Shown: piece by piece, positions 1-64,000 of the stretch
How the letters are laid out: the number at the start of each line of letters is the position of its first letter
How positions within the stretch are numbered: position 1 is the stretch's first letter
Assembly: GCF_007830055.1 (NCBI RefSeq)
Contig: NZ_VLLE01000002.1
Coordinates: forward strand, 569,953 to 633,952
Direction: 5' to 3'
DNA from: Lacibacter cauensis
Lineage (GTDB): Bacteria > Bacteroidota > Bacteroidia > Chitinophagales > Chitinophagaceae
Length of the DNA stretch: 64,000 nt
Position numbers and translations under genes: made by a program
Notes under the pieces: generated by a model
The model's database searches: none
What the model was told of the DNA's origin: nothing
The model's input: the letters and a program-made list of their open reading frames with translations, nothing else

Positions 1-657
1 AATGGCAAAAAAGTGGGTGTAATCGATCTTACCCGTGGCGAATTAGGTACCAGAGGTACTGCCGAAACCCGCCGGCAGGAAGCGGCTGTTGCTGCAGAAA
101 TTATGGGTGTGCATGTACGTGAAAACTTAGGCATGCGGGATGGTTTTTTTAAAAACGATGAAGAACACCAACTGCAGATCATCCAAAAAATACGGCAGTA
201 TCAGCCTGAAATTGTGATTTGTAATGCTATTGAAGACCGTCATCCCGATCATGGCCGTTCTTCCAAACTGGTGTCTGATGCGAGTTTCTTATCCGGGTTA
301 CGTAAAATTGAAACGGCTCTCGATGGAGTAGCTCAGGAAGCATGGCGACCCAAATATGTGTTTCATTACATTCAGGACCGTTACGCTGAGCCCGATTTTA
401 TTTTTGATATTACATCTGTCTTTAATCGTAAGGTAGAAAGTATTAAAGCCTATGGTACACAGTTCAGTAATGCTTCTGTGAATCCTAACGATGATGAGCC
501 TCAAACCTATATTTCAACGCCGGCTTATTTCGATACCATCATTTCCCGTCACAAAATGCTGGGTAAACGCATTGGTGTAGAATATGGTGAAGGCTTTATT
601 ACCGAAAAACGAATAGGCATTCGTTCGTTTGATGCGTTGATACAAATCACCACCTGA
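1..657 (+). CDS. bshB1: Bacillithiol biosynthesis deacetylase BshB1 (5' end cut by window)
   Basis: The reading frame is open from the first base, so the start lies upstream. About 30 residues, including the usual N-terminal AHPDD-type zinc motif, are missing from view. What remains is typical of the LmbE/PIG-L zinc deacetylases: DLTRGELGTRGT near the start, AIEDRHPDHGR with the HPDH zinc ligands, and a C-terminal GVEYGEGF segment as in BshB1. The family removes the acetyl group from GlcNAc-malate, the second step of bacillithiol synthesis in the cytoplasm. No other bacillithiol gene is visible here. The family assignment is strong. Specificity for GlcNAc-malate over other amidated sugars is inferred from the BshB1-like sequence. 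Confidence 0.88.
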   Translation, partial: NGKKVGVIDLTRGELGTRGTAETRRQEAAVAAEIMGVHVRENLGMRDGFFKNDEEHQLQIIQKIRQYQPEIVICNAIEDRHPDHGRSSKLVSDASFLSGLRKIETALDGVAQEAWRPKYVFHYIQDRYAEPDFIFDITSVFNRKVESIKAYGTQFSNASVNPNDDEPQTYISTPAYFDTIISRHKMLGKRIGVEYGEGFITEKRIGIRSFDALIQITT

Positions 658-733
658 TAACAATCAGTCGTAGTTTAGCCTGTTAATACATTGTCATCAT
701 TCAACAAGCTGCTCAAAAAAGACGCAGATGCGT

Positions 734-741
734 TACCTTTG
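734..741 (+). promoter_or_regulatory. Bacteroidota -7 element (TACCTTTG) upstream of the desaturase
   Basis: TACCTTTG matches the Bacteroidota sigma-A -7 consensus TAnnTTTG. It lies 24 bases before the ATG at 766. I saw no convincing -33 TTTG at the usual spacing. Confidence 0.5.
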
Positions 742-765
742 CTGTAATTTTTTTTGTTAGAACAT

Positions 766-1833
766 ATGAGTACTCCAAAATTTGCCGTTAAAGCACATTC
801 TTTTCATGCCGAACTTAAGAGAAGAGTAAATGCTTACTTCGAAGAACAAGGCAAACGTCCTACAGGTAATTTTCAACTGTTTTTTAAGGCCATTGCATTT
901 GCGGTTGCATTAATTGCAGTGTATGTGCATCTTGTATTTTTTACGCCCGGTATCGTTTTAGGTATCATTGAATCAATCATTCTCGGCGGATTGGTTTCGG
1001 CCATTGGTTTTAATGTAATGCATGATGGTGCGCATGGCAGTTTCAGTAAATACAAGCCGGTAAATGTTTTAGCTGCTTTTTCGCTGAATATTCTCGGTGG
1101 CAGCAGTTTTATGTGGAATGTAAAGCACAACATCATTCACCATGCCTATACCAACGTAGATGGTGTGGATGATGATATCGATATCCAACCCTGGATGCGT
1201 ATGAGCAGCACACAAAAGAAATACCGCCTGCACAAATACCAGCATCGTTATTTCTGGTTCCTGTATGCGTTGCTGTACATTCTCTGGATTTTTGTGCTGG
1301 ACTATCAAAAGTATTTCAAGCAAAAGATCGGTACCATGCCTTTAAAGAAAATGCATGTGAGCGACCACGTGGTGTTTTGGGCATTTAAGATTGCACACTT
1401 ATTTATTTTCGTAGCATTACCAATATATGTTGCAGGTTTTCTGCCTTGGTTATTAGGTTTCTTGGTTTCTACATTGTTTGCAGGTTTTGTGTTGAGTATT
1501 GTATTTCAGCTTGCACATACCGTTGAGCATACGCATTTCCCGATGCCGGTTGAACCCGATAACCGGTTGGAAGATGAGTGGGCCATTCACCAGTTGAAAA
1601 CAACCGCCAACTTTGCAACAAAAAACAAATTGATTTCAATGCTCGTGGGTGGATTGAATTTCCAGGTAGAGCATCACCTGTTCCCGAAAATTTCACACAT
1701 TCACTATCCTGCCATCAGCAAAATCATTAAGCAAACCTGCCAGGAGTTTAACATCGAATACATCGAGTATCCGAAAATGCGGATGGCCCTTGCATCGCAT
1801 GTGGCATACCTGCGGGAAATGGGAAGAGGTTAA
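766..1833 (+). CDS. Fatty acid desaturase (acyl-CoA/front-end type)
   Basis: This is an integral membrane di-iron desaturase that inserts a double bond into fatty acyl chains. The three histidine boxes are present: HDGAH, HNIIHH, and near the C-terminus QVEHH. The glutamine in the third box is typical of front-end or linoleoyl-CoA-type desaturases. There are four to six hydrophobic segments between the boxes and no fused cytochrome b5 domain. The frame is open from a TTG at 754, but I chose the ATG at 766 because it follows a good -7 element and gives a normal N-terminus of 355 residues. The end overlaps the convergent methyltransferase by four bases. The family is clear; regioselectivity cannot be told. 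Confidence 0.88.
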   Translation: MSTPKFAVKAHSFHAELKRRVNAYFEEQGKRPTGNFQLFFKAIAFAVALIAVYVHLVFFTPGIVLGIIESIILGGLVSAIGFNVMHDGAHGSFSKYKPVNVLAAFSLNILGGSSFMWNVKHNIIHHAYTNVDGVDDDIDIQPWMRMSSTQKKYRLHKYQHRYFWFLYALLYILWIFVLDYQKYFKQKIGTMPLKKMHVSDHVVFWAFKIAHLFIFVALPIYVAGFLPWLLGFLVSTLFAGFVLSIVFQLAHTVEHTHFPMPVEPDNRLEDEWAIHQLKTTANFATKNKLISMLVGGLNFQVEHHLFPKISHIHYPAISKIIKQTCQEFNIEYIEYPKMRMALASHVAYLREMGRG

Positions 1834-2414
1834 ACTTTTTCAGCAATAAAAAATAATTCTGCGTTTGCACGTGGAGGAATGGAGTTGGTACACAACTCCA
1901 TTTTTTTTAGGTGTAAGTAGGGGCTAAACCGTTCTTCGTATTCTTCTTTACTGCCGCCAAACGGCGGACCTCCTTCAAACGAGCGGTTGAATAAAACACC
2001 TACCAGCTTACCGCCCGGTTTTAACAAGCGTTGCATTTGCTGTACGTATTGATTGCGCAAGGCTGGATCAATTGCGCAAAAGAAAGTTTGTTCCAGTATC
2101 AGATCGTATTGTCCTTCGTGTGCAAAAAAATCGCCGGTCGTAATTGTAACAGGTGCATCTTTGAACTTCGCTTGCAACGCAGCGGTCAAAACCGGCGAAA
2201 TATCCAGTACCGTAACATTGGTAAATCCATGTTGCAGCAACCATTCCGCTTCGTAAGCATTACCACAGCCGGGTATAAGAATAGCCAATTGTTTATCAGT
2301 TATGGTTTGCAGATATCCAACCAGTGGAGTGGAGCCATAACCAATATCCCAACCGGTTTCGTTTTGCCGGTAGCGGTTGCTCCAGTAATCGGCATTTAAA
2401 GTTGTTGACGACAT
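1830..2414 (-). CDS. Class I SAM-dependent methyltransferase, TPMT-like
   Basis: A 194-residue protein with the class I methyltransferase fold. The SAM-binding motif LIPGCGNAYEAEWL sits at about residues 46-59, with the acidic end of strand 2 at VLDISP. The N-terminal YWSNRYRQNETGWDIG resembles the thiopurine S-methyltransferase family, where the Trp and Asp contact SAM and substrate. Family members methylate small thiol, selenium, tellurium or halide substrates, and the natural substrate here is unknown. The gene converges on the desaturase with a four-base overlap. Just before the start, the complement carries a TAACTTTA sequence close to the -7 consensus. Confidence 0.82.
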   Translation of the reverse strand: MSSTTLNADYWSNRYRQNETGWDIGYGSTPLVGYLQTITDKQLAILIPGCGNAYEAEWLLQHGFTNVTVLDISPVLTAALQAKFKDAPVTITTGDFFAHEGQYDLILEQTFFCAIDPALRNQYVQQMQRLLKPGGKLVGVLFNRSFEGGPPFGGSKEEYEERFSPYLHLKKMELCTNSIPPRANAELFFIAEKV

Positions 2415-2440
2415 AGGTTAAAGTTAGGAAACCTGCAATG

Positions 2441-2475
2441 AAAAAGCCGGAAGATGATCTGCATCTCCCGGCTTT
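2441..2475 (-). terminator. Rho-independent terminator of the MORN-caspase gene
   Basis: Arms 2443-2455 and 2463-2475 (AAAGCCGG core) pair over 13 bases with one mismatch around a 7-base loop. On the minus strand the stem is followed by TTTTT, so it ends the gene at 2494-4542. Confidence 0.8.
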
Positions 2476-2493
2476 GTATAAAAATGAAATTTG

Positions 2494-4542
2494 TTATTGC
2501 GCTTTAAAGTAGAAGATATCGTAGAAATTTGAGTTGAGCCAGGGTTTTTGTTTACCGCTTGATTTTTCACGCACTTCACGACCGGTTAACTTAAACACAT
2601 TTTCGAGTTGCATGTTGGGCGATGCGATGTATTTGATTAATGCACCGGTGTACAAACCATTGGTGCCTGCAACACCATCGCTGGCAACAGACCCAGGATC
2701 TGTAGCAAAAGAAATAACAGTATTATCGGGTGGTGTAATAGACGCCAAACCTTCGCTGGCATCATCATCGCCAAACGAACCACGATCGAACGGATTGTTG
2801 CGGCAGGCATCCAAGATTACAATGTTGAGTTTGGTTGATGCTCTTTGCATACGATCCAATACCCAGTTGATATTCGGACAATCGTCTTTTACATCCGATT
2901 TGGTCTGCAGTTTAAAATCAATCGGAATCATGAAGTTGGAGTTGTCAACCTGCATACCGTGGCCTGAGTAATAAAATAACGCCACATCGGCACCAATAAT
3001 CTTTGCTCCAAAATCACGGATAGCTGCTTTCATTTGTGTTGCGCTGCCATCAATTACTTCGATCACTTCAAAGCCGCAGGCTCGTAATACCTGTGCCATT
3101 GAACGGGCATCGTTTTTTGGATTGCGCAATGCCGTTGCATACTGATATGACTGATTACCGATTATCAACGCCAGTTTTCGTTTAAAGTTGGTAGTTACAA
3201 GTCCGCTGGTATTACTTGTGCCGAAATTGGTATTGCTGTTGGTAGTATTGGTTGGTTTATTGTTGGTGTTACTGTTGCCTGTATTGTTGTTTACATTCGG
3301 TTTGTTATTGTTAGCGGTGGTATTGTTGTTACCGGTTGTGGTGTTCGGTTTTGTATTGTTTTGGTTAACCGTAGGCTTGTTGTTGTTGCTGTTGTTATTG
3401 TTTGCAGCAATGGTTCCGGTATTGCCGCCCGCAGTTGATTGATAGTTGTTTCGTACCCATGCATCGTAACCGGGAGGCGGTGTAGTTTTATCCTGGTAAG
3501 TACCTTCTTTCCAGTATCCGATTTTCAACGTACCGTCAAACTGCACTAATTCTCCTTTACCATGTGTGCGTTGATCTTTCCATTCGCCGGTGTAGCGTTC
3601 GCCATTGGTATAGTAGTAAGTGCCTTTGCCGTTAAACTTGTTATCGTCGAAATTACCAATGTACAAATCGCCGATATCGAAATAATATTTGCCTTGTCCG
3701 TTACGGTAACCGTTTTTAAAATAGCCTTCGTAATAACCATTGTTGTATACATATTTACCGTAACCATTCTTACAATCGCCGCTGATGCAGCCTGTAGCAT
3801 TACCGTTTGTTACCAGCGATGCTTTGGGTGTAACCAGGTTATTATCTTTCCAGAAACCGATCTTCTTAACACCCGTGTTGGGATCGTAGTTGATGCCCCA
3901 GCCATTACGTTTACTATCAATAAAATAGCCTACATATTTCTCACCCGTAATAAAGAAATAGGTGCCGTAACCGGTTAACAGGTTTTGTTCAAACTGACCA
4001 ACCCAGCGTGTGCCATCGTTCCAGTAGTAAGCGCCATAGCCATCACGTTTGCCGTTTTTGAAATAACCAAAGTAGCGGTCGTCGCCACTATAATACTTCA
4101 TACCATAACCTGCATCACAATCACCGTTAAGGCAACCGGTGGTGCCGACGGGTTTACCGTAGTAAGAAATTTTACCGAGGTATTTGCCTTTTTCCCAAAT
4201 GCCGGTTTGTTTGTTTCCGTCGGCAAGTGTTTTCTCGCCTTCGCCTTCAAATTCTCCATTTTTAAAATCGCCAATGTATTTGGTGCCGTCTTTAAACTCC
4301 ATCACCCCAAAACCACTGAACACATTGCCGAGGCTTTCACCAATAAATTTTTCACCCGTTTTCCAGATGTACACGCCAAAACCTTCCCGTTTATCGTCGT
4401 AAAACTCGCCTTCGTAGATATCGCCGTTTTCGTATTTGAATTTGCCAAAGCCCGAGCTGCAGTTGCCGCTTAAACAGGTTTGACCAACGGATTGCAATGA
4501 AAAAACAACAGAAAAGAAAGAAATGAAAACGATTGCTTTCAT
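2494..4542 (-). CDS. Secreted MORN-repeat protein with C-terminal caspase-like (C14) domain
   Basis: A 682-residue protein in four parts. Residues 1-21 are a Sec signal peptide ending GQ. Residues 23-350 are MORN repeats in three blocks, each opened by a C-x-x-G-[ND]-C pair (Cys 23/28, 137/142, 252/257). Residues 370-447 are an Asn/Thr-rich linker. Residues 454-680 are a peptidase C14 (metacaspase-like) domain with the catalytic pair visible: His528 in YYSGHGMQ and Cys580 in LDACRNNPF. Caspase-like domains cleave after basic or acidic residues, and MORN repeats usually bind lipid or protein. Both parts should lie outside the inner membrane. It is monocistronic, with its own terminator. The domain calls are firm; the biological role is unknown. 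Confidence 0.9.
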   Translation of the reverse strand: MKAIVFISFFSVVFSLQSVGQTCLSGNCSSGFGKFKYENGDIYEGEFYDDKREGFGVYIWKTGEKFIGESLGNVFSGFGVMEFKDGTKYIGDFKNGEFEGEGEKTLADGNKQTGIWEKGKYLGKISYYGKPVGTTGCLNGDCDAGYGMKYYSGDDRYFGYFKNGKRDGYGAYYWNDGTRWVGQFEQNLLTGYGTYFFITGEKYVGYFIDSKRNGWGINYDPNTGVKKIGFWKDNNLVTPKASLVTNGNATGCISGDCKNGYGKYVYNNGYYEGYFKNGYRNGQGKYYFDIGDLYIGNFDDNKFNGKGTYYYTNGERYTGEWKDQRTHGKGELVQFDGTLKIGYWKEGTYQDKTTPPPGYDAWVRNNYQSTAGGNTGTIAANNNNSNNNKPTVNQNNTKPNTTTGNNNTTANNNKPNVNNNTGNSNTNNKPTNTTNSNTNFGTSNTSGLVTTNFKRKLALIIGNQSYQYATALRNPKNDARSMAQVLRACGFEVIEVIDGSATQMKAAIRDFGAKIIGADVALFYYSGHGMQVDNSNFMIPIDFKLQTKSDVKDDCPNINWVLDRMQRASTKLNIVILDACRNNPFDRGSFGDDDASEGLASITPPDNTVISFATDPGSVASDGVAGTNGLYTGALIKYIASPNMQLENVFKLTGREVREKSSGKQKPWLNSNFYDIFYFKAQ
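3202..3435 (-). repeat. Asn/Thr-rich low-complexity linker in the caspase protein
   Basis: Codons for residues 370-447 encode mostly Asn, Thr, Lys and Pro in irregular N-rich runs. The DNA is a degenerate GTT/GTA/GTG repeat on the + strand. It separates the MORN and caspase parts and could vary in length by slippage. Confidence 0.85.
3493..4476 (-). repeat. Three Cys-bounded blocks of MORN repeats
   Basis: Codons for residues 23-350 carry about a dozen MORN units (G-x-G-x-Y/F ... Y-x-G-x-F/W pattern) grouped in three blocks, each beginning with a CxxGxC-type pair. The regular spacing produces long spurious open frames on the + strand. Confidence 0.85.
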
Positions 4543-4656
4543 GCTGGGATATTTTTGGGTTGAAGTTAAATGCTTGCCTAAAGTTACAAATACCCATTAC
4601 TTGGTATTTAAATAGTTGCAATTTTGAATAAAAAACTTTCAACTGTTAGTATCCCT

Positions 4657-4664
4657 TATCTTTG
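4657..4664 (+). promoter_or_regulatory. -7 element (TATCTTTG) for the acyl-CoA dehydrogenase
   Basis: A perfect TAnnTTTG 19 bases before the ATG at 4684. A weak TTTC at 4637-4640 could be the -33 element. The element lies inside the frame that opens at TTG 4624, which argues that the longer N-terminus is not translated. Confidence 0.65.
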
Positions 4665-4683
4665 GCAAAAACGATTAAGTCCT

Positions 4684-5838
4684 ATGCATTTTCAATTGAC
4701 AGAAGAACAACTGATGATTCAGAAAGCAGCCCGGGATTTTGCCCAAACCGAATGCTTGCCCGGTGTTATTGAGCGTGATGAACTGCAGAAATTTCCCAAA
4801 GAACAGATCAGCAAACTGGCCGATCTGGGTTTTATGGGTATGATGGTGAAACCCGAATACGGTGGATCAGGAATGGATACCATCAGCTATGTACTGGCGA
4901 TGGAAGAGATCAGCAAGGTGGATTCAAGTGTGAGTGTGTGTATGAGTGTCAACAACAGTCTGGTATGTTATGGCCTGCAGGAGTATGGTACCGAAGAACA
5001 AAAGCAGAAATATTTAACGCCGCTTGCCCAGGGTAAGAAAGATGGCGAACTGTACATTGGTGCGTTTTTGCTGAGCGAACCGGAAGCGGGCAGTGATGCT
5101 ACTTCGCAGCAAACAACAGCAGAAGATAAAGGCGATCATTATGTGATTAACGGCATTAAAAACTGGATCACCAACGGTAACTCAGCTTCTGTTTATTTAG
5201 TGATTGCACAAACCGATAAAGCAAAAGGCAGTAAAGGAATTAATGCGTTTATTGTAGAAAAAAGTTGGCCCGGCGTAACGGTGGGTGCCAAGGAAAACAA
5301 ACTCGGCATTCGTGGAAGTGACACACACAGTATTTCTTTCCAGGATGTAAAAGTGCCCAAAGAAAACCGCATTGGTGAAGATGGTTTTGGTTTCAAATTC
5401 GCTATGAAAACATTGGCTGGCGGACGGATTGGTATTGCGGCACAGGCGCTTGGTATTGCCAGCGGTGCATATGAGTTGGCTTTGGCGTATTCGAAACAAC
5501 GCAAAGCCTTTGGTAAAGAAATTATGCATCACCAGGCTATTCAGTTTAAACTGGCCGATATGGCAACGAAAATTGAAGCAGCCCGTTTGTTATGTATGAA
5601 GGCTGCATGGGAAAAAGATAATCATCTCGATTATACACTCAGCTCATCCATGGCGAAAGTGTTTGCAAGTGAAGCTGCGATGTGGACAGCAACAGAAGCG
5701 GTACAAGTGCACGGCGGTTATGGCTTTGTAAAAGAGTTTCATGTAGAGCGTTTGATGCGGGATGCAAAAATTACCCAGATCTACGAAGGAACCAGCGAGG
5801 TACAGCGGATTGTAATTAGCAGAAGTATTTTGAAATAA
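4684..5838 (+). CDS. Acyl-CoA dehydrogenase
   Basis: A FAD enzyme oxidising acyl-CoA to trans-2-enoyl-CoA and passing electrons to ETF. At 384 residues it has normal family length. It shows the N-terminal helical domain (FQLTEEQLMIQKAARDFA), the middle beta domain (FLLSEPEAGSD), and the C-terminal domain with QVHGGYG and the catalytic Glu in QIYEGTSEVQR. This arrangement matches short-chain (butyryl-CoA-type) dehydrogenases. The frame is open from TTG 4624, but ATG 4684 fits the family N-terminus and the promoter position. The gene stands alone, followed by two hairpins. Chain-length specificity is inferred only. Confidence 0.93.
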   Translation: MHFQLTEEQLMIQKAARDFAQTECLPGVIERDELQKFPKEQISKLADLGFMGMMVKPEYGGSGMDTISYVLAMEEISKVDSSVSVCMSVNNSLVCYGLQEYGTEEQKQKYLTPLAQGKKDGELYIGAFLLSEPEAGSDATSQQTTAEDKGDHYVINGIKNWITNGNSASVYLVIAQTDKAKGSKGINAFIVEKSWPGVTVGAKENKLGIRGSDTHSISFQDVKVPKENRIGEDGFGFKFAMKTLAGGRIGIAAQALGIASGAYELALAYSKQRKAFGKEIMHHQAIQFKLADMATKIEAARLLCMKAAWEKDNHLDYTLSSSMAKVFASEAAMWTATEAVQVHGGYGFVKEFHVERLMRDAKITQIYEGTSEVQRIVISRSILK

Positions 5839-5900
5839 TGAATAAACCCCGACAGTGGTTACAAACCCTGTCGGTGGTTAAATTTGAAAACAATATTCTA

Positions 5901-5939
5901 AATGTGCTGATTTGAAAATGATCAGCACATTTTTATTTT
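5901..5939 (+). terminator. Rho-independent terminator after acyl-CoA dehydrogenase
   Basis: A perfect 11-base stem (5901-5911 with 5921-5931, AATGTGCTGAT/ATCAGCACATT) is followed by TTTTATTTT. A second, weaker hairpin lies just upstream: 5849-5855 (CCGACAG) pairs with 5868-5874 (CTGTCGG). Confidence 0.85.
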
Positions 5940-5942
5940 CAG

Positions 5943-5950
5943 CAACTTTG
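5943..5950 (+). promoter_or_regulatory. -7 element (CAACTTTG) four bases before the yggS ATG
   Basis: It matches TAnnTTTG except for the first base. It ends four bases before the ATG at 5955, which puts the predicted transcript start at or next to the start codon. Confidence 0.5.
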
Positions 5951-5954
5951 CACA

Positions 5955-6635
5955 ATGGCAGTGAATACAGAAGCGTATCAATCGATTAAAAAGGAACTGG
6001 ACGCAAAACAGGTTACACTTGTAGCAGTGAGTAAAACAAAACCTGTGGAAGATATTGTTGCATTGTACGAGTTGGGACAGCGAGATTTTGGTGAAAACTA
6101 TGTGCAGGAGCTGGTTGATAAACAGGCACAGTTGCCGAACGATATCCGTTGGCATTTTATCGGTCACCTGCAAAGCAACAAAGTAAAATACATTGCGCCG
6201 TTTGTGCAGTTGATTCATGGAGTTGACAGTTTGAAACTGCTGAAAGAGATCAATAAAGAAGCAGCAAAGAACAACCGTGTAATAGATGTGTTGCTGCAGG
6301 TGCATATTGCACAGGAAGAAACGAAGTTTGGCATGAACGCTGAAGAGCTCAATACAGCGATTACTGAATTTGAAAATTTGAAAATGGCCAATGTGCGCAT
6401 CTGCGGCTTGATGGGAATGGCTTCGTTCAGCGATGACATGGAAAAGGTGAGGGGAGAGTTCTGCAATTTGAAAACATTGTTCGATGCAAGTGCAGCGAAA
6501 CTTGCCACTCACCATTTACCACTCTCTGTTCTTTCCATGGGCATGAGTGGCGATTATGCAATTGCTGTTGAAGAGGGAAGCACAATGGTGCGTATCGGCA
6601 GTTTGTTGTTTGGTGCAAGAAATTATGCGAAATGA
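5955..6635 (+). CDS. YggS/PROSC-family PLP homeostasis protein
   Basis: A 226-residue cytoplasmic protein with the alanine-racemase-like TIM barrel that holds pyridoxal phosphate but has no known catalytic role. The family buffers PLP and supports amino acid balance. The PLP lysine is Lys27 in VAVSKTKP. Other family signatures are FGENYVQEL, WHFIGHLQSNK, a V-D-S-L segment, and the C-terminal LSMGMSGDYAIAVEEGSTMVRIG, which binds the phosphate. The start at 5955 gives a standard N-terminus. The end overlaps the next gene by four bases (ATGA), so the two are probably cotranslated. Confidence 0.93.
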   Translation: MAVNTEAYQSIKKELDAKQVTLVAVSKTKPVEDIVALYELGQRDFGENYVQELVDKQAQLPNDIRWHFIGHLQSNKVKYIAPFVQLIHGVDSLKLLKEINKEAAKNNRVIDVLLQVHIAQEETKFGMNAEELNTAITEFENLKMANVRICGLMGMASFSDDMEKVRGEFCNLKTLFDASAAKLATHHLPLSVLSMGMSGDYAIAVEEGSTMVRIGSLLFGARNYAK

Positions 6636-6901
6636 AAGAGAGTAAGAATAGGAAGAGTGATTATACAGGTGCTTTCAAACAACTTTTATGGTTTTTTGTT
6701 ATGGCATGCTGGATTGGATTTGTTAGCCTCCTCGTTTTTGGCACAAGTGGTGGTTTTATTCAACAAGACAAATATAGTAAAGGGAAGGAGGTTCCAGTAA
6801 CACAAGGCGCTGCCCTGTTTGCAGCTGTATTTTCAACCACTATGCTTATTGCTATGTATTGGCCCGATAAGAGAAAGAAAAGAAGCCAGCATGATACTTG
6901 A
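6632..6901 (+). CDS. Small membrane protein of unknown function
   Basis: An 89-residue protein that I do not recognise. It has a basic N-terminus, two hydrophobic segments (about residues 17-38 and 58-76) and a basic tail (PDKRKKRS), suggesting two passes through the inner membrane with both ends in the cytoplasm. Its ATG overlaps the yggS stop (ATGA), which supports translation as part of that operon. No clear terminator follows in the 70 bases before the convergent gene. Confidence 0.6.
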   Translation: MKESKNRKSDYTGAFKQLLWFFVMACWIGFVSLLVFGTSGGFIQQDKYSKGKEVPVTQGAALFAAVFSTTMLIAMYWPDKRKKRSQHDT

Positions 6902-6971
6902 TTATTTTCTGGTATCGATTTATGAACTATGGAATAAGGTATATGTTATAAGGTTTAATGGCTAATCTCTT

Positions 6972-7619
6972 TTACAACGGATAACCCGGAATATTTTTTC
7001 CCAGGTAAATATTTCGATCAGCTTTGACCATGCTTCCGGCGGGCTTATGTTTAAGAAGACCGCTGCCCCCACGGTTCTGCAAATGGCTTCGTTCTTCTGC
7101 TGTAAGAAAAGGATCATCGTCGAATACAAAATCATCGATCCAGTATTCCTGTTTACCCGGTTCTTTAATGATGATATGAATGTGTGCCGGATTCTTACTG
7201 TTGGGATATGATCCCGGACGCAACGTAAAGAATTTGTAAAACCCATTTTTATCGGTCTTCATCCAGCCACGCAAATAACCGTGTCGTTTGGCCCAGCCGG
7301 TTTCATCGCCTTTGGTTGGGTAAACACCTGTTTGGTCGGTGTGATAAACATAAATGATCACACCCTCTGCCGGTGTTTTTCCATCCGCTTTGTATACGGT
7401 GCCGCTTACTGCCAGTTTTCGTCCGGGTAAATTCCAATCGGGTAACCAAACCATTGGCTCCAGTTTTTCAAACGGCACCGCACTTTCGTAGATGGCTTCG
7501 CATCCTTCGCATGGGCCACCGGTCTTTATCTCTTCCGGGTTTTTCTTTTGTACCTGTGCGCAGGAGAGAAGCGGCGAAAGTAATACCAACGAAAAAACAG
7601 CGGCAAGAAAATGGTTCAT
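6972..7619 (-). CDS. Lipoprotein related to intradiol ring-cleavage dioxygenases
   Basis: A 215-residue protein. The N-terminus ends in a lipobox-like LLSPLLSC|AQ, so it is predicted to be exported and lipid-anchored. The core matches the intradiol dioxygenase beta-sandwich: VSGTVYKADGKTPAEGV, then GVYP and TLRPGSYP carrying the two candidate iron-ligand tyrosines, and PAHIHIII with the two histidines. Cytoplasmic relatives cleave catechols between the hydroxyls using Fe(III). Exported forms are common in Bacteroidota and their substrates are unknown. The frame is open to 7652, but ATG 7619 gives a proper signal sequence. No aromatic catabolism genes are nearby. Confidence 0.82.
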   Translation of the reverse strand: MNHFLAAVFSLVLLSPLLSCAQVQKKNPEEIKTGGPCEGCEAIYESAVPFEKLEPMVWLPDWNLPGRKLAVSGTVYKADGKTPAEGVIIYVYHTDQTGVYPTKGDETGWAKRHGYLRGWMKTDKNGFYKFFTLRPGSYPNSKNPAHIHIIIKEPGKQEYWIDDFVFDDDPFLTAEERSHLQNRGGSGLLKHKPAGSMVKADRNIYLGKNIPGYPL

Positions 7620-7776
7620 GTTGCATTCGTTTTCTGAACAAATGTTGCACAACTGGTAAAGCTGTTCAATTAATTTACATCACCTGCATTTGCTGCTTGA
7701 CCAACTGCAGTTCTGCATTTCGTCAATTAAAAGCAATAACTGCTGTAATCCTTTTTAACAGGCCAATTTTGTACAT

Positions 7777-7784
7777 TTATTTTG
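7777..7784 (+). promoter_or_regulatory. -7 element (TTATTTTG) directly before the lytS-like gene
   Basis: TTATTTTG differs from TAnnTTTG by one base and ends four bases before the ATG at 7789. The predicted transcript start therefore coincides with the start codon. Confidence 0.4.
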
Positions 7785-7788
7785 AGGT

Positions 7789-8814
7789 ATGCACAACGCT
7801 AAATTTTTTCTCAAATACAATCTTCATCATCTCATCATCTGGATGCTGGTATTCGGCACCTGGTTTATGTTTCGCTATGAAGATTATGCATTGCCTGCTA
7901 CAGCGTTTAAAGTAACGCTCATAAAGGTAATTGATCTGGCTGCATTGGTGTACCTCACCAATTACCTGCTTATTCCGAAACTGCTGTACAAAAAGCAGTA
8001 TGTATTATTTGCGGTGATATTGATTGGTATGATTCTCTTGAGCAGTTATGTAAAGATGAAAATCATCGGTCATGTTACCAATAATCCTGCGTTGCTCGAC
8101 TTTTCCGGTAACTGGAAAGGACGAGTGTATGATAATGTGATTCCACATTTTTTCCTTGTACTGGGTGGTGCTGCGTTTAAACTCATGTTTGATTACACAG
8201 TCATGCAAACAAAAATGGTCGATATGGCAAAAGAAAAAGCAGAAGCAGAATTGAGTTTTCTGAAATCGCAGATTAATCCGCATTTTCTATTTAATTCAAT
8301 CAATACTGTTTATTTTTTAATTGATAAAGAAAACCAGGAAGCAAGGGAAGCGCTGCACAAATTTTCGGATATGCTGCGGTACCAGTTGTACGAAGCAGCA
8401 GATGATAAAATACCGATTGAAAAAGAAATTACTTTTCTGAACGATTATGTAGCGTTGCAGAAACTCCGGAAAGATGAAAAATATCTTGTAAACTTTTCTG
8501 TTGCTACGGATGTAAAAGGATTTACAATTGAGCCTTTGCTGTTAGTGTCGTTTGTAGAAAATGCATTCAAACATATTTCGCATCACAGCCATGAAATCAA
8601 TTCTGTAAAAATCAATCTGTCGAAAGAAAAAGATATATTGGATTTTGTTGTGGAGAATTCAAAGGAAGAAGTAATTACGGCCGATAAAAATGGCGGCATC
8701 GGCTTACAGAATGTACAGCGCCGGCTGGAATTATTGTATCCCGGCAAATACAAGCTGCATATCCAAAATGGGGCAGAATTTTATACTGTTCATCTTCAAC
8801 TGCACGTATCATGA
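7789..8814 (+). CDS. LytS/YehU-family sensor histidine kinase
   Basis: A 341-residue inner-membrane kinase. There are four hydrophobic segments in residues 1-135 with short loops and no large extracellular sensor, then a short coiled coil. The His_kinase domain (PF06580 type) carries the phospho-acceptor His165 in LKSQINPHFLFNSIN. The C-terminal ATPase has the N box (SFVENAFKH) and G box (GGIGLQNVQRRL). Such kinases phosphorylate LytTR regulators, and the partner follows with a four-base overlap. The signal is unknown. Confidence 0.93.
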   Translation: MHNAKFFLKYNLHHLIIWMLVFGTWFMFRYEDYALPATAFKVTLIKVIDLAALVYLTNYLLIPKLLYKKQYVLFAVILIGMILLSSYVKMKIIGHVTNNPALLDFSGNWKGRVYDNVIPHFFLVLGGAAFKLMFDYTVMQTKMVDMAKEKAEAELSFLKSQINPHFLFNSINTVYFLIDKENQEAREALHKFSDMLRYQLYEAADDKIPIEKEITFLNDYVALQKLRKDEKYLVNFSVATDVKGFTIEPLLLVSFVENAFKHISHHSHEINSVKINLSKEKDILDFVVENSKEEVITADKNGGIGLQNVQRRLELLYPGKYKLHIQNGAEFYTVHLQLHVS

Positions 8815-9533
8815 TGATCAATGTTGTTATTATCGATGATGAGCCACTTGCCCGTAAAGGCATAAAGGAATATGTGGCTGATGTAGATTTTCTGCAGCTG
8901 GTGGGTGAGTTCGATCATCCGTTAAAGGCGGCTGATCTTATCAGCAAAGGCGAAGTGCAGTTGCTGTTGCTCGATATACAAATGCCCAAAATCACCGGCA
9001 TTGATTTCTTTAAATCGCTGCAGCATGCGCCGCCGGTAATTTTTACCACTGCTTATCCGCAATATGCATTAGATGGTTTTGAACTGAATGCATTGGATTA
9101 TCTGGTGAAACCCATTTCATTCGATCGGTTTTTAAAGGCCTCGATGAAGGCAAAAGAGTATTACGAACTGCGGCAGCAAAACAAAACGGCAGATCATACA
9201 ACTCAGCAAAGTGATTTTTATATTAAAGCCGATAACCAGTTTGTACGCATTGCGTTTAACGATGTACAGTTTGTAGAAGCGCTGCAGAACTATGTGTGCA
9301 TTTATACGGCTGAGAAAAAATACATCAGTTATCTCACTATGAAATCGGTGGAGGAATATTTGCCTGCAGTTCAATTCATCAAAACACACAAGTCATTTAT
9401 TGTAAATGCGGCAAAGATTGATGCGATTGAAGGCAACGAAATACGCATTGCTCAACATCGTATCCCCATCAGCCGCAGCGAAAAAGAAGACGTGCTGGAA
9501 CAGTTACTGAAGAATAAATTTTTAAAACGCTAG
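8811..9533 (+). CDS. LytTR-family response regulator
   Basis: A 240-residue regulator. The receiver domain (residues 3-120) has the acidic pair in IIDDEPLA, the phospho-acceptor Asp55 in LLLLDIQMP, and the conserved Lys in DYLVKPISF. A LytTR DNA-binding domain follows (about 140-238), with FIKTHKSFIVNA and the closing RIPISRSEKE. It should act as the output of the overlapping LytS-type kinase. ATGATG at the start allows initiation at 8811 or 8814. Target genes cannot be told from this window. Confidence 0.93.
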   Translation: MMINVVIIDDEPLARKGIKEYVADVDFLQLVGEFDHPLKAADLISKGEVQLLLLDIQMPKITGIDFFKSLQHAPPVIFTTAYPQYALDGFELNALDYLVKPISFDRFLKASMKAKEYYELRQQNKTADHTTQQSDFYIKADNQFVRIAFNDVQFVEALQNYVCIYTAEKKYISYLTMKSVEEYLPAVQFIKTHKSFIVNAAKIDAIEGNEIRIAQHRIPISRSEKEDVLEQLLKNKFLKR

Positions 9534-9560
9534 ATAAATCCGCAGCTAACAAAAATAAAA

Positions 9561-9593
9561 CGGATGAACACAGAAGAAATCTGTATTCATCCG
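9561..9593. terminator. Bidirectional terminator between the regulator and the M20 gene
   Basis: A 14-base stem (9561-9574 with 9580-9593, CGGATGAA core) with one mismatch and a 5-base loop lies between convergent genes. The T-rich tail is best on the minus strand (TTTTATTTTTG), so it mainly serves the M20 gene. Confidence 0.75.
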
Positions 9594-9627
9594 CTTTAAT
9601 CAGTTCAATCCGTGTTTCTATTGCTGT

Positions 9628-10914
9628 TTACTTCTTCACTTTCCCATAATCAAACACAATGTTGCAAAAGGCTTTTACACCCACATCGAGCATGCTGTCG
9701 TCGATATAAAAATCGGGTGTGTGATGATTGGTTGCAGGACCGCCTTTGCGCATACCACCTACATTAAAGAAAAACGCAGGTGCCTTCTCGCCAAAGAACG
9801 AAAAATCTTCTGCACCTGTACTCCATACACCTTCAATTACATTTTCTTTGCCTGCTGCATTTTGCAACGAAGGCAACATCATGGAAACAAGTGCAGGTGT
9901 ATTGTACGTCACCAATGTTTTATTGGTGATTTCTACTTCAGCAACTGCACCATTTGCTTCAGCAATTTTAGCGGCCATCGTTTTCATTCTTTCCCAAACA
10001 TCTTTTTGCATTTTACTGTCCAGTGTGCGAATCGTACCGCTGAAGCTTACCGTTTCAGGAATAATATTTTCACGCACACCACCATTGAATTTACCAACGG
10101 TAATTACAACAGGTGCTTTCGTTAAATCGGCACTGCGGCTTACAATTGTTTGATATCCGTTAATGATTTGCGCAGAAATAGCAATCGGATCAACACCCAG
10201 CCATGGTGTAGAACCATGCGCACCTTTACCTTTTACCGTAACAGTAAACCAATCGCTGCTGGCCATAAACGAGCCGCTTTTGTATTGGATTTTTCCAATT
10301 TCCACATCCGCATCAATATGAATACCGAAGATGGCATCTACTTTCGGATTATCCATTACACCTTCTTTTACCATTAACGGAGCACCGCCTTCTTCTGTAC
10401 CGGGCGGTCCTTCTTCAGCAGGTTGAAAAATAAATTTCACCGTGCCGGGTACATCTTTTTTCATGCTTGCCAATACTTCTGCAGTGCCCATCAGCATGGC
10501 AATATGTGTATCATGCCCGCAGGCATGCATTACAGGAACCTGAGTGCCGAGGTAATCGGCCATTACGGTTGATTTGAACGGCAACTCAACACGTTCTTTA
10601 ATTGGCAATGCATCAATATCTGCACGCAATGCAACAACAGGGCCGGGCTTACCACCTTTGAGTAAAGCAACGATGCCCGTTTTTGCAACGCCGGTTGTTA
10701 CTTCCAGTCCAAGACTTTTTAAATGCGCAGCAATGTATTCCATCGTTTTAAATTCACGGTTGCCCAACTCGGGGTTTTGGTGAATATGTCTGCGCCATTC
10801 AATTACTTTCGGCAAAATGGCTTTTGCCTTCTGATCAATCAACTGCTGCACGTTTTGTGCGTTGGAGCCGATGCTGAACAACAGCAATCCAAATAGTGGA
10901 ATTAATTTTCTCAT
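9628..10914 (-). CDS. Secreted M20-family amidohydrolase (M20D type)
   Basis: A 428-residue hydrolase with a signal peptide (residues 1-19, ending SNAQ). It has the M20D pattern: RRHIHQNPELGNREF near the N-terminus, RADIDALPI, the metal ligands in MHACGHDTH, FQPAEE with the catalytic Glu, and GTEDFSFF/HHTPDF-like metal ligands near the end. Relatives hydrolyse N-acyl amino acids, hippurate or auxin conjugates, so this enzyme probably recovers amino acids in the periplasm. It shares the minus strand with the serine hydrolase 26 bases upstream, so the two may be cotranscribed. Confidence 0.9.
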   Translation of the reverse strand: MRKLIPLFGLLLFSIGSNAQNVQQLIDQKAKAILPKVIEWRRHIHQNPELGNREFKTMEYIAAHLKSLGLEVTTGVAKTGIVALLKGGKPGPVVALRADIDALPIKERVELPFKSTVMADYLGTQVPVMHACGHDTHIAMLMGTAEVLASMKKDVPGTVKFIFQPAEEGPPGTEEGGAPLMVKEGVMDNPKVDAIFGIHIDADVEIGKIQYKSGSFMASSDWFTVTVKGKGAHGSTPWLGVDPIAISAQIINGYQTIVSRSADLTKAPVVITVGKFNGGVRENIIPETVSFSGTIRTLDSKMQKDVWERMKTMAAKIAEANGAVAEVEITNKTLVTYNTPALVSMMLPSLQNAAGKENVIEGVWSTGAEDFSFFGEKAPAFFFNVGGMRKGGPATNHHTPDFYIDDSMLDVGVKAFCNIVFDYGKVKK

Positions 10915-10940
10915 GCTTGTTTACGTATTAAAATTTCAGT

Positions 10941-12455
10941 TTAGTTTCTCTTTAAAAACACATAACCATCATACTCTACAAAATCCGATGCTTTTATTTC
11001 AATGGCATTTACTTTTCCGTTGCGTAATTCAAACGGCACTGCAAACTTTCCGTAAGATGCATGATTCCATGTAAGCAGGAAATTTTTATTATCGATGTAT
11101 TCCAGTTTGCCTTTTAATTTCGGATGATGGCTGAGCAGAACAGTTAACTCACCATTCTCTTTTACAATCTGCATATTGCCATATACATGGTTATAGTAAG
11201 TGCCAACAAATGCGTCGGCACTAACAGGTAATTCCGGTTTTTTCTTTGCACGTATTTCCCATCCTTGAATTTTCGAATCGGTCATGGCTTGATCCTGTGC
11301 ATGAAACTGCATTTGAAATTTACTTCTGTCGGTGTAAGGAACACCGAGGTATGCATCCATAATCTGGTAACGCAATGCTTCAAAAAAGTTCTGGTTATCG
11401 TTGTTGGTTAAAATACTGATGCCGAGTTTCTCTTCCGGTATAAAACACACATTGGTTACAAAACCAAATGCACCACCGGTATGCCAGTACACTTGTCTTC
11501 CGTTATAGTCAGTCATAAATTCACCAAGGCCATACGCACGGAAATGCGAAGGATAGTACGGCGATTTGCGTGTGCCTGTTAAAATATTTCCGTCTCTTGT
11601 TTTTTGCAGCACATCCCATGGTATAACAGTCTGGCCGTTTATTTTGCCGCTGTCTAATTGAAACAGTAACCATTTGCTGAGATCGTTTACACAACTCACC
11701 ATACTTGTTGCGGGACCAAGATTATCAATTTCATCATAAGGCAAGCGACTTAACGGACCGAATGAGTTGGAGTAGGGTACCGCAACATTTGGTTTGCTGC
11801 CCATGCCAGCTGTATTCATGAAGGTGTTGGTCATGCCAACCGGATTTAAGATGCGTTCCTGCACATATTGCTCCCATGTTTTGCCCGTGGTTTTTTGCAA
11901 AATTTCACCGGCTACTAAAAAGCCCGAGTTGCAGTAACCATAGTTCTGACGAAACTCACCTTCGGGTTTCAGCAAACGCATTTTCCAGATGATGGAATCT
12001 TTCGGCAGATTACTGTTCCAGAAAGTAAAATCGCCCTGGAAAGTTTTGGTGCCTAAACGATGGCACAACATGTCTTTCACTGTTGCCAGTTGTGTGGATG
12101 TTGAATCGTACAATCGAAACCAAGGGATGTATTTTGTTACCTTATCATCGAGCGATAATTTCTTTTCTTTCTCTGCTAATGCAAGACTTGTACCCGTAAA
12201 CAACTTGGAGTTCGATGCTATGATGAACAAAGTGTTTGCATCTACTTTCTCCGGCTTACCAACTTCACGCACACCGTAACCTTTTATGAAAACAATCTTG
12301 CCATCTTTAACAATGGTAATGGCAAGGCCGGGAATATTCCAGTCTTTCATGCCACGTTCAATGTATTTCTCAAGACTGTCGGTAATAAAAGCAGGAGGCT
12401 GTTGGGCATAAGCAGAAGTAGCAATTAAAAGCAGTGCTGCAAATAAGTATTTCAT
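10941..12455 (-). CDS. Secreted class C beta-lactamase-like serine hydrolase with C-terminal extension
   Basis: A 504-residue protein with signal peptide 1-18 (ATSAYAQ). The beta-lactamase/PBP4* fold has the active-site SxxK at Ser81 (SNSK), the Y-x-N motif in YGYCNSG, and HTGG in place of KTG. The last ~110 residues form an extra beta-rich domain resembling DUF3471. Bacteroidota carry many such paralogues acting as D-aminopeptidases, esterases or peptidases, and true beta-lactamase activity is not implied. It is upstream of, and in the same direction as, the M20 amidohydrolase, which fits peptide or acyl-amino-acid scavenging. Confidence 0.87.
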   Translation of the reverse strand: MKYLFAALLLIATSAYAQQPPAFITDSLEKYIERGMKDWNIPGLAITIVKDGKIVFIKGYGVREVGKPEKVDANTLFIIASNSKLFTGTSLALAEKEKKLSLDDKVTKYIPWFRLYDSTSTQLATVKDMLCHRLGTKTFQGDFTFWNSNLPKDSIIWKMRLLKPEGEFRQNYGYCNSGFLVAGEILQKTTGKTWEQYVQERILNPVGMTNTFMNTAGMGSKPNVAVPYSNSFGPLSRLPYDEIDNLGPATSMVSCVNDLSKWLLFQLDSGKINGQTVIPWDVLQKTRDGNILTGTRKSPYYPSHFRAYGLGEFMTDYNGRQVYWHTGGAFGFVTNVCFIPEEKLGISILTNNDNQNFFEALRYQIMDAYLGVPYTDRSKFQMQFHAQDQAMTDSKIQGWEIRAKKKPELPVSADAFVGTYYNHVYGNMQIVKENGELTVLLSHHPKLKGKLEYIDNKNFLLTWNHASYGKFAVPFELRNGKVNAIEIKASDFVEYDGYVFLKRN

Positions 12456-12534
12456 TGAAAGCTTTCTTTTGAGGAAGATACAGAAAAATGAAAAGCGAAC
12501 TGTTTGTTGTGTTTTTCATTAGTAAGTAAATAAA

Positions 12535-12561
12535 AAAGCGGCTTCAATCTGAAGCCGCTTT
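12535..12561 (-). terminator. Rho-independent terminator after the PNPOx-like gene
   Basis: A perfect 12-base stem (12535-12546 with 12550-12561, AAAGCGGCTTCA) with a 3-base loop. On the minus strand it is followed by TTTATTTACTT. Confidence 0.85.
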
Positions 12562-12580
12562 GTATGAAAAAGTATTCAGG

Positions 12581-13024
12581 TTATCGTTCCCACAAGGTTT
12601 TCTTTCCAAATACCAATGTATTATCGGTAAACTTGATTTTGCTCAATTCAATCACCCAGATATCGCCACGGAAAATACCGGCTACAGGATATTTTCGTAA
12701 ATAAGCTTTCTTTGCTTTATCGCCTACGCTGCCTTCTGCTTTGCTAAAAACACCTGTAAACTGTACACCTTTAGGTTTTGCCTGTGTAATTTTATCGGGC
12801 AACACAGTACCGCCCACCAAATTGTTTTGCAATGCTTCTTCAACATGTCTTGTATCGCTGTCGCTTTTAAATGCCAGCAGATTATCGCCGGGCACAAATG
12901 CAAAATAACAAGATGCACAATAAGGTTGATTGTCGATGGATGTTGCAATCGTAACAACAGATTGTTCTTCCAGGAAAGAAGCGATCTGTTCGGGCATTGC
13001 AGGTGAGTTGGTAGATGTGCTCAT
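12581..13024 (-). CDS. Pyridoxamine 5'-phosphate oxidase-like flavin protein
   Basis: A 147-residue split-barrel protein of the PNPOx-like superfamily. The flavin-binding pattern is VVTIATSIDNQPYCASCYFAF, then LLAFKSDSDTRHVEEALQNN, then GVQFTGVFSKAEG. Family members are FMN- or heme-binding oxidoreductases or general stress proteins, and the true PNPOx signature is absent. The frame runs to 13066, but I start at ATG 13024 because the extra 14 residues have no family match and cover the probable promoter. It has its own terminator. Confidence 0.78.
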   Translation of the reverse strand: MSTSTNSPAMPEQIASFLEEQSVVTIATSIDNQPYCASCYFAFVPGDNLLAFKSDSDTRHVEEALQNNLVGGTVLPDKITQAKPKGVQFTGVFSKAEGSVGDKAKKAYLRKYPVAGIFRGDIWVIELSKIKFTDNTLVFGKKTLWER

Positions 13025-13110
13025 ATTGAAATTTGTTTTTCTAAAGTTGCATGAATATACAAACAAGCCGGCTAACCTTTATTAGGTGATCAACTGATTG
13101 TAATAAGCTG

Positions 13111-14658
13111 TTACTTGTACTCGCCAAACACCGCCCGTAATTCATCCGAAATTTCACCCAGTGTACATTTATTTTCAACGGCAGTAATAACAGCCGGCAT
13201 CAGGTTTTCGCCACTGGCTGCACGGTCGTTGATTTCCTGCAGGCATTGATCTACTTTGCCCGGATCCCGATCGTTTTTCAACTGACGAAGTTTTTCGGTT
13301 TGAATGGCACGAATGCTGTCATCAATTTTAAATACCGGTGTTGTGTTTTCTTCCTGTACTTGAAATTTGTTTACGCCCACAATAATCTTCGATCCGTTTT
13401 CAATATTGCGTTGGTATTCGTACGCACTCCGTGCAATTTCATCCTGTATGAAACCTTCTTCAATAGCACTTACGCTGCCGCCCATTACATCAATCTTCGC
13501 AATCAAATCCCATGCTTTCTGTTCAATTTCATTGGTGAGCGCCTCTACATAATAACTGCCCGCCAATGGATCAACGGTATCGGGTGCACCGCTTTCAAAA
13601 GCAACAATCTGTTGTGTACGCAATGCAATACGTGCAGCTTCTTCGGTGGGTAAGCTCAGCGCTTCATCGTACCCGTTGGTATGGAGCGATTGCGTACCAC
13701 CCAAAACTGCTGCCAATGTTTGTATGGTGACTCTGGAAATATTATTGAGCGGTTGTTGTGCGGTTAAGGTGCTGCCGCCTGTTTGTGTATGAAAGCGGAG
13801 CATCATTGCTTTGGGATCGGTTGCGCCCAGCTCTTTCATCATCTGCGCCCACATACGGCGTGCTGCACGAAATTTCGCTGCTTCTTCAAACAGGTTATTG
13901 TGCGAATTAAAGAAGAAGGAGAGGCGTTTGCCAAACACATTAATGTCTAATCCTTTTTCCAATGCTGCTTTCACGTAGGCCTTACCGTTAGCAAGTGTAA
14001 ACGCAATTTCCTGTACAGCTGTGCTTCCGGCTTCACGAATATGATAGCCGCTGATAGAAATGGTATTCCACTTAGGCAACTCCTTACTGCACCATTCGAA
14101 AATATCGGTAATGATGCGCATGCTTGGTTTTGGCGGATAGATATAAGTGCCTCTGGCAGCGTATTCTTTCAGAATATCGTTTTGAATCGTGCCGGAGATC
14201 TTTTTCAGATCGGCACCCTGTTGTTTGGTCAGCGCCACATAAAAGGAGAGGAGAATAAAACCTGTGGCATTAATGGTCATGGAAGTAGAAACATCTTCCA
14301 GTTTAATGCCGTTGAACAGTGTTTTCATGTCTTCAATACTGTCAATAGCAACGCCAACTTTACCCACTTCACCTTCGGCCAATGCGTGATCGCTATCGTA
14401 ACCGATTTGTGTAGGCAAATCAAAAGCAACACTTAATCCGTTTACACCCTGTGATAATAAATAGTGGTAGCGTTTATTACTTTCTTCGGCTGTAGAAAAA
14501 CCGGCGTACTGGCGCATGGTCCACAGTTTACCCCGGTACATATCGGGCTGTACGCCACGTGTAAAGGGAAACTGTCCCGGTAATTCCGCATCTCCGGAAC
14601 CAGTATAAAGTGGTTTTACTTCAATACCGGAGTCGGTGTATACTTTCTTTTCATCCAT
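13111..14658 (-). CDS. Methylmalonyl-CoA mutase large subunit, catalytic domain only
   Basis: A 515-residue TIM-barrel part of an acyl-CoA mutase that interconverts methylmalonyl-CoA and succinyl-CoA with adenosylcobalamin. The protein ends right after the barrel. The C-terminal cobalamin-binding domain (DxHxxG...GG) is missing, as in archaeal-type and hcm-type enzymes where a separate small subunit supplies B12. Substrate-pocket residues look methylmalonyl-like: Tyr51 in [10 protein letters not shown], the Arg in [10 protein letters not shown], and the Tyr-His pair in [10 protein letters not shown]. Isobutyryl-type mutases have Phe and Gln at the first two positions. No B12 subunit or MeaB chaperone is nearby. 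The small upstream gene on the same strand may be cotranscribed. Confidence 0.9.
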
Positions 14659-14681
14659 AGCAAGAATCGTTAAATGCGTTA

Positions 14682-15260
14682 TCAGTTCATGAGCTGTTTT
14701 GCTTCATGATTAATGAGTGAGCTTACAATATTCTGCAGCGATACATGGTCGTCATGCGAAAGTAATTCCACAATCTTTTTACTCAAATCAGCACCTGTAG
14801 CATTTGGGGCCAGTGTGGATGCCAGTTCGTTAACGATAAAAATGTTTTGTTCTTTCAGGTTTTTAATCCCATCCCATGCCGCCTGCGAAACATACAATTG
14901 CTGGCTCACATTATATTCAAATTCTGTTTTGATGCTTTGTACCATCAGGTTTTGCAATTCGGTTGCCGAAAGCTGGTTAACGGGTAAACGGCCCAGGAGG
15001 TTGGTAAGGCCAATACGTTCGCAAAGGATTGTCATACGCTCATAGGCTTGTAATTGTAACCGGATCATTTCCGGGTTAGCAGCTTGTGCTTTTGGTTGCT
15101 GTGCACGTATTGCCTGCTGCTGCTTTAAAGCTTCCTGTTCAAGCGCTTCACGTTTGCGTTCTTCCAGTAATTCTTTTTTCCCTTTAATGCGTAAATAAAC
15201 AGCTAAAGCAATAAATACAACTGCAGCTGCGCCAAAAACATAATAATAAATAGGTTCCAT
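14682..15260 (-). CDS. Membrane-anchored coiled-coil protein of unknown function
   Basis: A 192-residue protein. One N-terminal transmembrane helix (residues 5-24) is followed by a basic coiled coil rich in Glu, Gln and Lys (about 28-60), then a helical domain of about 125 residues ([19 protein letters not shown] onward) with no motif that I recognise. The frame is open to 15455, but ATG 15260 starts right before the membrane helix and 16 bases after a perfect -7 element. It lies 23 bases upstream of the mutase gene on the same strand, so the two are probably one transcript. A functional link is not shown. Confidence 0.75.
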
Positions 15261-15276
15261 ACTAATAGAGTTGCAA

Positions 15277-15284
15277 CAAAAATA
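15277..15284 (-). promoter_or_regulatory. -7 element (TATTTTTG) for the 14682-15260 gene
   Basis: A perfect TAnnTTTG on the minus strand, 16 bases before the ATG at 15260. It supports the short start. Confidence 0.55.
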
Positions 15285-15344
15285 GGTGTTTGCAGCAGAA
15301 AACAAGTTGCTGTTGAGATTGATGGTTGTTGCGTGTTTCGGTTG

Positions 15345-15352
15345 TAATTTCG
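15345..15352 (+). promoter_or_regulatory. Probable -7 element (TAATTTCG) for the IscA-like gene
   Basis: One mismatch to TAnnTTTG, 14 bases before ATG 15367. It sits back to back with the minus-strand element at 15277-15284, forming a divergent promoter region. Confidence 0.4.
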
Positions 15353-15366
15353 CAAAAACAAAATGT

Positions 15367-15705
15367 ATGGAAACAATTAACCAGGCTCCGGTAACATTTA
15401 CGGCATCTGCCATTGAAGAATTGCAGCGTTTGTATACACAGCAGGCCGAAGGCAAATACCTGCGTGTTGGTGTAAAGGGTGGTGGTTGCTCCGGCTTAAG
15501 CTATGTGCTGGAGTTTGATGAGAAAAAAGATAACGACGAACTGTATGTTATTGAAGGCATTTCCTGCATCATGGAGAAAAGCCATGGCATGTATTTGTTT
15601 GGTATGGAAATAAACTGGGATAACGGCTTAAACAACCGTGGTTTTACTTTCACCAATCCTAATGCCAGCAAAACTTGTGGCTGTGGTACCAGCTTTGCAG
15701 TATAA
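15367..15705 (+). CDS. IscA/HesB-family iron-sulfur cluster assembly protein
   Basis: A 112-residue A-type carrier that binds and passes iron-sulfur clusters to target enzymes. The three conserved cysteines are present: Cys41 in VKGGGCSGLSY, and Cys104 and Cys106 in KTCGCGTSF. The frame is open from 15286, but ATG 15367 matches the family N-terminus. It is a single gene with its own terminator; the suf genes are not in view. The cysteine desulfurase at 47-48 kb is a possible partner but is not linked. Confidence 0.93.
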   Translation: METINQAPVTFTASAIEELQRLYTQQAEGKYLRVGVKGGGCSGLSYVLEFDEKKDNDELYVIEGISCIMEKSHGMYLFGMEINWDNGLNNRGFTFTNPNASKTCGCGTSFAV

Positions 15706-15732
15706 TGCAATACAGTAACAATAATTATTCAG

Positions 15733-15757
15733 CTGCGGCCATTGGCCGCAGTTTTTG
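15733..15757 (+). terminator. Rho-independent terminator after the IscA-like gene
   Basis: A perfect 8-base GC-rich stem (15733-15740 with 15744-15751, CTGCGGCC) with a 3-base loop and a TTTTTG tail. Confidence 0.8.
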
Positions 15758-15842
15758 TTTGCAGAAAGCACTGTGTAAAATACCATGCCGAGGGTATTGC
15801 TGCCTAGGATAGATGTTGGTAATTAGCTGTAAAATTTTACGT

Positions 15843-16748
15843 ATGAAGTATAAGCTTTTATCAGCAGCCTTGCTGTTGAGTATATGTACAGCCGGCGTTG
15901 CCCAAAAAAAGAAACCCGCTGCAGTTTCTGCTCTTATGGGTAGTGAAGCATCTGCGGAAGAAAAGAAAACAAATAACAACGGTAACAATGGTAAAAACGG
16001 CAAAAACAACACAACAACCGTATCGCAGGTTTTTAAAATAAAAATCCCAGCAGGTGGGGCGAATGCAGCATCGGTTGTATATCATCCCAAAACCAAAAAG
16101 TATTATGCTGCTCAGGCGGGTAATATGAATTTTCCGTTGGTGATTTTTGATGAAGACGGAAAGATTGTTTCAAACGATGAGCAAACAACCATGATTGATG
16201 TGCGTGGACTTTGGTACAACCCCAAGACCAAACAAATAGAAGGCAATGGCTATAATGATTACGGCTGGTTTTCTTATGATTTGAATAAAAACGATATTCC
16301 TGAAAAAGCAAACGTTAAAAAGGAAGGCTTAAACCAGCCCGATGCCAATAGTGCAGGTGTTTTAAATACAAACGACAATGAAGTGCTGTTTCTTTCCGGT
16401 TTAAATGTAGTGTGTTACAATACCGATGGTTCCGATAAACGTAAAACCATACAGCTGCATTTTGGTGCCACAAGCGCTGCCGATGATACGCAGCTTTCTG
16501 TTACTGATTTTGAAAAGTCGTATAACGTCCGCTCATTGATCTACACCGGAACAAAAGGGGCAGAGATAGGATTGCTGAATGTGGCCAAGAAACAAGTTGA
16601 ATTGTACGATATAAAAACCGGTTACATGAAACAGACTATCAGCATACCGGCTGATTTTACAATAGAAACTTATTTTAATTTCTCATATGCAAATGGTGTG
16701 TACTGGCTATTTGATAAAAATGAGCGGTATTGGTATGGTTACCGTTAA
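15843..16748 (+). CDS. Secreted protein of unknown function with Asn-rich N-terminal linker
   Basis: A 301-residue protein that I do not recognise. There is a signal peptide (residues 1-20, ending AGVAQ), then a charged and Asn-rich stretch (about 40-60), then a repeating beta-strand pattern with W/Y-rich turns (GLWYNPKTKQIEG, YGWFSYDLN, VYWLFDKNERYWYGY). This could form a small beta-propeller or NHL-like sheet. Location is probably periplasmic or outer membrane. ATG 15843 is chosen because it begins the signal peptide. It is followed by a very strong terminator and has no operon partner. Confidence 0.7.
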   Translation: MKYKLLSAALLLSICTAGVAQKKKPAAVSALMGSEASAEEKKTNNNGNNGKNGKNNTTTVSQVFKIKIPAGGANAASVVYHPKTKKYYAAQAGNMNFPLVIFDEDGKIVSNDEQTTMIDVRGLWYNPKTKQIEGNGYNDYGWFSYDLNKNDIPEKANVKKEGLNQPDANSAGVLNTNDNEVLFLSGLNVVCYNTDGSDKRKTIQLHFGATSAADDTQLSVTDFEKSYNVRSLIYTGTKGAEIGLLNVAKKQVELYDIKTGYMKQTISIPADFTIETYFNFSYANGVYWLFDKNERYWYGYR

Positions 16749-16757
16749 GTGTAACGC

Positions 16758-16793
16758 AAAAAAATCCCCGATCAGCTGATCGGGGATTTTTTT
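16758..16793. terminator. Perfect-palindrome bidirectional terminator
   Basis: A 36-base perfect inverted repeat centred at 16775/16776 (CCCCGATCAGCTGATCGGGG core) is flanked by A7 on the left and T8 on the right. It serves both convergent genes, 15843-16748 and secDF. Confidence 0.93.
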
Positions 16794-16806
16794 TGCAACA
16801 GTGAAA

Positions 16807-19800
16807 TTAGCTGATGCTATGTCTTGCTTTTGCAAGCGTTTTATCTTTTTCAGGCTCACCTAATGGTTTGTCTTTTGCAAAATCCATCAGGATTGGTGCT
16901 GCTACGAAAATTGATGAGTAAGTACCTGTTACAACACCAATCAACATTGCAAATGCGAAGCCTCTTGTTACCTCACCACCAAAGATAAAGAGGATAAGCA
17001 ACGTGAGGAACACGGTTAATGATGTCATAATGGTACGGGCCAGGGTATCGTTGATCGCTTTGTTAAGGATCGTTGCTTTGCTCTGTCCAAACATTTTGGC
17101 ACTGTATTCACGCACACGGTCAAATACAATTACGGTATCGTTCATGGAGAAACCGATTACCGTAAGAATCGCTGCAATAAAGTGCTGATCGATTTCGAGC
17201 GGGAACGGTACAATGTTGCGGAAGAAGGAGAATACGATCAATGTTACCAATACGTCGTGCATCAGGGCAATGATGGTACCAACTGAATAGCGGTAATCAC
17301 GGAAGCGAACAAAAATGTACAGGGTAATTGCAAGCAAACCGAGGATGGTTGCCCATAATGCACCTTTCTTCAAATCATCCGAAATGGTAGCTTGTACTGT
17401 TTGTGAGCTTTGTTTATACTGTGCATCAAATTGCGCATAGGTAATACCTGAAGGCAGGAACGATTTCAAACCTTCGAACAGTTTTGCTTCAACCTGTGCA
17501 TCTACTTCCTGACCTGGTTTTTCAATCAGGTAATCAGTTGTAATATTCAGTTGTTTGCTGTTGCCAACTGTTTTAATAATCGGGAATTTGCCAAACTCTT
17601 TATTTAAAGCGTTTGCAACTTCTTCGTTATTCATTTCACGATCGAACTTAACAGTGTAGCTGCGACCACCACGGAATTCAACACCGTAGTCGAACCCATT
17701 AAAGATTGCCGCAATACCGAGTAACAATACAACCAATGAAATGCCGTAAGCGATTTTACGATACTCGATGAATTTGTAAGCAGCATGTTTAAAGATGCGG
17801 CGGGAAACGGCTGTAAAGTATTCGAAGTGACGTTTTTTGTTTGTCCAGAAATCGGTAATGAGGCGTGATACAAGGATACCGCAGAACAAGCTCAACAGGA
17901 TACCGATGATTTGTGTTGTTGCGAAACCTTTTACAGGACCTAAACCGAAGTATAACAGGATGAGTGCAGTTAAAAGTGTTGTAACGTGTGCATCCAATAC
18001 AGGCGCCAGTGACCGCTTGTAACCATCTTCAACAGCCATCTGGTAGCTCTTGCCTTTGGTTAACTCTTCCTTAATACGTTCAAAGATGATTACGTTCGTA
18101 TCTACCGCCATACCAATGGTTAACACCAAACCTGCAATACCTGCTGCAGTTAATGTTGCACCAAATGCGCTTAATACGCCTATGGTAAAGAGGAGGTTTA
18201 AGATCAACGCAATATTTGCAACCCAGCCACCTGTGTTATAGTAGATCAACATTAAGATGAAGATTACCGCAAACGAAATGATGAACGACATTGAACCGCC
18301 TTTCACCGCTTCAGCACCAAGTGTTGGACCAACTACCTGTTCTGCAACGATGCGTGCAGGAGCAGGTAATTTACCGGTGCGTAATACACTTGCCAAATCC
18401 TGTGCTTCCTGGATAGTGAAGTTGCCGCTGATTTGTGATATACCGCCACTGATTGCACCATTGTTAACACCGGGTGCAGAGTAAACGTAGTTATCGAGCG
18501 CAATAGCAATTGCATATTTGTTGCTGAATGCATCGCCGGTCATTTTTTCCCAGATGCCGGCACCTTTACTGTTCATTTCCATTTGCACCTGTACTTCGTT
18601 GTTACGTTGATCGAAGTCCTGGCGTGCATCGGTAATAAATTCACCAGACAGTTTTGGTTGATCTGTACCGGGTACAGTCTTAATCACATATACTTCAAGT
18701 AAGCTTTCGCCACGTGCATTTTTACCGGTTGGTTTTGCACCAAACATGAAACGCATGGTAGAAGGAATAGAAGCCTTTACTACATCGAGGTTGACATAGC
18801 TTGAGAATGTTGCTGTATCAGCCAAACGGATTAAACCGATTGTAGCAGAGCTGTAACCTTGTGGTGTACCTGCTACCTGCTGGCTGATAAGTGCAGTTAC
18901 CGGCTGGTCGCCCGCAACAGCAGCTTTTGCTGTATCCTTAATGGCAACACCGTTGCTGTCAACTTTCGTTGTATCGCTGGTGCCGCTTAAGTATGCTTTT
19001 ACTTTTGCATCCATTTGTTGCAGACTTTGTGCTACAACAGGATCCTGGTTGCTGTATGTTTCCCAGAATTCGAGGTTGGCAGTTGCCTGTAAGAACTTAC
19101 GTACACGAACAGGATCATCGATACCCGCCAGTTCTACGTTGATGATACCTTTGTTGTCATCGTAGCTTACATTCGGCTGTGCTACTCCAAACTGGTCGAT
19201 ACGTGCCATTAAGCGATCGTAAGTACGCTTAATCGCATCACGTGCTTCAACATGAATGGCGTCTAATACAGCATTGTTGCTGGCATCAATCTTAATTGAT
19301 TTATTTTTACCACCTGCAAACAACGGAGCTAAACGGCCGTTACCTGTTGCCTTACTGTATTCTTCGCCAAAGAGTGTAACAAAATCAGCATCGCTGGTTT
19401 CTTTTCTTTGCGTAGCACTTGCAAGGGCGTTGTTAAGTGTTGCGTCTTTTGGATTGTTACTCATTGAACGGATCAAGCCATCGAGTCCAACCTCCAGTGT
19501 TACGTTCATACCACCTTGAAGATCGAGACCAAGATTTAATTCCTGCTCAACTGCTTTTTGATACGTTAAATTGGGATAGATCAAAGGAACATTCAGAATT
19601 ACTTTTTCCTTTAAGCTGTCAATGTATCTGCGGTAAACAGCGTTCACTGCAGAGTCCTTTGTTTCTTTGGAAGCAGTACCAAAATTGTTCTTTACAAATT
19701 TCTCAGCTCTGGCTTTTTGTGTTTTCTCAAAATTGTTCACAATCCAAGTGTAGCTCAGTTGCCAAACAGAGATGATGATCAAAACAATCGCAAAAAACCT

Positions 19801-19821
19801 TACCAAACCTTTCAGTGCCAT
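16807..19821 (-). CDS. secDF: Protein translocase SecDF fusion
   Basis: A 1004-residue inner-membrane protein that uses the proton gradient to pull secreted proteins from SecYEG. The SecD part has an N-terminal membrane helix, the LGLDLQGGMNVTLEV signature, a large periplasmic P1 domain and the GMAVDTNVIIFERIKEE motif of the proton path. The SecF part begins near residue 690, with GVEFRGGRSYTVKF and SMNDTVIVFDRVRE. There are two six-helix bundles, as expected. Fused SecDF of about 1000 residues is usual in this phylum. It is a single gene between a strong terminator and its own promoter. Confidence 0.97.
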   Translation of the reverse strand: MALKGLVRFFAIVLIIISVWQLSYTWIVNNFEKTQKARAEKFVKNNFGTASKETKDSAVNAVYRRYIDSLKEKVILNVPLIYPNLTYQKAVEQELNLGLDLQGGMNVTLEVGLDGLIRSMSNNPKDATLNNALASATQRKETSDADFVTLFGEEYSKATGNGRLAPLFAGGKNKSIKIDASNNAVLDAIHVEARDAIKRTYDRLMARIDQFGVAQPNVSYDDNKGIINVELAGIDDPVRVRKFLQATANLEFWETYSNQDPVVAQSLQQMDAKVKAYLSGTSDTTKVDSNGVAIKDTAKAAVAGDQPVTALISQQVAGTPQGYSSATIGLIRLADTATFSSYVNLDVVKASIPSTMRFMFGAKPTGKNARGESLLEVYVIKTVPGTDQPKLSGEFITDARQDFDQRNNEVQVQMEMNSKGAGIWEKMTGDAFSNKYAIAIALDNYVYSAPGVNNGAISGGISQISGNFTIQEAQDLASVLRTGKLPAPARIVAEQVVGPTLGAEAVKGGSMSFIISFAVIFILMLIYYNTGGWVANIALILNLLFTIGVLSAFGATLTAAGIAGLVLTIGMAVDTNVIIFERIKEELTKGKSYQMAVEDGYKRSLAPVLDAHVTTLLTALILLYFGLGPVKGFATTQIIGILLSLFCGILVSRLITDFWTNKKRHFEYFTAVSRRIFKHAAYKFIEYRKIAYGISLVVLLLGIAAIFNGFDYGVEFRGGRSYTVKFDREMNNEEVANALNKEFGKFPIIKTVGNSKQLNITTDYLIEKPGQEVDAQVEAKLFEGLKSFLPSGITYAQFDAQYKQSSQTVQATISDDLKKGALWATILGLLAITLYIFVRFRDYRYSVGTIIALMHDVLVTLIVFSFFRNIVPFPLEIDQHFIAAILTVIGFSMNDTVIVFDRVREYSAKMFGQSKATILNKAINDTLARTIMTSLTVFLTLLILFIFGGEVTRGFAFAMLIGVVTGTYSSIFVAAPILMDFAKDKPLGEPEKDKTLAKARHSIS

Positions 19822-19859
19822 AGTAGATTAATAATTTGGGTTCTTTTTTTTAAGGAGGG

Positions 19860-19867
19860 CAAAGATA
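19860..19867 (-). promoter_or_regulatory. -7 element (TATCTTTG) for secDF
   Basis: A perfect TAnnTTTG on the minus strand, 38 bases before the secDF ATG at 19821. Confidence 0.6.
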
Positions 19868-19928
19868 GGGGTTTCAATGCGAAAGAGAACAGCCTCAAAA
19901 TCACTGTTATCCACCACTCCGGGCAGGT

Positions 19929-19958
19929 TTTGAGGTTAAGGTTTAAGTCTTATTTTTG
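19929..19958 (+). promoter_or_regulatory. Full Bacteroidota promoter (TTTG-18-TATTTTTG) at a start codon
   Basis: A TTTG -33 element (19929-19932) and a perfect -7 element TATTTTTG (19951-19958) are separated by 18 bases. The ATG of the lipoprotein gene is at 19962, where transcription should start, so a leaderless message is predicted. Confidence 0.65.
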
Positions 19959-19961
19959 AAG

Positions 19962-21224
19962 ATGTTCAAAACGGTGTTCTCCGGTGGTCTTCTTTTGGTT
20001 GCAATAGGATTGTTTTATGCCTGTAAACCGTCCAAAACAGTGGCTGCCAACGACAATTTCCTCGAAAAGCTGATGCAGGCAAATCCTGACGATTTTGCTG
20101 CGGTTCTGGCCAACCGTGATTCGATGCGGGTACAGATTGTGTACACCCGGATTGACAGAGATAAGCAAAACCGCCCTCATTTTACCGACTATTTCTTCAA
20201 TACAAATCCCGGCGTTTATTTTTATCCCGCTTCTACGGTTAAAATGCCTGTTGCTTTCCTTGCCATGGAAAAAGCAAATAAGCTGGGTATTCCTTTGAAC
20301 GCAACCATGATTACGGAAAAAGGGCAGGAGGGACTTTCAGCTGTGTACAACGATCCTACAACACCCGATGGCCGGCCAACGCTGGCTCATTACGTGAAAA
20401 AAATATTTCTGGTGAGTGATAACGATGCCAATAACCGACTGTACGAATTTCTGGGGCAGCAATACCTGCACGATCAGTTAAAAGCAAAAGGATATCCTGA
20501 TGCGGAGATTATTCGTCGTTTGGCTATTGCCATGCCCGAAAGCCTCCATCGTATCACCAACCCCGTACGTTTTTTAGATACTGCCGGTAAAACAGTTTAC
20601 GAGCAGCCCTTGCAAAACAGTAATCTGGTTTATCGTCAACGGCACGATTTTTTGGGTAAGGGTTACCTCAACGATGAAAATAAACTGGTGAATGAGCCAA
20701 TGGATTTCAGCCGCAAAAACAATATCTACCTCTACGATCTGCATAAGATCTTACGCAGTGTCATGTTCCCACAGGCTGTGTCCGAAAAGGAGCGGTTTAA
20801 TTTTAAAGCAGAGGATTACAAGTTCCTGTATCAGTACATGAGTCAATTTCCTGCTGAAACAACTTATCCGGAATACGACAGTGCGCATTTTTACGATGCC
20901 TACTGCAAGTTTCTATTATTCGGGACGAAAAAAAATGAAAAGCTCCCAAAGCATATCCGCAGTTTTAACAAGGTGGGATGGTCGTACGGTTTCTTAACGG
21001 ATGTGGCATACATTGTTGATTTTGAAAAGAAGGTGGAGTTTATGCTCAGTGCAACCATTTACTGTAACAGTGATGGCATTTTGAACGACGACAAATACGA
21101 TTATGAAACAGTAGGGTTGCCTTTTATGGAAAAACTTGGGCAGGCGATTTACGCTTACGAAATAAAACGAAAGCGGAAACAGCAGCCTGATCTTTCTGCG
21201 TTTAGAGTAAACTACGATCAATAA
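19962..21224 (+). CDS. Class A beta-lactamase-like serine hydrolase, lipoprotein
   Basis: A 420-residue protein with a lipobox signal (LFYA|C, Cys21). The beta-lactamase/PBP fold shows the SxxK motif at Ser91 (STVK), the SDN motif at 151-153 (SDNDANN), and a KVG in place of the KTG triad. It is longer than classical class A enzymes and has a large insertion after the SDN loop. Members of this Beta-lactamase2-like group in Bacteroidota are mostly uncharacterised, and drug resistance should not be assumed. ATG 19962 is chosen over TTG 19956 because it starts the signal peptide. The next gene's promoter overlaps its stop codon. Confidence 0.82.
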   Translation: MFKTVFSGGLLLVAIGLFYACKPSKTVAANDNFLEKLMQANPDDFAAVLANRDSMRVQIVYTRIDRDKQNRPHFTDYFFNTNPGVYFYPASTVKMPVAFLAMEKANKLGIPLNATMITEKGQEGLSAVYNDPTTPDGRPTLAHYVKKIFLVSDNDANNRLYEFLGQQYLHDQLKAKGYPDAEIIRRLAIAMPESLHRITNPVRFLDTAGKTVYEQPLQNSNLVYRQRHDFLGKGYLNDENKLVNEPMDFSRKNNIYLYDLHKILRSVMFPQAVSEKERFNFKAEDYKFLYQYMSQFPAETTYPEYDSAHFYDAYCKFLLFGTKKNEKLPKHIRSFNKVGWSYGFLTDVAYIVDFEKKVEFMLSATIYCNSDGILNDDKYDYETVGLPFMEKLGQAIYAYEIKRKRKQQPDLSAFRVNYDQ

Positions 21225-21229
21225 CTTTG
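21222..21229 (+). promoter_or_regulatory. -7 element (TAACTTTG) overlapping the upstream stop codon
   Basis: A perfect TAnnTTTG whose first three bases are the TAA stop of the serine hydrolase gene. It lies 8 and 23 bases before the two candidate starts of the DUF4397 gene, so that gene can be transcribed on its own. Confidence 0.55.
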
Positions 21230-21252
21230 CAGGTTCGATGAACATAACAAGT

Positions 21253-21987
21253 ATGAAAAAAGACCGGAAACGATTTGTGCAGTTATTGTTGCTGTTAATA
21301 ACATTCAGTTTATTGTACTCCTGCAAAAAAGATGTGGTACCGGGTACACAGATGCAGGTATTTGTAGTGAATGCTTCTGCAGGCTCGGGTAGTATTGAAT
21401 TACTGCAGAACTTAAAACCGGTGGGCAGTTTCAGTTATATAACCGGGTTAAGCAGTAATGCGACTTATCTTAATCTCGACAGCGGTTTTAGCGATTACCG
21501 TTTACGATTGGGCAATACACAACTTGCAAGTTGGTTTTACAGCAACACCGGCAGCAGGTATTCATTGTTCATTTGCGACACAGCTGCGAGTGCTAAGCTC
21601 AAATACTTTTTTCTTACAGATGTCCTGGACACATCAGGTTTAGGCAAGCGCTCGAAAATCCGTTTGGTGCATGCAAGTCCGGATACAGATACATTGGTCT
21701 TGCTTACCACTAAACCAAGCAATCCGCTTCAAGACTCTGTGTTGATTGCCGAACGACCTTATGGAGGAAGAGCATCTGCAAGTGACTTAACTACCGCAGC
21801 TCTGTTTCAGAATTTTTATGCCGATACAGCCGTTTTCATCAAGCTGCAAAACAAAAGCACCGGTACTATTGTCAAACAATACCAGTTGCAGTTGGCAAAG
21901 GGTGGTGTTTATTCGTTCCTGGTAAAAGGATATGCAGCGAAAAAAGATGCCGATTCACTTTCTCTTTCAGTTATCAAACATAACTAA
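21253..21987 (+). CDS. DUF4397-type lipoprotein
   Basis: A lipoprotein of about 244 residues with a basic N-terminus (MKKDRKRF), a hydrophobic stretch and a lipobox (LLYS|CKKD). The mature part has the two-strand repeat pattern of DUF4397 proteins: VFVVNASAGSGSIEL, later IRLVHASPDTDTLVLL. These proteins are common on the Bacteroidota cell surface and have no assigned function. An earlier in-frame ATG at 21238 would add five residues. I prefer 21253 because it gives the usual MKK signal sequence, but 21238 cannot be excluded. Confidence 0.75.
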   Translation: MKKDRKRFVQLLLLLITFSLLYSCKKDVVPGTQMQVFVVNASAGSGSIELLQNLKPVGSFSYITGLSSNATYLNLDSGFSDYRLRLGNTQLASWFYSNTGSRYSLFICDTAASAKLKYFFLTDVLDTSGLGKRSKIRLVHASPDTDTLVLLTTKPSNPLQDSVLIAERPYGGRASASDLTTAALFQNFYADTAVFIKLQNKSTGTIVKQYQLQLAKGGVYSFLVKGYAAKKDADSLSLSVIKHN

Positions 21988-22049
21988 CAAGCAATAGCTG
22001 CAGATGCGGTAACTTGCGCAAAACTTTCCTACAAATCACATACAATAAA

Positions 22050-23240
22050 ATGAAACTTTCATCCCTGTTGAGCAGGTTCAGCGAACCTGAGACGTTAAAA
22101 ATGGCCAAACTCGGCCGTGAGTTAAGAGCACAAGGTGTAGATGTAATTGATTTAAGCCTCGGCGAACCGGATTTCGATACACCGGACCACATCAAAGCTG
22201 CTGCTAAGAAAGCAGTTGATGATAACTACAGTCACTATACGCCTGTAGCCGGTTACCTCGATGTACGTGAAGCGGTTTGTACAAAGCTGAAGCGTGATAA
22301 CAATCTTGATTACAAACCCGAGAATATCGTTTTATCAACAGGTGCCAAGCAAAGTCTGGCCAACGTTATTCTTGCAACAGTTGATGCAGGCGATGAAGTA
22401 ATTATTCCTGCTCCGTTCTGGGTTACGTATTCTGAGTTGGTGAAAATTGCAGGCGGTGTTCCTGTAATCCTTACAACGAAGATGGAAAACAAGTACAAAA
22501 TTTCTGCAGCCGAACTGGAAGCAGCCATTACGCCTAAAACAAAAGTATTTCTGTTTTCATCTCCTTGTAATCCTTCAGGTTCTGTTTATAACTATGATGA
22601 ATTAAAGAGTCTTGCAGATGTGTTTGCGAAGTATCCTGATATCTTCATCATTTCTGATGAGATCTACGAATACATCAATTTTGTTGGCAAGCATGAAAGC
22701 ATTGCACAATTCGATGCTATTAAAAACCAGGTAATTATTGTAAACGGTTTAAGTAAAGGTTACGCCATGACTGGTTACCGTTTAGGTTATATTGCTGCTA
22801 ATGTGGATGTAGCGAAAGGTTGCGAAAAATTACAAGGTCAGTTTACCAGCGGTACCAATGCTGTTACACAACGTGCAACAATTGATGCATTGGTAGGTGA
22901 TCAAACACCTACATTGGAAATGACCAAAGAATTCGAACGTCGTAAAAAACGTGTACTGGAATTAGTGAGCGAAATTCCCGGTTGGAAATTAGCGGAACCC
23001 GATGGAGCGTTTTACGTATTTCCACAAGTAAGTGCATACTTTGGCAAAAGCGATGGTACAACAACCATTAATGATGCAGATGATCTTTGTATGTATTTGC
23101 TGAACGTAGCACACGTATCTACCGTTACAGGTCGTGCATTTGGTACACCGGATTGTATTCGTTTATCATTTGCCAACAGTCTGGAAAAAATTGAAGAGGC
23201 GTACAAGCGCATCAAAACTGCATTAGCTAAATTGAACTAA
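22050..23240 (+). CDS. Class I aminotransferase, aspartate aminotransferase type
   Basis: A 396-residue cytoplasmic PLP enzyme, fold type I, subgroup I-beta. It shows the LSLGEPDFDTPDHI entry, YTPVAGYLDVREAV, SPCNPSGSVY, the PLP aspartate in ISDEIYEY, the Schiff-base Lys236 in NGLSKGYAMTGYRLGY, and an Arg near the end for the alpha-carboxylate. It probably transfers the amino group between aspartate and 2-oxoglutarate, possibly with prephenate or aromatic substrates, as related enzymes do. The frame is open from TTG 22014, but ATG 22050 fits the family. It is a single gene with a strong terminator. Confidence 0.92.
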   Translation: MKLSSLLSRFSEPETLKMAKLGRELRAQGVDVIDLSLGEPDFDTPDHIKAAAKKAVDDNYSHYTPVAGYLDVREAVCTKLKRDNNLDYKPENIVLSTGAKQSLANVILATVDAGDEVIIPAPFWVTYSELVKIAGGVPVILTTKMENKYKISAAELEAAITPKTKVFLFSSPCNPSGSVYNYDELKSLADVFAKYPDIFIISDEIYEYINFVGKHESIAQFDAIKNQVIIVNGLSKGYAMTGYRLGYIAANVDVAKGCEKLQGQFTSGTNAVTQRATIDALVGDQTPTLEMTKEFERRKKRVLELVSEIPGWKLAEPDGAFYVFPQVSAYFGKSDGTTTINDADDLCMYLLNVAHVSTVTGRAFGTPDCIRLSFANSLEKIEEAYKRIKTALAKLN

Positions 23241-23260
23241 GCTGATGAGCATATAAAGAA

Positions 23261-23290
23261 AAAGGGAGCAGTTGCTCCCTTTTTTATTTT
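23261..23290. terminator. Bidirectional terminator between the aminotransferase and panB
   Basis: A perfect 10-base stem (23261-23270 with 23273-23282, AAAGGGAGCA) is followed by TTTTTATTTT on the + strand. The last bases overlap the 3' end of panB, and the hairpin should also stop the minus-strand cluster. Confidence 0.85.
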
Positions 23291-24104
23291 AATAAGATTC
23301 ATGTTCATTCGGAAAATCACCACTCTTTACATCGCCAATATATTGTTGTACTGCACCGGTAATTTGTTCATGTAGATTAAGGTATTGACGCAGAAAACGA
23401 GGTTTGAATTCCGTATTAATGCCCAGCATATCGTGCATGACCAATACCTGTCCGTCGCATGCATTACCTGCACCAATACCAATCGTTGGAATGTGCAGAC
23501 TTTCACTTACTTCTTTGGCAAGTATTGCCGGAATTTTTTCCAGCACCGTGGCAAAGCAACCGGCTTCCTGTAACAACAGTGCATCTTTTTTCAGCTTATT
23601 GGCTTCCTCTTCTTCTTTTGCACGAACAGTATAGGTGCCGAATTTATAAATGGATTGCGGTGTTAAACCTAAATGTCCCATTACCGGAATGCCTGCATGC
23701 ACAATCCGTTTAATCGATTCAACAGCTTCTTCGCCACCTTCCAGTTTAATGGCGTGTGCACCTGTTTCCTTCATAATACGGATAGCAGAAGCAAGTGCAA
23801 TGTCTGAGTTGGATTGATAAGTACCAAATGGCAAATCCACCACCACCAGGCAACGGTGAATGCCTCTTAATACCGACTGTGCATGGTAGATCATTTGATC
23901 AAGTGTAATCGGCAGGGTGGTTTCGTGCCCGGCCATGACATTACTGGCACTGTCGCCTACAAGAATTACATCAATACCGGCTGCATCAAAAATGCGTGCA
24001 AAGGAAAAATCGTAAGCCGTGATCATCGAGATCTTTTCACCGTTCGATTTCATTTTCTGCAGCGTATGGGTAGTAATGCGCTTTACTTCTTTATTAACAG
24101 ACAT
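23289..24104 (-). CDS. panB: 3-methyl-2-oxobutanoate hydroxymethyltransferase PanB
   Basis: A 271-residue cytoplasmic enzyme adding a hydroxymethyl group from methylene-tetrahydrofolate to ketoisovalerate, which gives ketopantoate, the first committed step to pantothenate and CoA. Signatures are [55 protein letters not shown] and [15 protein letters not shown]. The frame is open to 24149, but ATG 24104 fits the family. It is the last gene of the minus-strand cluster whose first genes are panC and panD, so three pantothenate genes flank the polyphosphate genes. Confidence 0.96.
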
Positions 24105-24138
24105 GAGAATTTTGAAATTTGGTAATTGGGAAATGAAA

Positions 24139-25050
24139 TTACAACACAACTGTAGATGCGTGCAGCTTTTTATTTTTCACCTCATCATACAGCATATGCA
24201 CCAAGCCATCGGCTAAGCCAATCTTTGGTACATAAATCTCTTCAATATTTGCCCAGCGCATAACATTTACATAAATCTGTAAGGCAGGAAGAATAACATC
24301 AGCACGATCTTCACGCAGCTTGTACTGTTTCATACGTTCTGCCAGTGTAAAACTGCTGAGTTCTTTATGATAGTCTCTTAAAAGTTCAAGCGATAAAGGT
24401 TTGCCCTCTTTTTTCTTGGAGAGTGAAAAAACTTTGTTGATGTTGCCGCCCGAACCAATTGCAATAATATCGCTCTTGCCTTTGGTTCCAAGTTTTATAT
24501 AATTCTTCATCTCATCCCAATGACTTTCGTTTACCAAACCTTTCAGCAAACGGATGGTACCAATATTAAACGATTCCTTGAATACCAGCTTGCCATCATT
24601 AAAAAAAGTAAGTTCGGTACTGCCGCCACCTACATCAATGTATAAATAGGAGTGATCTTTTGCCAGGTTCTCTGCAATATGATTTTCGTAAATAAACGAA
24701 GCTTCTTCGTCGCCGCTGATTACACGAATTTCAATACCTGTTTCCATTTTTACTTTACGGATAATGTCGCCGGCATTTTTTGCATCACGCATGGCAGAAG
24801 TGGCACATGCCTTTAAGTATTGTACTTCGTAAATATTGAGCAGGTGTTTATATGCCTTAATGGTTTCAACTACTTTATTGATTTTGATTTTCGAAATATC
24901 GCCTGTTTCAAACACATCAAAACCCAAACGCAGCGGTACACGTACAAGATTTAGTTTGTTGAAGAGAGGAGTGCCTTTGCCGTTTTCTTCTACTTCGGTA
25001 ATCAGTAAGCGTGCCGCATTACTTCCAATATCAATTGCTGCCAGTTTCAA
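24139..25050 (-). CDS. ppx: Ppx/GppA-family exopolyphosphatase
   Basis: A 303-residue protein with the actin-like ASKHA fold: phosphate loops [14 protein letters not shown] and [24 protein letters not shown] between them, and [15 protein letters not shown] further on. The family removes phosphate from the ends of polyphosphate or hydrolyses pppGpp. It is the short form, without the C-terminal HD-like domain of E. coli Ppx. Its start overlaps the end of ppk1 by 20 bases, tying synthesis and breakdown of polyphosphate into one transcript. The choice between polyphosphate and pppGpp as main substrate is inferred from the ppk1 link. Confidence 0.9.
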
Positions 25051-27130
25051 CTTGCTTCAGAATTTTTTGATGCAGGAAGTTGTAGATTTCCACCTGCGAA
25101 CGTATTTTTTTCCCTTTTCGGTTCACGTATACATTCTGCAGTTGGTTATCCAGTATCCTCGCTTTTACGTTATCTTTTAACTGGATGTTGATGCATTCTT
25201 TCAGTTCATCTTTTAGGGCTTTGCCGGTAATTTCTACCGCCGCTTCTATCCGATGATCGAGGTTGCGTATCATCCAGTCTGCCGAAGATAGATAAACTTT
25301 CTCTTTGCCATTATTGTGAAATATCAACACCCGGCTGTGTTCGAGATACTGATCGACAATACTGATTGCATAAGGCTTTGCTTTGTATTTACTGCTTTCG
25401 GTAAGCATGCAAAAGATGCCTCTTACAATTAATTTTATTTCTACGCCATGTCTTGCAGCTTCATACAGTTTTTCAATGAGTATGGCATCACTAAAACTGT
25501 TCATTTTTAAAATAATGGAGGCAGGTAATCCTTTTTTAGCGTTATTGATTTCCGTAGTGATATGATGCATGAACCGCTGCCGCATGCCAGTAGGGCAAAC
25601 AACCAGTGTTTTGCATTGACGTAAGAATTTGAGGCGACTTATAACCGGATGTTCGAGGTAAGAGAAGATGCGGTTAATATCGGCCATAATTTTCCTGTTC
25701 GATGTTAACAGGCAATGATCGCCATATACTTTGGATGTGTTTTCGTTTAAATTTCCTGTGCTGACAAAGCCATACTGGATGGTTTTGTTTTTGATGCGTT
25801 TTTTTATGATGCAAAGCTTGGCATGCACTTTCATGTTGGGTACGCCAATTAATACCCGCACACCTTCTTCTTCCAGTTTTTCTTTCCACTCCAGGTTAGC
25901 TTCTTCATCAAACCGGGCACGTAGCTCCAGCATTACCGTTACCAGTTTGCCATTGCGTGCAGCATTGATGAGAGCATTAATTATTTTTGAATTCTCAGCA
26001 AGCCGGTAAGCTGTAATCTTAATTTCTTTTACATCAGGATCCATTGCTGCTTCACGCAACAACTCAATAACTGCATCAAACGAATGATAGGGGAAATGCA
26101 ACAGCATATCCTGTTTAATGATTTCGTCGGTAACACGAATCGTTTTCTGTAACTGTGGATGGAGGAAAGGTTTTTTCCGTTCCTGTTTTGTTTTAAACAC
26201 ATCGCCGGGAAAATCCATGAAGTGACGAAAGTTGTGAATTCTTCCACCGGGGATGATCGCATCTCTCCGGGTGAGGTTTAAACGACGGATGAGGTACTCC
26301 AGCAAACCAGCATCAATTTCTTTATCATAAATAAAGCGAACTGGTTTTCCTTTGCGCCTGTTTTTTAAACCTTTTTCTATTTTCTGAATAAGTGATGTGC
26401 TTACATCGGCATCCAGATCGATCTCTGCATCTTTAGTTACTTTGATAATGTGAGCGCTGTATTCATTAAATCCAAGAAATGAAAAGATTTTCGGCAGGCA
26501 GTGACGGATCACATCTTCCATCAGGATGATGTGGTGCTGGCCGGCAGGTGAGGGGAGTTTTACAAAACGGCGTTTATACTTTGCCGGTATTTCAATTAAC
26601 GCATACTTCTTTTTGTAAGCAGTACTTTTTGTACTCATGGCAACTGCGAGGTACAGCGAACGTTCCCGCAGGTAAGGTGTTTGCGGGTTGCTCTCAATCA
26701 TTAACGGTATCACTTCCTGCCGTACTTCCTCATCAAAAAAAGTTTCTACAAACTTTTTCTGTTCACGGCTCAATTGCTTTTCTGTTACCAGGAATATTTT
26801 TTCTTTCTTCAGCTCCTGCTGCACCTGGTTCCAGATACGATTGAATTCATTCTGTTGCTGCAAAACAACTTCCTGTATCTGCTCCAGAATCTGTTGCGGA
26901 TTTTTTTCAAGATGCATTTTGCCTTTGACCTTTTCTCCAAACTCCGACATGCGTTTTAATGTGGCTACACGCACACGGAAAAACTCATCCATGTTGTTGG
27001 AAAAAATACCGAGAAAGCGAACACGTTCACGAAGCGGAACCGAAGGGTCATTGGCTTCCTGTAACACCCTGGCGTTAAAAGAAAGCCAGCTGATATCTCG
27101 AACAATCGTCTTACGTTTTTCTGATGCCAT
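25031..27130 (-). CDS. ppk1: Polyphosphate kinase 1
   Basis: A 699-residue enzyme that builds polyphosphate reversibly from ATP. Family landmarks are DISWLSFNARVLQEA at the N-terminus, FFRVRVATLKRM in the N/H domains, the autophosphorylated histidine in NMKVHAKLCIIKKR, and the second active-site histidine region VLIFHNNGKEKVYLSSADWM. Length is normal. It overlaps ppx by 20 bases and follows rfaE2 after a gap of 70 bases. Regulation is probably shared with the cluster, although that gap could hold an internal promoter. Confidence 0.97.
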   Translation of the reverse strand: MASEKRKTIVRDISWLSFNARVLQEANDPSVPLRERVRFLGIFSNNMDEFFRVRVATLKRMSEFGEKVKGKMHLEKNPQQILEQIQEVVLQQQNEFNRIWNQVQQELKKEKIFLVTEKQLSREQKKFVETFFDEEVRQEVIPLMIESNPQTPYLRERSLYLAVAMSTKSTAYKKKYALIEIPAKYKRRFVKLPSPAGQHHIILMEDVIRHCLPKIFSFLGFNEYSAHIIKVTKDAEIDLDADVSTSLIQKIEKGLKNRRKGKPVRFIYDKEIDAGLLEYLIRRLNLTRRDAIIPGGRIHNFRHFMDFPGDVFKTKQERKKPFLHPQLQKTIRVTDEIIKQDMLLHFPYHSFDAVIELLREAAMDPDVKEIKITAYRLAENSKIINALINAARNGKLVTVMLELRARFDEEANLEWKEKLEEEGVRVLIGVPNMKVHAKLCIIKKRIKNKTIQYGFVSTGNLNENTSKVYGDHCLLTSNRKIMADINRIFSYLEHPVISRLKFLRQCKTLVVCPTGMRQRFMHHITTEINNAKKGLPASIILKMNSFSDAILIEKLYEAARHGVEIKLIVRGIFCMLTESSKYKAKPYAISIVDQYLEHSRVLIFHNNGKEKVYLSSADWMIRNLDHRIEAAVEITGKALKDELKECINIQLKDNVKARILDNQLQNVYVNRKGKKIRSQVEIYNFLHQKILKQVETGSN

Positions 27131-27200
27131 AACTACCGGGAATACTTACCCTAAAATTACGCAGCCACAAATTGTTCTAACATTAAGTTTTTGCGAAAAC

Positions 27201-27692
27201 TTATAATGCTTCAATTTTATGTAACAGTGAGGTTGTTGATAAACCTTCCACCAACGGAATTATTTCTATTTTACCACCGTTGGCCATTACTTCTTTAGCA
27301 CCAACAATGGTATCAACCGTATAATCGCCGCCTTTCACCAGTACATCGGGCATAACAGTAGTAATAAGGTTGAAGGGGGTATCTTCATCAAACAACACAA
27401 CAGCATCAACCATAACTAACGATGCAAGCACAAGCGCCCTGTTCTGCTCGTTGTTTACAGGCCGGTTTTCTCCTTTTAACCGTTTGGTGGAAGCATCGCT
27501 GTTGAGGCCCACCACCAGTACATCTGCAAAGGATGCAGCCTGCATGAGTGAGTGGATATGACCGGCATGGAGAATATCAAAGCAGCCGTTGGTGAATGCT
27601 ACAGTTTTACCAAACTTTCGCCAACGCATCAGCTCCTGTTGCAGCTGGTACTGGTTATGTATTTTCTGTTGAATGTGTTTGACTGATTTCAT
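27201..27692 (-). CDS. rfaE2: D-glycero-beta-D-manno-heptose 1-phosphate adenylyltransferase
   Basis: A 163-residue nucleotidyltransferase, equal to the C-terminal half of E. coli HldE. The cytidylyltransferase-like fold is shown by FTNGCFDILHAGHIHSL (HxGH nucleotide motif) and by PDVLVKGGDYTVDTIVG. It activates heptose phosphate to ADP-heptose for lipopolysaccharide cores. The kinase half (HldE1) is absent here and must be encoded elsewhere. Its start lies inside the end of the flippase gene (38-base overlap), which indicates translational coupling. Confidence 0.93.
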   Translation of the reverse strand: MKSVKHIQQKIHNQYQLQQELMRWRKFGKTVAFTNGCFDILHAGHIHSLMQAASFADVLVVGLNSDASTKRLKGENRPVNNEQNRALVLASLVMVDAVVLFDEDTPFNLITTVMPDVLVKGGDYTVDTIVGAKEVMANGGKIEIIPLVEGLSTTSLLHKIEAL

Positions 27693-28692
27693 TGCTTTTG
27701 CGATTAATGATCGGTAAGAGGATAAAGCAGATGAGGCCGCCTAATAAAATAACCAGTGTCTGGGCTATCCACAAGATCCAGCCAAATGTAAAACCGGTTA
27801 TTTCGGATAAGCCATACAGCATTAAAATTTCCTGCACAATAAACTGGTAAGCACCTATACCTCCCTGCGTAGCAATCATTCCCACACTGCCAAACGAGAG
27901 AATGGAAAATGCTTCCCTTGTGCCAAGGTGGGCCACTTCTTCCATGGCATAAAATCCAACACGGCTACTGAAGAAATACAAACTCCAGATGAGGATGGTG
28001 TGAATGATGAATAAACGGCGTTGCTTGATGTAACGTACACTGTTCAATCCATGCCAGATACCTTTCACAACGTTTTTGATACGTTCAATGATGCGGATAT
28101 GGCTGAACCGTTTAAACAGCCAGTAGGTTACAAATACAAATGAAACGATAATGCCTAAGATCATTCCGGTACGCAGCCAGGAAAACTCTTTGCCTCCACC
28201 GTTAAAGGTGTTTTGTAAAAGTGATAATGCAAACGAACCAACGGTATCGATCTGTAATAAAATCGTAATTACAAAAGCTGTAATTAAACACACCAGATCA
28301 ATCGCACGTTCTGCTACAATGGTGCCCACGAGTTTATCGGGAGCTACTTTTTCATAGCGGGCTAGTAAGGTACACTTGAGTACTTCGCCTAAACGTGGAA
28401 AGGCAAGATTGGCAAGATAGCCGATCATTACTGCATTAAATACATTGAAGGTGCCGGGTTTGTACCCCAAAGGTTCCATCAATATTTTCCAGCGCAAAGC
28501 CCGGATATAATGGCTTAATAACAGCATAGCAAATACAGGCAGAAACAGCCAGTAGTTGGCTTGCTTTAATGAAGTGCGGATCTGCTGCCAGCCTTTATCA
28601 TCAATACCTCTGGCCATCCACCATACCAGAAACAAACCAAGTCCCAGAAAAAAAAGGAATTGCGCTGCCAGGATGATTCGTTTCTTCAGCAT
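27655..28692 (-). CDS. Lysylphosphatidylglycerol synthase TM/UPF0104-type membrane protein
   Basis: A 345-residue inner-membrane protein with about eight hydrophobic helices. The family signature is visible around residues 88-115: MIGYLANLAFPRLGEVLKC, then LLARYEKVAPDKLVGTIVAERA. Related membrane domains flip phospholipids (MprF) or polyprenyl-linked sugars (AglD-type). The catalytic synthase domain of MprF is missing. It sits between panD and the overlapping rfaE2, so a role in envelope lipid or saccharide transport is plausible but not shown. Confidence 0.85.
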   Translation of the reverse strand: MLKKRIILAAQFLFFLGLGLFLVWWMARGIDDKGWQQIRTSLKQANYWLFLPVFAMLLLSHYIRALRWKILMEPLGYKPGTFNVFNAVMIGYLANLAFPRLGEVLKCTLLARYEKVAPDKLVGTIVAERAIDLVCLITAFVITILLQIDTVGSFALSLLQNTFNGGGKEFSWLRTGMILGIIVSFVFVTYWLFKRFSHIRIIERIKNVVKGIWHGLNSVRYIKQRRLFIIHTILIWSLYFFSSRVGFYAMEEVAHLGTREAFSILSFGSVGMIATQGGIGAYQFIVQEILMLYGLSEITGFTFGWILWIAQTLVILLGGLICFILLPIINRKSNEISQTHSTENT

Positions 28693-28707
28693 AAATGCGG
28701 ATACTCG

Positions 28708-29052
28708 TTAGAGTTTATTTGATTCTTTGGGAAATACCACCCATGGTTTAAAGTTCTTTGCTTCTTCAAACTTCATGGTTGCGTAAGATATGATAATTAC
28801 CACATCTCCAACAGCACCTTGACGTGCAGCGGGGCCGTTAAGGCAACAAACACCACTTCCACGTTTGCCTTTTATGAGATAAGTTTCTAAGCGATTTCCA
28901 TTGTTTACGTTCACCACCTGTATCTTTTCGTACTCGATCATATTCGCTGCATCCATCAGGTCTTCATCCAATGTAAGGCTGCCAACATAATGCAGATTGG
29001 CTTCTGTAATGGCAAGACGATGAATCTTCGACTTTAATACTTCAATTTCCAT
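28708..29052 (-). CDS. panD: Aspartate 1-decarboxylase PanD
   Basis: A 114-residue proenzyme that makes beta-alanine from aspartate for pantothenate. The self-cleavage site Gly24-Ser25 is in [12 protein letters not shown]; Ser25 becomes the pyruvoyl group. Other conserved segments are [31 protein letters not shown], and NGPAAR. It starts 37 bases after panC ends and stops 15 bases before the flippase gene, so it belongs to the same operon. Confidence 0.97.
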
Positions 29053-29089
29053 ACAGCAAATTTATAAGGAATCTTTTTAATGAAACTGC

Positions 29090-29938
29090 TTAGTGCGTTA
29101 ATACCATGTTGTCAATTAAACGCACTTCGCCAAGGTAAGCAGCAATCAATGCAACAACAGGATCGGTACCGTTCCACTGGGTAAGTGGTTCAAGTGTTGT
29201 TGCATGTGCAAGCTCTGTGTAATCAACCGTAAAACCATTATTTGTTAAAAGTGCGGTTGCGGCCTCTTTGATATTGTTGAGGTTGCCCGGCTGCAACTGT
29301 TGTTTCATTTGCAGCAGCGCTCTGTAAATGTATACCGCTGTTATTCGTTGCTGCGGGTTTAAACGCATGTTACGGCTGCTCATGGCCAAGCCATCTTCTT
29401 CACGAAGGGTAGGCGCAATGTGCAGTTTGGTGGATATGTTTTCCTGTTGAAGCAGCTGTTGAATAACCATACACTGTTGGTAATCTTTCTGCCCCATAAA
29501 TAAATCATCTGCTTCAACAATCTGCAGTAATCTTTTCATAACCTGGTAAACACCCTGGAAATGCCCTGGTCTGTATTGCCCTTCCAGAACTGTTTCCAAA
29601 AAGCCAAGTTCGTAATGGGGGAGGTTAGCAGTTCCTGCAGGGTAAATTTCAGCAACTGATGGCAGAAATAACACATCGGTGCCAATGCCGAGCAATTTTT
29701 CAATATCGGCGCTAAGGGTGATCGGGTATTTCGAAAAATCGTTTGGATCGTTAAACTGGGTAGGGTTTACAAAAATGCTGCAAACGCTAATGTCTGTATA
29801 AGCTTTTGACTGTTGTATGAGGGAGAGATGGCCTTTATGGAGGGCGCCCATGGTAGGAACAAACCCTGTTTTAAGCCCCTTTTTTCCTGCACTCTGTAAA
29901 TAGATTTGCAATTCCGGAATAGTATGAAAAATGAGCAT
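29090..29938 (-). CDS. panC: Pantothenate synthetase PanC
   Basis: A 282-residue ATP-dependent ligase joining pantoate and beta-alanine. It has PTMGALHKGH (residues 28-37, HxGH type), SIFVNPTQFN, FMGQKDYQQ and the KMSKS-like MSSRNMRL. It leads the minus-strand cluster panC-panD-flippase-rfaE2-ppk1-ppx-panB and is divergent from the GT5-like gene across about 107 bases. This panC/GT5/DUF4270 neighbourhood is, to my knowledge, common in Bacteroidota. Confidence 0.97.
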   Translation of the reverse strand: MLIFHTIPELQIYLQSAGKKGLKTGFVPTMGALHKGHLSLIQQSKAYTDISVCSIFVNPTQFNDPNDFSKYPITLSADIEKLLGIGTDVLFLPSVAEIYPAGTANLPHYELGFLETVLEGQYRPGHFQGVYQVMKRLLQIVEADDLFMGQKDYQQCMVIQQLLQQENISTKLHIAPTLREEDGLAMSSRNMRLNPQQRITAVYIYRALLQMKQQLQPGNLNNIKEAATALLTNNGFTVDYTELAHATTLEPLTQWNGTDPVVALIAAYLGEVRLIDNMVLTH

Positions 29939-29996
29939 AAAGTATTGTTTTTGCGTGCAAAACAGCCATAATCAGGGCCTTTTGCATAAAATCCAC

Positions 29997-30004
29997 TACC
30001 TTTG
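29997..30004 (+). promoter_or_regulatory. -7 element (TACCTTTG) for the GT5-like gene
   Basis: A perfect TAnnTTTG in the divergent region between panC and the GT5-like gene, 41 bases before ATG 30046. Confidence 0.55.
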
Positions 30005-30045
30005 CACACCTTATTTAACAGGTAACGTTTCTTTAACAATCAGTA

Positions 30046-30864
30046 ATGGTAGCAGCAAAGAAAAGAATTTTATTCATTGCCAGTGAAATGTCTCCGTATC
30101 TGGAGGAAACAGATTTCTCGTCCATCGTAAATCAGTTGGCAATTAAAGCAAATGAGAGTGGTTTTGAGATCCGTTGCATAATGCCACGTTTTGGTGTTAT
30201 TAACGAGCGTCGTCATCGTTTACACGAAGTTGTACGTTTAAGTGGTATCAATGTATCGGTAGACAACGACGATTATCCATTGCAGATTAAGGTAGCATCG
30301 TTGCCGAATGCCCGTTTGCAGGTTTATTTCCTCGAAAACGAAGATTTCTTTAAACGCAAATTCATTTATCATGATGAGAACGAGAAATGGTTCGATGATA
30401 ATGATCTGCGTACGATCTTCTTTTGTAAAGGCGCATTGGAAACAGTAAAAAAATTCGGATGGCCTCCAGACATTATTCATTGCAGTGGCTGGATGACCGG
30501 TTTAATACCCATGTACCTGCAAACCGCTTACAAGAAGGAGCCGGTATTTGGTAACAGCAAACTCATCTTCACCGTTGGTCAAAATACATTTAAGGAAAAG
30601 CTCGGTGCTAAGTTTTTGAAGCTTGCCAATATTCACGCAAGCATCAAAGACAAAGACCTTGAGCCCTACAAGGATACCAACAACACAGCCATGTTCCGTG
30701 GCGGTGCTACGTATGCAGATGCAATTACTTTTGGAGCTGAAAAGGTTGATAAAAAACTGCTTGAAGAGTTTGGCAAAGTGCGTGGTAAGAAAGTGTTGCC
30801 ATTTAATCCTGATGGTGATTTAACAGACTATTTACAACTATATACCGACCTTTCGGCGAAATAA
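30046..30864 (+). CDS. Half-length GT5 glycogen/starch synthase-like protein
   Basis: A 272-residue protein resembling only the N-terminal Rossmann domain of GlgA (RILFIASEMSPYLEE, then IRCIMPRFGVINERR, then PDIIHCSGWMTGLIPMYL). Two essential parts of a glycogen synthase are missing: the KxGG ADP-glucose motif, replaced by EETDF at about residues 19-23, and the whole C-terminal domain with the E-x7-E catalytic region. Annotation as glycogen synthase is therefore misleading. It may be a non-catalytic relative. Its reading frame is intact and codon use is normal, so it is not obviously decaying. It is cotranscribed with a DUF4270 lipoprotein 15 bases downstream and is divergent from panC. Confidence 0.85.
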   Translation: MVAAKKRILFIASEMSPYLEETDFSSIVNQLAIKANESGFEIRCIMPRFGVINERRHRLHEVVRLSGINVSVDNDDYPLQIKVASLPNARLQVYFLENEDFFKRKFIYHDENEKWFDDNDLRTIFFCKGALETVKKFGWPPDIIHCSGWMTGLIPMYLQTAYKKEPVFGNSKLIFTVGQNTFKEKLGAKFLKLANIHASIKDKDLEPYKDTNNTAMFRGGATYADAITFGAEKVDKKLLEEFGKVRGKKVLPFNPDGDLTDYLQLYTDLSAK

Positions 30865-30879
30865 TATTGTCATCATTCT

Positions 30880-32370
30880 ATGAACTTTCTCACACCGGAG
30901 ATGCGCAGAAGTACTACGTTTTTAGCTGTTTCTTTTTTGTTTGTTTTTATTCTGAACGGTTGTACCAAGCTCGAGAGTACAAGATTAGGTGGTGATTTAT
31001 TGCCAGGCGGTGACAGGCTTGTCACCGATACGCTTGTTCTTCCTGTTCAAACCTATTCGTTCCTCGATCAGGACTCTATCCTTCTAGATAAAAGCGAGCA
31101 ATATTTATTAGGTTGGGTTAACGACCCGATGTTTGGTACCACAAGTGCCTCAATTTCGGCGCAGTTTCTGCCATCGTCGTATCCTTTTTCTTTTGCAGTA
31201 GCAAAAGACAGTTTATACCTCGACTCTTGTGTGTTATCACTTTCATTTAATGGCTTGTATGGCGATACCAATGCACTGACGAAAGTAAATGTTTACAAAC
31301 TGTCCGATCCAACATTTAAGTCGAACATTTATTATCCACTTACATTTTTACCGAATTTTTCAACGGGTGATTTGTTAGGATCAACATCGTACACTGTTGC
31401 TGAAATCCGTAATAAAAAATACAACACACGTTATACCGACGACAGTATTTTTAACCAGTTACGTATTCGTTTAAATGATGCGTTTGGCCGTTCATTACTC
31501 GATCAGGATAATGTGAATGGCGCATTCCGTAACGATACCATTTTTAAAAACTTCTTCAACGGTTTAGCAATTGTTCCTGATACAACAGTTAGCGGAAATG
31601 CAATCAGCTATTTCCAGTTGAACAATGCGAAAACACGTATCAGCCTTTACTATCGTCAGCTGAACAGAGAAGGCAAGTTTGATACGGCTGCTGTGCGGTT
31701 TAATTTTGTAGCAGATACAATCCGCAGTGCCAGTGCAAACAAAGTTTACCGCAATTACAACGGTAGTACAGTTGCTCCATTTTTGAATAATACGCAGCCT
31801 TCGAGCCTGGTTTATTTGCAAAGCGGTCCCGGAACAGCTGTACGTGTTTCGGTACCAGGGTTAGATACGATCCGCAACAAATCTTACATCATTCATCGTG
31901 CAGAATTGGTGGCCCAGCAAGTATATCAAGGTCCGGTAGCACAGGAAAGCATTTTTGTTCCTCCTTACCTGCACCTTTTCAGTTATTCAGCAACGAATGA
32001 TGTTGAGCCGATTCCGTTTGATCAGCCTTATTATTTTGTAAACTCGTTTTTCCTTAATCCCCGCCAGTTAGATACGGTGTTTAATATTGAAACAGCGTAC
32101 ACCGGTGGTAATCCGAATTACATTCAGGATATTGCCAGCAACAAAATCGCTGAGTATCGTTTCAACATGACGAGTTATGTTCAGAGTCTTGTAACCGGGA
32201 AGACCACCCGCAGAGATTTTAAACTTTCGGCGCCGTATTACCCCCGTTTCAGTAATAAGAAAATCGGATCCTCCAACCTTAACCCGCTGGCTTATGGCAG
32301 GGTGCAGTTAGGCGGAGGTGCGCATCCCTCACAAAAGATGTATGTGCGTATCTATTACTCCAAGCAATAA
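30880..32370 (+). CDS. DUF4270-family lipoprotein
   Basis: A 496-residue exported protein with a lipobox (FILNG|CTK). The opening of the mature part, STRLGGDLLPGGDRLVTDT, and the SLYLDSCVLSL segment are characteristic of DUF4270 proteins of Bacteroidota. No function is established for the family. It begins 15 bases after the GT5-like gene, suggesting one transcript. The second Met (residue 8) could also be the start; both give a signal peptide. Confidence 0.87.
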   Translation: MNFLTPEMRRSTTFLAVSFLFVFILNGCTKLESTRLGGDLLPGGDRLVTDTLVLPVQTYSFLDQDSILLDKSEQYLLGWVNDPMFGTTSASISAQFLPSSYPFSFAVAKDSLYLDSCVLSLSFNGLYGDTNALTKVNVYKLSDPTFKSNIYYPLTFLPNFSTGDLLGSTSYTVAEIRNKKYNTRYTDDSIFNQLRIRLNDAFGRSLLDQDNVNGAFRNDTIFKNFFNGLAIVPDTTVSGNAISYFQLNNAKTRISLYYRQLNREGKFDTAAVRFNFVADTIRSASANKVYRNYNGSTVAPFLNNTQPSSLVYLQSGPGTAVRVSVPGLDTIRNKSYIIHRAELVAQQVYQGPVAQESIFVPPYLHLFSYSATNDVEPIPFDQPYYFVNSFFLNPRQLDTVFNIETAYTGGNPNYIQDIASNKIAEYRFNMTSYVQSLVTGKTTRRDFKLSAPYYPRFSNKKIGSSNLNPLAYGRVQLGGGAHPSQKMYVRIYYSKQ

Positions 32371-32391
32371 CTTTTGAATTATTTCATAACC

Positions 32392-32399
32392 TATCTTTG
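32392..32399 (+). promoter_or_regulatory. -7 element (TATCTTTG) for metK
   Basis: A perfect TAnnTTTG, with a TTTG 15 bases upstream (32373-32376) that is closer than usual. It leaves a leader of about 40 bases before metK at 32445. Confidence 0.6.
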
Positions 32400-32444
32400 C
32401 GGCTTTCCGAGCTAAACCATCGGAGCTTATAAACTCATTATTTT

Positions 32445-33701
32445 ATGCCTTATTTATTTACATCCGAATCAGTTTCTGAAGGACATCCTGATAAAGTTGC
32501 AGACCAGATCAGTGATGCGTTGATTGATAACTTTCTTGCTTTTGATCCGCAGTCGAAGGTGGCTTGCGAAACACTGGTTACAACGGGACAAGTTGTGTTG
32601 GCCGGTGAAGTAAAATCGAAAGCTTACCTGGATGTACAGGACATTGCACGTGGTGTAATTAAAAAGATTGGCTATACTAAGAGCGAGTATATGTTCGAAG
32701 CAAACTCATGTGGTGTGTTAAGCGCTATTCATGAGCAGAGTGCCGACATTAACCAAGGTGTTGATCGTAAGAAGAAAGAAGAGCAAGGTGCTGGTGATCA
32801 AGGTATGATGTTTGGTTATGCAACTAACGAAACAGAGCATTACATGCCATTGGCGTTGGATCTTGCACATAATCTGTTAATTGAATTAGCAGCTATCCGT
32901 CGTGAGAAGAATTCGAAAATGCCTTACCTGCGTCCAGATGCAAAGAGCCAGGTAACATTGGAATACGATGATAACAACCGCCCGGTTCGTATTGATGCAA
33001 TTGTAATTTCTACACAGCACGATGATTTTGATGCCGAAGCAAAAATGCTGGCGAAGATCAAAGCTGATGTAATCAATATTCTGATCCCTCGCATTAAGTC
33101 AAAATATAAAAAGTACGCTAAGTTGTTCAACAACGACATTAAATACCACATCAACCCAACAGGTAAGTTTGTAATTGGCGGGCCTCACGGTGATACTGGT
33201 TTAACAGGTCGTAAAATCATTGTTGATACATACGGTGGTAAAGGTGCACACGGTGGTGGTGCGTTCAGCGGTAAAGATCCTTCTAAAGTAGATCGTTCTG
33301 CTGCTTATGCAACACGCCATATTGCAAAGAACCTTGTTGCTGCAGGTTTGTGCGATGAAGTGCTGGTACAGGTTTCTTATGCAATTGGTGTTGCCAAGCC
33401 AACCTCTATCAACGTAAATACATATGGTACAGCAAAGGTTGATTTGAGCGATGGCGAAATTGCAAAGATTGTTGAAGGCATCTTTGATATGCGTCCTTAC
33501 TTCATCGAGCAGCGCTTGAAATTGCGTAACCCGATCTACAGTGAAACAGCAGCTTATGGTCACATGGGTCGTGTTCCTGAAGTGGTTGAGAAATCATTCA
33601 AGAGTCCCGATGGTAAAGTGAAGAAAGTAAAAGTTGAGTTGTTTACCTGGGAGAAATTAGATTATGTATCGAAAGTGAAAAAAGCTTTCGGTTTAAAATA
33701 A
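32445..33701 (+). CDS. metK: S-adenosylmethionine synthase
   Basis: A 418-residue enzyme making SAM from methionine and ATP. Signatures are [20 protein letters not shown], the [12 protein letters not shown] loop, [12 protein letters not shown] and the [19 protein letters not shown] phosphate-binding segment. It is slightly longer than the E. coli enzyme because of an insertion around residues 200-230. It supplies SAM for, among others, the rlmB-type methyltransferase immediately downstream. Its own promoter and a GAAA-loop terminator make it a single-gene unit. Confidence 0.97.
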
Positions 33702-33725
33702 CCCAATAAACCATCAATGTGGTTC

Positions 33726-33762
33726 AAACCCATAAACCGAAAGGTTTGTGGGTTTCTTTTTT
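33726..33762 (+). terminator. Rho-independent terminator after metK
   Basis: A 13-base stem (33726-33738 with 33743-33755, AAACCCATAAACC) with a GAAA tetraloop and one wobble pair, followed by CTTTTTT. Confidence 0.9.
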
Positions 33763-34542
33763 ATGTTTCTTTGCAATGTGAAACAGTTCCGTCAAAAACA
33801 ACAACGTCCCAAAAAGTCTTCATTAGTAATTGGCCGTATTGCCGTGCTTGAAGCATTGCAGGAAGGCAAACAACTCGATCGTATTTACATGCAGAGTAAT
33901 TTGCATGGCGATGTAGCCGATGAAATTCAAAAGCTGGCTTATAAGCAACAGGTGCCCATTAATAAAGTACCGGTTGAAAAGCTGAACAGTTTTAATGTCA
34001 ACGATCATGAGGGTATTGTTGCACAGCTTTCGAAGATTCGTTACCAGGATCTGCAGCAGGTAATTGATTGGGTAGTGGAGAAAGGTGAAGCACCGATGTT
34101 TGTTATTCTTGATGGTGTTACCGATGTACGCAATATCGGCGGTATTGCACGTACGGCTTTATGCTGTGGTGCACAGGCTATCATCATTCCGGATAAAGGA
34201 GTGGGGGCGTTGAATGAAGATGCGATACTGGCCAGTGCCGGTGCATTGGAACAAATTGCTGTATGCCGTGTAAACAGTTTAATGAAAGCGGTGGATGATC
34301 TGCATCTTAACGGCATCAAAGTATTGGCGAGTGAAATGACAGCAAAGAAAAGTATTTACACTTGCGATTTTAAAGAACCTTGTGCCATTGTAATGGGAGG
34401 AGAAGAGAAAGGTGTTTTTCCAGGTTTGATGAAGATTTGCGATGAAACGTTTAAAATTCCCATGAAAGGAGATTTTGAAAGTTTAAATGTAGGTGTAGCA
34501 ACGGCAATGATTCTGTACGAAGGGATGAAGCAGCGAGGGTAG
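33763..34542 (+). CDS. rlmB: TrmH/SpoU-family 23S rRNA guanosine-2'-O-methyltransferase (RlmB type)
   Basis: A SPOUT methyltransferase of up to 259 residues. The N-terminal L30e-like substrate domain is LVIGRIAVLEALQEG. The C-terminal knot has the three SpoU motifs: LDGVTDVRNIGGIARTA, IVMGGEEKGV and IPMKGDFESLNVGVATAM. RlmB methylates G2251 of 23S rRNA; a related tRNA target cannot be excluded. The start is uncertain. ATG 33763 directly follows the metK terminator T-run, while a -7-like TTTCTTTG at 33766-33773 points to GTG 33778 as a leaderless start. Confidence 0.88.
   Translation: MFLCNVKQFRQKQQRPKKSSLVIGRIAVLEALQEGKQLDRIYMQSNLHGDVADEIQKLAYKQQVPINKVPVEKLNSFNVNDHEGIVAQLSKIRYQDLQQVIDWVVEKGEAPMFVILDGVTDVRNIGGIARTALCCGAQAIIIPDKGVGALNEDAILASAGALEQIAVCRVNSLMKAVDDLHLNGIKVLASEMTAKKSIYTCDFKEPCAIVMGGEEKGVFPGLMKICDETFKIPMKGDFESLNVGVATAMILYEGMKQRG
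33766..33773 (+). promoter_or_regulatory. Possible -7 element (TTTCTTTG) inside the rlmB 5' end
   Basis: One mismatch to TAnnTTTG, lying between the metK terminator and GTG 33778. If used, translation must begin at or after 33778. Confidence 0.35.
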
Positions 34543-34578
34543 CTTAACCTTTTTTCCTAACTCTCTTAAGTTGAAATA

Positions 34579-35436
34579 ATGGAGCAGCATTCAATTAAAC
34601 TTATCGAATGTCCACGTGATGCTATGCAGGGGTGGAAACAGATGATTCCTACCGAAAAGAAAATCGCTTACATCAATGCTTTGTTACAGGTAGGGTTTGA
34701 TACGATCGACTTTGGAAGTTTTGTATCGCCCAAAGCTATTCCACAAATGGCCGATACGAAACAGGTGCTTGCCGGGCTTGACTTAACCGGTTCAAAATCG
34801 AAACTGTTGGCCATTATCGCCAATGAAAGAGGAGCCGAAGAGGCTGTTTTGTACAACGAAATCAGTTACCTCGGGTTTCCGCTATCTGTCTCCGAAACAT
34901 TTCAGCATCGAAATACGAATAGTTCAATCGCAGAGTCGTTAAAAAGGGTAGAGGCGATTCAGGAACTCTGTATTAGAAACAATAAGCAACTGGTGGTTTA
35001 TCTGTCGATGGGATTTGGTAACCCGTATGGCGACTCGTGGTCGGAAGAGATCGTTTTTGAAAAGGCTAATCAACTGGCCAATATGGGAATTGAGATTATT
35101 TCACTTGCAGATACTGTGGGGCTGGCAACGGCCGACCAGGTAAAACGTGTAACCGGTCATCTTATCCGAAACATGCCTGAGGTTGAAATAGGTGTTCACC
35201 TGCATTCAACCGCCGTTAACTGGAGAGAAAAACTCGAGGCTGCTTACAAGGTTGGCTGTCGAAGATTCGATTCTGCACTTTTGGGAATCGGCGGTTGTCC
35301 GATGGCCAATGATGAATTGGTGGGTAACATGGATACAACGAAAGTGTTGAGTTTTTTTGAAAACAAAGAATCGCTGCATTTGAATGCTGAAGCCTTGCAG
35401 CTCAGCCTGCATTTAGCCGCCGAAATATTTAACTGA
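34579..35436 (+). CDS. Hydroxymethylglutaryl-CoA lyase
   Basis: A 285-residue TIM-barrel enzyme that splits HMG-CoA into acetyl-CoA and acetoacetate in leucine breakdown. The HMGL-like family residues are visible: Arg-Asp in ECPRDAMQGW, the metal histidines in GVHLHSTAVNW, and the catalytic cysteine in LLGIGGCPMANDE. Length is normal. Its stop shares one base with the start of the GSCFA gene. The other leucine-degradation genes are not in this window, although the acyl-CoA dehydrogenase at 4.7 kb belongs to the same broad class. Confidence 0.92.
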   Translation: MEQHSIKLIECPRDAMQGWKQMIPTEKKIAYINALLQVGFDTIDFGSFVSPKAIPQMADTKQVLAGLDLTGSKSKLLAIIANERGAEEAVLYNEISYLGFPLSVSETFQHRNTNSSIAESLKRVEAIQELCIRNNKQLVVYLSMGFGNPYGDSWSEEIVFEKANQLANMGIEIISLADTVGLATADQVKRVTGHLIRNMPEVEIGVHLHSTAVNWREKLEAAYKVGCRRFDSALLGIGGCPMANDELVGNMDTTKVLSFFENKESLHLNAEALQLSLHLAAEIFN

Positions 35437-36410
35437 TGAACTTTTTTGCACATATTGATTTGAAGCCTTTGCCGATGCCGATCACGCATCAGCAGAAGCT
35501 TTTACTTATCGGAAGTTGTTTTACAGAGCATATTGGAAATAATCTTAGCGATTTGAAATTTAATGTTTTACAAAATCCTAATGGTATTTTGTTTGAGACA
35601 GAAAGTGTAGCCCGGAGCCTGGTTTCGTACATTCAACATAAACAGTATGCCGCTGCGGATTTGTTTCATTATAATGAACTTTGGCAGAGCTGGGATCATC
35701 ATAGCCGGTTCTCCAATCCATCACTGGAAGCTGCTTTAACTGCAATAAATCAGTCGCAAACCGAAGCGCATCATTTTTTAAAAGATGCCGATTGGCTTAT
35801 TATTACGCTAGGCTCGTCGTTTGTGTATAAGCTGAATGATGCTGGCCGTTTTGTTGCCAACTGTCACAAGGCTCCCGGACAATGGTTTACAAAGCATTTA
35901 TTGCCCATAGATGAGCAAATTGCTTTGCTGGACAATACCATTCACCAGCTGTTTCATTTTAATCCCAGGCTAAAGATCATTTTTACTATCAGTCCAGTAA
36001 GGCATCTGCGTGATGGCGTTGTGGAAAATAACCGCAGCAAGGCCCGTTTGCTTGAAACCGTGCATCATCTCGTAAATAAGTTCGATCGGTTGTTTTATTT
36101 CCCGGCTTATGAGCTGGTTATTGATGTGCTGCGTGATTATCGTTTTTACGATATCGATCTGGCACATCCCAATTACGCTGCTACACAGTTTGTAATGGAT
36201 AAGTTCAGCGAATGTGCATTTACAGAAGAAACGAAAAGTTTAATCAAAACAATCCGGCAAATTGTAACGGCGAAAAATCACAAAGCATTTAACCCCGAAT
36301 CGCAACAGCACCAAGCATTTCTAAAGCAACATTATGAAAAGGCAGTTCAGCTTGCACAGGAGCATCCATATCTAAATCTCCAAGATGAGCTGCAATACTT
36401 TAAAGGTTGA
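35436..36410 (+). CDS. GSCFA-domain protein (SGNH-hydrolase-like)
   Basis: A 324-residue protein named for its N-terminal motif, here GSCFT in LLLIGSCFTEHIGNNL. It is followed by LGSSFVYK, IFTISPVRHLRDGVVENN and the DIDLAHPNYAATQFV segment, which carries the Asp/His of an SGNH-like active site. The family is thought to be lipase- or esterase-like, but I know of no proven substrate. The start overlaps the HMG-CoA lyase stop by one base (TGATG), so translation is coupled. Confidence 0.88.
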   Translation: MNFFAHIDLKPLPMPITHQQKLLLIGSCFTEHIGNNLSDLKFNVLQNPNGILFETESVARSLVSYIQHKQYAAADLFHYNELWQSWDHHSRFSNPSLEAALTAINQSQTEAHHFLKDADWLIITLGSSFVYKLNDAGRFVANCHKAPGQWFTKHLLPIDEQIALLDNTIHQLFHFNPRLKIIFTISPVRHLRDGVVENNRSKARLLETVHHLVNKFDRLFYFPAYELVIDVLRDYRFYDIDLAHPNYAATQFVMDKFSECAFTEETKSLIKTIRQIVTAKNHKAFNPESQQHQAFLKQHYEKAVQLAQEHPYLNLQDELQYFKG

Positions 36411-36470
36411 TTATCAAATCCTAAAGTAAATATTTTTCTTATAATTAATATTATGTTAAATAGCCGCACA

Positions 36471-36500
36471 GAAAAAAAATGGGGACGAAAAAAGAAATGA
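36471..36500 (+). repeat. Left copy of an imperfect inverted repeat around two orphan genes
   Basis: GAAAAAAAATGGGGACGAAA and the next ten bases match the complement of 37108-37140. There are two identical blocks of about 12 and 14 bases, separated by a few differing bases. The copies lie just outside (left) and at the 5' end (right) of the convergent pair 36546-37143. Confidence 0.5.
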
Positions 36501-36545
36501 TCCGGAACAACCCGCTTCTTTCGTGGCTTACTTTAAATTTAAAGC

Positions 36546-36851
36546 ATGAAACACTACGACTTTGTAACAGCGGTTAAATTAAGGGAATATTATGCAGACA
36601 AACTTAGTGGACTACCCCTTAGTGAATCAATCAGCACATCAATAACAAATATTATTGCATGTATTGCTGGGCAGCAACAGCAGCAAGCTACAAATAATGA
36701 ATCGCTTAATATTGATTCCGACCTTACACCAGAGGAACGAATAATGAAAATCTATGTAGTTGTAGGATACGTTAAAAATGGAAAGGATTATTACTTTGAA
36801 GAATTAGAGAACATTCTGAAATTTAACGGTCTCGATATGGTAAGCCTTTAA
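36546..36851 (+). CDS. Orphan 101-residue protein
   Basis: I do not recognise this protein. It is acidic and helical-looking, with a Gln run (GQQQQQ) at about residues 42-47 and a C-terminal YFEELENILKFNGLDMVSL that might be an amphipathic helix. There is no signal peptide or membrane segment. Base use is more AT-rich than in the neighbours. The last 29 bases overlap the convergent gene at 36823-37143. The pair is bracketed by an imperfect inverted repeat, which hints at acquired DNA. Toxin-antitoxin function would be a guess. Confidence 0.6.
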   Translation: MKHYDFVTAVKLREYYADKLSGLPLSESISTSITNIIACIAGQQQQQATNNESLNIDSDLTPEERIMKIYVVVGYVKNGKDYYFEELENILKFNGLDMVSL

Positions 36852-37143
36852 TGTCACAAAGGTCTTTTACAGACTTGTTCGACATTTTGCTTATTCGTTC
36901 CTGACAATCCCACATCCAGTTTAAAAATCTATCAATTTTTGCTTGGTCGGTAATTATTTCTCTATCTACCGATAAGAAAACAAGTTCACCATTCATTTTC
37001 ATATACCAATGGATTTCACCTTCCTGTAACATGTGTGGTGGAACATTAGCATACTTCTTATAAAAATCAAGGGAAAATCTATCTTCGATAGCTTCTCCCT
37101 CTTTATTCATTTCTTTTTCTATGTCCCCATTTTTTTCTTCCAT
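36823..37143 (-). CDS. Orphan 106-residue protein, convergent with the previous gene
   Basis: I do not recognise this protein. It is hydrophilic, with an acidic N-terminus (MEEKNGDIEKEMNKEGEA), a Trp-rich middle (GEIHWYMKMNGELVF) and FLNWMWDCQERISKM towards the end. No export signal is seen. Its first codons lie in the right copy of the inverted repeat, and an 8-base palindrome precedes it. The 3' ends of the two orphan genes overlap by 29 bases, so their transcripts could pair. Confidence 0.6.
   Translation of the reverse strand: MEEKNGDIEKEMNKEGEAIEDRFSLDFYKKYANVPPHMLQEGEIHWYMKMNGELVFLSVDREIITDQAKIDRFLNWMWDCQERISKMSNKSVKDLCDIKGLPYRDR
37108..37140 (-). repeat. Right copy of the inverted repeat
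   Basis: The complement reads GAAGAAAAAAATGGGGACAT and continues AGAAAAAGAAATGA, matching 36471-36500. It encodes the first residues of the minus-strand orphan gene. Confidence 0.5.
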
Positions 37144-37150
37144 ATGTTCA

Positions 37151-37178
37151 GGATTCGTTTTTTAAAACTTACGAATCC
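37151..37178. promoter_or_regulatory. Palindrome upstream of the minus-strand orphan gene
   Basis: GGATTCGT (37151-37158) pairs with ACGAATCC (37171-37178) across 12 AT-rich bases, eight bases before the ATG of the 36823-37143 gene. It could be an operator or an RNA hairpin. Confidence 0.4.
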
Positions 37179-37251
37179 AGAACCACTGAACCCGTAGCTA
37201 TTTAAACATAATATTGTCTTATATAATTTCTCGTACCGCCCCCTTCCAACT

Positions 37252-37324
37252 GCCGCCCGTGTTCAGGCGAACATCCCCCTGCGCACAAGCACCAAGGCAG
37301 GATGTCCGCCTGAACACGGGCGGC
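37252..37324. repeat. GC-rich inverted repeat with 25-base arms (REP/MITE-like)
   Basis: Arms 37252-37276 and 37300-37324 (starting GCCGCCCGTGTTCAGGCG) pair with one mismatch around a 23-base loop. The element is far richer in G+C than the AT-rich flanks and has no T-run, so it does not look like a terminator. It occupies the middle of the longest intergenic gap (37144-37417), which otherwise shows nothing coding. Confidence 0.8.
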
Positions 37325-37417
37325 GCTGTCGGGAGCTACACCCAAATAATTCAATCCCTCCGCTAAGAAATCATATAAGAAATTTTTATGTTAAGCAGCT
37401 AAAAGACAATTTCAAAC

Positions 37418-37865
37418 CTACATTTGCTGCTTAGCAATGATGAACGGGATCAGCTGATCGATATCAAGGCCTGCCCTGTTGAGCGCATCAGCAATTTCAT
37501 CTCGGTTAACGTTGGCGGCAAAACTTTTTTCTTTCAGCCGCTTTTTTACTCCTTTCAATTCCATGCCCGCATAACCCTCCGGCCGCATTAAGCTGTAAGC
37601 ATGAATCAGTCCGCTAAGCTCATCAAATGCATACAGCAGCTTGTCCATTTTTGATTGCCATTTCCCAACGCCACTGGCCAGCTTCATCCAGTTGCTCCAT
37701 TTCGGCGGCCCAGCTTTTCATGAGTTGAGCTACTTGCCGCATATGCAGCTTTAATCGTTCATTTTTAACCCAGTCATTCAGCAACGTTTCAGCGTCGTGT
37801 CGACTCAGTACATTACCTGCATTTGCAGGGGCTCCAAAGTTATTACGGTTTAACAGCAATGACAT
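37418..37865 (-). pseudogene. HD-domain phosphohydrolase, broken by internal deletion and frameshift
   Basis: Two overlapping frames together make one protein. Residues from ATG 37865 (AETLLNDWVKNERLKLHM, with the first metal His) match the N-terminus of HD phosphohydrolases up to GQWRWEMA near 37656. A second frame from about 37654 continues with SKMDKLLYAFDELSGLIHAY, KEKSFAANVNRDEI and a normal C-terminus. The stretch that should lie between, holding GLLHDxDxE and the second catalytic His, is missing, and the frame shifts at the junction near 37655. So the catalytic core was deleted and the gene is probably dead. Annotation as two small hypothetical genes would be wrong. Confidence 0.72.
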
Positions 37866-37894
37866 AGTAATGCGTTTAGATGGTTGAACAGAAT

Positions 37895-37926
37895 AAAAAA
37901 GGCTGTTCAAATGAACAGCCTTTTTT
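37895..37926 (-). terminator. Terminator of the TPR gene
   Basis: A perfect 9-base stem (37901-37909 with 37912-37920, GGCTGTTCA) is flanked by A6 and T6. It is functional in both directions and mainly follows the TPR gene on the minus strand. Confidence 0.88.
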
Positions 37927-37941
37927 ATTGATAATCAATTA

Positions 37942-39207
37942 TTATTGATTTAATGCCTGATATTTTGCATCATATTCTTTTTCCTTATCTTTATTGCCGA
38001 GGAAACGGTGTGCTTCGGTTAAAAGATATACGGTAGACTTGTATTCGTTCTTCGTGCGTCTGTCTTTTAACTGGTCTGCAGTCATTGCGCTGAAGATGTT
38101 GTACGCATTATCAAGACTTGGAATTGCTTCCTTCATCTTTTCGTCCATTTTCTTCTTCATGTCTGCTTTCTTTTGGGTATCTGCAGGAGTTGTTCCTTTG
38201 ATTTTTTTGATTTCGTCCTGGATAAACGCCGCTTCGTTGTAATAGATCTTACCCATTAACAGGTGCGCATCAGCGGTTTTGGGATCCAGCTCAATGCAGT
38301 TTTTTAAAACAGAAATCATTTTGTCGAAGTATACAGGGCGTTGTTCTGCTGTTGCCTTGTTATCCATAAAGATCCAGTTGAAGATTTCAGCTGCATAGTC
38401 ATAACGTACTTCGTAATCCTTCGGGTCGTACGCTGCAATAGTTTCATATTTCTTGAAAACCTCCAACGGGTCTGCTCCGTTTTTGCGCATTTTGTCCAGC
38501 TCTACTTTGTCGTAGTATGAATCCTTCGGATAAAGCTGGCGACCAATATCTGCATATTTTTTAGCGTTTTCTGCATCTTTCTTTTGCTCGTAATAATAAG
38601 CGAGGTAACGATAAACTACGTCAAAACCATCGCCACCAATCTTTGCATCAGCAATCTTTTGGAAGAAGCTTACTGTTTCTTCCTTGTTTTCAAGTTGCAT
38701 TGCTGCAGCGCCTGCATAATAATACAAGATGGTGTCTACTTCGCTGAGAGCCCATTTATTTTTGAAGATGAAACGACCAACTTTGTCGGCTTTCTTATAA
38801 TTATCTAACGCACCCTGGTAATTGCCTGAGTTGTAAAAAGCGTTTGCTTCCTTTTGGAGTTCGAGGTAGTTCTCAAATACCGGGTAGCTTTTGGTCATCA
38901 TGGAAATTTCAGTCTGCTTGCTGTCAAGCTCCATCGCTTTTTGATAAGCTTCGAACGACTGCATCCATGCATCCGGAACCGATGCCTTCAGGTTTGCATC
39001 TTTTGCAATCTGACCATAAATCATTCCTTTATAATACCAGGCTTCCCAGTTCTTTTGTTCTTTTTCTGTTGCCAAAGCTTGGTCTACTGCGTCCTTTGCT
39101 TTTGCCCAGTCTTTTTTGTCGTAAGCACTGCGAATCTTTTTAATATCCTGAGCCGAAATACTCCAGGCAAACAGTACAGCAATCGCTGCGAAAAGAAATT
39201 TTTTCAT
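37942..39207 (-). CDS. Secreted tetratricopeptide-repeat protein
   Basis: A 421-residue protein with a signal peptide (residues 1-19, AWSISAQ). Several TPR-like helical pairs follow, for example KKDWAKAKDAVDQAL, SGNYQGALDNYKKADKVG, KDAENAKKYADIGRQLYP and LDPKTADAHLLMGKIYYNEA. Lys- and Asp-rich segments lie between. TPR proteins act as scaffolds, here probably in the periplasm. It sits 32 bases downstream of gyrA with no terminator between, so read-through from gyrA is possible. Partner proteins are unknown. Confidence 0.87.
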   Translation of the reverse strand: MKKFLFAAIAVLFAWSISAQDIKKIRSAYDKKDWAKAKDAVDQALATEKEQKNWEAWYYKGMIYGQIAKDANLKASVPDAWMQSFEAYQKAMELDSKQTEISMMTKSYPVFENYLELQKEANAFYNSGNYQGALDNYKKADKVGRFIFKNKWALSEVDTILYYYAGAAAMQLENKEETVSFFQKIADAKIGGDGFDVVYRYLAYYYEQKKDAENAKKYADIGRQLYPKDSYYDKVELDKMRKNGADPLEVFKKYETIAAYDPKDYEVRYDYAAEIFNWIFMDNKATAEQRPVYFDKMISVLKNCIELDPKTADAHLLMGKIYYNEAAFIQDEIKKIKGTTPADTQKKADMKKKMDEKMKEAIPSLDNAYNIFSAMTADQLKDRRTKNEYKSTVYLLTEAHRFLGNKDKEKEYDAKYQALNQ

Positions 39208-39239
39208 TTTCTTTTTTATTTTGATAATTATTGTTTTTT

Positions 39240-41849
39240 TTACTGATTATCAGTTGATTCGGTGTTTGTTTCTTCGTCGGTTGGCGTAGTGTTTTCGTTA
39301 GATGCTTCAGGTGTTGATTTCGTTGCATCACTGCTTTCTGTCTCAACAACTTCTTCTTCAATGTTGCTTTCATCTAACCGTGTAATGGCTGCAATTTCAT
39401 CGCCATCATCCACACGAATCAGCTTTACACCCTGAGTTGCACGGCCCTGTTCACTGATTTGGGCAACCTTCATACGGATGGTGATACCGCTCTTACAACT
39501 AATCATCAGGTCTTCTTTTTCGGTTACTTCAAGCATACCAACTAAAGGGCCTGTTTTGTCTGTAACGCTGATTGTTTTCACACCTTTACCACCTCTGTTC
39601 GTAATACGGTACTCATCAACAGCTGTACGCTTACCGTAGCCTTTTTCACTTACTACCAATACTGTCCTTGTTGCGTCTTCCCTGTTTACACAAATCATAC
39701 CAACCACTTCGTCGTGCTCGTCATCCACTTCAATACCGGCAACACCAATTGCGCCACGGCCGGTCGGTCTTACTTTTTCTTCAGGGAAACGAATGGCCCG
39801 TCCGCTCTTCACTGCCATCATAATTTCGCTGTTGCCATCGGTCATCTTCGCTTCCAGTAACTGATCTCCTTCTACGATGGTAATCGCATTCACACCGGTT
39901 GCACGACGTCTGCTAAAGTCTTCTAAAAGCGTTTTCTTAATAATACCCTTCCTGGTGCAGAGTACAATGTAATGATTCTTTACAAATTCTTCATCGTCGA
40001 GGTTGGCAACATCAATGATCGCTCTCACCTTATCATCCGGTGGTAATTGCATCAGGTTTTGAATTGCACGCCCCTTGCTGGTCTTATCACCTTCAGGAAT
40101 TTCGTAGCTCTTCAGCCAGTAACAACGACCTTTTTCGGTAAAGAACAACAGTGTGTGGTGGGTAGATGCAACAAAGAGATGTTCTACATAATCCTCTTCT
40201 CTTGTTTTGCTACCGATTGCTCCCCTGCCACCACGCTTCTGCTGACGGTATTCGGTAGCAGATGTACGTTTGATGTATCCATGATGTGAAATTGTGATCA
40301 CCACATCTTCTTCTTTGATGAGGTCTTCAATACGTACTTCGTTATCGAGATAAGTAATTTCTGTTTTACGCTCGTCGCCAAAACGTTCTTTTACTTCCAG
40401 GAGTTCGGTTTTGATGAGCTCGAAACGCATGGTTTCATTTGAGAGGATTTCATTCAGGTGTGCAATCAACTTCATCAGTTCGTCGTACTCCTGTTTGATC
40501 TTGTCACGTTCCATGCCTGTTAAACGCTGGAGACGTAATTCCAGAATGGCTTTGGCCTGAATTTCATCCAATCCCCATCCTGCATTGATCAGGTTATCCT
40601 TGGCAATATCCGGTGTGGCAGAGCTGCGGATCAAAGCAATTACCTCATCGAGGTGATCCAAGGCAATTAAATAACCTTGTAAGATGTGTGCACGCTCCTG
40701 CGCCTTGCGTAATTCGTATTTGGTACGACGTACAACCACTTCGTGACGGAACTCGACGAACTCTGAAATCATGTCTTTCAGGTTGAGTGTTCTGGGACGT
40801 CCTTTTACAAGCGCCACGTTGTTGATGCCGTAAGAAGTCTGCAGTTCGGTGTATTTGAACAACTGGTTGATGATAACGTTTGCTACTGCATCACGCTTCA
40901 GATCAACCACAATACGAGTACCTTCTTTCTGGTTACTTTCGTTGTTTACGTGAACGATACCTTCAATAACCTTGTCGTTTACCAATTGGCCGATCTTATC
41001 GGTCAAAGCATCACGGTTTACCTGGTAAGGCACTTCGGTAATGATGATTTGTTCACGACCACTGGTTTTGGTTTCAACCGTTAATTTTCCACGCAATACA
41101 ACACGACCACGACCAGTGTGGTAACCGGCTTTGATGCCTTCCATGCCGAATATAGTTCCAGCGGTGGGGAAATCCGGAGCCTTTACATACTGCATCAGTT
41201 CGTCAATCGTGATCTCACGGTTATCGATATACGCCACGCAACCGTCAATTACTTCGCTGAGGTTATGCGGCATCATGTTGGTAGCCATACCTACGGCGAT
41301 ACCACTGGAGCCGTTTACCAGCAACTGTGGTATGCGGGTTGGAAGTACAGTAGGTTCCGTTTCGGAGTCATCGAAGTTATTCTGGAAGTCTACAGTTTCT
41401 TTGTCAATATCATTCAGCATGCTTTCGGTAAGGCGTTCCATACGTACCTCTGTGTAACGCATAGCCGCCGGACCATCACCATCCTGGTTACCGAAGTTAC
41501 CCTGACCATCGACCAAGGTGTACCGCATGCTCCATTCCTGGGCCATACGCACCATGGCATCGTATACCGAACTGTCGCCGTGCGGGTGATACTTACCCAG
41601 CACCTCACCCACAACTCTCGCACTTTTTTTGTAGGCTTTGTTGTACTGAAGCCCCAGCTCGTTCATGGCGTACAAAATGCGGCGATGTACCGGTTTTAAA
41701 CCGTCCCGCACATCAGGAAGTGCACGTCCAACAATTACCGACATCGAGTAATCGATGTAGGCTGTTTTCATTTGCTCTTCGATATTAACCGGAATAATGC
41801 GGCCGTTGTTATCCTGACCGTTTTCCATTGTATTTTCTGTTTGATCCAT
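39240..41849 (-). CDS. gyrA: DNA gyrase subunit A
   Basis: An 869-residue breakage-reunion subunit that introduces negative supercoils together with GyrB. It has the N-terminal [13 protein letters not shown]-like start, the active-site Tyr132 in [12 protein letters not shown], and a C-terminal six-bladed beta-pinwheel with the GyrA-box-like QKRGGRG. The quinolone-determining region reads [13 protein letters not shown], with Ser93 and Asp97 equal to E. coli Ser83 and Asp87, so it looks wild type. The protein ends in an acidic Glu/Thr/Ser-rich tail of about 45 residues. The frame runs to 41870, but ATG 41849 follows a good -7 element. gyrB is not nearby. Confidence 0.97.
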
Positions 41850-41867
41850 AGTAAAAAATAAAGCGGT

Positions 41868-41875
41868 CAAAGATA
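41868..41875 (-). promoter_or_regulatory. -7 element (TATCTTTG) for gyrA
   Basis: A perfect TAnnTTTG on the minus strand, 18 bases before ATG 41849 and inside the longer open frame, which supports the shorter start. Confidence 0.6.
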
Positions 41876-41958
41876 CCGAAAACGGAGGGCAATACGCACT
41901 TCAACAAGTGTTTATTTACACTGTTTTTCAACAAATTAAAGGCTTTTGTGGAAAAGAA

Positions 41959-41979
41959 AAGCCGGAGCGAATCCGGCTT
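41959..41979 (-). terminator. Terminator of the beta-barrel gene
   Basis: A perfect 8-base stem (41959-41966 with 41972-41979, AAGCCGGA) with a 5-base loop. The minus strand continues TTTTCTTTTCC. Confidence 0.75.
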
Positions 41980-41989
41980 GAAAATTTTA

Positions 41990-42871
41990 TTAAAAAACAT
42001 TGGTTGGACAGCCCAGCGAAGACCGCTTTCGGCCAGCTTTTCCGCTGCCCGTATTACCCCTGCTCCCGCCTGTTATGCGGTAGCTAAGTGTAACTCCAAG
42101 GAAATAGTAATTATCGTCGTACTGGCTGCCACCTCTCACCTGCAAATTCGGCGGATAAGGATCGCCGCTGTGTGTTGGTAATTCGGGTGTGCGGAACGAC
42201 ATTTCAACTGCTTTTGGTCCACGGTTGGCAAGTAAAACGGCAGGGTCAACATAGGTCTTACTCACATCATCCATGTAATCGGTGAAGGTTTTCCGGTAGC
42301 CAAATTCTACACCTACATCAAACCTGTCTGTTAATACCATACGTACACCAATTCCAAGCGGAACTGTAAACTGTGTTAAGCTGTACGGTTTCCGATCTGG
42401 GTAACCGGGTAAGCCCTGTCCTTCGGTTGACAATGGTTTCAGGAAAACTTTATTACCTGTCCGATCGTAGGCGTAAGGATTATAATAAAAACCAGCTAAT
42501 GCCCCAAACACGTACGGTGAAAATACACGGTTATCCATACCAAGAAAATGATATTCTGCACCGGCATGTAATTCGTAAATATTTGTACTGAAGCTTAAGT
42601 TTCGTAATTGGTTAAAAGGATTTGTTTGAAAACGATCTTCTGCCCGCAGGTTCGCCAAATGCAAACCACCACGAAGCATAATATACGGGTTGATATCGTA
42701 ACTGGCCCATAAACCAACTGCATAACGTGCCTGCTGAAACGTAAAAGGTTTGGCCTGCAGATCGCCATTGTAATTGGCCATGCCGCCAAACAGGTTTAAA
42801 CGCAAATCCTGTGCTGTTGAAAAAAGAAAAGTTGATGCGGTAAAAATGAGTGTCAGCAGTTTCTTTTGCAT
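41990..42871 (-). CDS. Outer-membrane beta-barrel protein (DUF6089-like)
   Basis: A 293-residue protein with a signal peptide (residues 1-20, STAQ). The mature part opens with DLRLNLFGGMANYNGDLQAK, a pattern seen in small Bacteroidota barrels, followed by alternating aromatic strands (SPYVFGALAGFYYNPYAY, FDVGVEFGYRKTFTDYMDD). The barrel-type penultimate strand DNYYFLGVTLSYRI is near the end, after which a Gly/Ser/Lys-rich tail of about 25 residues extends. It is likely an eight-strand barrel of unknown role. It has its own promoter and terminator. Confidence 0.82.
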   Translation of the reverse strand: MQKKLLTLIFTASTFLFSTAQDLRLNLFGGMANYNGDLQAKPFTFQQARYAVGLWASYDINPYIMLRGGLHLANLRAEDRFQTNPFNQLRNLSFSTNIYELHAGAEYHFLGMDNRVFSPYVFGALAGFYYNPYAYDRTGNKVFLKPLSTEGQGLPGYPDRKPYSLTQFTVPLGIGVRMVLTDRFDVGVEFGYRKTFTDYMDDVSKTYVDPAVLLANRGPKAVEMSFRTPELPTHSGDPYPPNLQVRGGSQYDDNYYFLGVTLSYRITGGSRGNTGSGKAGRKRSSLGCPTNVF

Positions 42872-42885
42872 AGTGTGTTGTTACG

Positions 42886-42893
42886 CAAAAATA
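42886..42893 (-). promoter_or_regulatory. -7 element (TATTTTTG) for the beta-barrel gene
   Basis: A perfect TAnnTTTG on the minus strand, 14 bases before ATG 42871. Confidence 0.55.
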
Positions 42894-43001
42894 AAGCCAG
42901 TTTTGATAACGATCCTGCTTTTTAATTATGGCTTCAACAGCACCTGATTTGGAAAACAGTAACAGCCTTGAATGAAGGATTTTGATTAATCTTGCCGCAA
43001 C

Positions 43002-43009
43002 AATGTTTG
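43002..43009 (+). promoter_or_regulatory. -7-like element (AATGTTTG) three bases before the TDO ATG
   Basis: Seven of the eight positions fit TAnnTTTG. It ends three bases before ATG 43013, again placing the likely transcript start on the start codon. Confidence 0.4.
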
Positions 43010-43012
43010 CGT

Positions 43013-44068
43013 ATGAAACAAGATAACGGGCAGTACTACCCCTCCTATTTGCAATTAGAAAAAATTCTCGATAGCCAGCATCCATTAAGCTTTGCCGAAG
43101 GACAAGCACCTGCGCATGATGAAATGCTGTTCATCATTATTCACCAGGCTTATGAACTTTGGTTTAAACAGATTTTGTTTGAACTGGAGTTTGTAAAAAA
43201 AGTGTTCAGCAAGGACAAAGTAGATGATAACAGTGAAGATTTGAATTTGTGCCGTCACCGTTTACAACGTATAACGAGCATTCTTGCTTTGCTCAACCAA
43301 CAGGTAACGATCCTTGATACCATGACACCGATGGATTTCCTGGAGTTCCGCAACCTCCTCACCCCTGCTTCGGGTTTTCAAAGCAAGCAGTTCCGTTTAA
43401 TTGAAGCAACGCTTGGATTGAAAATGGAAAAACGTCATCAGCACGATTATTACAAACGTACCAACGAAGGTGGTTTTGCTGCAAACGACTTTAACGAGAT
43501 CAATTCCTTTGAAGCATCGGCGACCATTCTTCAACTGGTTAATCAATGGCTGGAACGTATGCCCTTTTTTGACGAAAAATTCTGGAAAGGATATGCTGCA
43601 TTGTATCCATCAACTACGCTGCATCCGTTCTGGAATGATTACCGCAGCATTTATGCCAACAGTTTAACTGAACGTGAGCAACAGAAGCTGGCTGATTTTG
43701 ATGCACAGTTTATTGATGAGAAACAGGCAGATGGTTCGTTCAGCGATGCGGCGATGCGAAGTGCGTTGTTTATAATGTTGTACAGGGACTTTCCCGTGTT
43801 TCAAACTTCGTTTCAAATACTCGATACCTTAATTGAAATTGATCATTGGCTTGCAGGTTGGCGACATAAACATTATGTTATGGTTCGACGCATGATTGGT
43901 ATGCGTGTAGGTACAGGTAATACCAGCGGCGCCGGTTATTTAGAAGGTGCTGTGCAGCAACATTACATCTTTAAAGACCTTGCTGCGATTTCAACTTATT
44001 TAATTGAACGTAGAAAGTTACCCAAACTGCCCGATGAATTAATTAAAGCATTGGGCTTTTTGAGTTGA
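43013..44068 (+). CDS. kynA: Tryptophan 2,3-dioxygenase
   Basis: A 351-residue heme enzyme opening the indole ring of tryptophan to N-formylkynurenine. The hallmark HDEMLFIIIHQAYELWFKQI contains the substrate-binding His and Arg/Lys region. LTPASGFQSKQFR, and the C-terminal HYVMVRRMIGMRVGTGNTSG with the proximal heme ligand His, complete the pattern. It is close to the length of other bacterial TDOs, with an insertion in the middle. No other kynurenine pathway gene is nearby. The frame opens at 42992, but ATG 43013 is the family start. Confidence 0.95.
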   Translation: MKQDNGQYYPSYLQLEKILDSQHPLSFAEGQAPAHDEMLFIIIHQAYELWFKQILFELEFVKKVFSKDKVDDNSEDLNLCRHRLQRITSILALLNQQVTILDTMTPMDFLEFRNLLTPASGFQSKQFRLIEATLGLKMEKRHQHDYYKRTNEGGFAANDFNEINSFEASATILQLVNQWLERMPFFDEKFWKGYAALYPSTTLHPFWNDYRSIYANSLTEREQQKLADFDAQFIDEKQADGSFSDAAMRSALFIMLYRDFPVFQTSFQILDTLIEIDHWLAGWRHKHYVMVRRMIGMRVGTGNTSGAGYLEGAVQQHYIFKDLAAISTYLIERRKLPKLPDELIKALGFLS

Positions 44069-44133
44069 TCGTTCTCTTACAATCAATCGCTGTTTAAGCT
44101 CAACAAAAAACAGACTGCATTGTTTGTTGATGC

Positions 44134-45597
44134 ATGCAGGAAGCAATCACTATTGTTTGGTTTAAAAAAGATTTGCGACTTACCGATCATGCACCTTTAT
44201 CGGAAGCGATCAAGCGTGGTTTGCCGGTTTTGCTCCTGCATTTTTTTGAACCAAGCCTGATGGATGCTGCAGACAGCGATGAACGGCATTGGCGCTTTAT
44301 TTACGAATCGGTTGACGAAATGAAAACAAAGCTGCTTCAACAGCGTATTTCTTTCTTTTCGTTACATGCAGAAGTATTACCGGTACTTGAACAGTTGCAA
44401 ACACATTTCTACGTCAACAGTATTTATTCGCATGAAGAAATTGGTAATGCCATCAGCTACAAGCGTGATAAAGCAGTGGCTGCCTTTTGCAAACAACAAA
44501 AGATACAGTGGCAGGAGTTTCCTACGAATGGTATTATTCGTGGATTGAAAAACAGAAACAAGTGGAGTGAAAAGTGGAATGAAACGATGGCATCACCTGA
44601 ATATACAGTGCTGCTTCAGGAAATAAAGCCCGTTTCACTTCCCCCAACAATCAACAACTTGGATGCAGCAGCTCATCTTCCGCAAACGATCCGAACAAAA
44701 AATTCCTTGTTTCAACCGGGAGGCGAAACAGCTGCCTGGCGCTACCTTCTCTCTTTTTTGAACGAACGCTGCAGAACCTACAGCAAACATATTTCCAAGC
44801 CGGAAGAAAGCAGGAAAAGCTGCAGCCGCATTTCGCCTTATTTAACTTATGGCAACATTAGTATGAAGCAGCTGTACCAGTCTACACTCAGGACAATTGA
44901 AACAACAACATACAAAGGACCCTTACATTTTTTTATTGCAAGGTTACATTGGCATTGTCATTTTATTCAAAAGTTTGAAAGCGAATGCCGCATGGAATTT
45001 GAAAACCTGAATCGTGGGTTCAATGCTATTCGAACAACAATCAATGAAACCTATGTAACTGCCTGGAAAAATGGCGCAACAGGTATACCATTGGTTGATG
45101 CCTGTATGCGTTGTGTAACCCAAACGGGCTATTTAAATTTTCGCATGCGCAGTATGCTGGCATCTTTTCTTACACATCATTTGTGGCAACCCTGGCAAGC
45201 CGGAGCAAACCATTTGGCTAAACAGTTTTTAGATTATGAACCGGGCATTCATTATCCGCAGTTTCAAATGCAGGCCGGTACCATGGGTGTGCATACCATA
45301 CGTATTTATAACCCGATAAAGCAGGGAAAAGAACATGATCCTGAAGGATTGTTTATCAAAAAATGGATTCCTGAATTAGCAAATGTGCCGGTGGAGTTTA
45401 TTCATGAACCATGGCTGATGAGCGAAATGGAACAACAACTTCACAACATAAAGTTGGGTATAGATTATCCGCTGCCCATTATTGATGTGCCGGAGGCGGC
45501 TGCTTTTGCACGCAAACATTTGTGGGATGTGAAGAAAACAACAAACGTACTTACAGAAAACAAACATGTACTTGCTGTACACACCAAACGTTCCTGA
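44134..45597 (+). CDS. Photolyase/cryptochrome-family flavoprotein, divergent
   Basis: A 487-residue protein with an N-terminal alpha/beta antenna domain (ITIVWFKKDLRLTDHAPL) and a C-terminal FAD domain (RISPYLTYGNISMKQLYQ, then TGYLNFRMRSMLASFL, then IRIYNPIKQGKEHDPEG). Photolyases use blue light to repair pyrimidine dimers. The stretch equal to E. coli NNGGWQWVAGTG reads HYPQFQMQAGTMG, so the inner tryptophan of the electron-transfer chain and the Asn near flavin N5 appear replaced. It may therefore be a cryptochrome-like or unusual repair enzyme. It lies 65 bases after TDO on the same strand, with no clear terminator between. Confidence 0.87.
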   Translation: MQEAITIVWFKKDLRLTDHAPLSEAIKRGLPVLLLHFFEPSLMDAADSDERHWRFIYESVDEMKTKLLQQRISFFSLHAEVLPVLEQLQTHFYVNSIYSHEEIGNAISYKRDKAVAAFCKQQKIQWQEFPTNGIIRGLKNRNKWSEKWNETMASPEYTVLLQEIKPVSLPPTINNLDAAAHLPQTIRTKNSLFQPGGETAAWRYLLSFLNERCRTYSKHISKPEESRKSCSRISPYLTYGNISMKQLYQSTLRTIETTTYKGPLHFFIARLHWHCHFIQKFESECRMEFENLNRGFNAIRTTINETYVTAWKNGATGIPLVDACMRCVTQTGYLNFRMRSMLASFLTHHLWQPWQAGANHLAKQFLDYEPGIHYPQFQMQAGTMGVHTIRIYNPIKQGKEHDPEGLFIKKWIPELANVPVEFIHEPWLMSEMEQQLHNIKLGIDYPLPIIDVPEAAAFARKHLWDVKKTTNVLTENKHVLAVHTKRS

Positions 45598-45602
45598 TTG
45601 AA

Positions 45603-45794
45603 CTATTTGCTTAATAGAAATAAAACAACAGCTATAGCAACAATAGCCAGCAATAGGTAACCGGTCCAGAAATTTCTGTTCTGTTTTTCTTCAGCCAATT
45701 CTTCATTGTACTTTCCTTTGAAGCCATTGAAAGCCCAATAAACAAATCCACCGATCATCATCGGCATAAGAAAAGCAAGATGTTTATCGCCCAT
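45603..45794 (-). CDS. Small two-helix membrane protein
   Basis: A 63-residue protein that I do not recognise. There are two hydrophobic segments (about 7-24 and 43-62) around a charged loop, GKYNEELAEEKQNRNFW. It starts 9 bases after the amylase gene ends, on the same strand, and is likely translated from that transcript. The 3' end lies five bases from the convergent photolyase gene. Confidence 0.65.
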   Translation of the reverse strand: MGDKHLAFLMPMMIGGFVYWAFNGFKGKYNEELAEEKQNRNFWTGYLLLAIVAIAVVLFLLSK

Positions 45795-45803
45795 TACAGC
45801 TTA

Positions 45804-47159
45804 TCAATAAGAGTACACTAAGTAACCCCAAGGCGCTAATACAAATTCCTGCCCATCGGTTAAATGCTCTTTCTTATTGGCGAATACATTTTGTGCTTCG
45901 CCGGCAATAGCTCCCTGCAGTTTGGTTGTTTGTGGTTTATTTGAAAGATTCAAAATCACCAATACTTTCTTACCATCCTTTTCTCTTGTGTAAGCAAAAA
46001 CAGCATCGTCGTTTGCTGATTGCAGTTTTGTATAAGCTGCATCAACTGCTAAAGCAGCAGTACTCTTTCGTAAACCCAGTAAGGTTTTATAAAAAGCAGC
46101 ACGCTGGTACTTTCCAAACGTAATGGTGTCTTTATAGAAAAAGGAAATCGAATCCAGGAAAGGTTCTTCTTGTCCGCTGTAAATTAACGGCAATGTATTT
46201 TTCCATGTTTGTGTTAATACCGCAAACGGTGCATGTATTTCGCCGGGCATTGTTTCGTAGTCGGCTTTATTCCAGCTATTCTCATCGTGGTTGCTGGTGA
46301 AGTACATTTTAATATAATCAGGTTTAAAGCTTTCGTCGAGGTGACGAAGCACTGTATCCAGCACCCTTGCACTCGCCTCTCCTTTAGCTACTTTTTTCAT
46401 TTTGGCAAAACCATCCCAGCCATAGCTTGCATGAAAACCTGCATCATGTATCCACGCAACATCTGCTTCTGCCAGCATAAAAATATCGGGCTTCACCGTT
46501 TTTAATTCGGCAATACATTTCTGCCAGAAACTGCGGGGTACTTCGCCTGCAACATCGCAACGAAAGCCATCGATGTTTGTTTCGGTTAACCAAAACTTCA
46601 TGGCATTGATCATGCTGTCGTGCAAAACAGGATTCCAGAAGTTGAGGTCACGGGTATCGCTCCAGTCGAATGCGTAGGCGAAACTGCCATCGGCTTTCTT
46701 TACAAAAAAATCGGGGTTGCTTTGCATCCACCTGTTATCGGCACCGGTATGGTTGGCTACCCAATCGGTAATTACTTTAAAGCCGAGTTCGTGTGCTTTG
46801 TTCACCAGGTTTTTCCAATCGTCCAGTGTACCAAACTCGGGATTAACGGCAGTGTAATCGGCCACTGCATAATAGCTGCCCAACGCACCTTTGCGATCTG
46901 CTTTGCTGATGGGGGTAATCGGCATAAACCAGAGAATGTCCATGCCCATTTCTTTCAACCGTGGCAGGTTTGCTTCAAACGCTTTGAATGTTCCTTCGGG
47001 CGTGTATTGCCGAACATTCACTTCATAAATATTCGATTGCTTAATATATTCGGGATAAGCAGATGTGGTAACAGTTGTTGCATTTGACGGAAGCTCCTTG
47101 CAGGAACACAGCAACAAGGTTGCAGCAGTAATCTGCAATACAAGATTTGAAAAGCGCAT
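45804..47159 (-). CDS. Alpha-amylase family (GH13) lipoprotein
   Basis: A 451-residue glycoside hydrolase with a lipobox (LLLCS|CKEL). The four GH13 regions are present: I in VITDWVANHTG, II with the nucleophile Asp in GFRCDVAG, III with the acid Glu in MLAEADVAW, and IV in TSNHDENSW. It should cut alpha-1,4-glucans at the cell surface or in the periplasm. No SusC/SusD pair is nearby, so this is not a classical polysaccharide utilisation locus. The frame runs to 47210, but ATG 47159 begins the signal sequence. Confidence 0.93.
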   Translation of the reverse strand: MRFSNLVLQITAATLLLCSCKELPSNATTVTTSAYPEYIKQSNIYEVNVRQYTPEGTFKAFEANLPRLKEMGMDILWFMPITPISKADRKGALGSYYAVADYTAVNPEFGTLDDWKNLVNKAHELGFKVITDWVANHTGADNRWMQSNPDFFVKKADGSFAYAFDWSDTRDLNFWNPVLHDSMINAMKFWLTETNIDGFRCDVAGEVPRSFWQKCIAELKTVKPDIFMLAEADVAWIHDAGFHASYGWDGFAKMKKVAKGEASARVLDTVLRHLDESFKPDYIKMYFTSNHDENSWNKADYETMPGEIHAPFAVLTQTWKNTLPLIYSGQEEPFLDSISFFYKDTITFGKYQRAAFYKTLLGLRKSTAALAVDAAYTKLQSANDDAVFAYTREKDGKKVLVILNLSNKPQTTKLQGAIAGEAQNVFANKKEHLTDGQEFVLAPWGYLVYSY

Positions 47160-47245
47160 AATCAATAATTTAATGCTGGAAATTATTGAACTTTTTCTTA
47201 CGCTCAACATCTATTTCTCTACCGGCTTTTTTGCGGGCCGAAAAC

Positions 47246-48373
47246 TTAAATCAGGGTTTTCAGTTTTTCAACTACAATATCCACTTCTTCTTTTGTGTTG
47301 TATTTGCTGAAGGAGAAACGAACAGGTATCTGGTTAGGGTTACTGTTGATGGCACGAATTACATGCGAGCCTTGCTGTGCACCACTGGTGCATGCACTGC
47401 CGCCCGATGCACAAATGCCTTCCATATCGAGATTCATCAGCAACATTTCTGATTTTTCTGATTTGGGAAAACTGGCATTGAGCACAGTGTAGTTGCTGCG
47501 GCCCATCGGATCGCCATTGAAACTTACACCTTTAACGTGTTTCTTCAATTGCTCGATCATGTAATATTTGATGCTTTGGATATAAGCGCTTTCTTCTTCC
47601 AATTTGTCTGTGGCAATCTGTAATGCTTTGGCAAAGCCTACAATGCCGTAGACGTTTTCAGTTCCTGCACGCATATTGCGTTCCTGTCCGCCGCCATGGA
47701 TGTAGGGTTTGATGTGTACGTTTTCGTTGATGTACAAAAGTCCTGCACCTTTTGGTCCGTGGAATTTATGTGCCGAACCGCTGATGAAATGCACGGGTGT
47801 ACTGCGCAGATCAAAATTGAAGTGGCCGATGGTTTGCACCGTGTCGCTGTGGAAAATAGCACTGTACATTTTACACAGATTGCCCACCGCATGCAGATCG
47901 GTGATGTTACCGATTTCGTTGTTGGCATGCATAAGTGTAACCAATGTTTTTTGTTCTGTTGAAGCCAGCAGTTGTTCCAGGTGCTCCAGATCGATATGGC
48001 CGTTGGGCAAAACGTTTACATAACTCACTTTTGCTTCATCACGGTTGTCGAGGTATTCAACAGTATGTAAAGTGGCGTGGTGCTCAATTTTCGAAGTAAT
48101 GATGTGGGTACAACCCAGATCACGAACCGATGCTGTAATTGCTGTATTTGAACTTTCTGTACCTCCGCTGGTAAAGAAAATTTCTGCCGGGTGTGCATTG
48201 AGAATTTTCGCTACAGTTTTACGGGAGTTTTCAATGGCTAATCTCGTTTCCCGGCCAAACGAATAGATGGATGAAGGATTGCCAAAACCATTTTGCAGAA
48301 AAGGTAACATGGCCTCCACTACCTGTGGATCGATGGCTGTTGTTGCGGCGTTGTCGAAATAAATACGGTTCAT
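47246..48373 (-). CDS. Cysteine desulfurase (NifS/IscS type)
   Basis: A 375-residue PLP enzyme that removes sulfur from cysteine for iron-sulfur clusters and thio-modification. It has YFDNAATTAIDP, HHA with the substrate-stacking His, the PLP Lys203 in SGSAHKFHGPKGAG, and the catalytic Cys328 in ASGGSACTSG. The long active-site loop and SxCxSG sequence place it in the IscS/NifS group and not the SufS group. It has its own promoter. No isc or suf partner is adjacent. Confidence 0.94.
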   Translation of the reverse strand: MNRIYFDNAATTAIDPQVVEAMLPFLQNGFGNPSSIYSFGRETRLAIENSRKTVAKILNAHPAEIFFTSGGTESSNTAITASVRDLGCTHIITSKIEHHATLHTVEYLDNRDEAKVSYVNVLPNGHIDLEHLEQLLASTEQKTLVTLMHANNEIGNITDLHAVGNLCKMYSAIFHSDTVQTIGHFNFDLRSTPVHFISGSAHKFHGPKGAGLLYINENVHIKPYIHGGGQERNMRAGTENVYGIVGFAKALQIATDKLEEESAYIQSIKYYMIEQLKKHVKGVSFNGDPMGRSNYTVLNASFPKSEKSEMLLMNLDMEGICASGGSACTSGAQQGSHVIRAINSNPNQIPVRFSFSKYNTKEEVDIVVEKLKTLI

Positions 48374-48394
48374 GATTTAAGGGAAATGAGGCTG

Positions 48395-48402
48395 CAAAGA
48401 TA
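48395..48402 (-). promoter_or_regulatory. -7 element (TATCTTTG) for cysteine desulfurase
   Basis: A perfect TAnnTTTG on the minus strand, 21 bases before ATG 48373. Confidence 0.6.
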
Positions 48403-48435
48403 AGGTGATTACTGCCGATTGAGACAGCAAATGAA

Positions 48436-49806
48436 TTACATCAACCCTTTAATCACATCCATCACCTCATTTGCCAATGCATCAGCTTTTTCAACAGTTG
48501 CTGCTTCTGAATAAACCCGGATAATGGGTTCGGTATTACTGCTGCGCAAATGCACCCAGCTTTTATCGAATTCAATTTTTACACCATCAACTGTGTTCAC
48601 GGGTTGTGCTGCGTATTGTGTTTTTACTTTTTCAAGAATTGCTTTTACATCGGTACCTTTTGGCAGATCGATCTTTTGCTTACTCATGAAATAATCCGGA
48701 TAAGTTTTGCGGAGTGCAGCTGTGCTTAATCCTGTTTGTGCAAGATGGGTTAAGAACAAGGCAATACCAATCAATGCATCTCTGCCATAGTGCAACTGCG
48801 GATCAATAATGCCGCCGTTACCTTCACCACCAATGACTGCATTTACTTCTTTCATCATCTTCACCACATTCACCTCTCCTACTGCACTGGCAAAATACTC
48901 GCCGCCATGTTTTTCGGTTACATCTTTCAATGCTCTTGTAGATGAAAGATTGGAAACTGTATTCCCTTTTTGTTTCGATAAAATGTAATCAGCAACAGCC
49001 ACCAGTGTATATTCTTCACCAAACAAACTGCCGTCATCACTAACAAAGCATAAACGATCTACATCGGGATCGACAGCAATACCTATATGTGCTTTTTGGT
49101 TAACTACCTCTGTGCACAGCTCCACCAGGTTCTCGGCCAGCGGTTCGGGATTATGTGCAAAGTTGCCATGCATCTCTGCATTCAATACGGTAATATCGGT
49201 TACACCCAATGCATTTAACAGTGCAGGTACAGCAACTGCACCGGAACTGTTGATGGCATCCAGCACCACTTTAAATTTCTTTTCAGCAATAGCTTGTTTG
49301 TTCACCAACGGATGAACAAGAATTGCATCAATATGTGTTTGTAACAACGTATCGTCATCAGAATAAGTGCCGAGCTCATCTACCGGTGCAAATGCAAACG
49401 CTTCTTTTTCTGCAATCGCCAGCATCTGCTGACCAAGTTCTGCACTGATGAATTCTCCTTTTTCATTCAGCAGCTTTAACGCATTCCACTGTTTTGGGTT
49501 ATGCGATGCCGTTAGAATAATGCCACCGTCTGCACCTTCAAATTTCACCGCCATTTCAACGGTGGGTGTTGTACTTAAACCCAGATCGATCACATGCAGT
49601 CCCATACCCAGTAATGTATTTACCACAAGGCTGCGTACCATTTCGCCACTCATACGGCCATCACGACCAACAATTACTTTTTTGCCTTTACCAAGAATTG
49701 TTGCGTATGCAGCTGTGAATTTTACAATATCAACGGGAGTAAGATTGTCGCCGGGAGCACCTCCGATTGTACCACGAATACCGGAGATCGATTTCATTAA
49801 AGCCAT
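48436..49806 (-). CDS. glmM: Phosphoglucosamine mutase
   Basis: A 456-residue alpha-D-phosphohexomutase. It has the phosphoserine loop TASHNP (Ser101), the metal loop DPDVDRL, the sugar-binding GEGNGG, and the phosphate-binding RSSNTEP. GlmM turns glucosamine-6-phosphate into glucosamine-1-phosphate for peptidoglycan and LPS. The GISGIRGTIGG start is typical of the Bacteroidota GlmM/ManB-like group. Phosphomannomutase activity is an alternative. The gene is followed on the same strand by cysteine desulfurase after 62 bases. Confidence 0.9.
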   Translation of the reverse strand: MALMKSISGIRGTIGGAPGDNLTPVDIVKFTAAYATILGKGKKVIVGRDGRMSGEMVRSLVVNTLLGMGLHVIDLGLSTTPTVEMAVKFEGADGGIILTASHNPKQWNALKLLNEKGEFISAELGQQMLAIAEKEAFAFAPVDELGTYSDDDTLLQTHIDAILVHPLVNKQAIAEKKFKVVLDAINSSGAVAVPALLNALGVTDITVLNAEMHGNFAHNPEPLAENLVELCTEVVNQKAHIGIAVDPDVDRLCFVSDDGSLFGEEYTLVAVADYILSKQKGNTVSNLSSTRALKDVTEKHGGEYFASAVGEVNVVKMMKEVNAVIGGEGNGGIIDPQLHYGRDALIGIALFLTHLAQTGLSTAALRKTYPDYFMSKQKIDLPKGTDVKAILEKVKTQYAAQPVNTVDGVKIEFDKSWVHLRSSNTEPIIRVYSEAATVEKADALANEVMDVIKGLM

Positions 49807-49909
49807 GGCTTATTTTAGATTTTAGATTTGCGATTGCATATTTTTCTGCGTTGCGAAGGTAATGCTTGTTGTTTGTTTAAGATGCTTTGATGCAACCGTA
49901 TGCGTTAAG

Positions 49910-49989
49910 TCCTGAGCGAAGTCGAAGGATGATAAAGTGTATCTCGACTCCGCTCGATACGCTTATCCGTGGTTCGACTGCGCTCACCA
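49910..49989. repeat. Cluster of TCGACTnCGCTC interspersed repeats
   Basis: Three copies of the TCGACTnCGCTC motif lie in 80 bases: complement at 49910-49929 (TCCTGAGCGAAGTCGAAGGA), direct at 49939-49960 (inside GTATCTCGACTCCGCTCGATAC, flanked by GTATC/GATAC), and direct at 49970-49989 (TGGT...ACCA flanks). Each copy is a short imperfect palindrome. This motif family occurs between genes in many Bacteroidota. The rest of the 202-base gap (49807-50008) shows only a weak -7-like sequence before glmM. Confidence 0.75.
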
Positions 49990-50008
49990 CTCACCACTCA
50001 CCTCTTCC

Positions 50009-51004
50009 CTACATCATCATTTTATAGATCATTTCTTTCAACAGCGATCCGTCTTCTGTACCCACATCGCCCACACCAACGCTGCGCAGATTGTAATGAT
50101 GCATCAGCAACAGGGCCGATTGCACACCTTCGTAACCATAAGCACTGGCTGTTGCTTTGTAGTCTTTCAAAAACCAGGCGTTGATGCCGGTTTGTGCTGC
50201 TACGGTTTTATCATCGCCCTGTGCGCCAAACAACATAAATACTTTGGAGAAATAACTGTACAGCGATGGCAGCACCAGTTGTATGGGCGCAGCTTTCGGA
50301 TTGCCTTCAAAGTACTGTACAATCTGCAGGGCTTTGGCTAAGTTCTTTTTACCAACTGCATTCTGCAGTTCAAATACATTGTATTCTTTGCTGATGCCGA
50401 CGAAGTTTTCAATATCGTCTTCGTTAATGGTTTTACGGTTGCCGAGGTTGAGGATTACTTTGTCTATTTCATTGGCAATACGGCTGAGATCGTTACCAAT
50501 ATGATCGACCAGTAAGTGAACAGCTTTTTGTGTGGGTTCGTAACCTTTCTTTTCAATGAAGCTTTGGGTCCAGGCGGGCAGTTCGTTATCGTACATTTTT
50601 TTTGTACTCAATACTTCCGCTTTATCCTTCAGCAACTTTGCAAGCTTACTGCGTCCATCTACTTTTTTTTCTTTGTGCGCTACTACAAAAATGGTTGATG
50701 CTAGCGGTTTGGCTACATAGCCTTCCAGCTTATCAATATCTTTCATTTGCTGGGCTTCTTTCAATATCACCACCTGTTTATCCGAAAACATGGGGTAACG
50801 CATACAGGCATTCACGACATCGCTCCAGTTGGTATCCTTTCCGTAAAAGATCGAAAGGTTAAACCCAGCTTCTGCTTCATCAAGGATTTTATGTTCAGCT
50901 GCATCAACCAACTGATCGATATAAAAATCTTCTTCGCCTTCGAACCAGTAAACAGGTTTAAAGCTTTTCTTTTTCCAGTCGTTGAGGATTTTTTCTACAC
51001 TCAT
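50009..51004 (-). CDS. holA: DNA polymerase III subunit delta
   Basis: A 331-residue clamp-loader subunit that opens the beta sliding clamp. The HolA pattern is PVYWFEGEEDFYIDQLVD at the start, MFSDKQVVILKEAQQM with the clamp-binding region, LLVDHIGNDLSRIANEIDKVIL in domain II, and the helical C-terminal collar. The start overlaps the exonuclease stop by four bases (ATGA), so both are translated from one message. The 3' end lies directly next to the repeat cluster. Confidence 0.93.
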   Translation of the reverse strand: MSVEKILNDWKKKSFKPVYWFEGEEDFYIDQLVDAAEHKILDEAEAGFNLSIFYGKDTNWSDVVNACMRYPMFSDKQVVILKEAQQMKDIDKLEGYVAKPLASTIFVVAHKEKKVDGRSKLAKLLKDKAEVLSTKKMYDNELPAWTQSFIEKKGYEPTQKAVHLLVDHIGNDLSRIANEIDKVILNLGNRKTINEDDIENFVGISKEYNVFELQNAVGKKNLAKALQIVQYFEGNPKAAPIQLVLPSLYSYFSKVFMLFGAQGDDKTVAAQTGINAWFLKDYKATASAYGYEGVQSALLLMHHYNLRSVGVGDVGTEDGSLLKEMIYKMMM

Positions 51005-51744
51005 GTTTCGGTGCCGGCAATAAAGATGTTTTCCGGCGGCAACAAAGGTAATTGTTGAAAGCGAAGAAAAATCTGGGCAACCGCAACCACATCTTTCTGG
51101 CAGTACGTTACGATCCGTTGCAGGTTTTGCTCCTTGTAGTAAATGTCTTTTACCATGCTGCCGTCAATTCCATCTTTTGGTGTTTCAATACCCAGGCAGT
51201 TGGCCAGCAGATGCAGGGATGTATAGTTTTTATAGTCGCCAAATTTCCAAAGCTGCATGGTATCAACCAGGTTGGTCTCCCATGGTTTTCTTCCGCTGAA
51301 TTGCAAGAAAGCCGGTAAGGCTAATTGGTTGATGAGCATGCGCCGGCTGATGAATGGTATATCAAATTCTTTAATGTTATGGCCGGCAAAGTGCATGTCG
51401 GGTGTAGTGTTGTAAAACTTCTCTACATCGGCAGTGAAAGCCTGCAATAATTTTTTTTCATTATCTGCTGCATACGACTTTAACCGGAAGCATAAACGGT
51501 TACCTTTATCGGTGTAAAAAAAGCCGGTAGAAATACATATTATTTTACCAAATTCGGCTTGAATTCCAGCCTTTTGCTGATAACTGTCAGGCAGCGAAAA
51601 ATTTTCTGGCATGGTTTTGGAAATTTTGTCTGCCCAGAGATCTTTCCATACTTCCGGCAACTGTTCGAACGATGCAAACTGTGGTACTGTTTCGATATCG
51701 AGTACCATCAGACGATCGGGATGAATATGCGTTTGGTTAGCCAT
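51001..51744 (-). CDS. Predicted 3'-5' exonuclease, PolB-exonuclease-like
   Basis: A 247-residue DEDD-type nuclease of the group related to the DNA polymerase B proofreading domain. The metal ligands are Asp and Glu in MVLDIETVP, Asp in AGHNIKEFDIPF, and Asp in VTYCQKDVVAVAQI; the last motif has the YxxxD form. It overlaps holA by four bases, which suggests a DNA replication or repair role, although this is not proved. The frame is open to 51810, but ATG 51744 gives a sensible N-terminus. Confidence 0.87.
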   Translation of the reverse strand: MANQTHIHPDRLMVLDIETVPQFASFEQLPEVWKDLWADKISKTMPENFSLPDSYQQKAGIQAEFGKIICISTGFFYTDKGNRLCFRLKSYAADNEKKLLQAFTADVEKFYNTTPDMHFAGHNIKEFDIPFISRRMLINQLALPAFLQFSGRKPWETNLVDTMQLWKFGDYKNYTSLHLLANCLGIETPKDGIDGSMVKDIYYKEQNLQRIVTYCQKDVVAVAQIFLRFQQLPLLPPENIFIAGTET

Positions 51745-51782
51745 GGATAAATGTAATTTTTTAAAAATTAAAATCAAATAGT

Positions 51783-52769
51783 ATGTCGTATTCAAATTAT
51801 CCTTCAGCAAATCCGCAGGAACCTACCCCATCTGCGCCTCAGAAAAACAATCGTAGCCTTATCTATGGTTTGTTAATTGCAGCTTTACTCGGTACTTGGG
51901 GTTACATCATCTGGGATAAATCAAAAACAAAAGAAATGACTACGCAGCTGCAGGCGCAGTTAAGCACCAGCGATAGCAGCAAAGGCGCTATTCAAACAGA
52001 ATACAACGCTGCACTGCAACGCCTTGATGAATTAACCAGCATGAATGCAAGCATGGACAGCCTGGTAAAAACCAAGAACGGTGAAATTGCAAATATGAAG
52101 AGCCGTATTCAAACGCTCCTGAACAAGCAAAACAAAACAGCAGCTGACCTTGCAGAGGCCAAGCGTTTAATTAACGAGTTGAATGAAAAAATCAGTGGTT
52201 ATGTTGTAGAAGTGGAAACACTCCGTGGCGAAAACCTCCAGCTGAAAACTGAAAAGCAGGAATTAACTACACAGAAAGAAGCTTTGCAGGTGCAGTACGA
52301 TCAAACAAGTGCAGAAAAGAAAGTAGTGGAAGAAAAACTGGATGTAGCATCTACATTAAATGCTTCAGCCATCAATATTGTAACAATTGATGAGCGTCGT
52401 AACGGTAAAGAAAAAGAAAAAGATGTTGCGAAGCGTGTAGATAAAATCCGTCTGTCGTTCAATGTGTTTAACCGTGTTGGTGAAGAAGGTACAAAAGATG
52501 TATATGTAGTAATTACTGATCCTTCCGGCCAGGTTGTAAGCAACGAAGCATTGGGTAGCGGTCGTTTCACCACAAGAGAAGAAGGTGAAAGAGTATTTAC
52601 AAAAATGACCAGCTTAACCTTCTCTGCAAACAAAACAGTTCCTGTATCTATTGAGTGGAAACCAGGTGCAAAGTTTGTAGAAGGTGCTTACAAAGTTGAA
52701 ATTTATAACAACGGTTTCAAAATTGGCGAAGGTTCAAAAACATTACGTAAAGGCGGTTTATTTAGCTAA
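51783..52769 (+). CDS. Membrane-anchored long coiled-coil protein
   Basis: A 328-residue protein. A Pro-rich cytoplasmic start (SANPQEPTPSAPQ) is followed by one membrane helix (about 26-43), a coiled coil of about 150 residues (about 48-200) with regular Leu/Ile heptads, and a C-terminal beta-sandwich-like domain of about 120 residues (KIRLSFNVFNRVGEEGTKDV onward, with VVITDPSGQVV and VPVSIEWKPGAKF). Topology suggests that the beta domain faces the periplasm. I do not recognise a named family. It has a strong terminator and is divergent from the exonuclease. Confidence 0.8.
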   Translation: MSYSNYPSANPQEPTPSAPQKNNRSLIYGLLIAALLGTWGYIIWDKSKTKEMTTQLQAQLSTSDSSKGAIQTEYNAALQRLDELTSMNASMDSLVKTKNGEIANMKSRIQTLLNKQNKTAADLAEAKRLINELNEKISGYVVEVETLRGENLQLKTEKQELTTQKEALQVQYDQTSAEKKVVEEKLDVASTLNASAINIVTIDERRNGKEKEKDVAKRVDKIRLSFNVFNRVGEEGTKDVYVVITDPSGQVVSNEALGSGRFTTREEGERVFTKMTSLTFSANKTVPVSIEWKPGAKFVEGAYKVEIYNNGFKIGEGSKTLRKGGLFS

Positions 52770-52800
52770 ACATACTTACACGTTGATGGTTTATTGGTGG

Positions 52801-52829
52801 AGCGGCAGGTTTTTCCTGCCGCTTTTTTT
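52801..52829 (+). terminator. Rho-independent terminator after the coiled-coil gene
   Basis: A perfect 9-base stem (52801-52809 with 52815-52823, AGCGGCAGG) with a TTTTT loop, followed by a T-run to 52829. It sits between convergent genes. Confidence 0.9.
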
Positions 52830-52831
52830 GT

Positions 52832-55800
52832 TTAGAACAATGCTCTTACACCTGCCCTGCCGGTATGAATTGCTTTTGACTCGCCCGGCTTTCTTCCTTC
52901 GTAAGTGAAATTAATTTCCATGTTGTTGGAGAGGCGGTGTGTAAAATCGATATTCCACAAAAAGTTTTTACCGGGTAATAATGCATCCAACATAATAAAT
53001 GCAACAGTTGTATTTTTTGCACCGGTAAAATTGATATTGCTGAACTGGAACTTACCATTGATGGTACTGCTCGAAAGTACACTATAGCGCATTTCTGTAA
53101 TAATGGAATGAACCGTTGCTTTTTCTTTCTGCCCCTCCGTATTGGTTTTGTCTTCCAGTTTATAGTTTAACGAGAATCGGTATTTTGTTCCGCTTTGATA
53201 ACTGACAGATGGCTCGGTTACAAATTGTTTGAGATTGTAATTTCGGTTACCAAACTTGGGTGTTTCCAGTTGATTGTTGATGGACTTTACCAGTACGTTT
53301 GTTGAAAATGTTTTACTCAGGTTCCAGCGGATGCGTGCAGACAGATCCCGTACCGTTCTTGTTTCTAAACCATACGTAAGAATAGAGCGTCCAACATTTT
53401 CGATATGTGTAAAGTCTACGCCCCATACCGTACTGGAACGGTTAAAAAATAACGTATTGGTAAGTACAGAGCTCAACGATATTAGACTGCTGTCTTCTTT
53501 TGGTTTTGAAAACGGATCGAGGCTGATGTTTTTATCAGAAATTTCCTTTTTGAAAATCTGCAGCCCCGATTGCAGTGTAATTCGGGTGAGGAATTTTTTG
53601 ATGCCTTTCGCACTGTTTACATCAATCATCGCTCTTGGGTTGAGATTGATACTGTAATTAAACTGATTATAGTTTGCACGGATAAAATCGAGCGTGGGTG
53701 TAAACACACGGATATATCTTGCCTGGTCTTGATAAAGTGCTACTTCAAATTCATTGATCTGCGGAATACCATCGGCATTGTAATCGTTCCAGGTGTACTC
53801 GCCTTGTCCTGCAGGAACTTCAAGGAAAGAATAATCTCTTCGCTGTTCCTGTCCGCTACCAGCTTCGTACAACAGGTTGCCAGTAAGCATGCCTTTCCAT
53901 TCGTTTACAAAATATTCCGCACGGCCGAGTAAGGTTTGCTCGGGCTTTTGTCCGGTAAGCTGACTGTTGTATACTCTCAACTCACGCACAGTAGCATTTA
54001 AACGGAACTGATGTTTTTCACTGCTCATCAGTTCAACATAGGCATTGTAGTTAAAGCTGCGGTCGGTTTGTTCCAGCATTTTTCCTAATGGAAGTTTATC
54101 TCTTCTGGTAAAGAGATTAACACCCCATTTATTGGCTGCTTCTTTCGAACGCAGGTACAACGTCCAGGTATCCCAGCTGAAGGTTAATGCGGAAAGCGAA
54201 TCGGTTCTGCGGTTGCGTGATTCGCTGTGTTCAAGATAATACTGCCCGCCAATTTCAATGTTATCAAGCTTCGCAAATCTTCTTTTCAAATCAACTGTTG
54301 GACGAAGAAAGAAACCTTTGTTGAAACCACTGTCGGTTGATGAGTAGTTGAGGTTGCCTGTCCACGTCCAGCCTTTTTGCTGAAAGTTATGCTGTACAAT
54401 TTGACGAAAGCCTTTAAATAACTCGCCCCGTTGATAGTTTTGTATGGTGTAGCTGAATTTATGTTCGCTGCTGCGCATCAACTCAATACCAGCATTTGCC
54501 AATTGTTCTTTTTGCTGCTGCAAAAAAATGGGTAAGCCCCACTCCCTTGTAAATTCCACAGGGCGTAAACGTTCCAGTGCACGAAAGCTTTGTTGTACAA
54601 ATTCGTAACTGCCTGTAAGTTTATAGTTGAGCGGTTTCTTTGTTGGATGTTTAAAGCTGTTGTTGTACTGCAAGGCAACACGACCGGCAGCACCATCATC
54701 ATTCAACTTATCTTTTCTTGAAAGTGTATTGATATCGAAACGGCTGATGGCTACTTCTGATTTTACCAGCAGCTGTTTCGTTATTTGATAATCGGCACCA
54801 ACCGTCATCATCTGTTGCGTACGTGGAGCTACTAACCGCAAAGCCGGAGCATAACGTCCCTGCCGCACACCGTTAACCGGCGCCACCCATTTATAGGTTC
54901 GCCCGTTGGTGCCTGCTTCTTCCAGAATATAATCGGCATTGCCAATGCCCACATCGGTAAACGAAGCACCGTATACATCGGGTTGATCGATGCTGGTATA
55001 CACCAATACCGAATCGTACAACACATTATTAACTGTACTGTCAACTAACCGGTACACAATTTTATTGGCAGCAAAGGTGTCTTTCACAATGGATGGATAC
55101 AAAGCTGTTTCAACTTTATCACCAATATCAAATAAAAACTGCCGTTGCTCAGTGTTTAAAAACTGGTTGACAGAAGTATTCTTTGCATCGGCATTGGAAA
55201 AAGCATTCACCCGTACCGTCAGTTTTTCATTCAGCTTTAATTCGTTGCCCACAATAAACTGCGAGTTGACAAAGTTGCGGTCGGCATATTCAAACTCCAC
55301 CTGTATACGCCGGTCTTTAGTAATCATACGGCGTGGGGTAAACGTAATTTCTGCTGTGTTGTAATTGATCACATAATCCTGGTCTTCGCCACGCTGCATT
55401 AATTCGCCATCGATAAACACACGTTCTGTTCCTGCAAGAACAATAAAGAACAATTCGCCATTAGGACCTTGCAAACGGTATGGTCCCTGGTTTCCTTCCT
55501 GCCCCTGAAATAAATAACGATTGAATTTTCCTTTGGCAATAGCACCGGAAACAAGTGTAGTATTCTTTCCTTTCGCAAATACATTGCTTTCGTTCTGGAA
55601 CGAAATACCCTGGAGACGTTTAAAAAAGCTGAGAAAGTATGCATCGTTTCGCCTGATATCAATATCGCCGAGATTCAACTGCCAGCCTCTCTTTTTTAAT
55701 TGAATCCAAACACGGTCAAATTCATTCAGCTGCTGGGTATTGCCTTCGGCCTGCACCGGAATGTTATTATCGGTTAACGCAGCAGAGAGCATCATGCTAT

Positions 55801-56266
55801 CGCCGATCATGCCATTGATCTGCAGATTCAACACACCATTCACCACTGCATCCTGGTTATTACCAAATGCAATACCACGGCCAAAGCTTCCGTTGTAATT
55901 CACATTCCCAAAGTCGAACATGCCTTTACCAAAGCCGGGATTATTGTCGAGTGTAATAGGTGCGGTCATGAAGTTGTTTTTCACATCATCAAACCGCAGC
56001 CGCTGTACCTGTGCATTGAGTTTAAAAGGAAATACACGATAGGTGATTACAACCGAATCGGGTATTTGAACTTGTAGCCAGGTAAGTTTTGCATTAATCT
56101 CATCAACGGCATATGCATCTTTGGCGATGCCTGCAATACTTACAGACTGCGGAACGATACTCAGCGTATCAATTTTAACCGGGCTGGTTTTTGTGCTTAT
56201 CTTCTTTGTCCGGAGATTAGATAATGGCGGCTGCTGCTGGGCATTGGCCAGAAGAAAGGAAAGCAA
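52832..56266 (-). CDS. Very large outer-membrane beta-strand-rich protein
   Basis: At least 1144 residues. After an export signal (LLLSFLLANAQ), the protein is a long series of amphipathic beta strands with aromatic ends. It includes GIAFGNNQDAVVNGVLNLQI, ALTDNNIPVQAEGNTQQLNEF and INYNTAEITFTPRRMITKD. These phrases recall the giant Bacteroidota barrel SprA of type IX secretion, but the protein is about half that length, so I do not call it SprA. The protein closes on a beta strand. The start is unclear: TTG 56266 gives a signal peptide without a basic end, while the open frame upstream (RKPVFVIALLLSFLL) looks like a full signal but has no ATG, GTG or TTG. I give the conservative start. Confidence 0.75.
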   Translation of the reverse strand: MLSFLLANAQQQPPLSNLRTKKISTKTSPVKIDTLSIVPQSVSIAGIAKDAYAVDEINAKLTWLQVQIPDSVVITYRVFPFKLNAQVQRLRFDDVKNNFMTAPITLDNNPGFGKGMFDFGNVNYNGSFGRGIAFGNNQDAVVNGVLNLQINGMIGDSMMLSAALTDNNIPVQAEGNTQQLNEFDRVWIQLKKRGWQLNLGDIDIRRNDAYFLSFFKRLQGISFQNESNVFAKGKNTTLVSGAIAKGKFNRYLFQGQEGNQGPYRLQGPNGELFFIVLAGTERVFIDGELMQRGEDQDYVINYNTAEITFTPRRMITKDRRIQVEFEYADRNFVNSQFIVGNELKLNEKLTVRVNAFSNADAKNTSVNQFLNTEQRQFLFDIGDKVETALYPSIVKDTFAANKIVYRLVDSTVNNVLYDSVLVYTSIDQPDVYGASFTDVGIGNADYILEEAGTNGRTYKWVAPVNGVRQGRYAPALRLVAPRTQQMMTVGADYQITKQLLVKSEVAISRFDINTLSRKDKLNDDGAAGRVALQYNNSFKHPTKKPLNYKLTGSYEFVQQSFRALERLRPVEFTREWGLPIFLQQQKEQLANAGIELMRSSEHKFSYTIQNYQRGELFKGFRQIVQHNFQQKGWTWTGNLNYSSTDSGFNKGFFLRPTVDLKRRFAKLDNIEIGGQYYLEHSESRNRRTDSLSALTFSWDTWTLYLRSKEAANKWGVNLFTRRDKLPLGKMLEQTDRSFNYNAYVELMSSEKHQFRLNATVRELRVYNSQLTGQKPEQTLLGRAEYFVNEWKGMLTGNLLYEAGSGQEQRRDYSFLEVPAGQGEYTWNDYNADGIPQINEFEVALYQDQARYIRVFTPTLDFIRANYNQFNYSINLNPRAMIDVNSAKGIKKFLTRITLQSGLQIFKKEISDKNISLDPFSKPKEDSSLISLSSVLTNTLFFNRSSTVWGVDFTHIENVGRSILTYGLETRTVRDLSARIRWNLSKTFSTNVLVKSINNQLETPKFGNRNYNLKQFVTEPSVSYQSGTKYRFSLNYKLEDKTNTEGQKEKATVHSIITEMRYSVLSSSTINGKFQFSNINFTGAKNTTVAFIMLDALLPGKNFLWNIDFTHRLSNNMEINFTYEGRKPGESKAIHTGRAGVRALF

Positions 56267-56388
56267 CAGCGCTATGACAAAAACTGGTTTTCTGATAAAG
56301 CAGTGGTTTTCAGGATAAGAATGTGTAAAAATAGAATTTATTGTGTGAAGACATGGATTGCTGTAAAAACAGCTGCCTGCTTCACTCC

Positions 56389-56961
56389 TTATTTCATATT
56401 CCGTTCAAGTCGGGTATCGGGAATAAACCAGATAAACGCAACAATTACGTAACAGATATAGCCCGGCAGTGGGTGAATAAACAAAGCGGACAGTATGCCC
56501 ACCAGGTATAACGTAATTGAAATTCTCCCTTTCCAGTCTCTGCCAACAGCTTTTGATAATAAGGAATCGTTGCCTTCAACTTTTACCAATGCTTTTAACA
56601 GTAAACTGTACGAAATGGCCGCCATCAGTAAAACAAATCCATACACAGCAATGGGGATCGGCTCCAGGTGAGCCCCTACCCAACCTGTTGCAAACGGAAC
56701 CAGCGACAGCCAAAACAACAACAGCATATTGTACCAAAGTACATTGCCTTTAATTTGTTTTACGGCATGCAGCAGGTGGTGGTGGTTATTCCAGTAAATG
56801 CCGATGTAAATAAAGCTTAGTACATAGCTGATGAGGCTTGGTACGATTGGTTTTAATGCTTCGAAGGTATAACCTTCGGGTTCTTTTAATTCCAGCACCA
56901 TAATGGTGATAATGATGGCGAGTACACCATCACTGAAAGCTTCCATTCTGCCTTTTGTCAT
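56389..56961 (-). CDS. TMEM175-family (DUF1211) potassium channel-like protein
   Basis: A 190-residue membrane protein with six predicted helices and the RxxxFSD signature of TMEM175 channels at the N-terminus (GRMEAFSDGVLAIIIT). The pore-lining hydrophobic residues of helix 1 (VLAIIITIMVLEL) are present. A His-rich loop (WNNHHHLLHAV) follows helix 3, as in relatives. Bacterial members form tetrameric potassium channels with modest selectivity. It is a single gene, and the large barrel gene follows on the same strand after about 90 bases. Confidence 0.88.
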   Translation of the reverse strand: MTKGRMEAFSDGVLAIIITIMVLELKEPEGYTFEALKPIVPSLISYVLSFIYIGIYWNNHHHLLHAVKQIKGNVLWYNMLLLFWLSLVPFATGWVGAHLEPIPIAVYGFVLLMAAISYSLLLKALVKVEGNDSLLSKAVGRDWKGRISITLYLVGILSALFIHPLPGYICYVIVAFIWFIPDTRLERNMK

Positions 56962-57014
56962 AAGTCGTTTATTGGTTGGTAAGATGATTTATTGCTGTAA
57001 GTTACTGCAAATAA

Positions 57015-57038
57015 AAAGCCTCCCAAACGGGAGGCTTT
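57015..57038 (-). terminator. Terminator of the sdhCAB operon
   Basis: A perfect 10-base stem (57015-57024 with 57029-57038, AAAGCCTCCC) with an AAAC loop; the minus strand continues TTATTTG. It ends the succinate dehydrogenase operon. Confidence 0.85.
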
Positions 57039-57057
57039 CCTATACAATCAGGGTTGA

Positions 57058-57822
57058 TTATTTTGTTGCTGTTAAGCTTGCCACCGCATAGTCGGCATTG
57101 AGGCGGGCAATGTTTGTTAACGAAATTTCTTTCGGACAAACAGCTTCGCAGGCACCAGTATTGGTACAAGCTCCAAAACCTTCTTTATCCATTTGTGCAA
57201 TCATGTTGAGTACACGTGTGTTCTTTTCCGGTTCACCTTGTGGCAATTGATTCAAGTGTGCCACCTTCGCACTCACAAACAACATGGCAGAAGAGTTTTT
57301 ACAGGCCGCTACGCAAGCACCGCAACCGATACAGGCTGCAGCAGCAAAGGCTGCATCAGCTTTTGCTTTATCAACAGGCAGCGCATTTGCATCAACAGCA
57401 TTACCGGTGTTAACGCTGATGTAACCACCGGCCTGGATAATACGGTCGAATGCTGAACGATCCACCATCAAATCCTTGATAACAGGAAATGAGTTTGCTC
57501 TCCATGGTTCTACCACAATGGTATCACCATCGTTGAAAGCACGCATGTGCAACTGACAGGTTGTGTTGGCTTCCCACGGACCATGCGGACGACCATTGAT
57601 GTACATACTGCACATACCGCAGATACCTTCACGGCAGTCGTGGTCGAAAGCAATCGGGTCTTTTCCTTCAGCAATCAGCTCTTCGTTCAATACATCAAAC
57701 ATTTCGAGGAAACTCATTTCCTGCGAAATATTCTTTGCATCGTAGGTTTCAAATGTACCTTTATCGTTGCTGTTTTTCTGACGCCAAACCTTCAGTTTAA
57801 CATTGATATTTTTATGTTCCAT
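57058..57822 (-). CDS. sdhB: Succinate dehydrogenase/fumarate reductase iron-sulfur subunit
   Basis: A 254-residue subunit carrying three clusters between the flavin and the quinone. The 2Fe-2S ligands are in CREGICGMC with a fourth Cys about 20 residues on (NTTCQLHM). The second motif is [13 protein letters not shown], and the third is [15 protein letters not shown]. It starts 22 bases after sdhA and is last in the sdhC-sdhA-sdhB operon on the minus strand, which ends in a strong terminator. Confidence 0.96.
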
Positions 57823-57844
57823 AAAATCAAAAACGATTTTAAAA

Positions 57845-59815
57845 TTATTTATAAGAACGTTGACTTGGTTTCACCACTTCGTAATTCAGATCTTCTTTGT
57901 GTAACTGCCATTCATGATCAGCTTTCATTTCCCACGCAGCTACATACATGTATTTATCATCATGACGTAACGCTTCACCTTCTTCTGTCTGGTGTTCTTC
58001 ACGGAAGTGCCCACCACAGCTTTCTTCACGGTTCAACGCATCAATACACATCAATTCACCCAATTCAATAAAGTCGGCCACACGGTTTGCTTTATCTAAC
58101 TCAGGGTTCATTTCATTGATCTCACCGGGAATACGCACATCGCTCCAGAATTCATTCTTCAATTGCTGAATTTCTTTGATGGCTTGTTTCAAACCTTCTG
58201 CATTACGGGCCATACCGCACTTATCCCACATGATCTTGCCTAAACGCTTGTGGAAACTTTCAACGGTTTTTGTACCCTTGATGTTCATGAGCATATGAAT
58301 GCGGTCACGCACTTTGCTTTCTGTTTCAGCAAATGCAGGATGATCTGTTGGAATTGATTTGGTGCGGATCTCGTCTGCGAGGTAGTTTCCGATTGTGTAA
58401 GGAATTACAAAGTAACCATCAGCCAGGCCCTGCATCAGTGCACTTGCACCCAAACGGTTTGCACCGTGGTCGCTGAAGTTAGCTTCACCTAATGAATATA
58501 AACCAGGGATATTCGTCATCAGTTCATAATCAACCCACAAACCACCCATGGTATAGTGTACCGCAGGGTAAATACGCATTGGCACTTCGTATGGGTTTTC
58601 GCCGGTAATTTTTTCGTACATATCGAACAGGTTACCGTACTTTTCTTTTACAACTTCTTTACCCAGTTTAGTTATTGTTTCAGCATCGGCGTTGATACCA
58701 CGCTTACCTGCTTCAATTTTTCCATAACGTTGAATAGCTGCTGCATAATCGAGATAAACAGCCTGCTTACTTGTACCCACACCGTAACCGGCATCGCAGC
58801 GTTCTTTTGCAGCACGGCTGGCAACGTCACGTGGAACGAGGTTACCAAATGCAGGATATCTTCTTTCTAAATAATAATCTCTTTCTTCTTCAGGAATTTC
58901 GTTGGGCTTACGGGTATCGCCTTGTTTTTTAGGCACCCAGATACGTCCGTCATTACGGAGCGATTCGCTCATCAGCGTTAACTTACTCTGATGGTCGCCA
59001 CTTACAGGAATACAGGTTGGGTGAATCTGTGTAAAGCAAGGGTTCGCAAACAATGCTCCTTTCTTGTGCGCTTTCCACGCAGCTGTTACGTTGCTGCCCA
59101 TAGCGTTGGTAGAAAGATAGAATACGTTGCCATACCCACCTGTACATAACAGTACTGCATGACCGAAGTGGCGCTCCAACTCACCTGTTACCAGGTTGCG
59201 GGCAATGATACCACGGGCCTTGCCATCGATCATTACAATATCCAGCATTTCGTGGCGTGAGTACTGGGTTACGTTGCCCAATGCAATCTGGCGCTCCAAT
59301 GCCTGGTAGGCGCCTATTAATAACTGCTGACCTGTTTGGCCTGCAGCATAGAATGTACGTTGTACCTGTGTACCACCAAAAGAACGGTTGCTCAACAAAC
59401 CACCATACTCACGTGCAAAAGGAACACCCTGAGCAACGCACTGGTCAATGATGTTTGCACTTACTTCTGCTAAACGGTGTACGTTGCCTTCACGTGCACG
59501 ATAGTCGCCACCTTTAATAGTGTCATAAAACAAACGGTAAACAGAGTCACCATCGTTTTGATAGTTTTTTGCAGCGTTAATACCACCTTGTGCAGCAATT
59601 GAGTGTGCACGGCGTGGGCTATCCTGGAAACAAAATGTTTTTACCTTGTAACCAAGCTCGCCTAATGAAGCCGCAGCAGATGCACCGGCCAAACCGGTAC
59701 CTACCACAATGATTTCAAGACTGCGCTTGTTAGCCGGATTTACCAGCTTACAAGTATTCTTATAATTCTTCCACTTAGAATCTAACGGACCGGCAGGAAT
59801 TTTTGAATTGAGCAT
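57845..59815 (-). CDS. sdhA: Succinate dehydrogenase/fumarate reductase flavoprotein subunit
   Basis: A 656-residue FAD subunit that oxidises succinate to fumarate. It has the dinucleotide fold [19 protein letters not shown], the FAD-linking His in [31 protein letters not shown]-like active-site region, and [12 protein letters not shown]. The arrangement and length fit the menaquinone-linked type B enzymes of Bacteroidota. It lies between sdhC (109 bases upstream) and sdhB (22 bases downstream). Confidence 0.96.
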
Positions 59816-59924
59816 AGCGTATCAAATTCTTTTATCGTACAAGTTAGTAGATGTTTTTTGTGCAGTCAGCTTTTGTGTGATGTAACAATTGAATAGAGTA
59901 CTCTTCCTTTCAACAAAGAAACAG

Positions 59925-60632
59925 TTACCCGATCCACTCGAGGTACATGGCAATGGGCATTAAAGCAAACAATACCGACACAATGAGTGAGAAACCTATA
60001 CCAATATTGTTTAACAAAGAAAGATAACGATTGTTGCTAACGCCAACTGTGCGGAATGCACTCTGGAAGCCGTGCATTAAATGCCAAAAAAGAGAAATAC
60101 AGCCGATGATGTAAGCGATAACCACCCAAAGCTGGCTAAAAGTTACTTTCATTAAGCCGAACATGTCGTGCATGTCTACACCATTATAGGTTACAGGAAT
60201 ATCCAGACCTTGGTGAGTAAAACGTGCAGGTACCCAAAAATGACTGAAATGGAGAATAAAGAATAATAACAGCAACGTACCTAATAAGCCCATACTGCGA
60301 CTGTACCATTTGCTGCCAACATTGCCCATTGGTTTATCGTAACCGACTGCACGGGCTTTACGGTTCAGCATTTCAAGCATGTAACCTTGCACAATGTGCA
60401 ATACGATACCTGCCATTAAACCTACTTCGAGTATACGGATGAGCACTGTTGAGCCCATGAAGTGTGCTGCTTTATTAAACATTTCACCGTTTTCATCCGG
60501 ATTAAATAAGTCTGCAAAAATGCAGGCATTAATACTTACGTGAACGATCAAAAAAGAAATCAGAAACAAGCCGGTAAGTCCCATCACAAGTTTCTTACCA
60601 ATCGAAGAGGTAAACATCTGCTTGAATGTCAT
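59925..60632 (-). CDS. sdhC: Succinate dehydrogenase cytochrome b subunit
   Basis: A 235-residue membrane anchor with five predicted helices and several conserved histidines for two hemes (LIVHVSINACIF, LHIVQGYM, LHFSHFW, LMHGFQSAFRTVG). A single large cytochrome b of this kind marks type B complexes reacting with menaquinone. It is first in the operon and has a perfect -7 element 27 bases upstream. Confidence 0.94.
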   Translation of the reverse strand: MTFKQMFTSSIGKKLVMGLTGLFLISFLIVHVSINACIFADLFNPDENGEMFNKAAHFMGSTVLIRILEVGLMAGIVLHIVQGYMLEMLNRKARAVGYDKPMGNVGSKWYSRSMGLLGTLLLLFFILHFSHFWVPARFTHQGLDIPVTYNGVDMHDMFGLMKVTFSQLWVVIAYIIGCISLFWHLMHGFQSAFRTVGVSNNRYLSLLNNIGIGFSLIVSVLFALMPIAMYLEWIG

Positions 60633-60659
60633 AACGAATTAGTTTTTGGGGAGCCGCTG

Positions 60660-60667
60660 CAAATTTA
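60660..60667 (-). promoter_or_regulatory. -7 element (TAAATTTG) for sdhCAB
   Basis: A perfect TAnnTTTG on the minus strand, 27 bases before ATG 60632. Confidence 0.55.
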
Positions 60668-60716
60668 GGGTATGAACAAACGCAAAAGCAGATAAATCTG
60701 ATTAATGTAATAAAAA

Positions 60717-60739
60717 AATGCTCCTTTATGGGGAGCATT
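60717..60739 (-). terminator. Terminator of the 60766-61569 gene
   Basis: An 8-base stem (AATGCTCC at 60717-60724 with GGAGCATT at 60732-60739) with a 7-base loop. The minus strand continues TTTTTATTAC. Confidence 0.75.
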
Positions 60740-60765
60740 ACATGTTATAACTGAAACATTTTAAA

Positions 60766-61569
60766 TTAAAACCTGATGCCGAGTGTTAAGCCGCTTCTGA
60801 TTCCGCCCCATGGTCCATCGAAAATTGCTTTCGCACTGTTGGCTGTTACTTCGGCTTTAATTTTTGTAAGCGGAATATCGATTGATTCTATTTCGTTACG
60901 TAACTCATCCTGTTCTTGTTGTGTTAACGCCGGTGAGGGAGTACCGCTGAGCGTGCCCTTGCTTGAACCGTAGTGGGCACCAAGGATCCACCAGTCGAGC
61001 GAAACAGCTTTCCCTATTTTCCAGTTTACGCCAAACATCAACCCACCCGAGTTGGCAGTAATATCTCCCTTCAAACGAACGGTTTTTGTAGTGTTGCCAC
61101 TCGTAAACTCAACCGGCAATTCTTCCGAACTGAATTTTGCAAAACGGTAATATGGGGCAATGTAAAAACCACGGCCATAGCCTTTCTTGCTCAGGTAAAA
61201 GCGTATTTCGGGTGTAATGGCGAGATTACCCGTTTTAAATTTCGCAAGATTATCGATGGTTTGCTGATCGGTAACATTGGCAATATTTACAAAAGTTGAT
61301 TGAAATGGCAGTGTTGAAGAAGGCATCGTACGCACGCCCAACGCAAGCGAAATATGCTTGGTTACTACACGTTCGTATTGAAAAGAGTAATTTTTTAACG
61401 GCAATGCAAACAGGTTTACTTTGATGATGTTCATCTTCTCTCCTGTTTTCCCACCATCGCCTGTTGAGGTTTTATTACTTCCGGCTTTTTCATCGAGCGA
61501 TTGCGCATGTACGCCAATTGCCAAACTGCACAGGCATGCGATGGTAAAAAATTGTTTTACGATTTGCAT
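60766..61569 (-). CDS. Outer-membrane beta-barrel protein (DUF3575-like)
   Basis: A 267-residue protein with a signal peptide (ACLCSLAIGVHAQ). The mature part starts with a Gly/Lys-rich linker, then MNIIKVNLFALPLKNYSFQYERVV, a strand pair typical of DUF3575-like barrels. Further amphipathic strands follow (ITPEIRFYLSKKGYGRGFYIAPYYR...), with a final strand GGIRSGLTLGIRF ending in Phe, as outer-membrane barrels do. Function is unknown. The frame runs to 61611, but ATG 61569 begins the signal peptide. It has its own terminator. Confidence 0.8.
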   Translation of the reverse strand: MQIVKQFFTIACLCSLAIGVHAQSLDEKAGSNKTSTGDGGKTGEKMNIIKVNLFALPLKNYSFQYERVVTKHISLALGVRTMPSSTLPFQSTFVNIANVTDQQTIDNLAKFKTGNLAITPEIRFYLSKKGYGRGFYIAPYYRFAKFSSEELPVEFTSGNTTKTVRLKGDITANSGGLMFGVNWKIGKAVSLDWWILGAHYGSSKGTLSGTPSPALTQQEQDELRNEIESIDIPLTKIKAEVTANSAKAIFDGPWGGIRSGLTLGIRF

Positions 61570-61649
61570 AGTGTTATGTTTTGGGTTTGAAAGATCAAGA
61601 TATGCATCCAACAGGAATAGCCAATACCCAATAATTGGTATTTTGTCTT

Positions 61650-62216
61650 TTATCCCGGCAGCCGGTTATTTAATTCGTCGTTGATTTTTTTGAAAAGATG
61701 ATAGGGCTTAAACACCCGCCAGTTATCGAGCTGCATTAATTCGAGGTAGCGGTTTAGTTTCAGCTTTTTAAAATCGTATTGTGTTTGTTCCGGCATGTTG
61801 AGGATGATGGTCCAGCCGTTTTCATCGGCACAGTTTTCATACCATTCCTCGTAATAATCTTTTTCGCTGCTGTGAAAGTTGAGTACATTTTCGGCAATGA
61901 GGATAAACTTGTAAATACCTTCGTTCATCAGCTTTTCAATTACCTCCCGCTTCAACTCCATTACATCGTTTTCAATGGCATCATTCCACTCGCCCAGTAA
62001 TTCAATAATGGCATATTGTTCGGCATAATCGGCTATTAAAATTTTCAGGTAGAGTGTACGGCTGCCGAATTCATCCCATTGCGGATGGATATAATAGTTG
62101 TAAACCGTTTGGGAAAATTCAAATTCAGAATACTGGCGACCGAAAAAAGGAGATCGTTCGTCTTCTTCACTCGTATAAATGTGGCGCCAGTTATAAAAAG
62201 GTTCAATATCGTGCAT
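61650..62216 (-). CDS. Hypothetical acidic cytoplasmic protein
   Basis: A 188-residue protein that I do not recognise. It is rich in Trp, Tyr and acidic residues (FYNWRHIYTSEEDERSPFFG, EKDYYEEWYENCADENGW) with no signal or membrane segment. An N-terminal motif, SPFFGRQYSEFEF, and the segment YLKILIADYAEQYAIIELLGEW look conserved in character. Codon use matches the neighbours, so it is probably a real chromosomal gene. It lies on the minus strand, 72 bases after another small hypothetical gene. Confidence 0.75.
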   Translation of the reverse strand: MHDIEPFYNWRHIYTSEEDERSPFFGRQYSEFEFSQTVYNYYIHPQWDEFGSRTLYLKILIADYAEQYAIIELLGEWNDAIENDVMELKREVIEKLMNEGIYKFILIAENVLNFHSSEKDYYEEWYENCADENGWTIILNMPEQTQYDFKKLKLNRYLELMQLDNWRVFKPYHLFKKINDELNNRLPG

Positions 62217-62287
62217 ACCTCAAATCAACAACAATCATTTAGCGATTGTTGCTGCAAATTTCAAATTTGCACGTAAAAGAAAAAATA

Positions 62288-62539
62288 TTAATTCTCGTTC
62301 GACTCGTTGTAGTAGTTTGCCATTTGCAAAAGCGTGCAGGGGTGCACGTAATTAAACAGGGTTGTGCTGATGAGTTCGGCAAGCTCCCTGCGGTTTACAC
62401 AAAACGCTTCGCTGCTGAGTGATAGTTTGTATGCATGAATTTTGTGATACGCAAGAAATGCAAGACGACTGGTGTGATCTTCGTTGAGGGTGAATGATTC
62501 TGCAATGTGAGCATGATCATCGTAATAATGGCGTTTCAT
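62288..62539 (-). CDS. Small hypothetical protein
   Basis: An 83-residue protein, not recognised. It is hydrophilic with a His-rich start (MKRHYYDDHAHIAESF), a middle SRLAFLAYHKIHAYKL and a C-terminal helix ELAELISTTLFNYV. No export signal. Codon use is like that of the neighbours. It is moderately supported because the frame is open, on the operon strand, and covers a gap that would otherwise be empty. Confidence 0.5.
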   Translation of the reverse strand: MKRHYYDDHAHIAESFTLNEDHTSRLAFLAYHKIHAYKLSLSSEAFCVNRRELAELISTTLFNYVHPCTLLQMANYYNESNEN

Positions 62540-62653
62540 CGGACTGAAAGATTTTGGTTTACAGATAGTGGATGCGATTACAACGTAAATGTAAACAGGA
62601 AAATTGCCTTCGCCTGTAGTAAAACGTCGACTCTTTTGTAAATAAATGAAGGA

Positions 62654-63604
62654 CTATTGCTGCTGTTGCTGCTGCTCCTCTTCCAACGCCAGCTGACGAT
62701 CAGCCTCTTTTTCGGTTTCGGATACAATCATTTGTACATCATTTACCTCTTCAAACACATGCCCATCTTCGTAACCAACCGAAACATAAACTGATAAGGT
62801 TTGGCGGGAAATGCCTTTGAAGGTGCCTTTTACCGGTGAGCAATCATTAAAATTACGGCCTACAGCCAATTTAACGTGGTGCGAGGTTGCCCATACGTTA
62901 TTGGTTGGGTCAATACCCGACCAACCCAATTGTGGTATGTAGGCCTCAACCCAGGCATGCGTTGCACCTTCGCCACGCATGCCGTTTTTGTTGGGACAGA
63001 TATAACCGCTTACATAACGGGATGGAATGCCCATGCTCCGTAGTAATTGCAAAAGCACATGTGCAAAATCCTGGCATACACCGCTGCGGTGTTGCAGAAT
63101 CTCATCAACCGTTGTTTCAATATTGGTAATGCCTTTAATGTATTTGAACTGCGAAAAAATATAGGCTGAACAGGCTTCCACAATCTGCATCACCGTTTTA
63201 TGTTCACAAGCTAACTCATCAAGAATATGCTGCAATGCCTGCGTAGCTTTAATTTCTTCGGGCCGTGATAATTCAAGTAAATGAAAATCGTTTTCAATTA
63301 ACGTAAGCAACTCTTCTCTGCTGCTGTTTACATCCGGAATTGTTTCCAGGCCGATGGTACGAACCACTACCCTGCTGTCGATAACCAGTGAGGTGTGCGC
63401 ATCCAGCACGCTGAAATCCGCACAACGGTTTCCCCAATAATCGATAAAGAAAAAAGGTTCCGGATCGGAAGAAATGGTTACATCTTGCTGCAGAATTTCC
63501 TGCTGGGCAGAGGCAACCGGATAAATACGGATTTGGTTTACACTTTCCTTTACAGGGCGGCTGTAATGATATTTTGTTACGTGCTGTATTTTAAAAACGG
63601 GCAT
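62654..63604 (-). CDS. Transglutaminase-like protease-fold protein with N-terminal beta domain
   Basis: A 316-residue protein. The N-terminal domain (FKIQHVTKYHYSRPVKESVN) is the bacterial transglutaminase-associated region. The core has the catalytic triad in SGVCQDFAHVLLQLLRSMGIPSRYV (Cys), ATHAWVEAYIPQLGW (His) and GIDPTN (Asp). It ends in a poly-Gln tail (EEEQQQQQQ). Such genes usually sit beside an alpha-E protein and an ATP-grasp protein; the alpha-E gene is directly upstream here. The cluster may modify or amidate peptides, but its role is not established. Confidence 0.88.
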   Translation of the reverse strand: MPVFKIQHVTKYHYSRPVKESVNQIRIYPVASAQQEILQQDVTISSDPEPFFFIDYWGNRCADFSVLDAHTSLVIDSRVVVRTIGLETIPDVNSSREELLTLIENDFHLLELSRPEEIKATQALQHILDELACEHKTVMQIVEACSAYIFSQFKYIKGITNIETTVDEILQHRSGVCQDFAHVLLQLLRSMGIPSRYVSGYICPNKNGMRGEGATHAWVEAYIPQLGWSGIDPTNNVWATSHHVKLAVGRNFNDCSPVKGTFKGISRQTLSVYVSVGYEDGHVFEEVNDVQMIVSETEKEADRQLALEEEQQQQQQ

Positions 63605-63614
63605 TCAGTTGATA

Positions 63615-64000
63615 CTATGTGTACGAGAAAAATTGTTGACCGAGCATGTATGAAAAATTCAAAAGATCGGTTTTTGTGTCCTGCAAAAAGCGCTGCAATG
63701 TAACTTGTTTAATGGAGCTTTCGTCTGCAAATTTTATACGGCTGTAAATGCGTCCAAACTCACGGTACATCGCTTGTTTTTGCGGAGGCTCATTATCTTC
63801 CAATACATCTTTTAAATATTTTTCTGTACGTGACAGGGAATACACAACCGAACGTGGGTATAAATGATTGAGCATAGCTTGGTGCAAGACGTTGGAGTTG
63901 ATGTTGCTGCCCTGGTAACTTTTCAGGTGTAACTCATAGCCAGACAAAGAGAACAAAAGATTACGCCAGAACAGAATGTCTTTAGTATCGTCGAGGTTAA
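63615..64000 (-). CDS. Alpha-E domain protein (5' end cut by window)
   Basis: The C-terminal part of a helical alpha-E (COG2307-like) protein. The frame stays open to the window edge (DDTKDILFWRNLLFSLSGYE precedes the first Met in view), so the start lies beyond. Other typical segments are NHLYPRSVVYSLSRTEKYL and a final helix ending QQFFSYT. Alpha-E proteins are encoded next to a transglutaminase and a circularly permuted ATP-grasp protein. The transglutaminase follows after 10 bases, and the ATP-grasp gene is expected just outside the window. Confidence 0.85.
   Translation of the reverse strand, partial: NLDDTKDILFWRNLLFSLSGYELHLKSYQGSNINSNVLHQAMLNHLYPRSVVYSLSRTEKYLKDVLEDNEPPQKQAMYREFGRIYSRIKFADESSIKQVTLQRFLQDTKTDLLNFSYMLGQQFFSYT

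Follow-up and report, generated by a model that had tools for sequence, protein, structure and literature searches.

Small gene cassettes inserted at dif in Lacibacter cauensis and other Chitinophagaceae, with related copies in phage genomes

Results

Features of the locus

The window analyzed here is a stretch of 64,000 nt of Lacibacter cauensis (GCF_007830055.1, NZ_VLLE01000002.1, positions 569,953–633,952; coordinates below are window positions), in which a GSCFA gene is followed by an AT-rich patch with two small convergent ORFs, an inverted repeat, a GC-rich hairpin and a broken HD-type gene (Table 1). All of these features had been pointed out in an original prediction made from the sequence alone, and each was found to be present. 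The GC content is 0.362, 0.350 and 0.336 in the three 500-bp segments covering 36250–37249, compared with 0.376–0.512 in the remaining segments of 33000–41999, and is 0.378 over the whole insert. The two orphan genes overlap tail to tail, and the repeat that flanks both (AATATTATGTTAAA, 36447–36460, and TTAAACATAATATT, 37202–37215, 93% complementary) consists of the XerD half of a dif site on one side and an inverted dif-like site on the other. The arms of the GC-rich hairpin (37252–37276 and 37300–37324) are 96% complementary, and the segment 37196–37400 folds at −44.7 kcal/mol, compared with −20.0 ± 2.9 kcal/mol for 200 dinucleotide shuffles (z −8.5, 0/200 as good). A dispersed REP-like repeat is ruled out by the lack of a second copy of the hairpin in the genome at ≤ 3 mismatches, and a tRNA-linked insertion site by the lack of a tRNA gene at 34000–40000. 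Rfam gave no match for the 9 sources scanned, and neither orphan protein had a Pfam match above the cut-off or a PADLOC match.

Table 1. Features in and around the insert in the Lacibacter cauensis window
Feature	Position	Strand	Evidence or remark
GSCFA gene	35436..36410	+	left neighbor of dif in the genus; Pfam PF08885, E 5e-86
dif site	36434..36461	+	left edge of the insert; XerC arm TTTTCTTATAA, center TTAATA, XerD arm TTATGTTAAAT
Inserted cassette, 935 bp	36456..37390	+	cut between G and TTAA at both ends; site empty in G213; identical base used by other inserts in G083, G292 and G160
Cassette left end and leader (TTAAATAGCCGCACAG...)	36456..36545	+	like the left ends of other elements and of phage copies, roughly TTAARYAGGCGCAC
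orfA, orphan protein of 101 aa	36546..36851	+	ORF list; no Pfam or PADLOC match
orfB, orphan protein of 106 aa, convergent to orfA	36823..37143	-	ORF list; none above the Pfam cut-off, none in PADLOC
R2, inverted dif-like site	37201..37228	-	predicted partner of R1 in single-stranded DNA; pairing test
Apical GC-rich hairpin, between R2 and R1	37252..37324		repeat search and folding
R1, right-end dif-like site AATCATATAAG AAATTT TTATGTTAAGC	37369..37396	+	direct repeat of the dif core
HD-phosphohydrolase-type pseudogene	37418..37866	-	146-bp deletion; resident chromosome, outside the insert

Empty and filled sites in relatives

The GSCFA gene, used to locate the locus in 39 genomes including L. 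cauensis, was matched in 32, and the loci of 20 relatives were read. In the nearest relative, G213, it is followed by TATAATTAATATTATG joined directly to TTAAACAGGTAAAAGAC, with a full-length HD gene next. The window splits these same bases, with TATTATG followed by TTAAATAGCC... on the left and ...TTTTTATG followed by TTAAGCAGCTAAAAGAC on the right, and 935 bp inserted between. The sites of G258 and G298 are likewise empty, different inserts occupy the identical base in G083 (1053 bp), G292 (1558 bp) and G160 (1288 bp), and a decayed insert is present in G301. Comparison of the loci thus demonstrates empty and filled versions of one site. The empty site in the nearest relative bears out the proposal that the patch marks an insertion point between conserved blocks, and, together with the distribution of the two orphan genes, that these were acquired: across 294 genomes of the family, orfA is present in one, L. 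cauensis itself, and orfB in two, L. cauensis and one weak match (E 6e-4).

The patch from 36411 to 37941 had been taken as a single islet; only 36456–37390 is insert, and the HD remnant at 37418–37866 belongs to the resident chromosome. The HD gene has 197–199 open codons in 7/7 aligned relatives, and the 146-bp deletion with its frameshift was found in the window only. As anticipated, the HD gene is intact beside the empty site of G213, but it is also full-length (199 codons open) beside the inserts of G083, G292 and G160 and the decayed insert of G301. Since the gene is intact in relatives with an insert at the same base, its deletion is a separate event in the L. cauensis lineage, and the suggested tie between its breakage and the insertion falls away. 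Neither of the two pieces of the pseudogene matched Pfam above the cut-off, and its name is carried over from the original prediction. Across genera, the slot itself proved common to several, and the combination of orfA, orfB and a broken HD gene was not found elsewhere.

Identity of the target site as dif

The pattern CGYATAATNWAYATTATGTTAA, allowing ≤ 1 mismatch, occurs in 176 of the 294 family genomes, its reversed control matched one, and no genome among the matches listed has two copies; the 118 genomes without the pattern may have a different spelling or gaps. We take the window site to match E. coli dif in both arms. Moreover, dif is downstream of the GSCFA gene at 11 of the 12 congener loci read, the twelfth (L043) having no dif match. 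In the window, cumulative GC skew reaches its peak at 35694 (0.7 kb from dif). In G292, a genome of one contig, the maximum across 400 kb is 18 kb from dif, with flanking skews of +0.050 and −0.022; dif sites are described as lying near the GC-skew switch (PMC3025954). The host genome encodes XerD (350 bits, above the cut-off of the family) along with another Xer-type protein (266 bits), and of its seven matches to the XerD model none is within 150 kb of the site, the nearest being about 155 kb away. From these sequence comparisons, the identity of the target as dif is established and insertion of the cassette at dif is close to certain. The original prediction missed both the identity of the insertion base as dif and its repeated use by many different cassettes.

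A family of cassettes at dif

The dif loci that were read comprise 100 of the 176 family loci, the 12 congener loci and the window (113 in total), of which 112 could be oriented, L043 with its missing dif match being left out. The 9-mer TTATGTTAA occurs downstream of dif at 18 loci (20 matches in 586 kb, with 5 and 7 matches for controls over the same bases), and upstream of dif it is denser than downstream, with 9 matches in 111 kb. Thirteen of the 18 loci hold inserts of one plan (615–1558 bp), one (L114) has a pair of 55-bp repeats and four look unrelated; L138 is an additional element with a degenerate right site. A delimited insert of the cassette type is therefore found at 14 of the 112 dif loci, the other 98 being empty or holding remnants only. 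At L129, L137, L139, L143, L144, L162, L178, L039 and L041, the left end is present but the right end is not intact; two of these loci are cut off at a contig edge.

When named genomes were scanned for the right-end pattern, 35 loci were returned, of which 19 (on 18 contigs) are of Chitinophagaceae or other Bacteroidota type with R2, dif or gyrA/TPR neighbors, Sediminibacterium and Parafilimonas being among the genera; the remaining 16 have neither dif nor R2 and were taken as chance. Some records recur under two handles (L237/G087, L242/G178, L247/G024 and L249/G013), and the element set omits L114, as well as L242, L247 and L249, which are the same records as L180, L105 and L150. In all, 29 elements of 615–1588 bp were delimited in Chitinophagaceae and other Bacteroidota records. 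In each cassette, a left end beginning TTAARY... and a short leader precede one to three tiny genes, after which R2 and R1, usually around a long hairpin, form the right end. Left sites were located by the dif consensus, so their canonical form is partly by construction, and the only comparison within a close pair is that of L. cauensis (G000) with G213. Outside Chitinophagaceae the elements are rare: in a phylum sample, the R1 pattern was present in 2/14 family genomes and 1/381 others, with control matches in 5/395.

Pairing of the right-end sites

An exact R2 (ACATAATA) is present in 27 of the 29 elements, 75–305 nt before the right edge where measured; L150 and L251 were kept without one, and L150 was also excluded from the pairing test. 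Downstream of dif, the strict pattern of R2 followed by R1 was found at 11/112 loci, and at 0/112 in reversed, reverse-complement and upstream controls, with none in 20 shuffles. In the tested elements, an R1 with ATAAC goes with an R2 with GTTAT, and an R1 with ATAAG with an R2 with CTTAT. The predicted duplex of R2 with its own R1 averages −11.4 kcal/mol, compared with −8.1 kcal/mol for swapped partners, and 0/20,000 permutations were as good (14 elements), figures that overstate the strength of the test because shared ancestry among the elements is ignored. For 7 of the 14 R2 sites, the own R1 is the best-ranked partner. At the level of predicted duplexes, the pairing is thereby demonstrated to be element-specific.

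Arrays and cargo

Cassettes also occur in arrays. In JAFEAE010000004.1, four units (1502, 2083, 823 and 921 bp) run head to tail from dif, each with a terminal R2 and R1, and L268 is an array of two. The 29 chromosomal and 9 phage units yielded 53 candidate cargo ORFs, among which only four pairs were related at E ≤ 0.01; in 16 of the 38 units, the largest ORF encodes a markedly hydrophobic protein. No recombinase was recognized, and open stretches in the 29 elements reach 264 codons at most.

Of 12 cargo proteins searched against Pfam, two were above the cut-off, a Fic protein (L178, E 2e-7) and a trypsin-like peptidase (L039, E 2e-8), both from decayed elements outside the 29. PADLOC, run on 10 cargo proteins, assigned the L178 Fic protein to candidate-defense models, its sole good match, and L128 weakly to PDC-S35. 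A cargo of known defense systems is not supported, given that the good match is the Fic protein of one decayed element. By motif, RNVACH in L037 and RNLLAH in phage L206 may be HEPN-like and the cargo of L267 may be retropepsin-like. The cargo, including orfA and orfB in the window, most likely acts in phage-host conflict.

Permuted copies in phages

Viral contigs were scanned twice, with 15 and 34 loci returned. At 10 viral loci, R1 is joined directly to an element-type left end with leader and cargo, and a canonical R2 follows 450–1500 nt further on. These loci are on nine contigs and represent eight phages, because one contig holds both L195 and L206, at a distance of 33 kb, and L222 is identical to L234 where the two overlap. 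Since R1 abuts the left end and R2 is beyond the cargo, the phage genome sits between R2 and R1, i.e. the unit is circularly permuted and opened inside the hairpin. Five other viral loci deviate: L225 is closed (R2 34 nt before R1), L196, L204 and L210 have no R2, and L202 is short. The contig of L198 carries genes for major head, head morphogenesis and head-tail adaptor proteins (PHROGs) as well as packaging genes, and that of L194 endolysin and exonuclease genes (PHROGs); the other records were judged to be phages by their IMG/VR origin and ORFs only. Comparison of L194 with its empty relative L272 shows a clean 877-bp insertion, and the L194 phage unit has no nucleotide relative in the named phage collection.

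The right end of Sediminibacterium L239 is nearly identical and served as reference: the L194 and L217 copies have their opening in the descending hairpin arm and are without 6 nt of that arm, which the opposite arm could template; flanking inverted repeats are next to GGGACC. The seven phage copies that were folded (L220, L232 and L234, the duplicate of L222, being left out of the 10) have a common three-way layout with a repeat stem at the phage attachment, which spans about 11–48 bp in six copies but is short, about 6 bp, in L222.

Discussion

Taken together, we consider it likely that these elements are cassettes without a recombinase of their own, which host XerC/XerD integrate at dif by way of a folded single-stranded site in the manner of CTXphi, with phages as the likely vehicle. 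A tailed phage would probably bring a permuted copy into the cell, and the unit would be released or copied from the phage. R2 and R1 of the single-stranded cassette would then pair into one double-stranded dif-like site with a mismatched center, XerC/XerD would recombine this folded site with dif, the imperfect right site would disfavor excision, and the cargo would be expressed from the leader. The start and end states of this route are seen, and it is the intermediate steps that we infer.

Filled sites indicate where the exchange would occur. Their left copy has a host-type XerC arm and center and their right copy those of the element, as read directly in the G213/window pair, which points to an exchange on the XerD side of the center. 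Such an exchange would regenerate dif intact on the left, and this would explain both the stacking of cassettes and their tolerance by the host.

Precedents for much of this are known from CTXphi-type integrative mobile elements exploiting Xer (IMEX, including the satellites RS1 and TLCphi), which lack a recombinase and integrate at dif; in the CTX type, two dif-like sites in inverted orientation pair within single-stranded DNA to form an attP(+) of about 150 nt (PMC4246890, PMC5357621). The predicted right-end layout of the cassettes has the anatomy of this attachment site, with pairing here a prediction, and is also reminiscent of the BMV4–6 microvirus proviruses (PMC3091885). The two differ in that CTXphi-type exchange is on the XerC side, whereas the junctions of the cassettes are read as XerD-side exchange, and in that the cassettes have no recognized phage or replication gene, are 0.6–1.6 kb long and form stacked arrays with varied cargo. 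Besides IMEX phages and Acinetobacter dif modules, the open literature on this subject includes the Legionella element LME-1 (PMC9765430) and Vibrio phage NO16 (PMC9966536).

A remnant of a single-stranded DNA prophage (microvirus or inovirus) at dif, with its phage genes lost and its attachment hairpin and accessory genes left behind, is an unlikely account of the same locus, although it has real precedents. Bacteroidetes microvirus-related proviruses and inoviruses use dif, some with a second inverted dif-like site (PMC3091885 and PMC5357621). Bacteroidetes Microviridae proviruses (BMV, Alpavirinae) and Enterogokushovirus prophages are likewise described as integrating at dif without an integrase (PMC3091885, PMC7062461), BMV4–6 with an additional dif-like sequence near one end (PMC3091885), and gokushoviruses as integrating downstream of a dif that is left unchanged and as needing both xerC and xerD (PMC7062461). 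These viruses, however, are about 4.3–6.3 kb long and have replication and capsid genes, of which none were seen in the cassettes: no replication initiator, capsid or morphogenesis gene was found in the window insert (two ORFs, none above the Pfam cut-off), and no phage gene was recognized among the element ORFs, part of which were scanned against Pfam. Two contigs from the viral scan (L214 and L227) with Zot-like genes and a similar site would fit a prophage origin; we took them to be phages of other hosts and set them aside. Against such an origin, the 29 elements share common ends, are 0.6–1.6 kb long with at most 264 open codons in a stretch, and have precise ends that would be unexpected after independent decay, and both the tandem arrays of complete units and the compact units in phages argue that the units are mobile as such.

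The state of the phage copies also bears on a retron-like or RNA-templated element, in which the phage master copy would be a transcription unit with pairing ends and a hairpin-closed DNA copy would land at dif. The copies are opened in the hairpin and most are flanked by paired inverted repeats that start near GGGACC, the L194 unit is preceded by a promoter-like sequence, and in the chromosomal copy the repeats are missing and the arm is closed, 6 nt of it being templated by its opposite. DNA template switching could yield the same junction, however, and a reverse-transcriptase match was obtained in one of 12 phage records, several of which are fragments, making an RNA route conceivable but not supported. 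A motif scan of the phage ORFs for reverse transcriptase gave nothing convincing, and the null Rfam result likewise argues against this route. In retrons, moreover, the reverse transcriptase is linked to an msr-msd RNA, whereas none of the 29 elements has an open stretch of > 264 codons. We therefore regard RNA templating as quite improbable.

Integrons have one entry point, arrays, varied tiny cargo and folded single-strand sites, all of which they have in common with the cassettes. A true integron or attC cluster moved by an unseen IntI integrase would account for gene-cassette arrays with folded ends and for the R1 core GTTAAGC, which we take to fit the integron GTTRRRY box, but we hold it extremely unlikely, and dropped it as first candidate once the site proved to be dif, given that dif is the target family-wide, that the arms of the site resemble XerC/XerD arms and that 0/7 matches to the XerD model are within 150 kb.

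Integration of the cassettes by host XerC/XerD thus remains our preferred reading, and the differences from integrons are that no dedicated integrase was found adjacent, that the target is dif, and that the recombinases would be the housekeeping XerC/XerD. More tentatively, and well short of what we would call probable, the whole may be an integron analogue operating on these housekeeping enzymes, in which cassettes of one to three genes would enter dif as folded single strands and stack, master copies would be borne by phages, fold-back copying (DNA template switching or reverse transcription) would close the hairpin and release the cassette, and hosts that survive would receive small conflict genes from the phages at their terminus.

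The pdif/dif modules of Acinetobacter are also gene modules bounded by Xer sites, in arrays and some with toxin-antitoxin genes; their C/D and D/C sites are short (28 bp), lie on plasmids and in an island of modules on the chromosome, and are described without the words 'hairpin' or 'single-stranded' (PMC12907356). The cassettes, in contrast, have direct sites, an R2 inside a folded right end, usually a hairpin, a start at the primary dif, and phage copies. Within the open literature searched, we recognized no description of such cassettes in Bacteroidota, and found no paper joining dif, XerC and Chitinophagaceae; chromosome dimer resolution in Bacteroidetes was described as unstudied as of 2011 (PMC3091885). 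What is new are the integron-like arrays and the permuted phage copies, the rest being a variant of elements that exploit Xer.

Known users of dif are mostly phages, islands or resistance modules. The present findings tie dif of Bacteroidetes to phage-borne gene traffic and provide a simple rule for locating many unstudied tiny genes, and the idea of single-strand, XerD-side integration is directly testable in culturable Chitinophagaceae. Members of this family seem to keep a slot at the terminus for gene cassettes without a dedicated enzyme, an integron-like supply of small genes by way of dimer resolution.

Minimal elements and viral relatives

At L114, a chromosomal dif locus, two 55-bp repeats stand in tandem after dif with a right-end site at their end, and this pair is a gene-free minimal version of the element. 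Among viral records, the locus L227 (IMGVR_UViG_2860764190_000001) has four dif-like sites in a region that also holds a Zot-like gene, and the intervals from one site to the next are 1.06, 6.4 and 1.25 kb; its layout is that of two short satellite-like units flanking one full phage, and the host of this phage and its units is probably another one. One of the phage records with a cassette copy (L218) also encodes a reverse transcriptase, and the pattern of R1, the right-end dif-like site, was matched once in another family within the phylum (L193).

Coordinates of features at dif loci, elements and viral copies (L-numbers)
Feature	Locus	Position	Strand	Remark
Tandem 55-bp repeats	L114	0-180 bp after dif
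Fic/Doc-like protein	L178	98-524 bp after dif	minus	Pfam E 2e-7; inside decayed element
Reverse transcriptase	L218	G703:39271-39825
R1 pattern match	L193	G458:C66:23591-23611
TTATGTTAA matches	L094, L104, L125, L146, L162, L166, L169, L178, L187	370-790 bp before dif
TPR gene and gyrA	window	37942-41870		beyond dif/element
TPR gene and gyrA	L162, L178, L182, L184, L237, L239, L242, L245, L247, L266, L269			beyond dif/elements; identity by eye in L162, L178, L182, L184

Surroundings of dif

Upstream of dif, the XerD-arm-like sequence TTATGTTAA has nine matches over 111 kb, a higher density than downstream, and TCTTATAATGTAT..CTACGTTATGTTAA is common to L104 and L162. These upstream copies are possibly old or degenerate Xer sites. 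On the other side, just past dif or the elements, several genera of Chitinophagaceae carry a TPR gene and gyrA, which places gyrA at the replication terminus.
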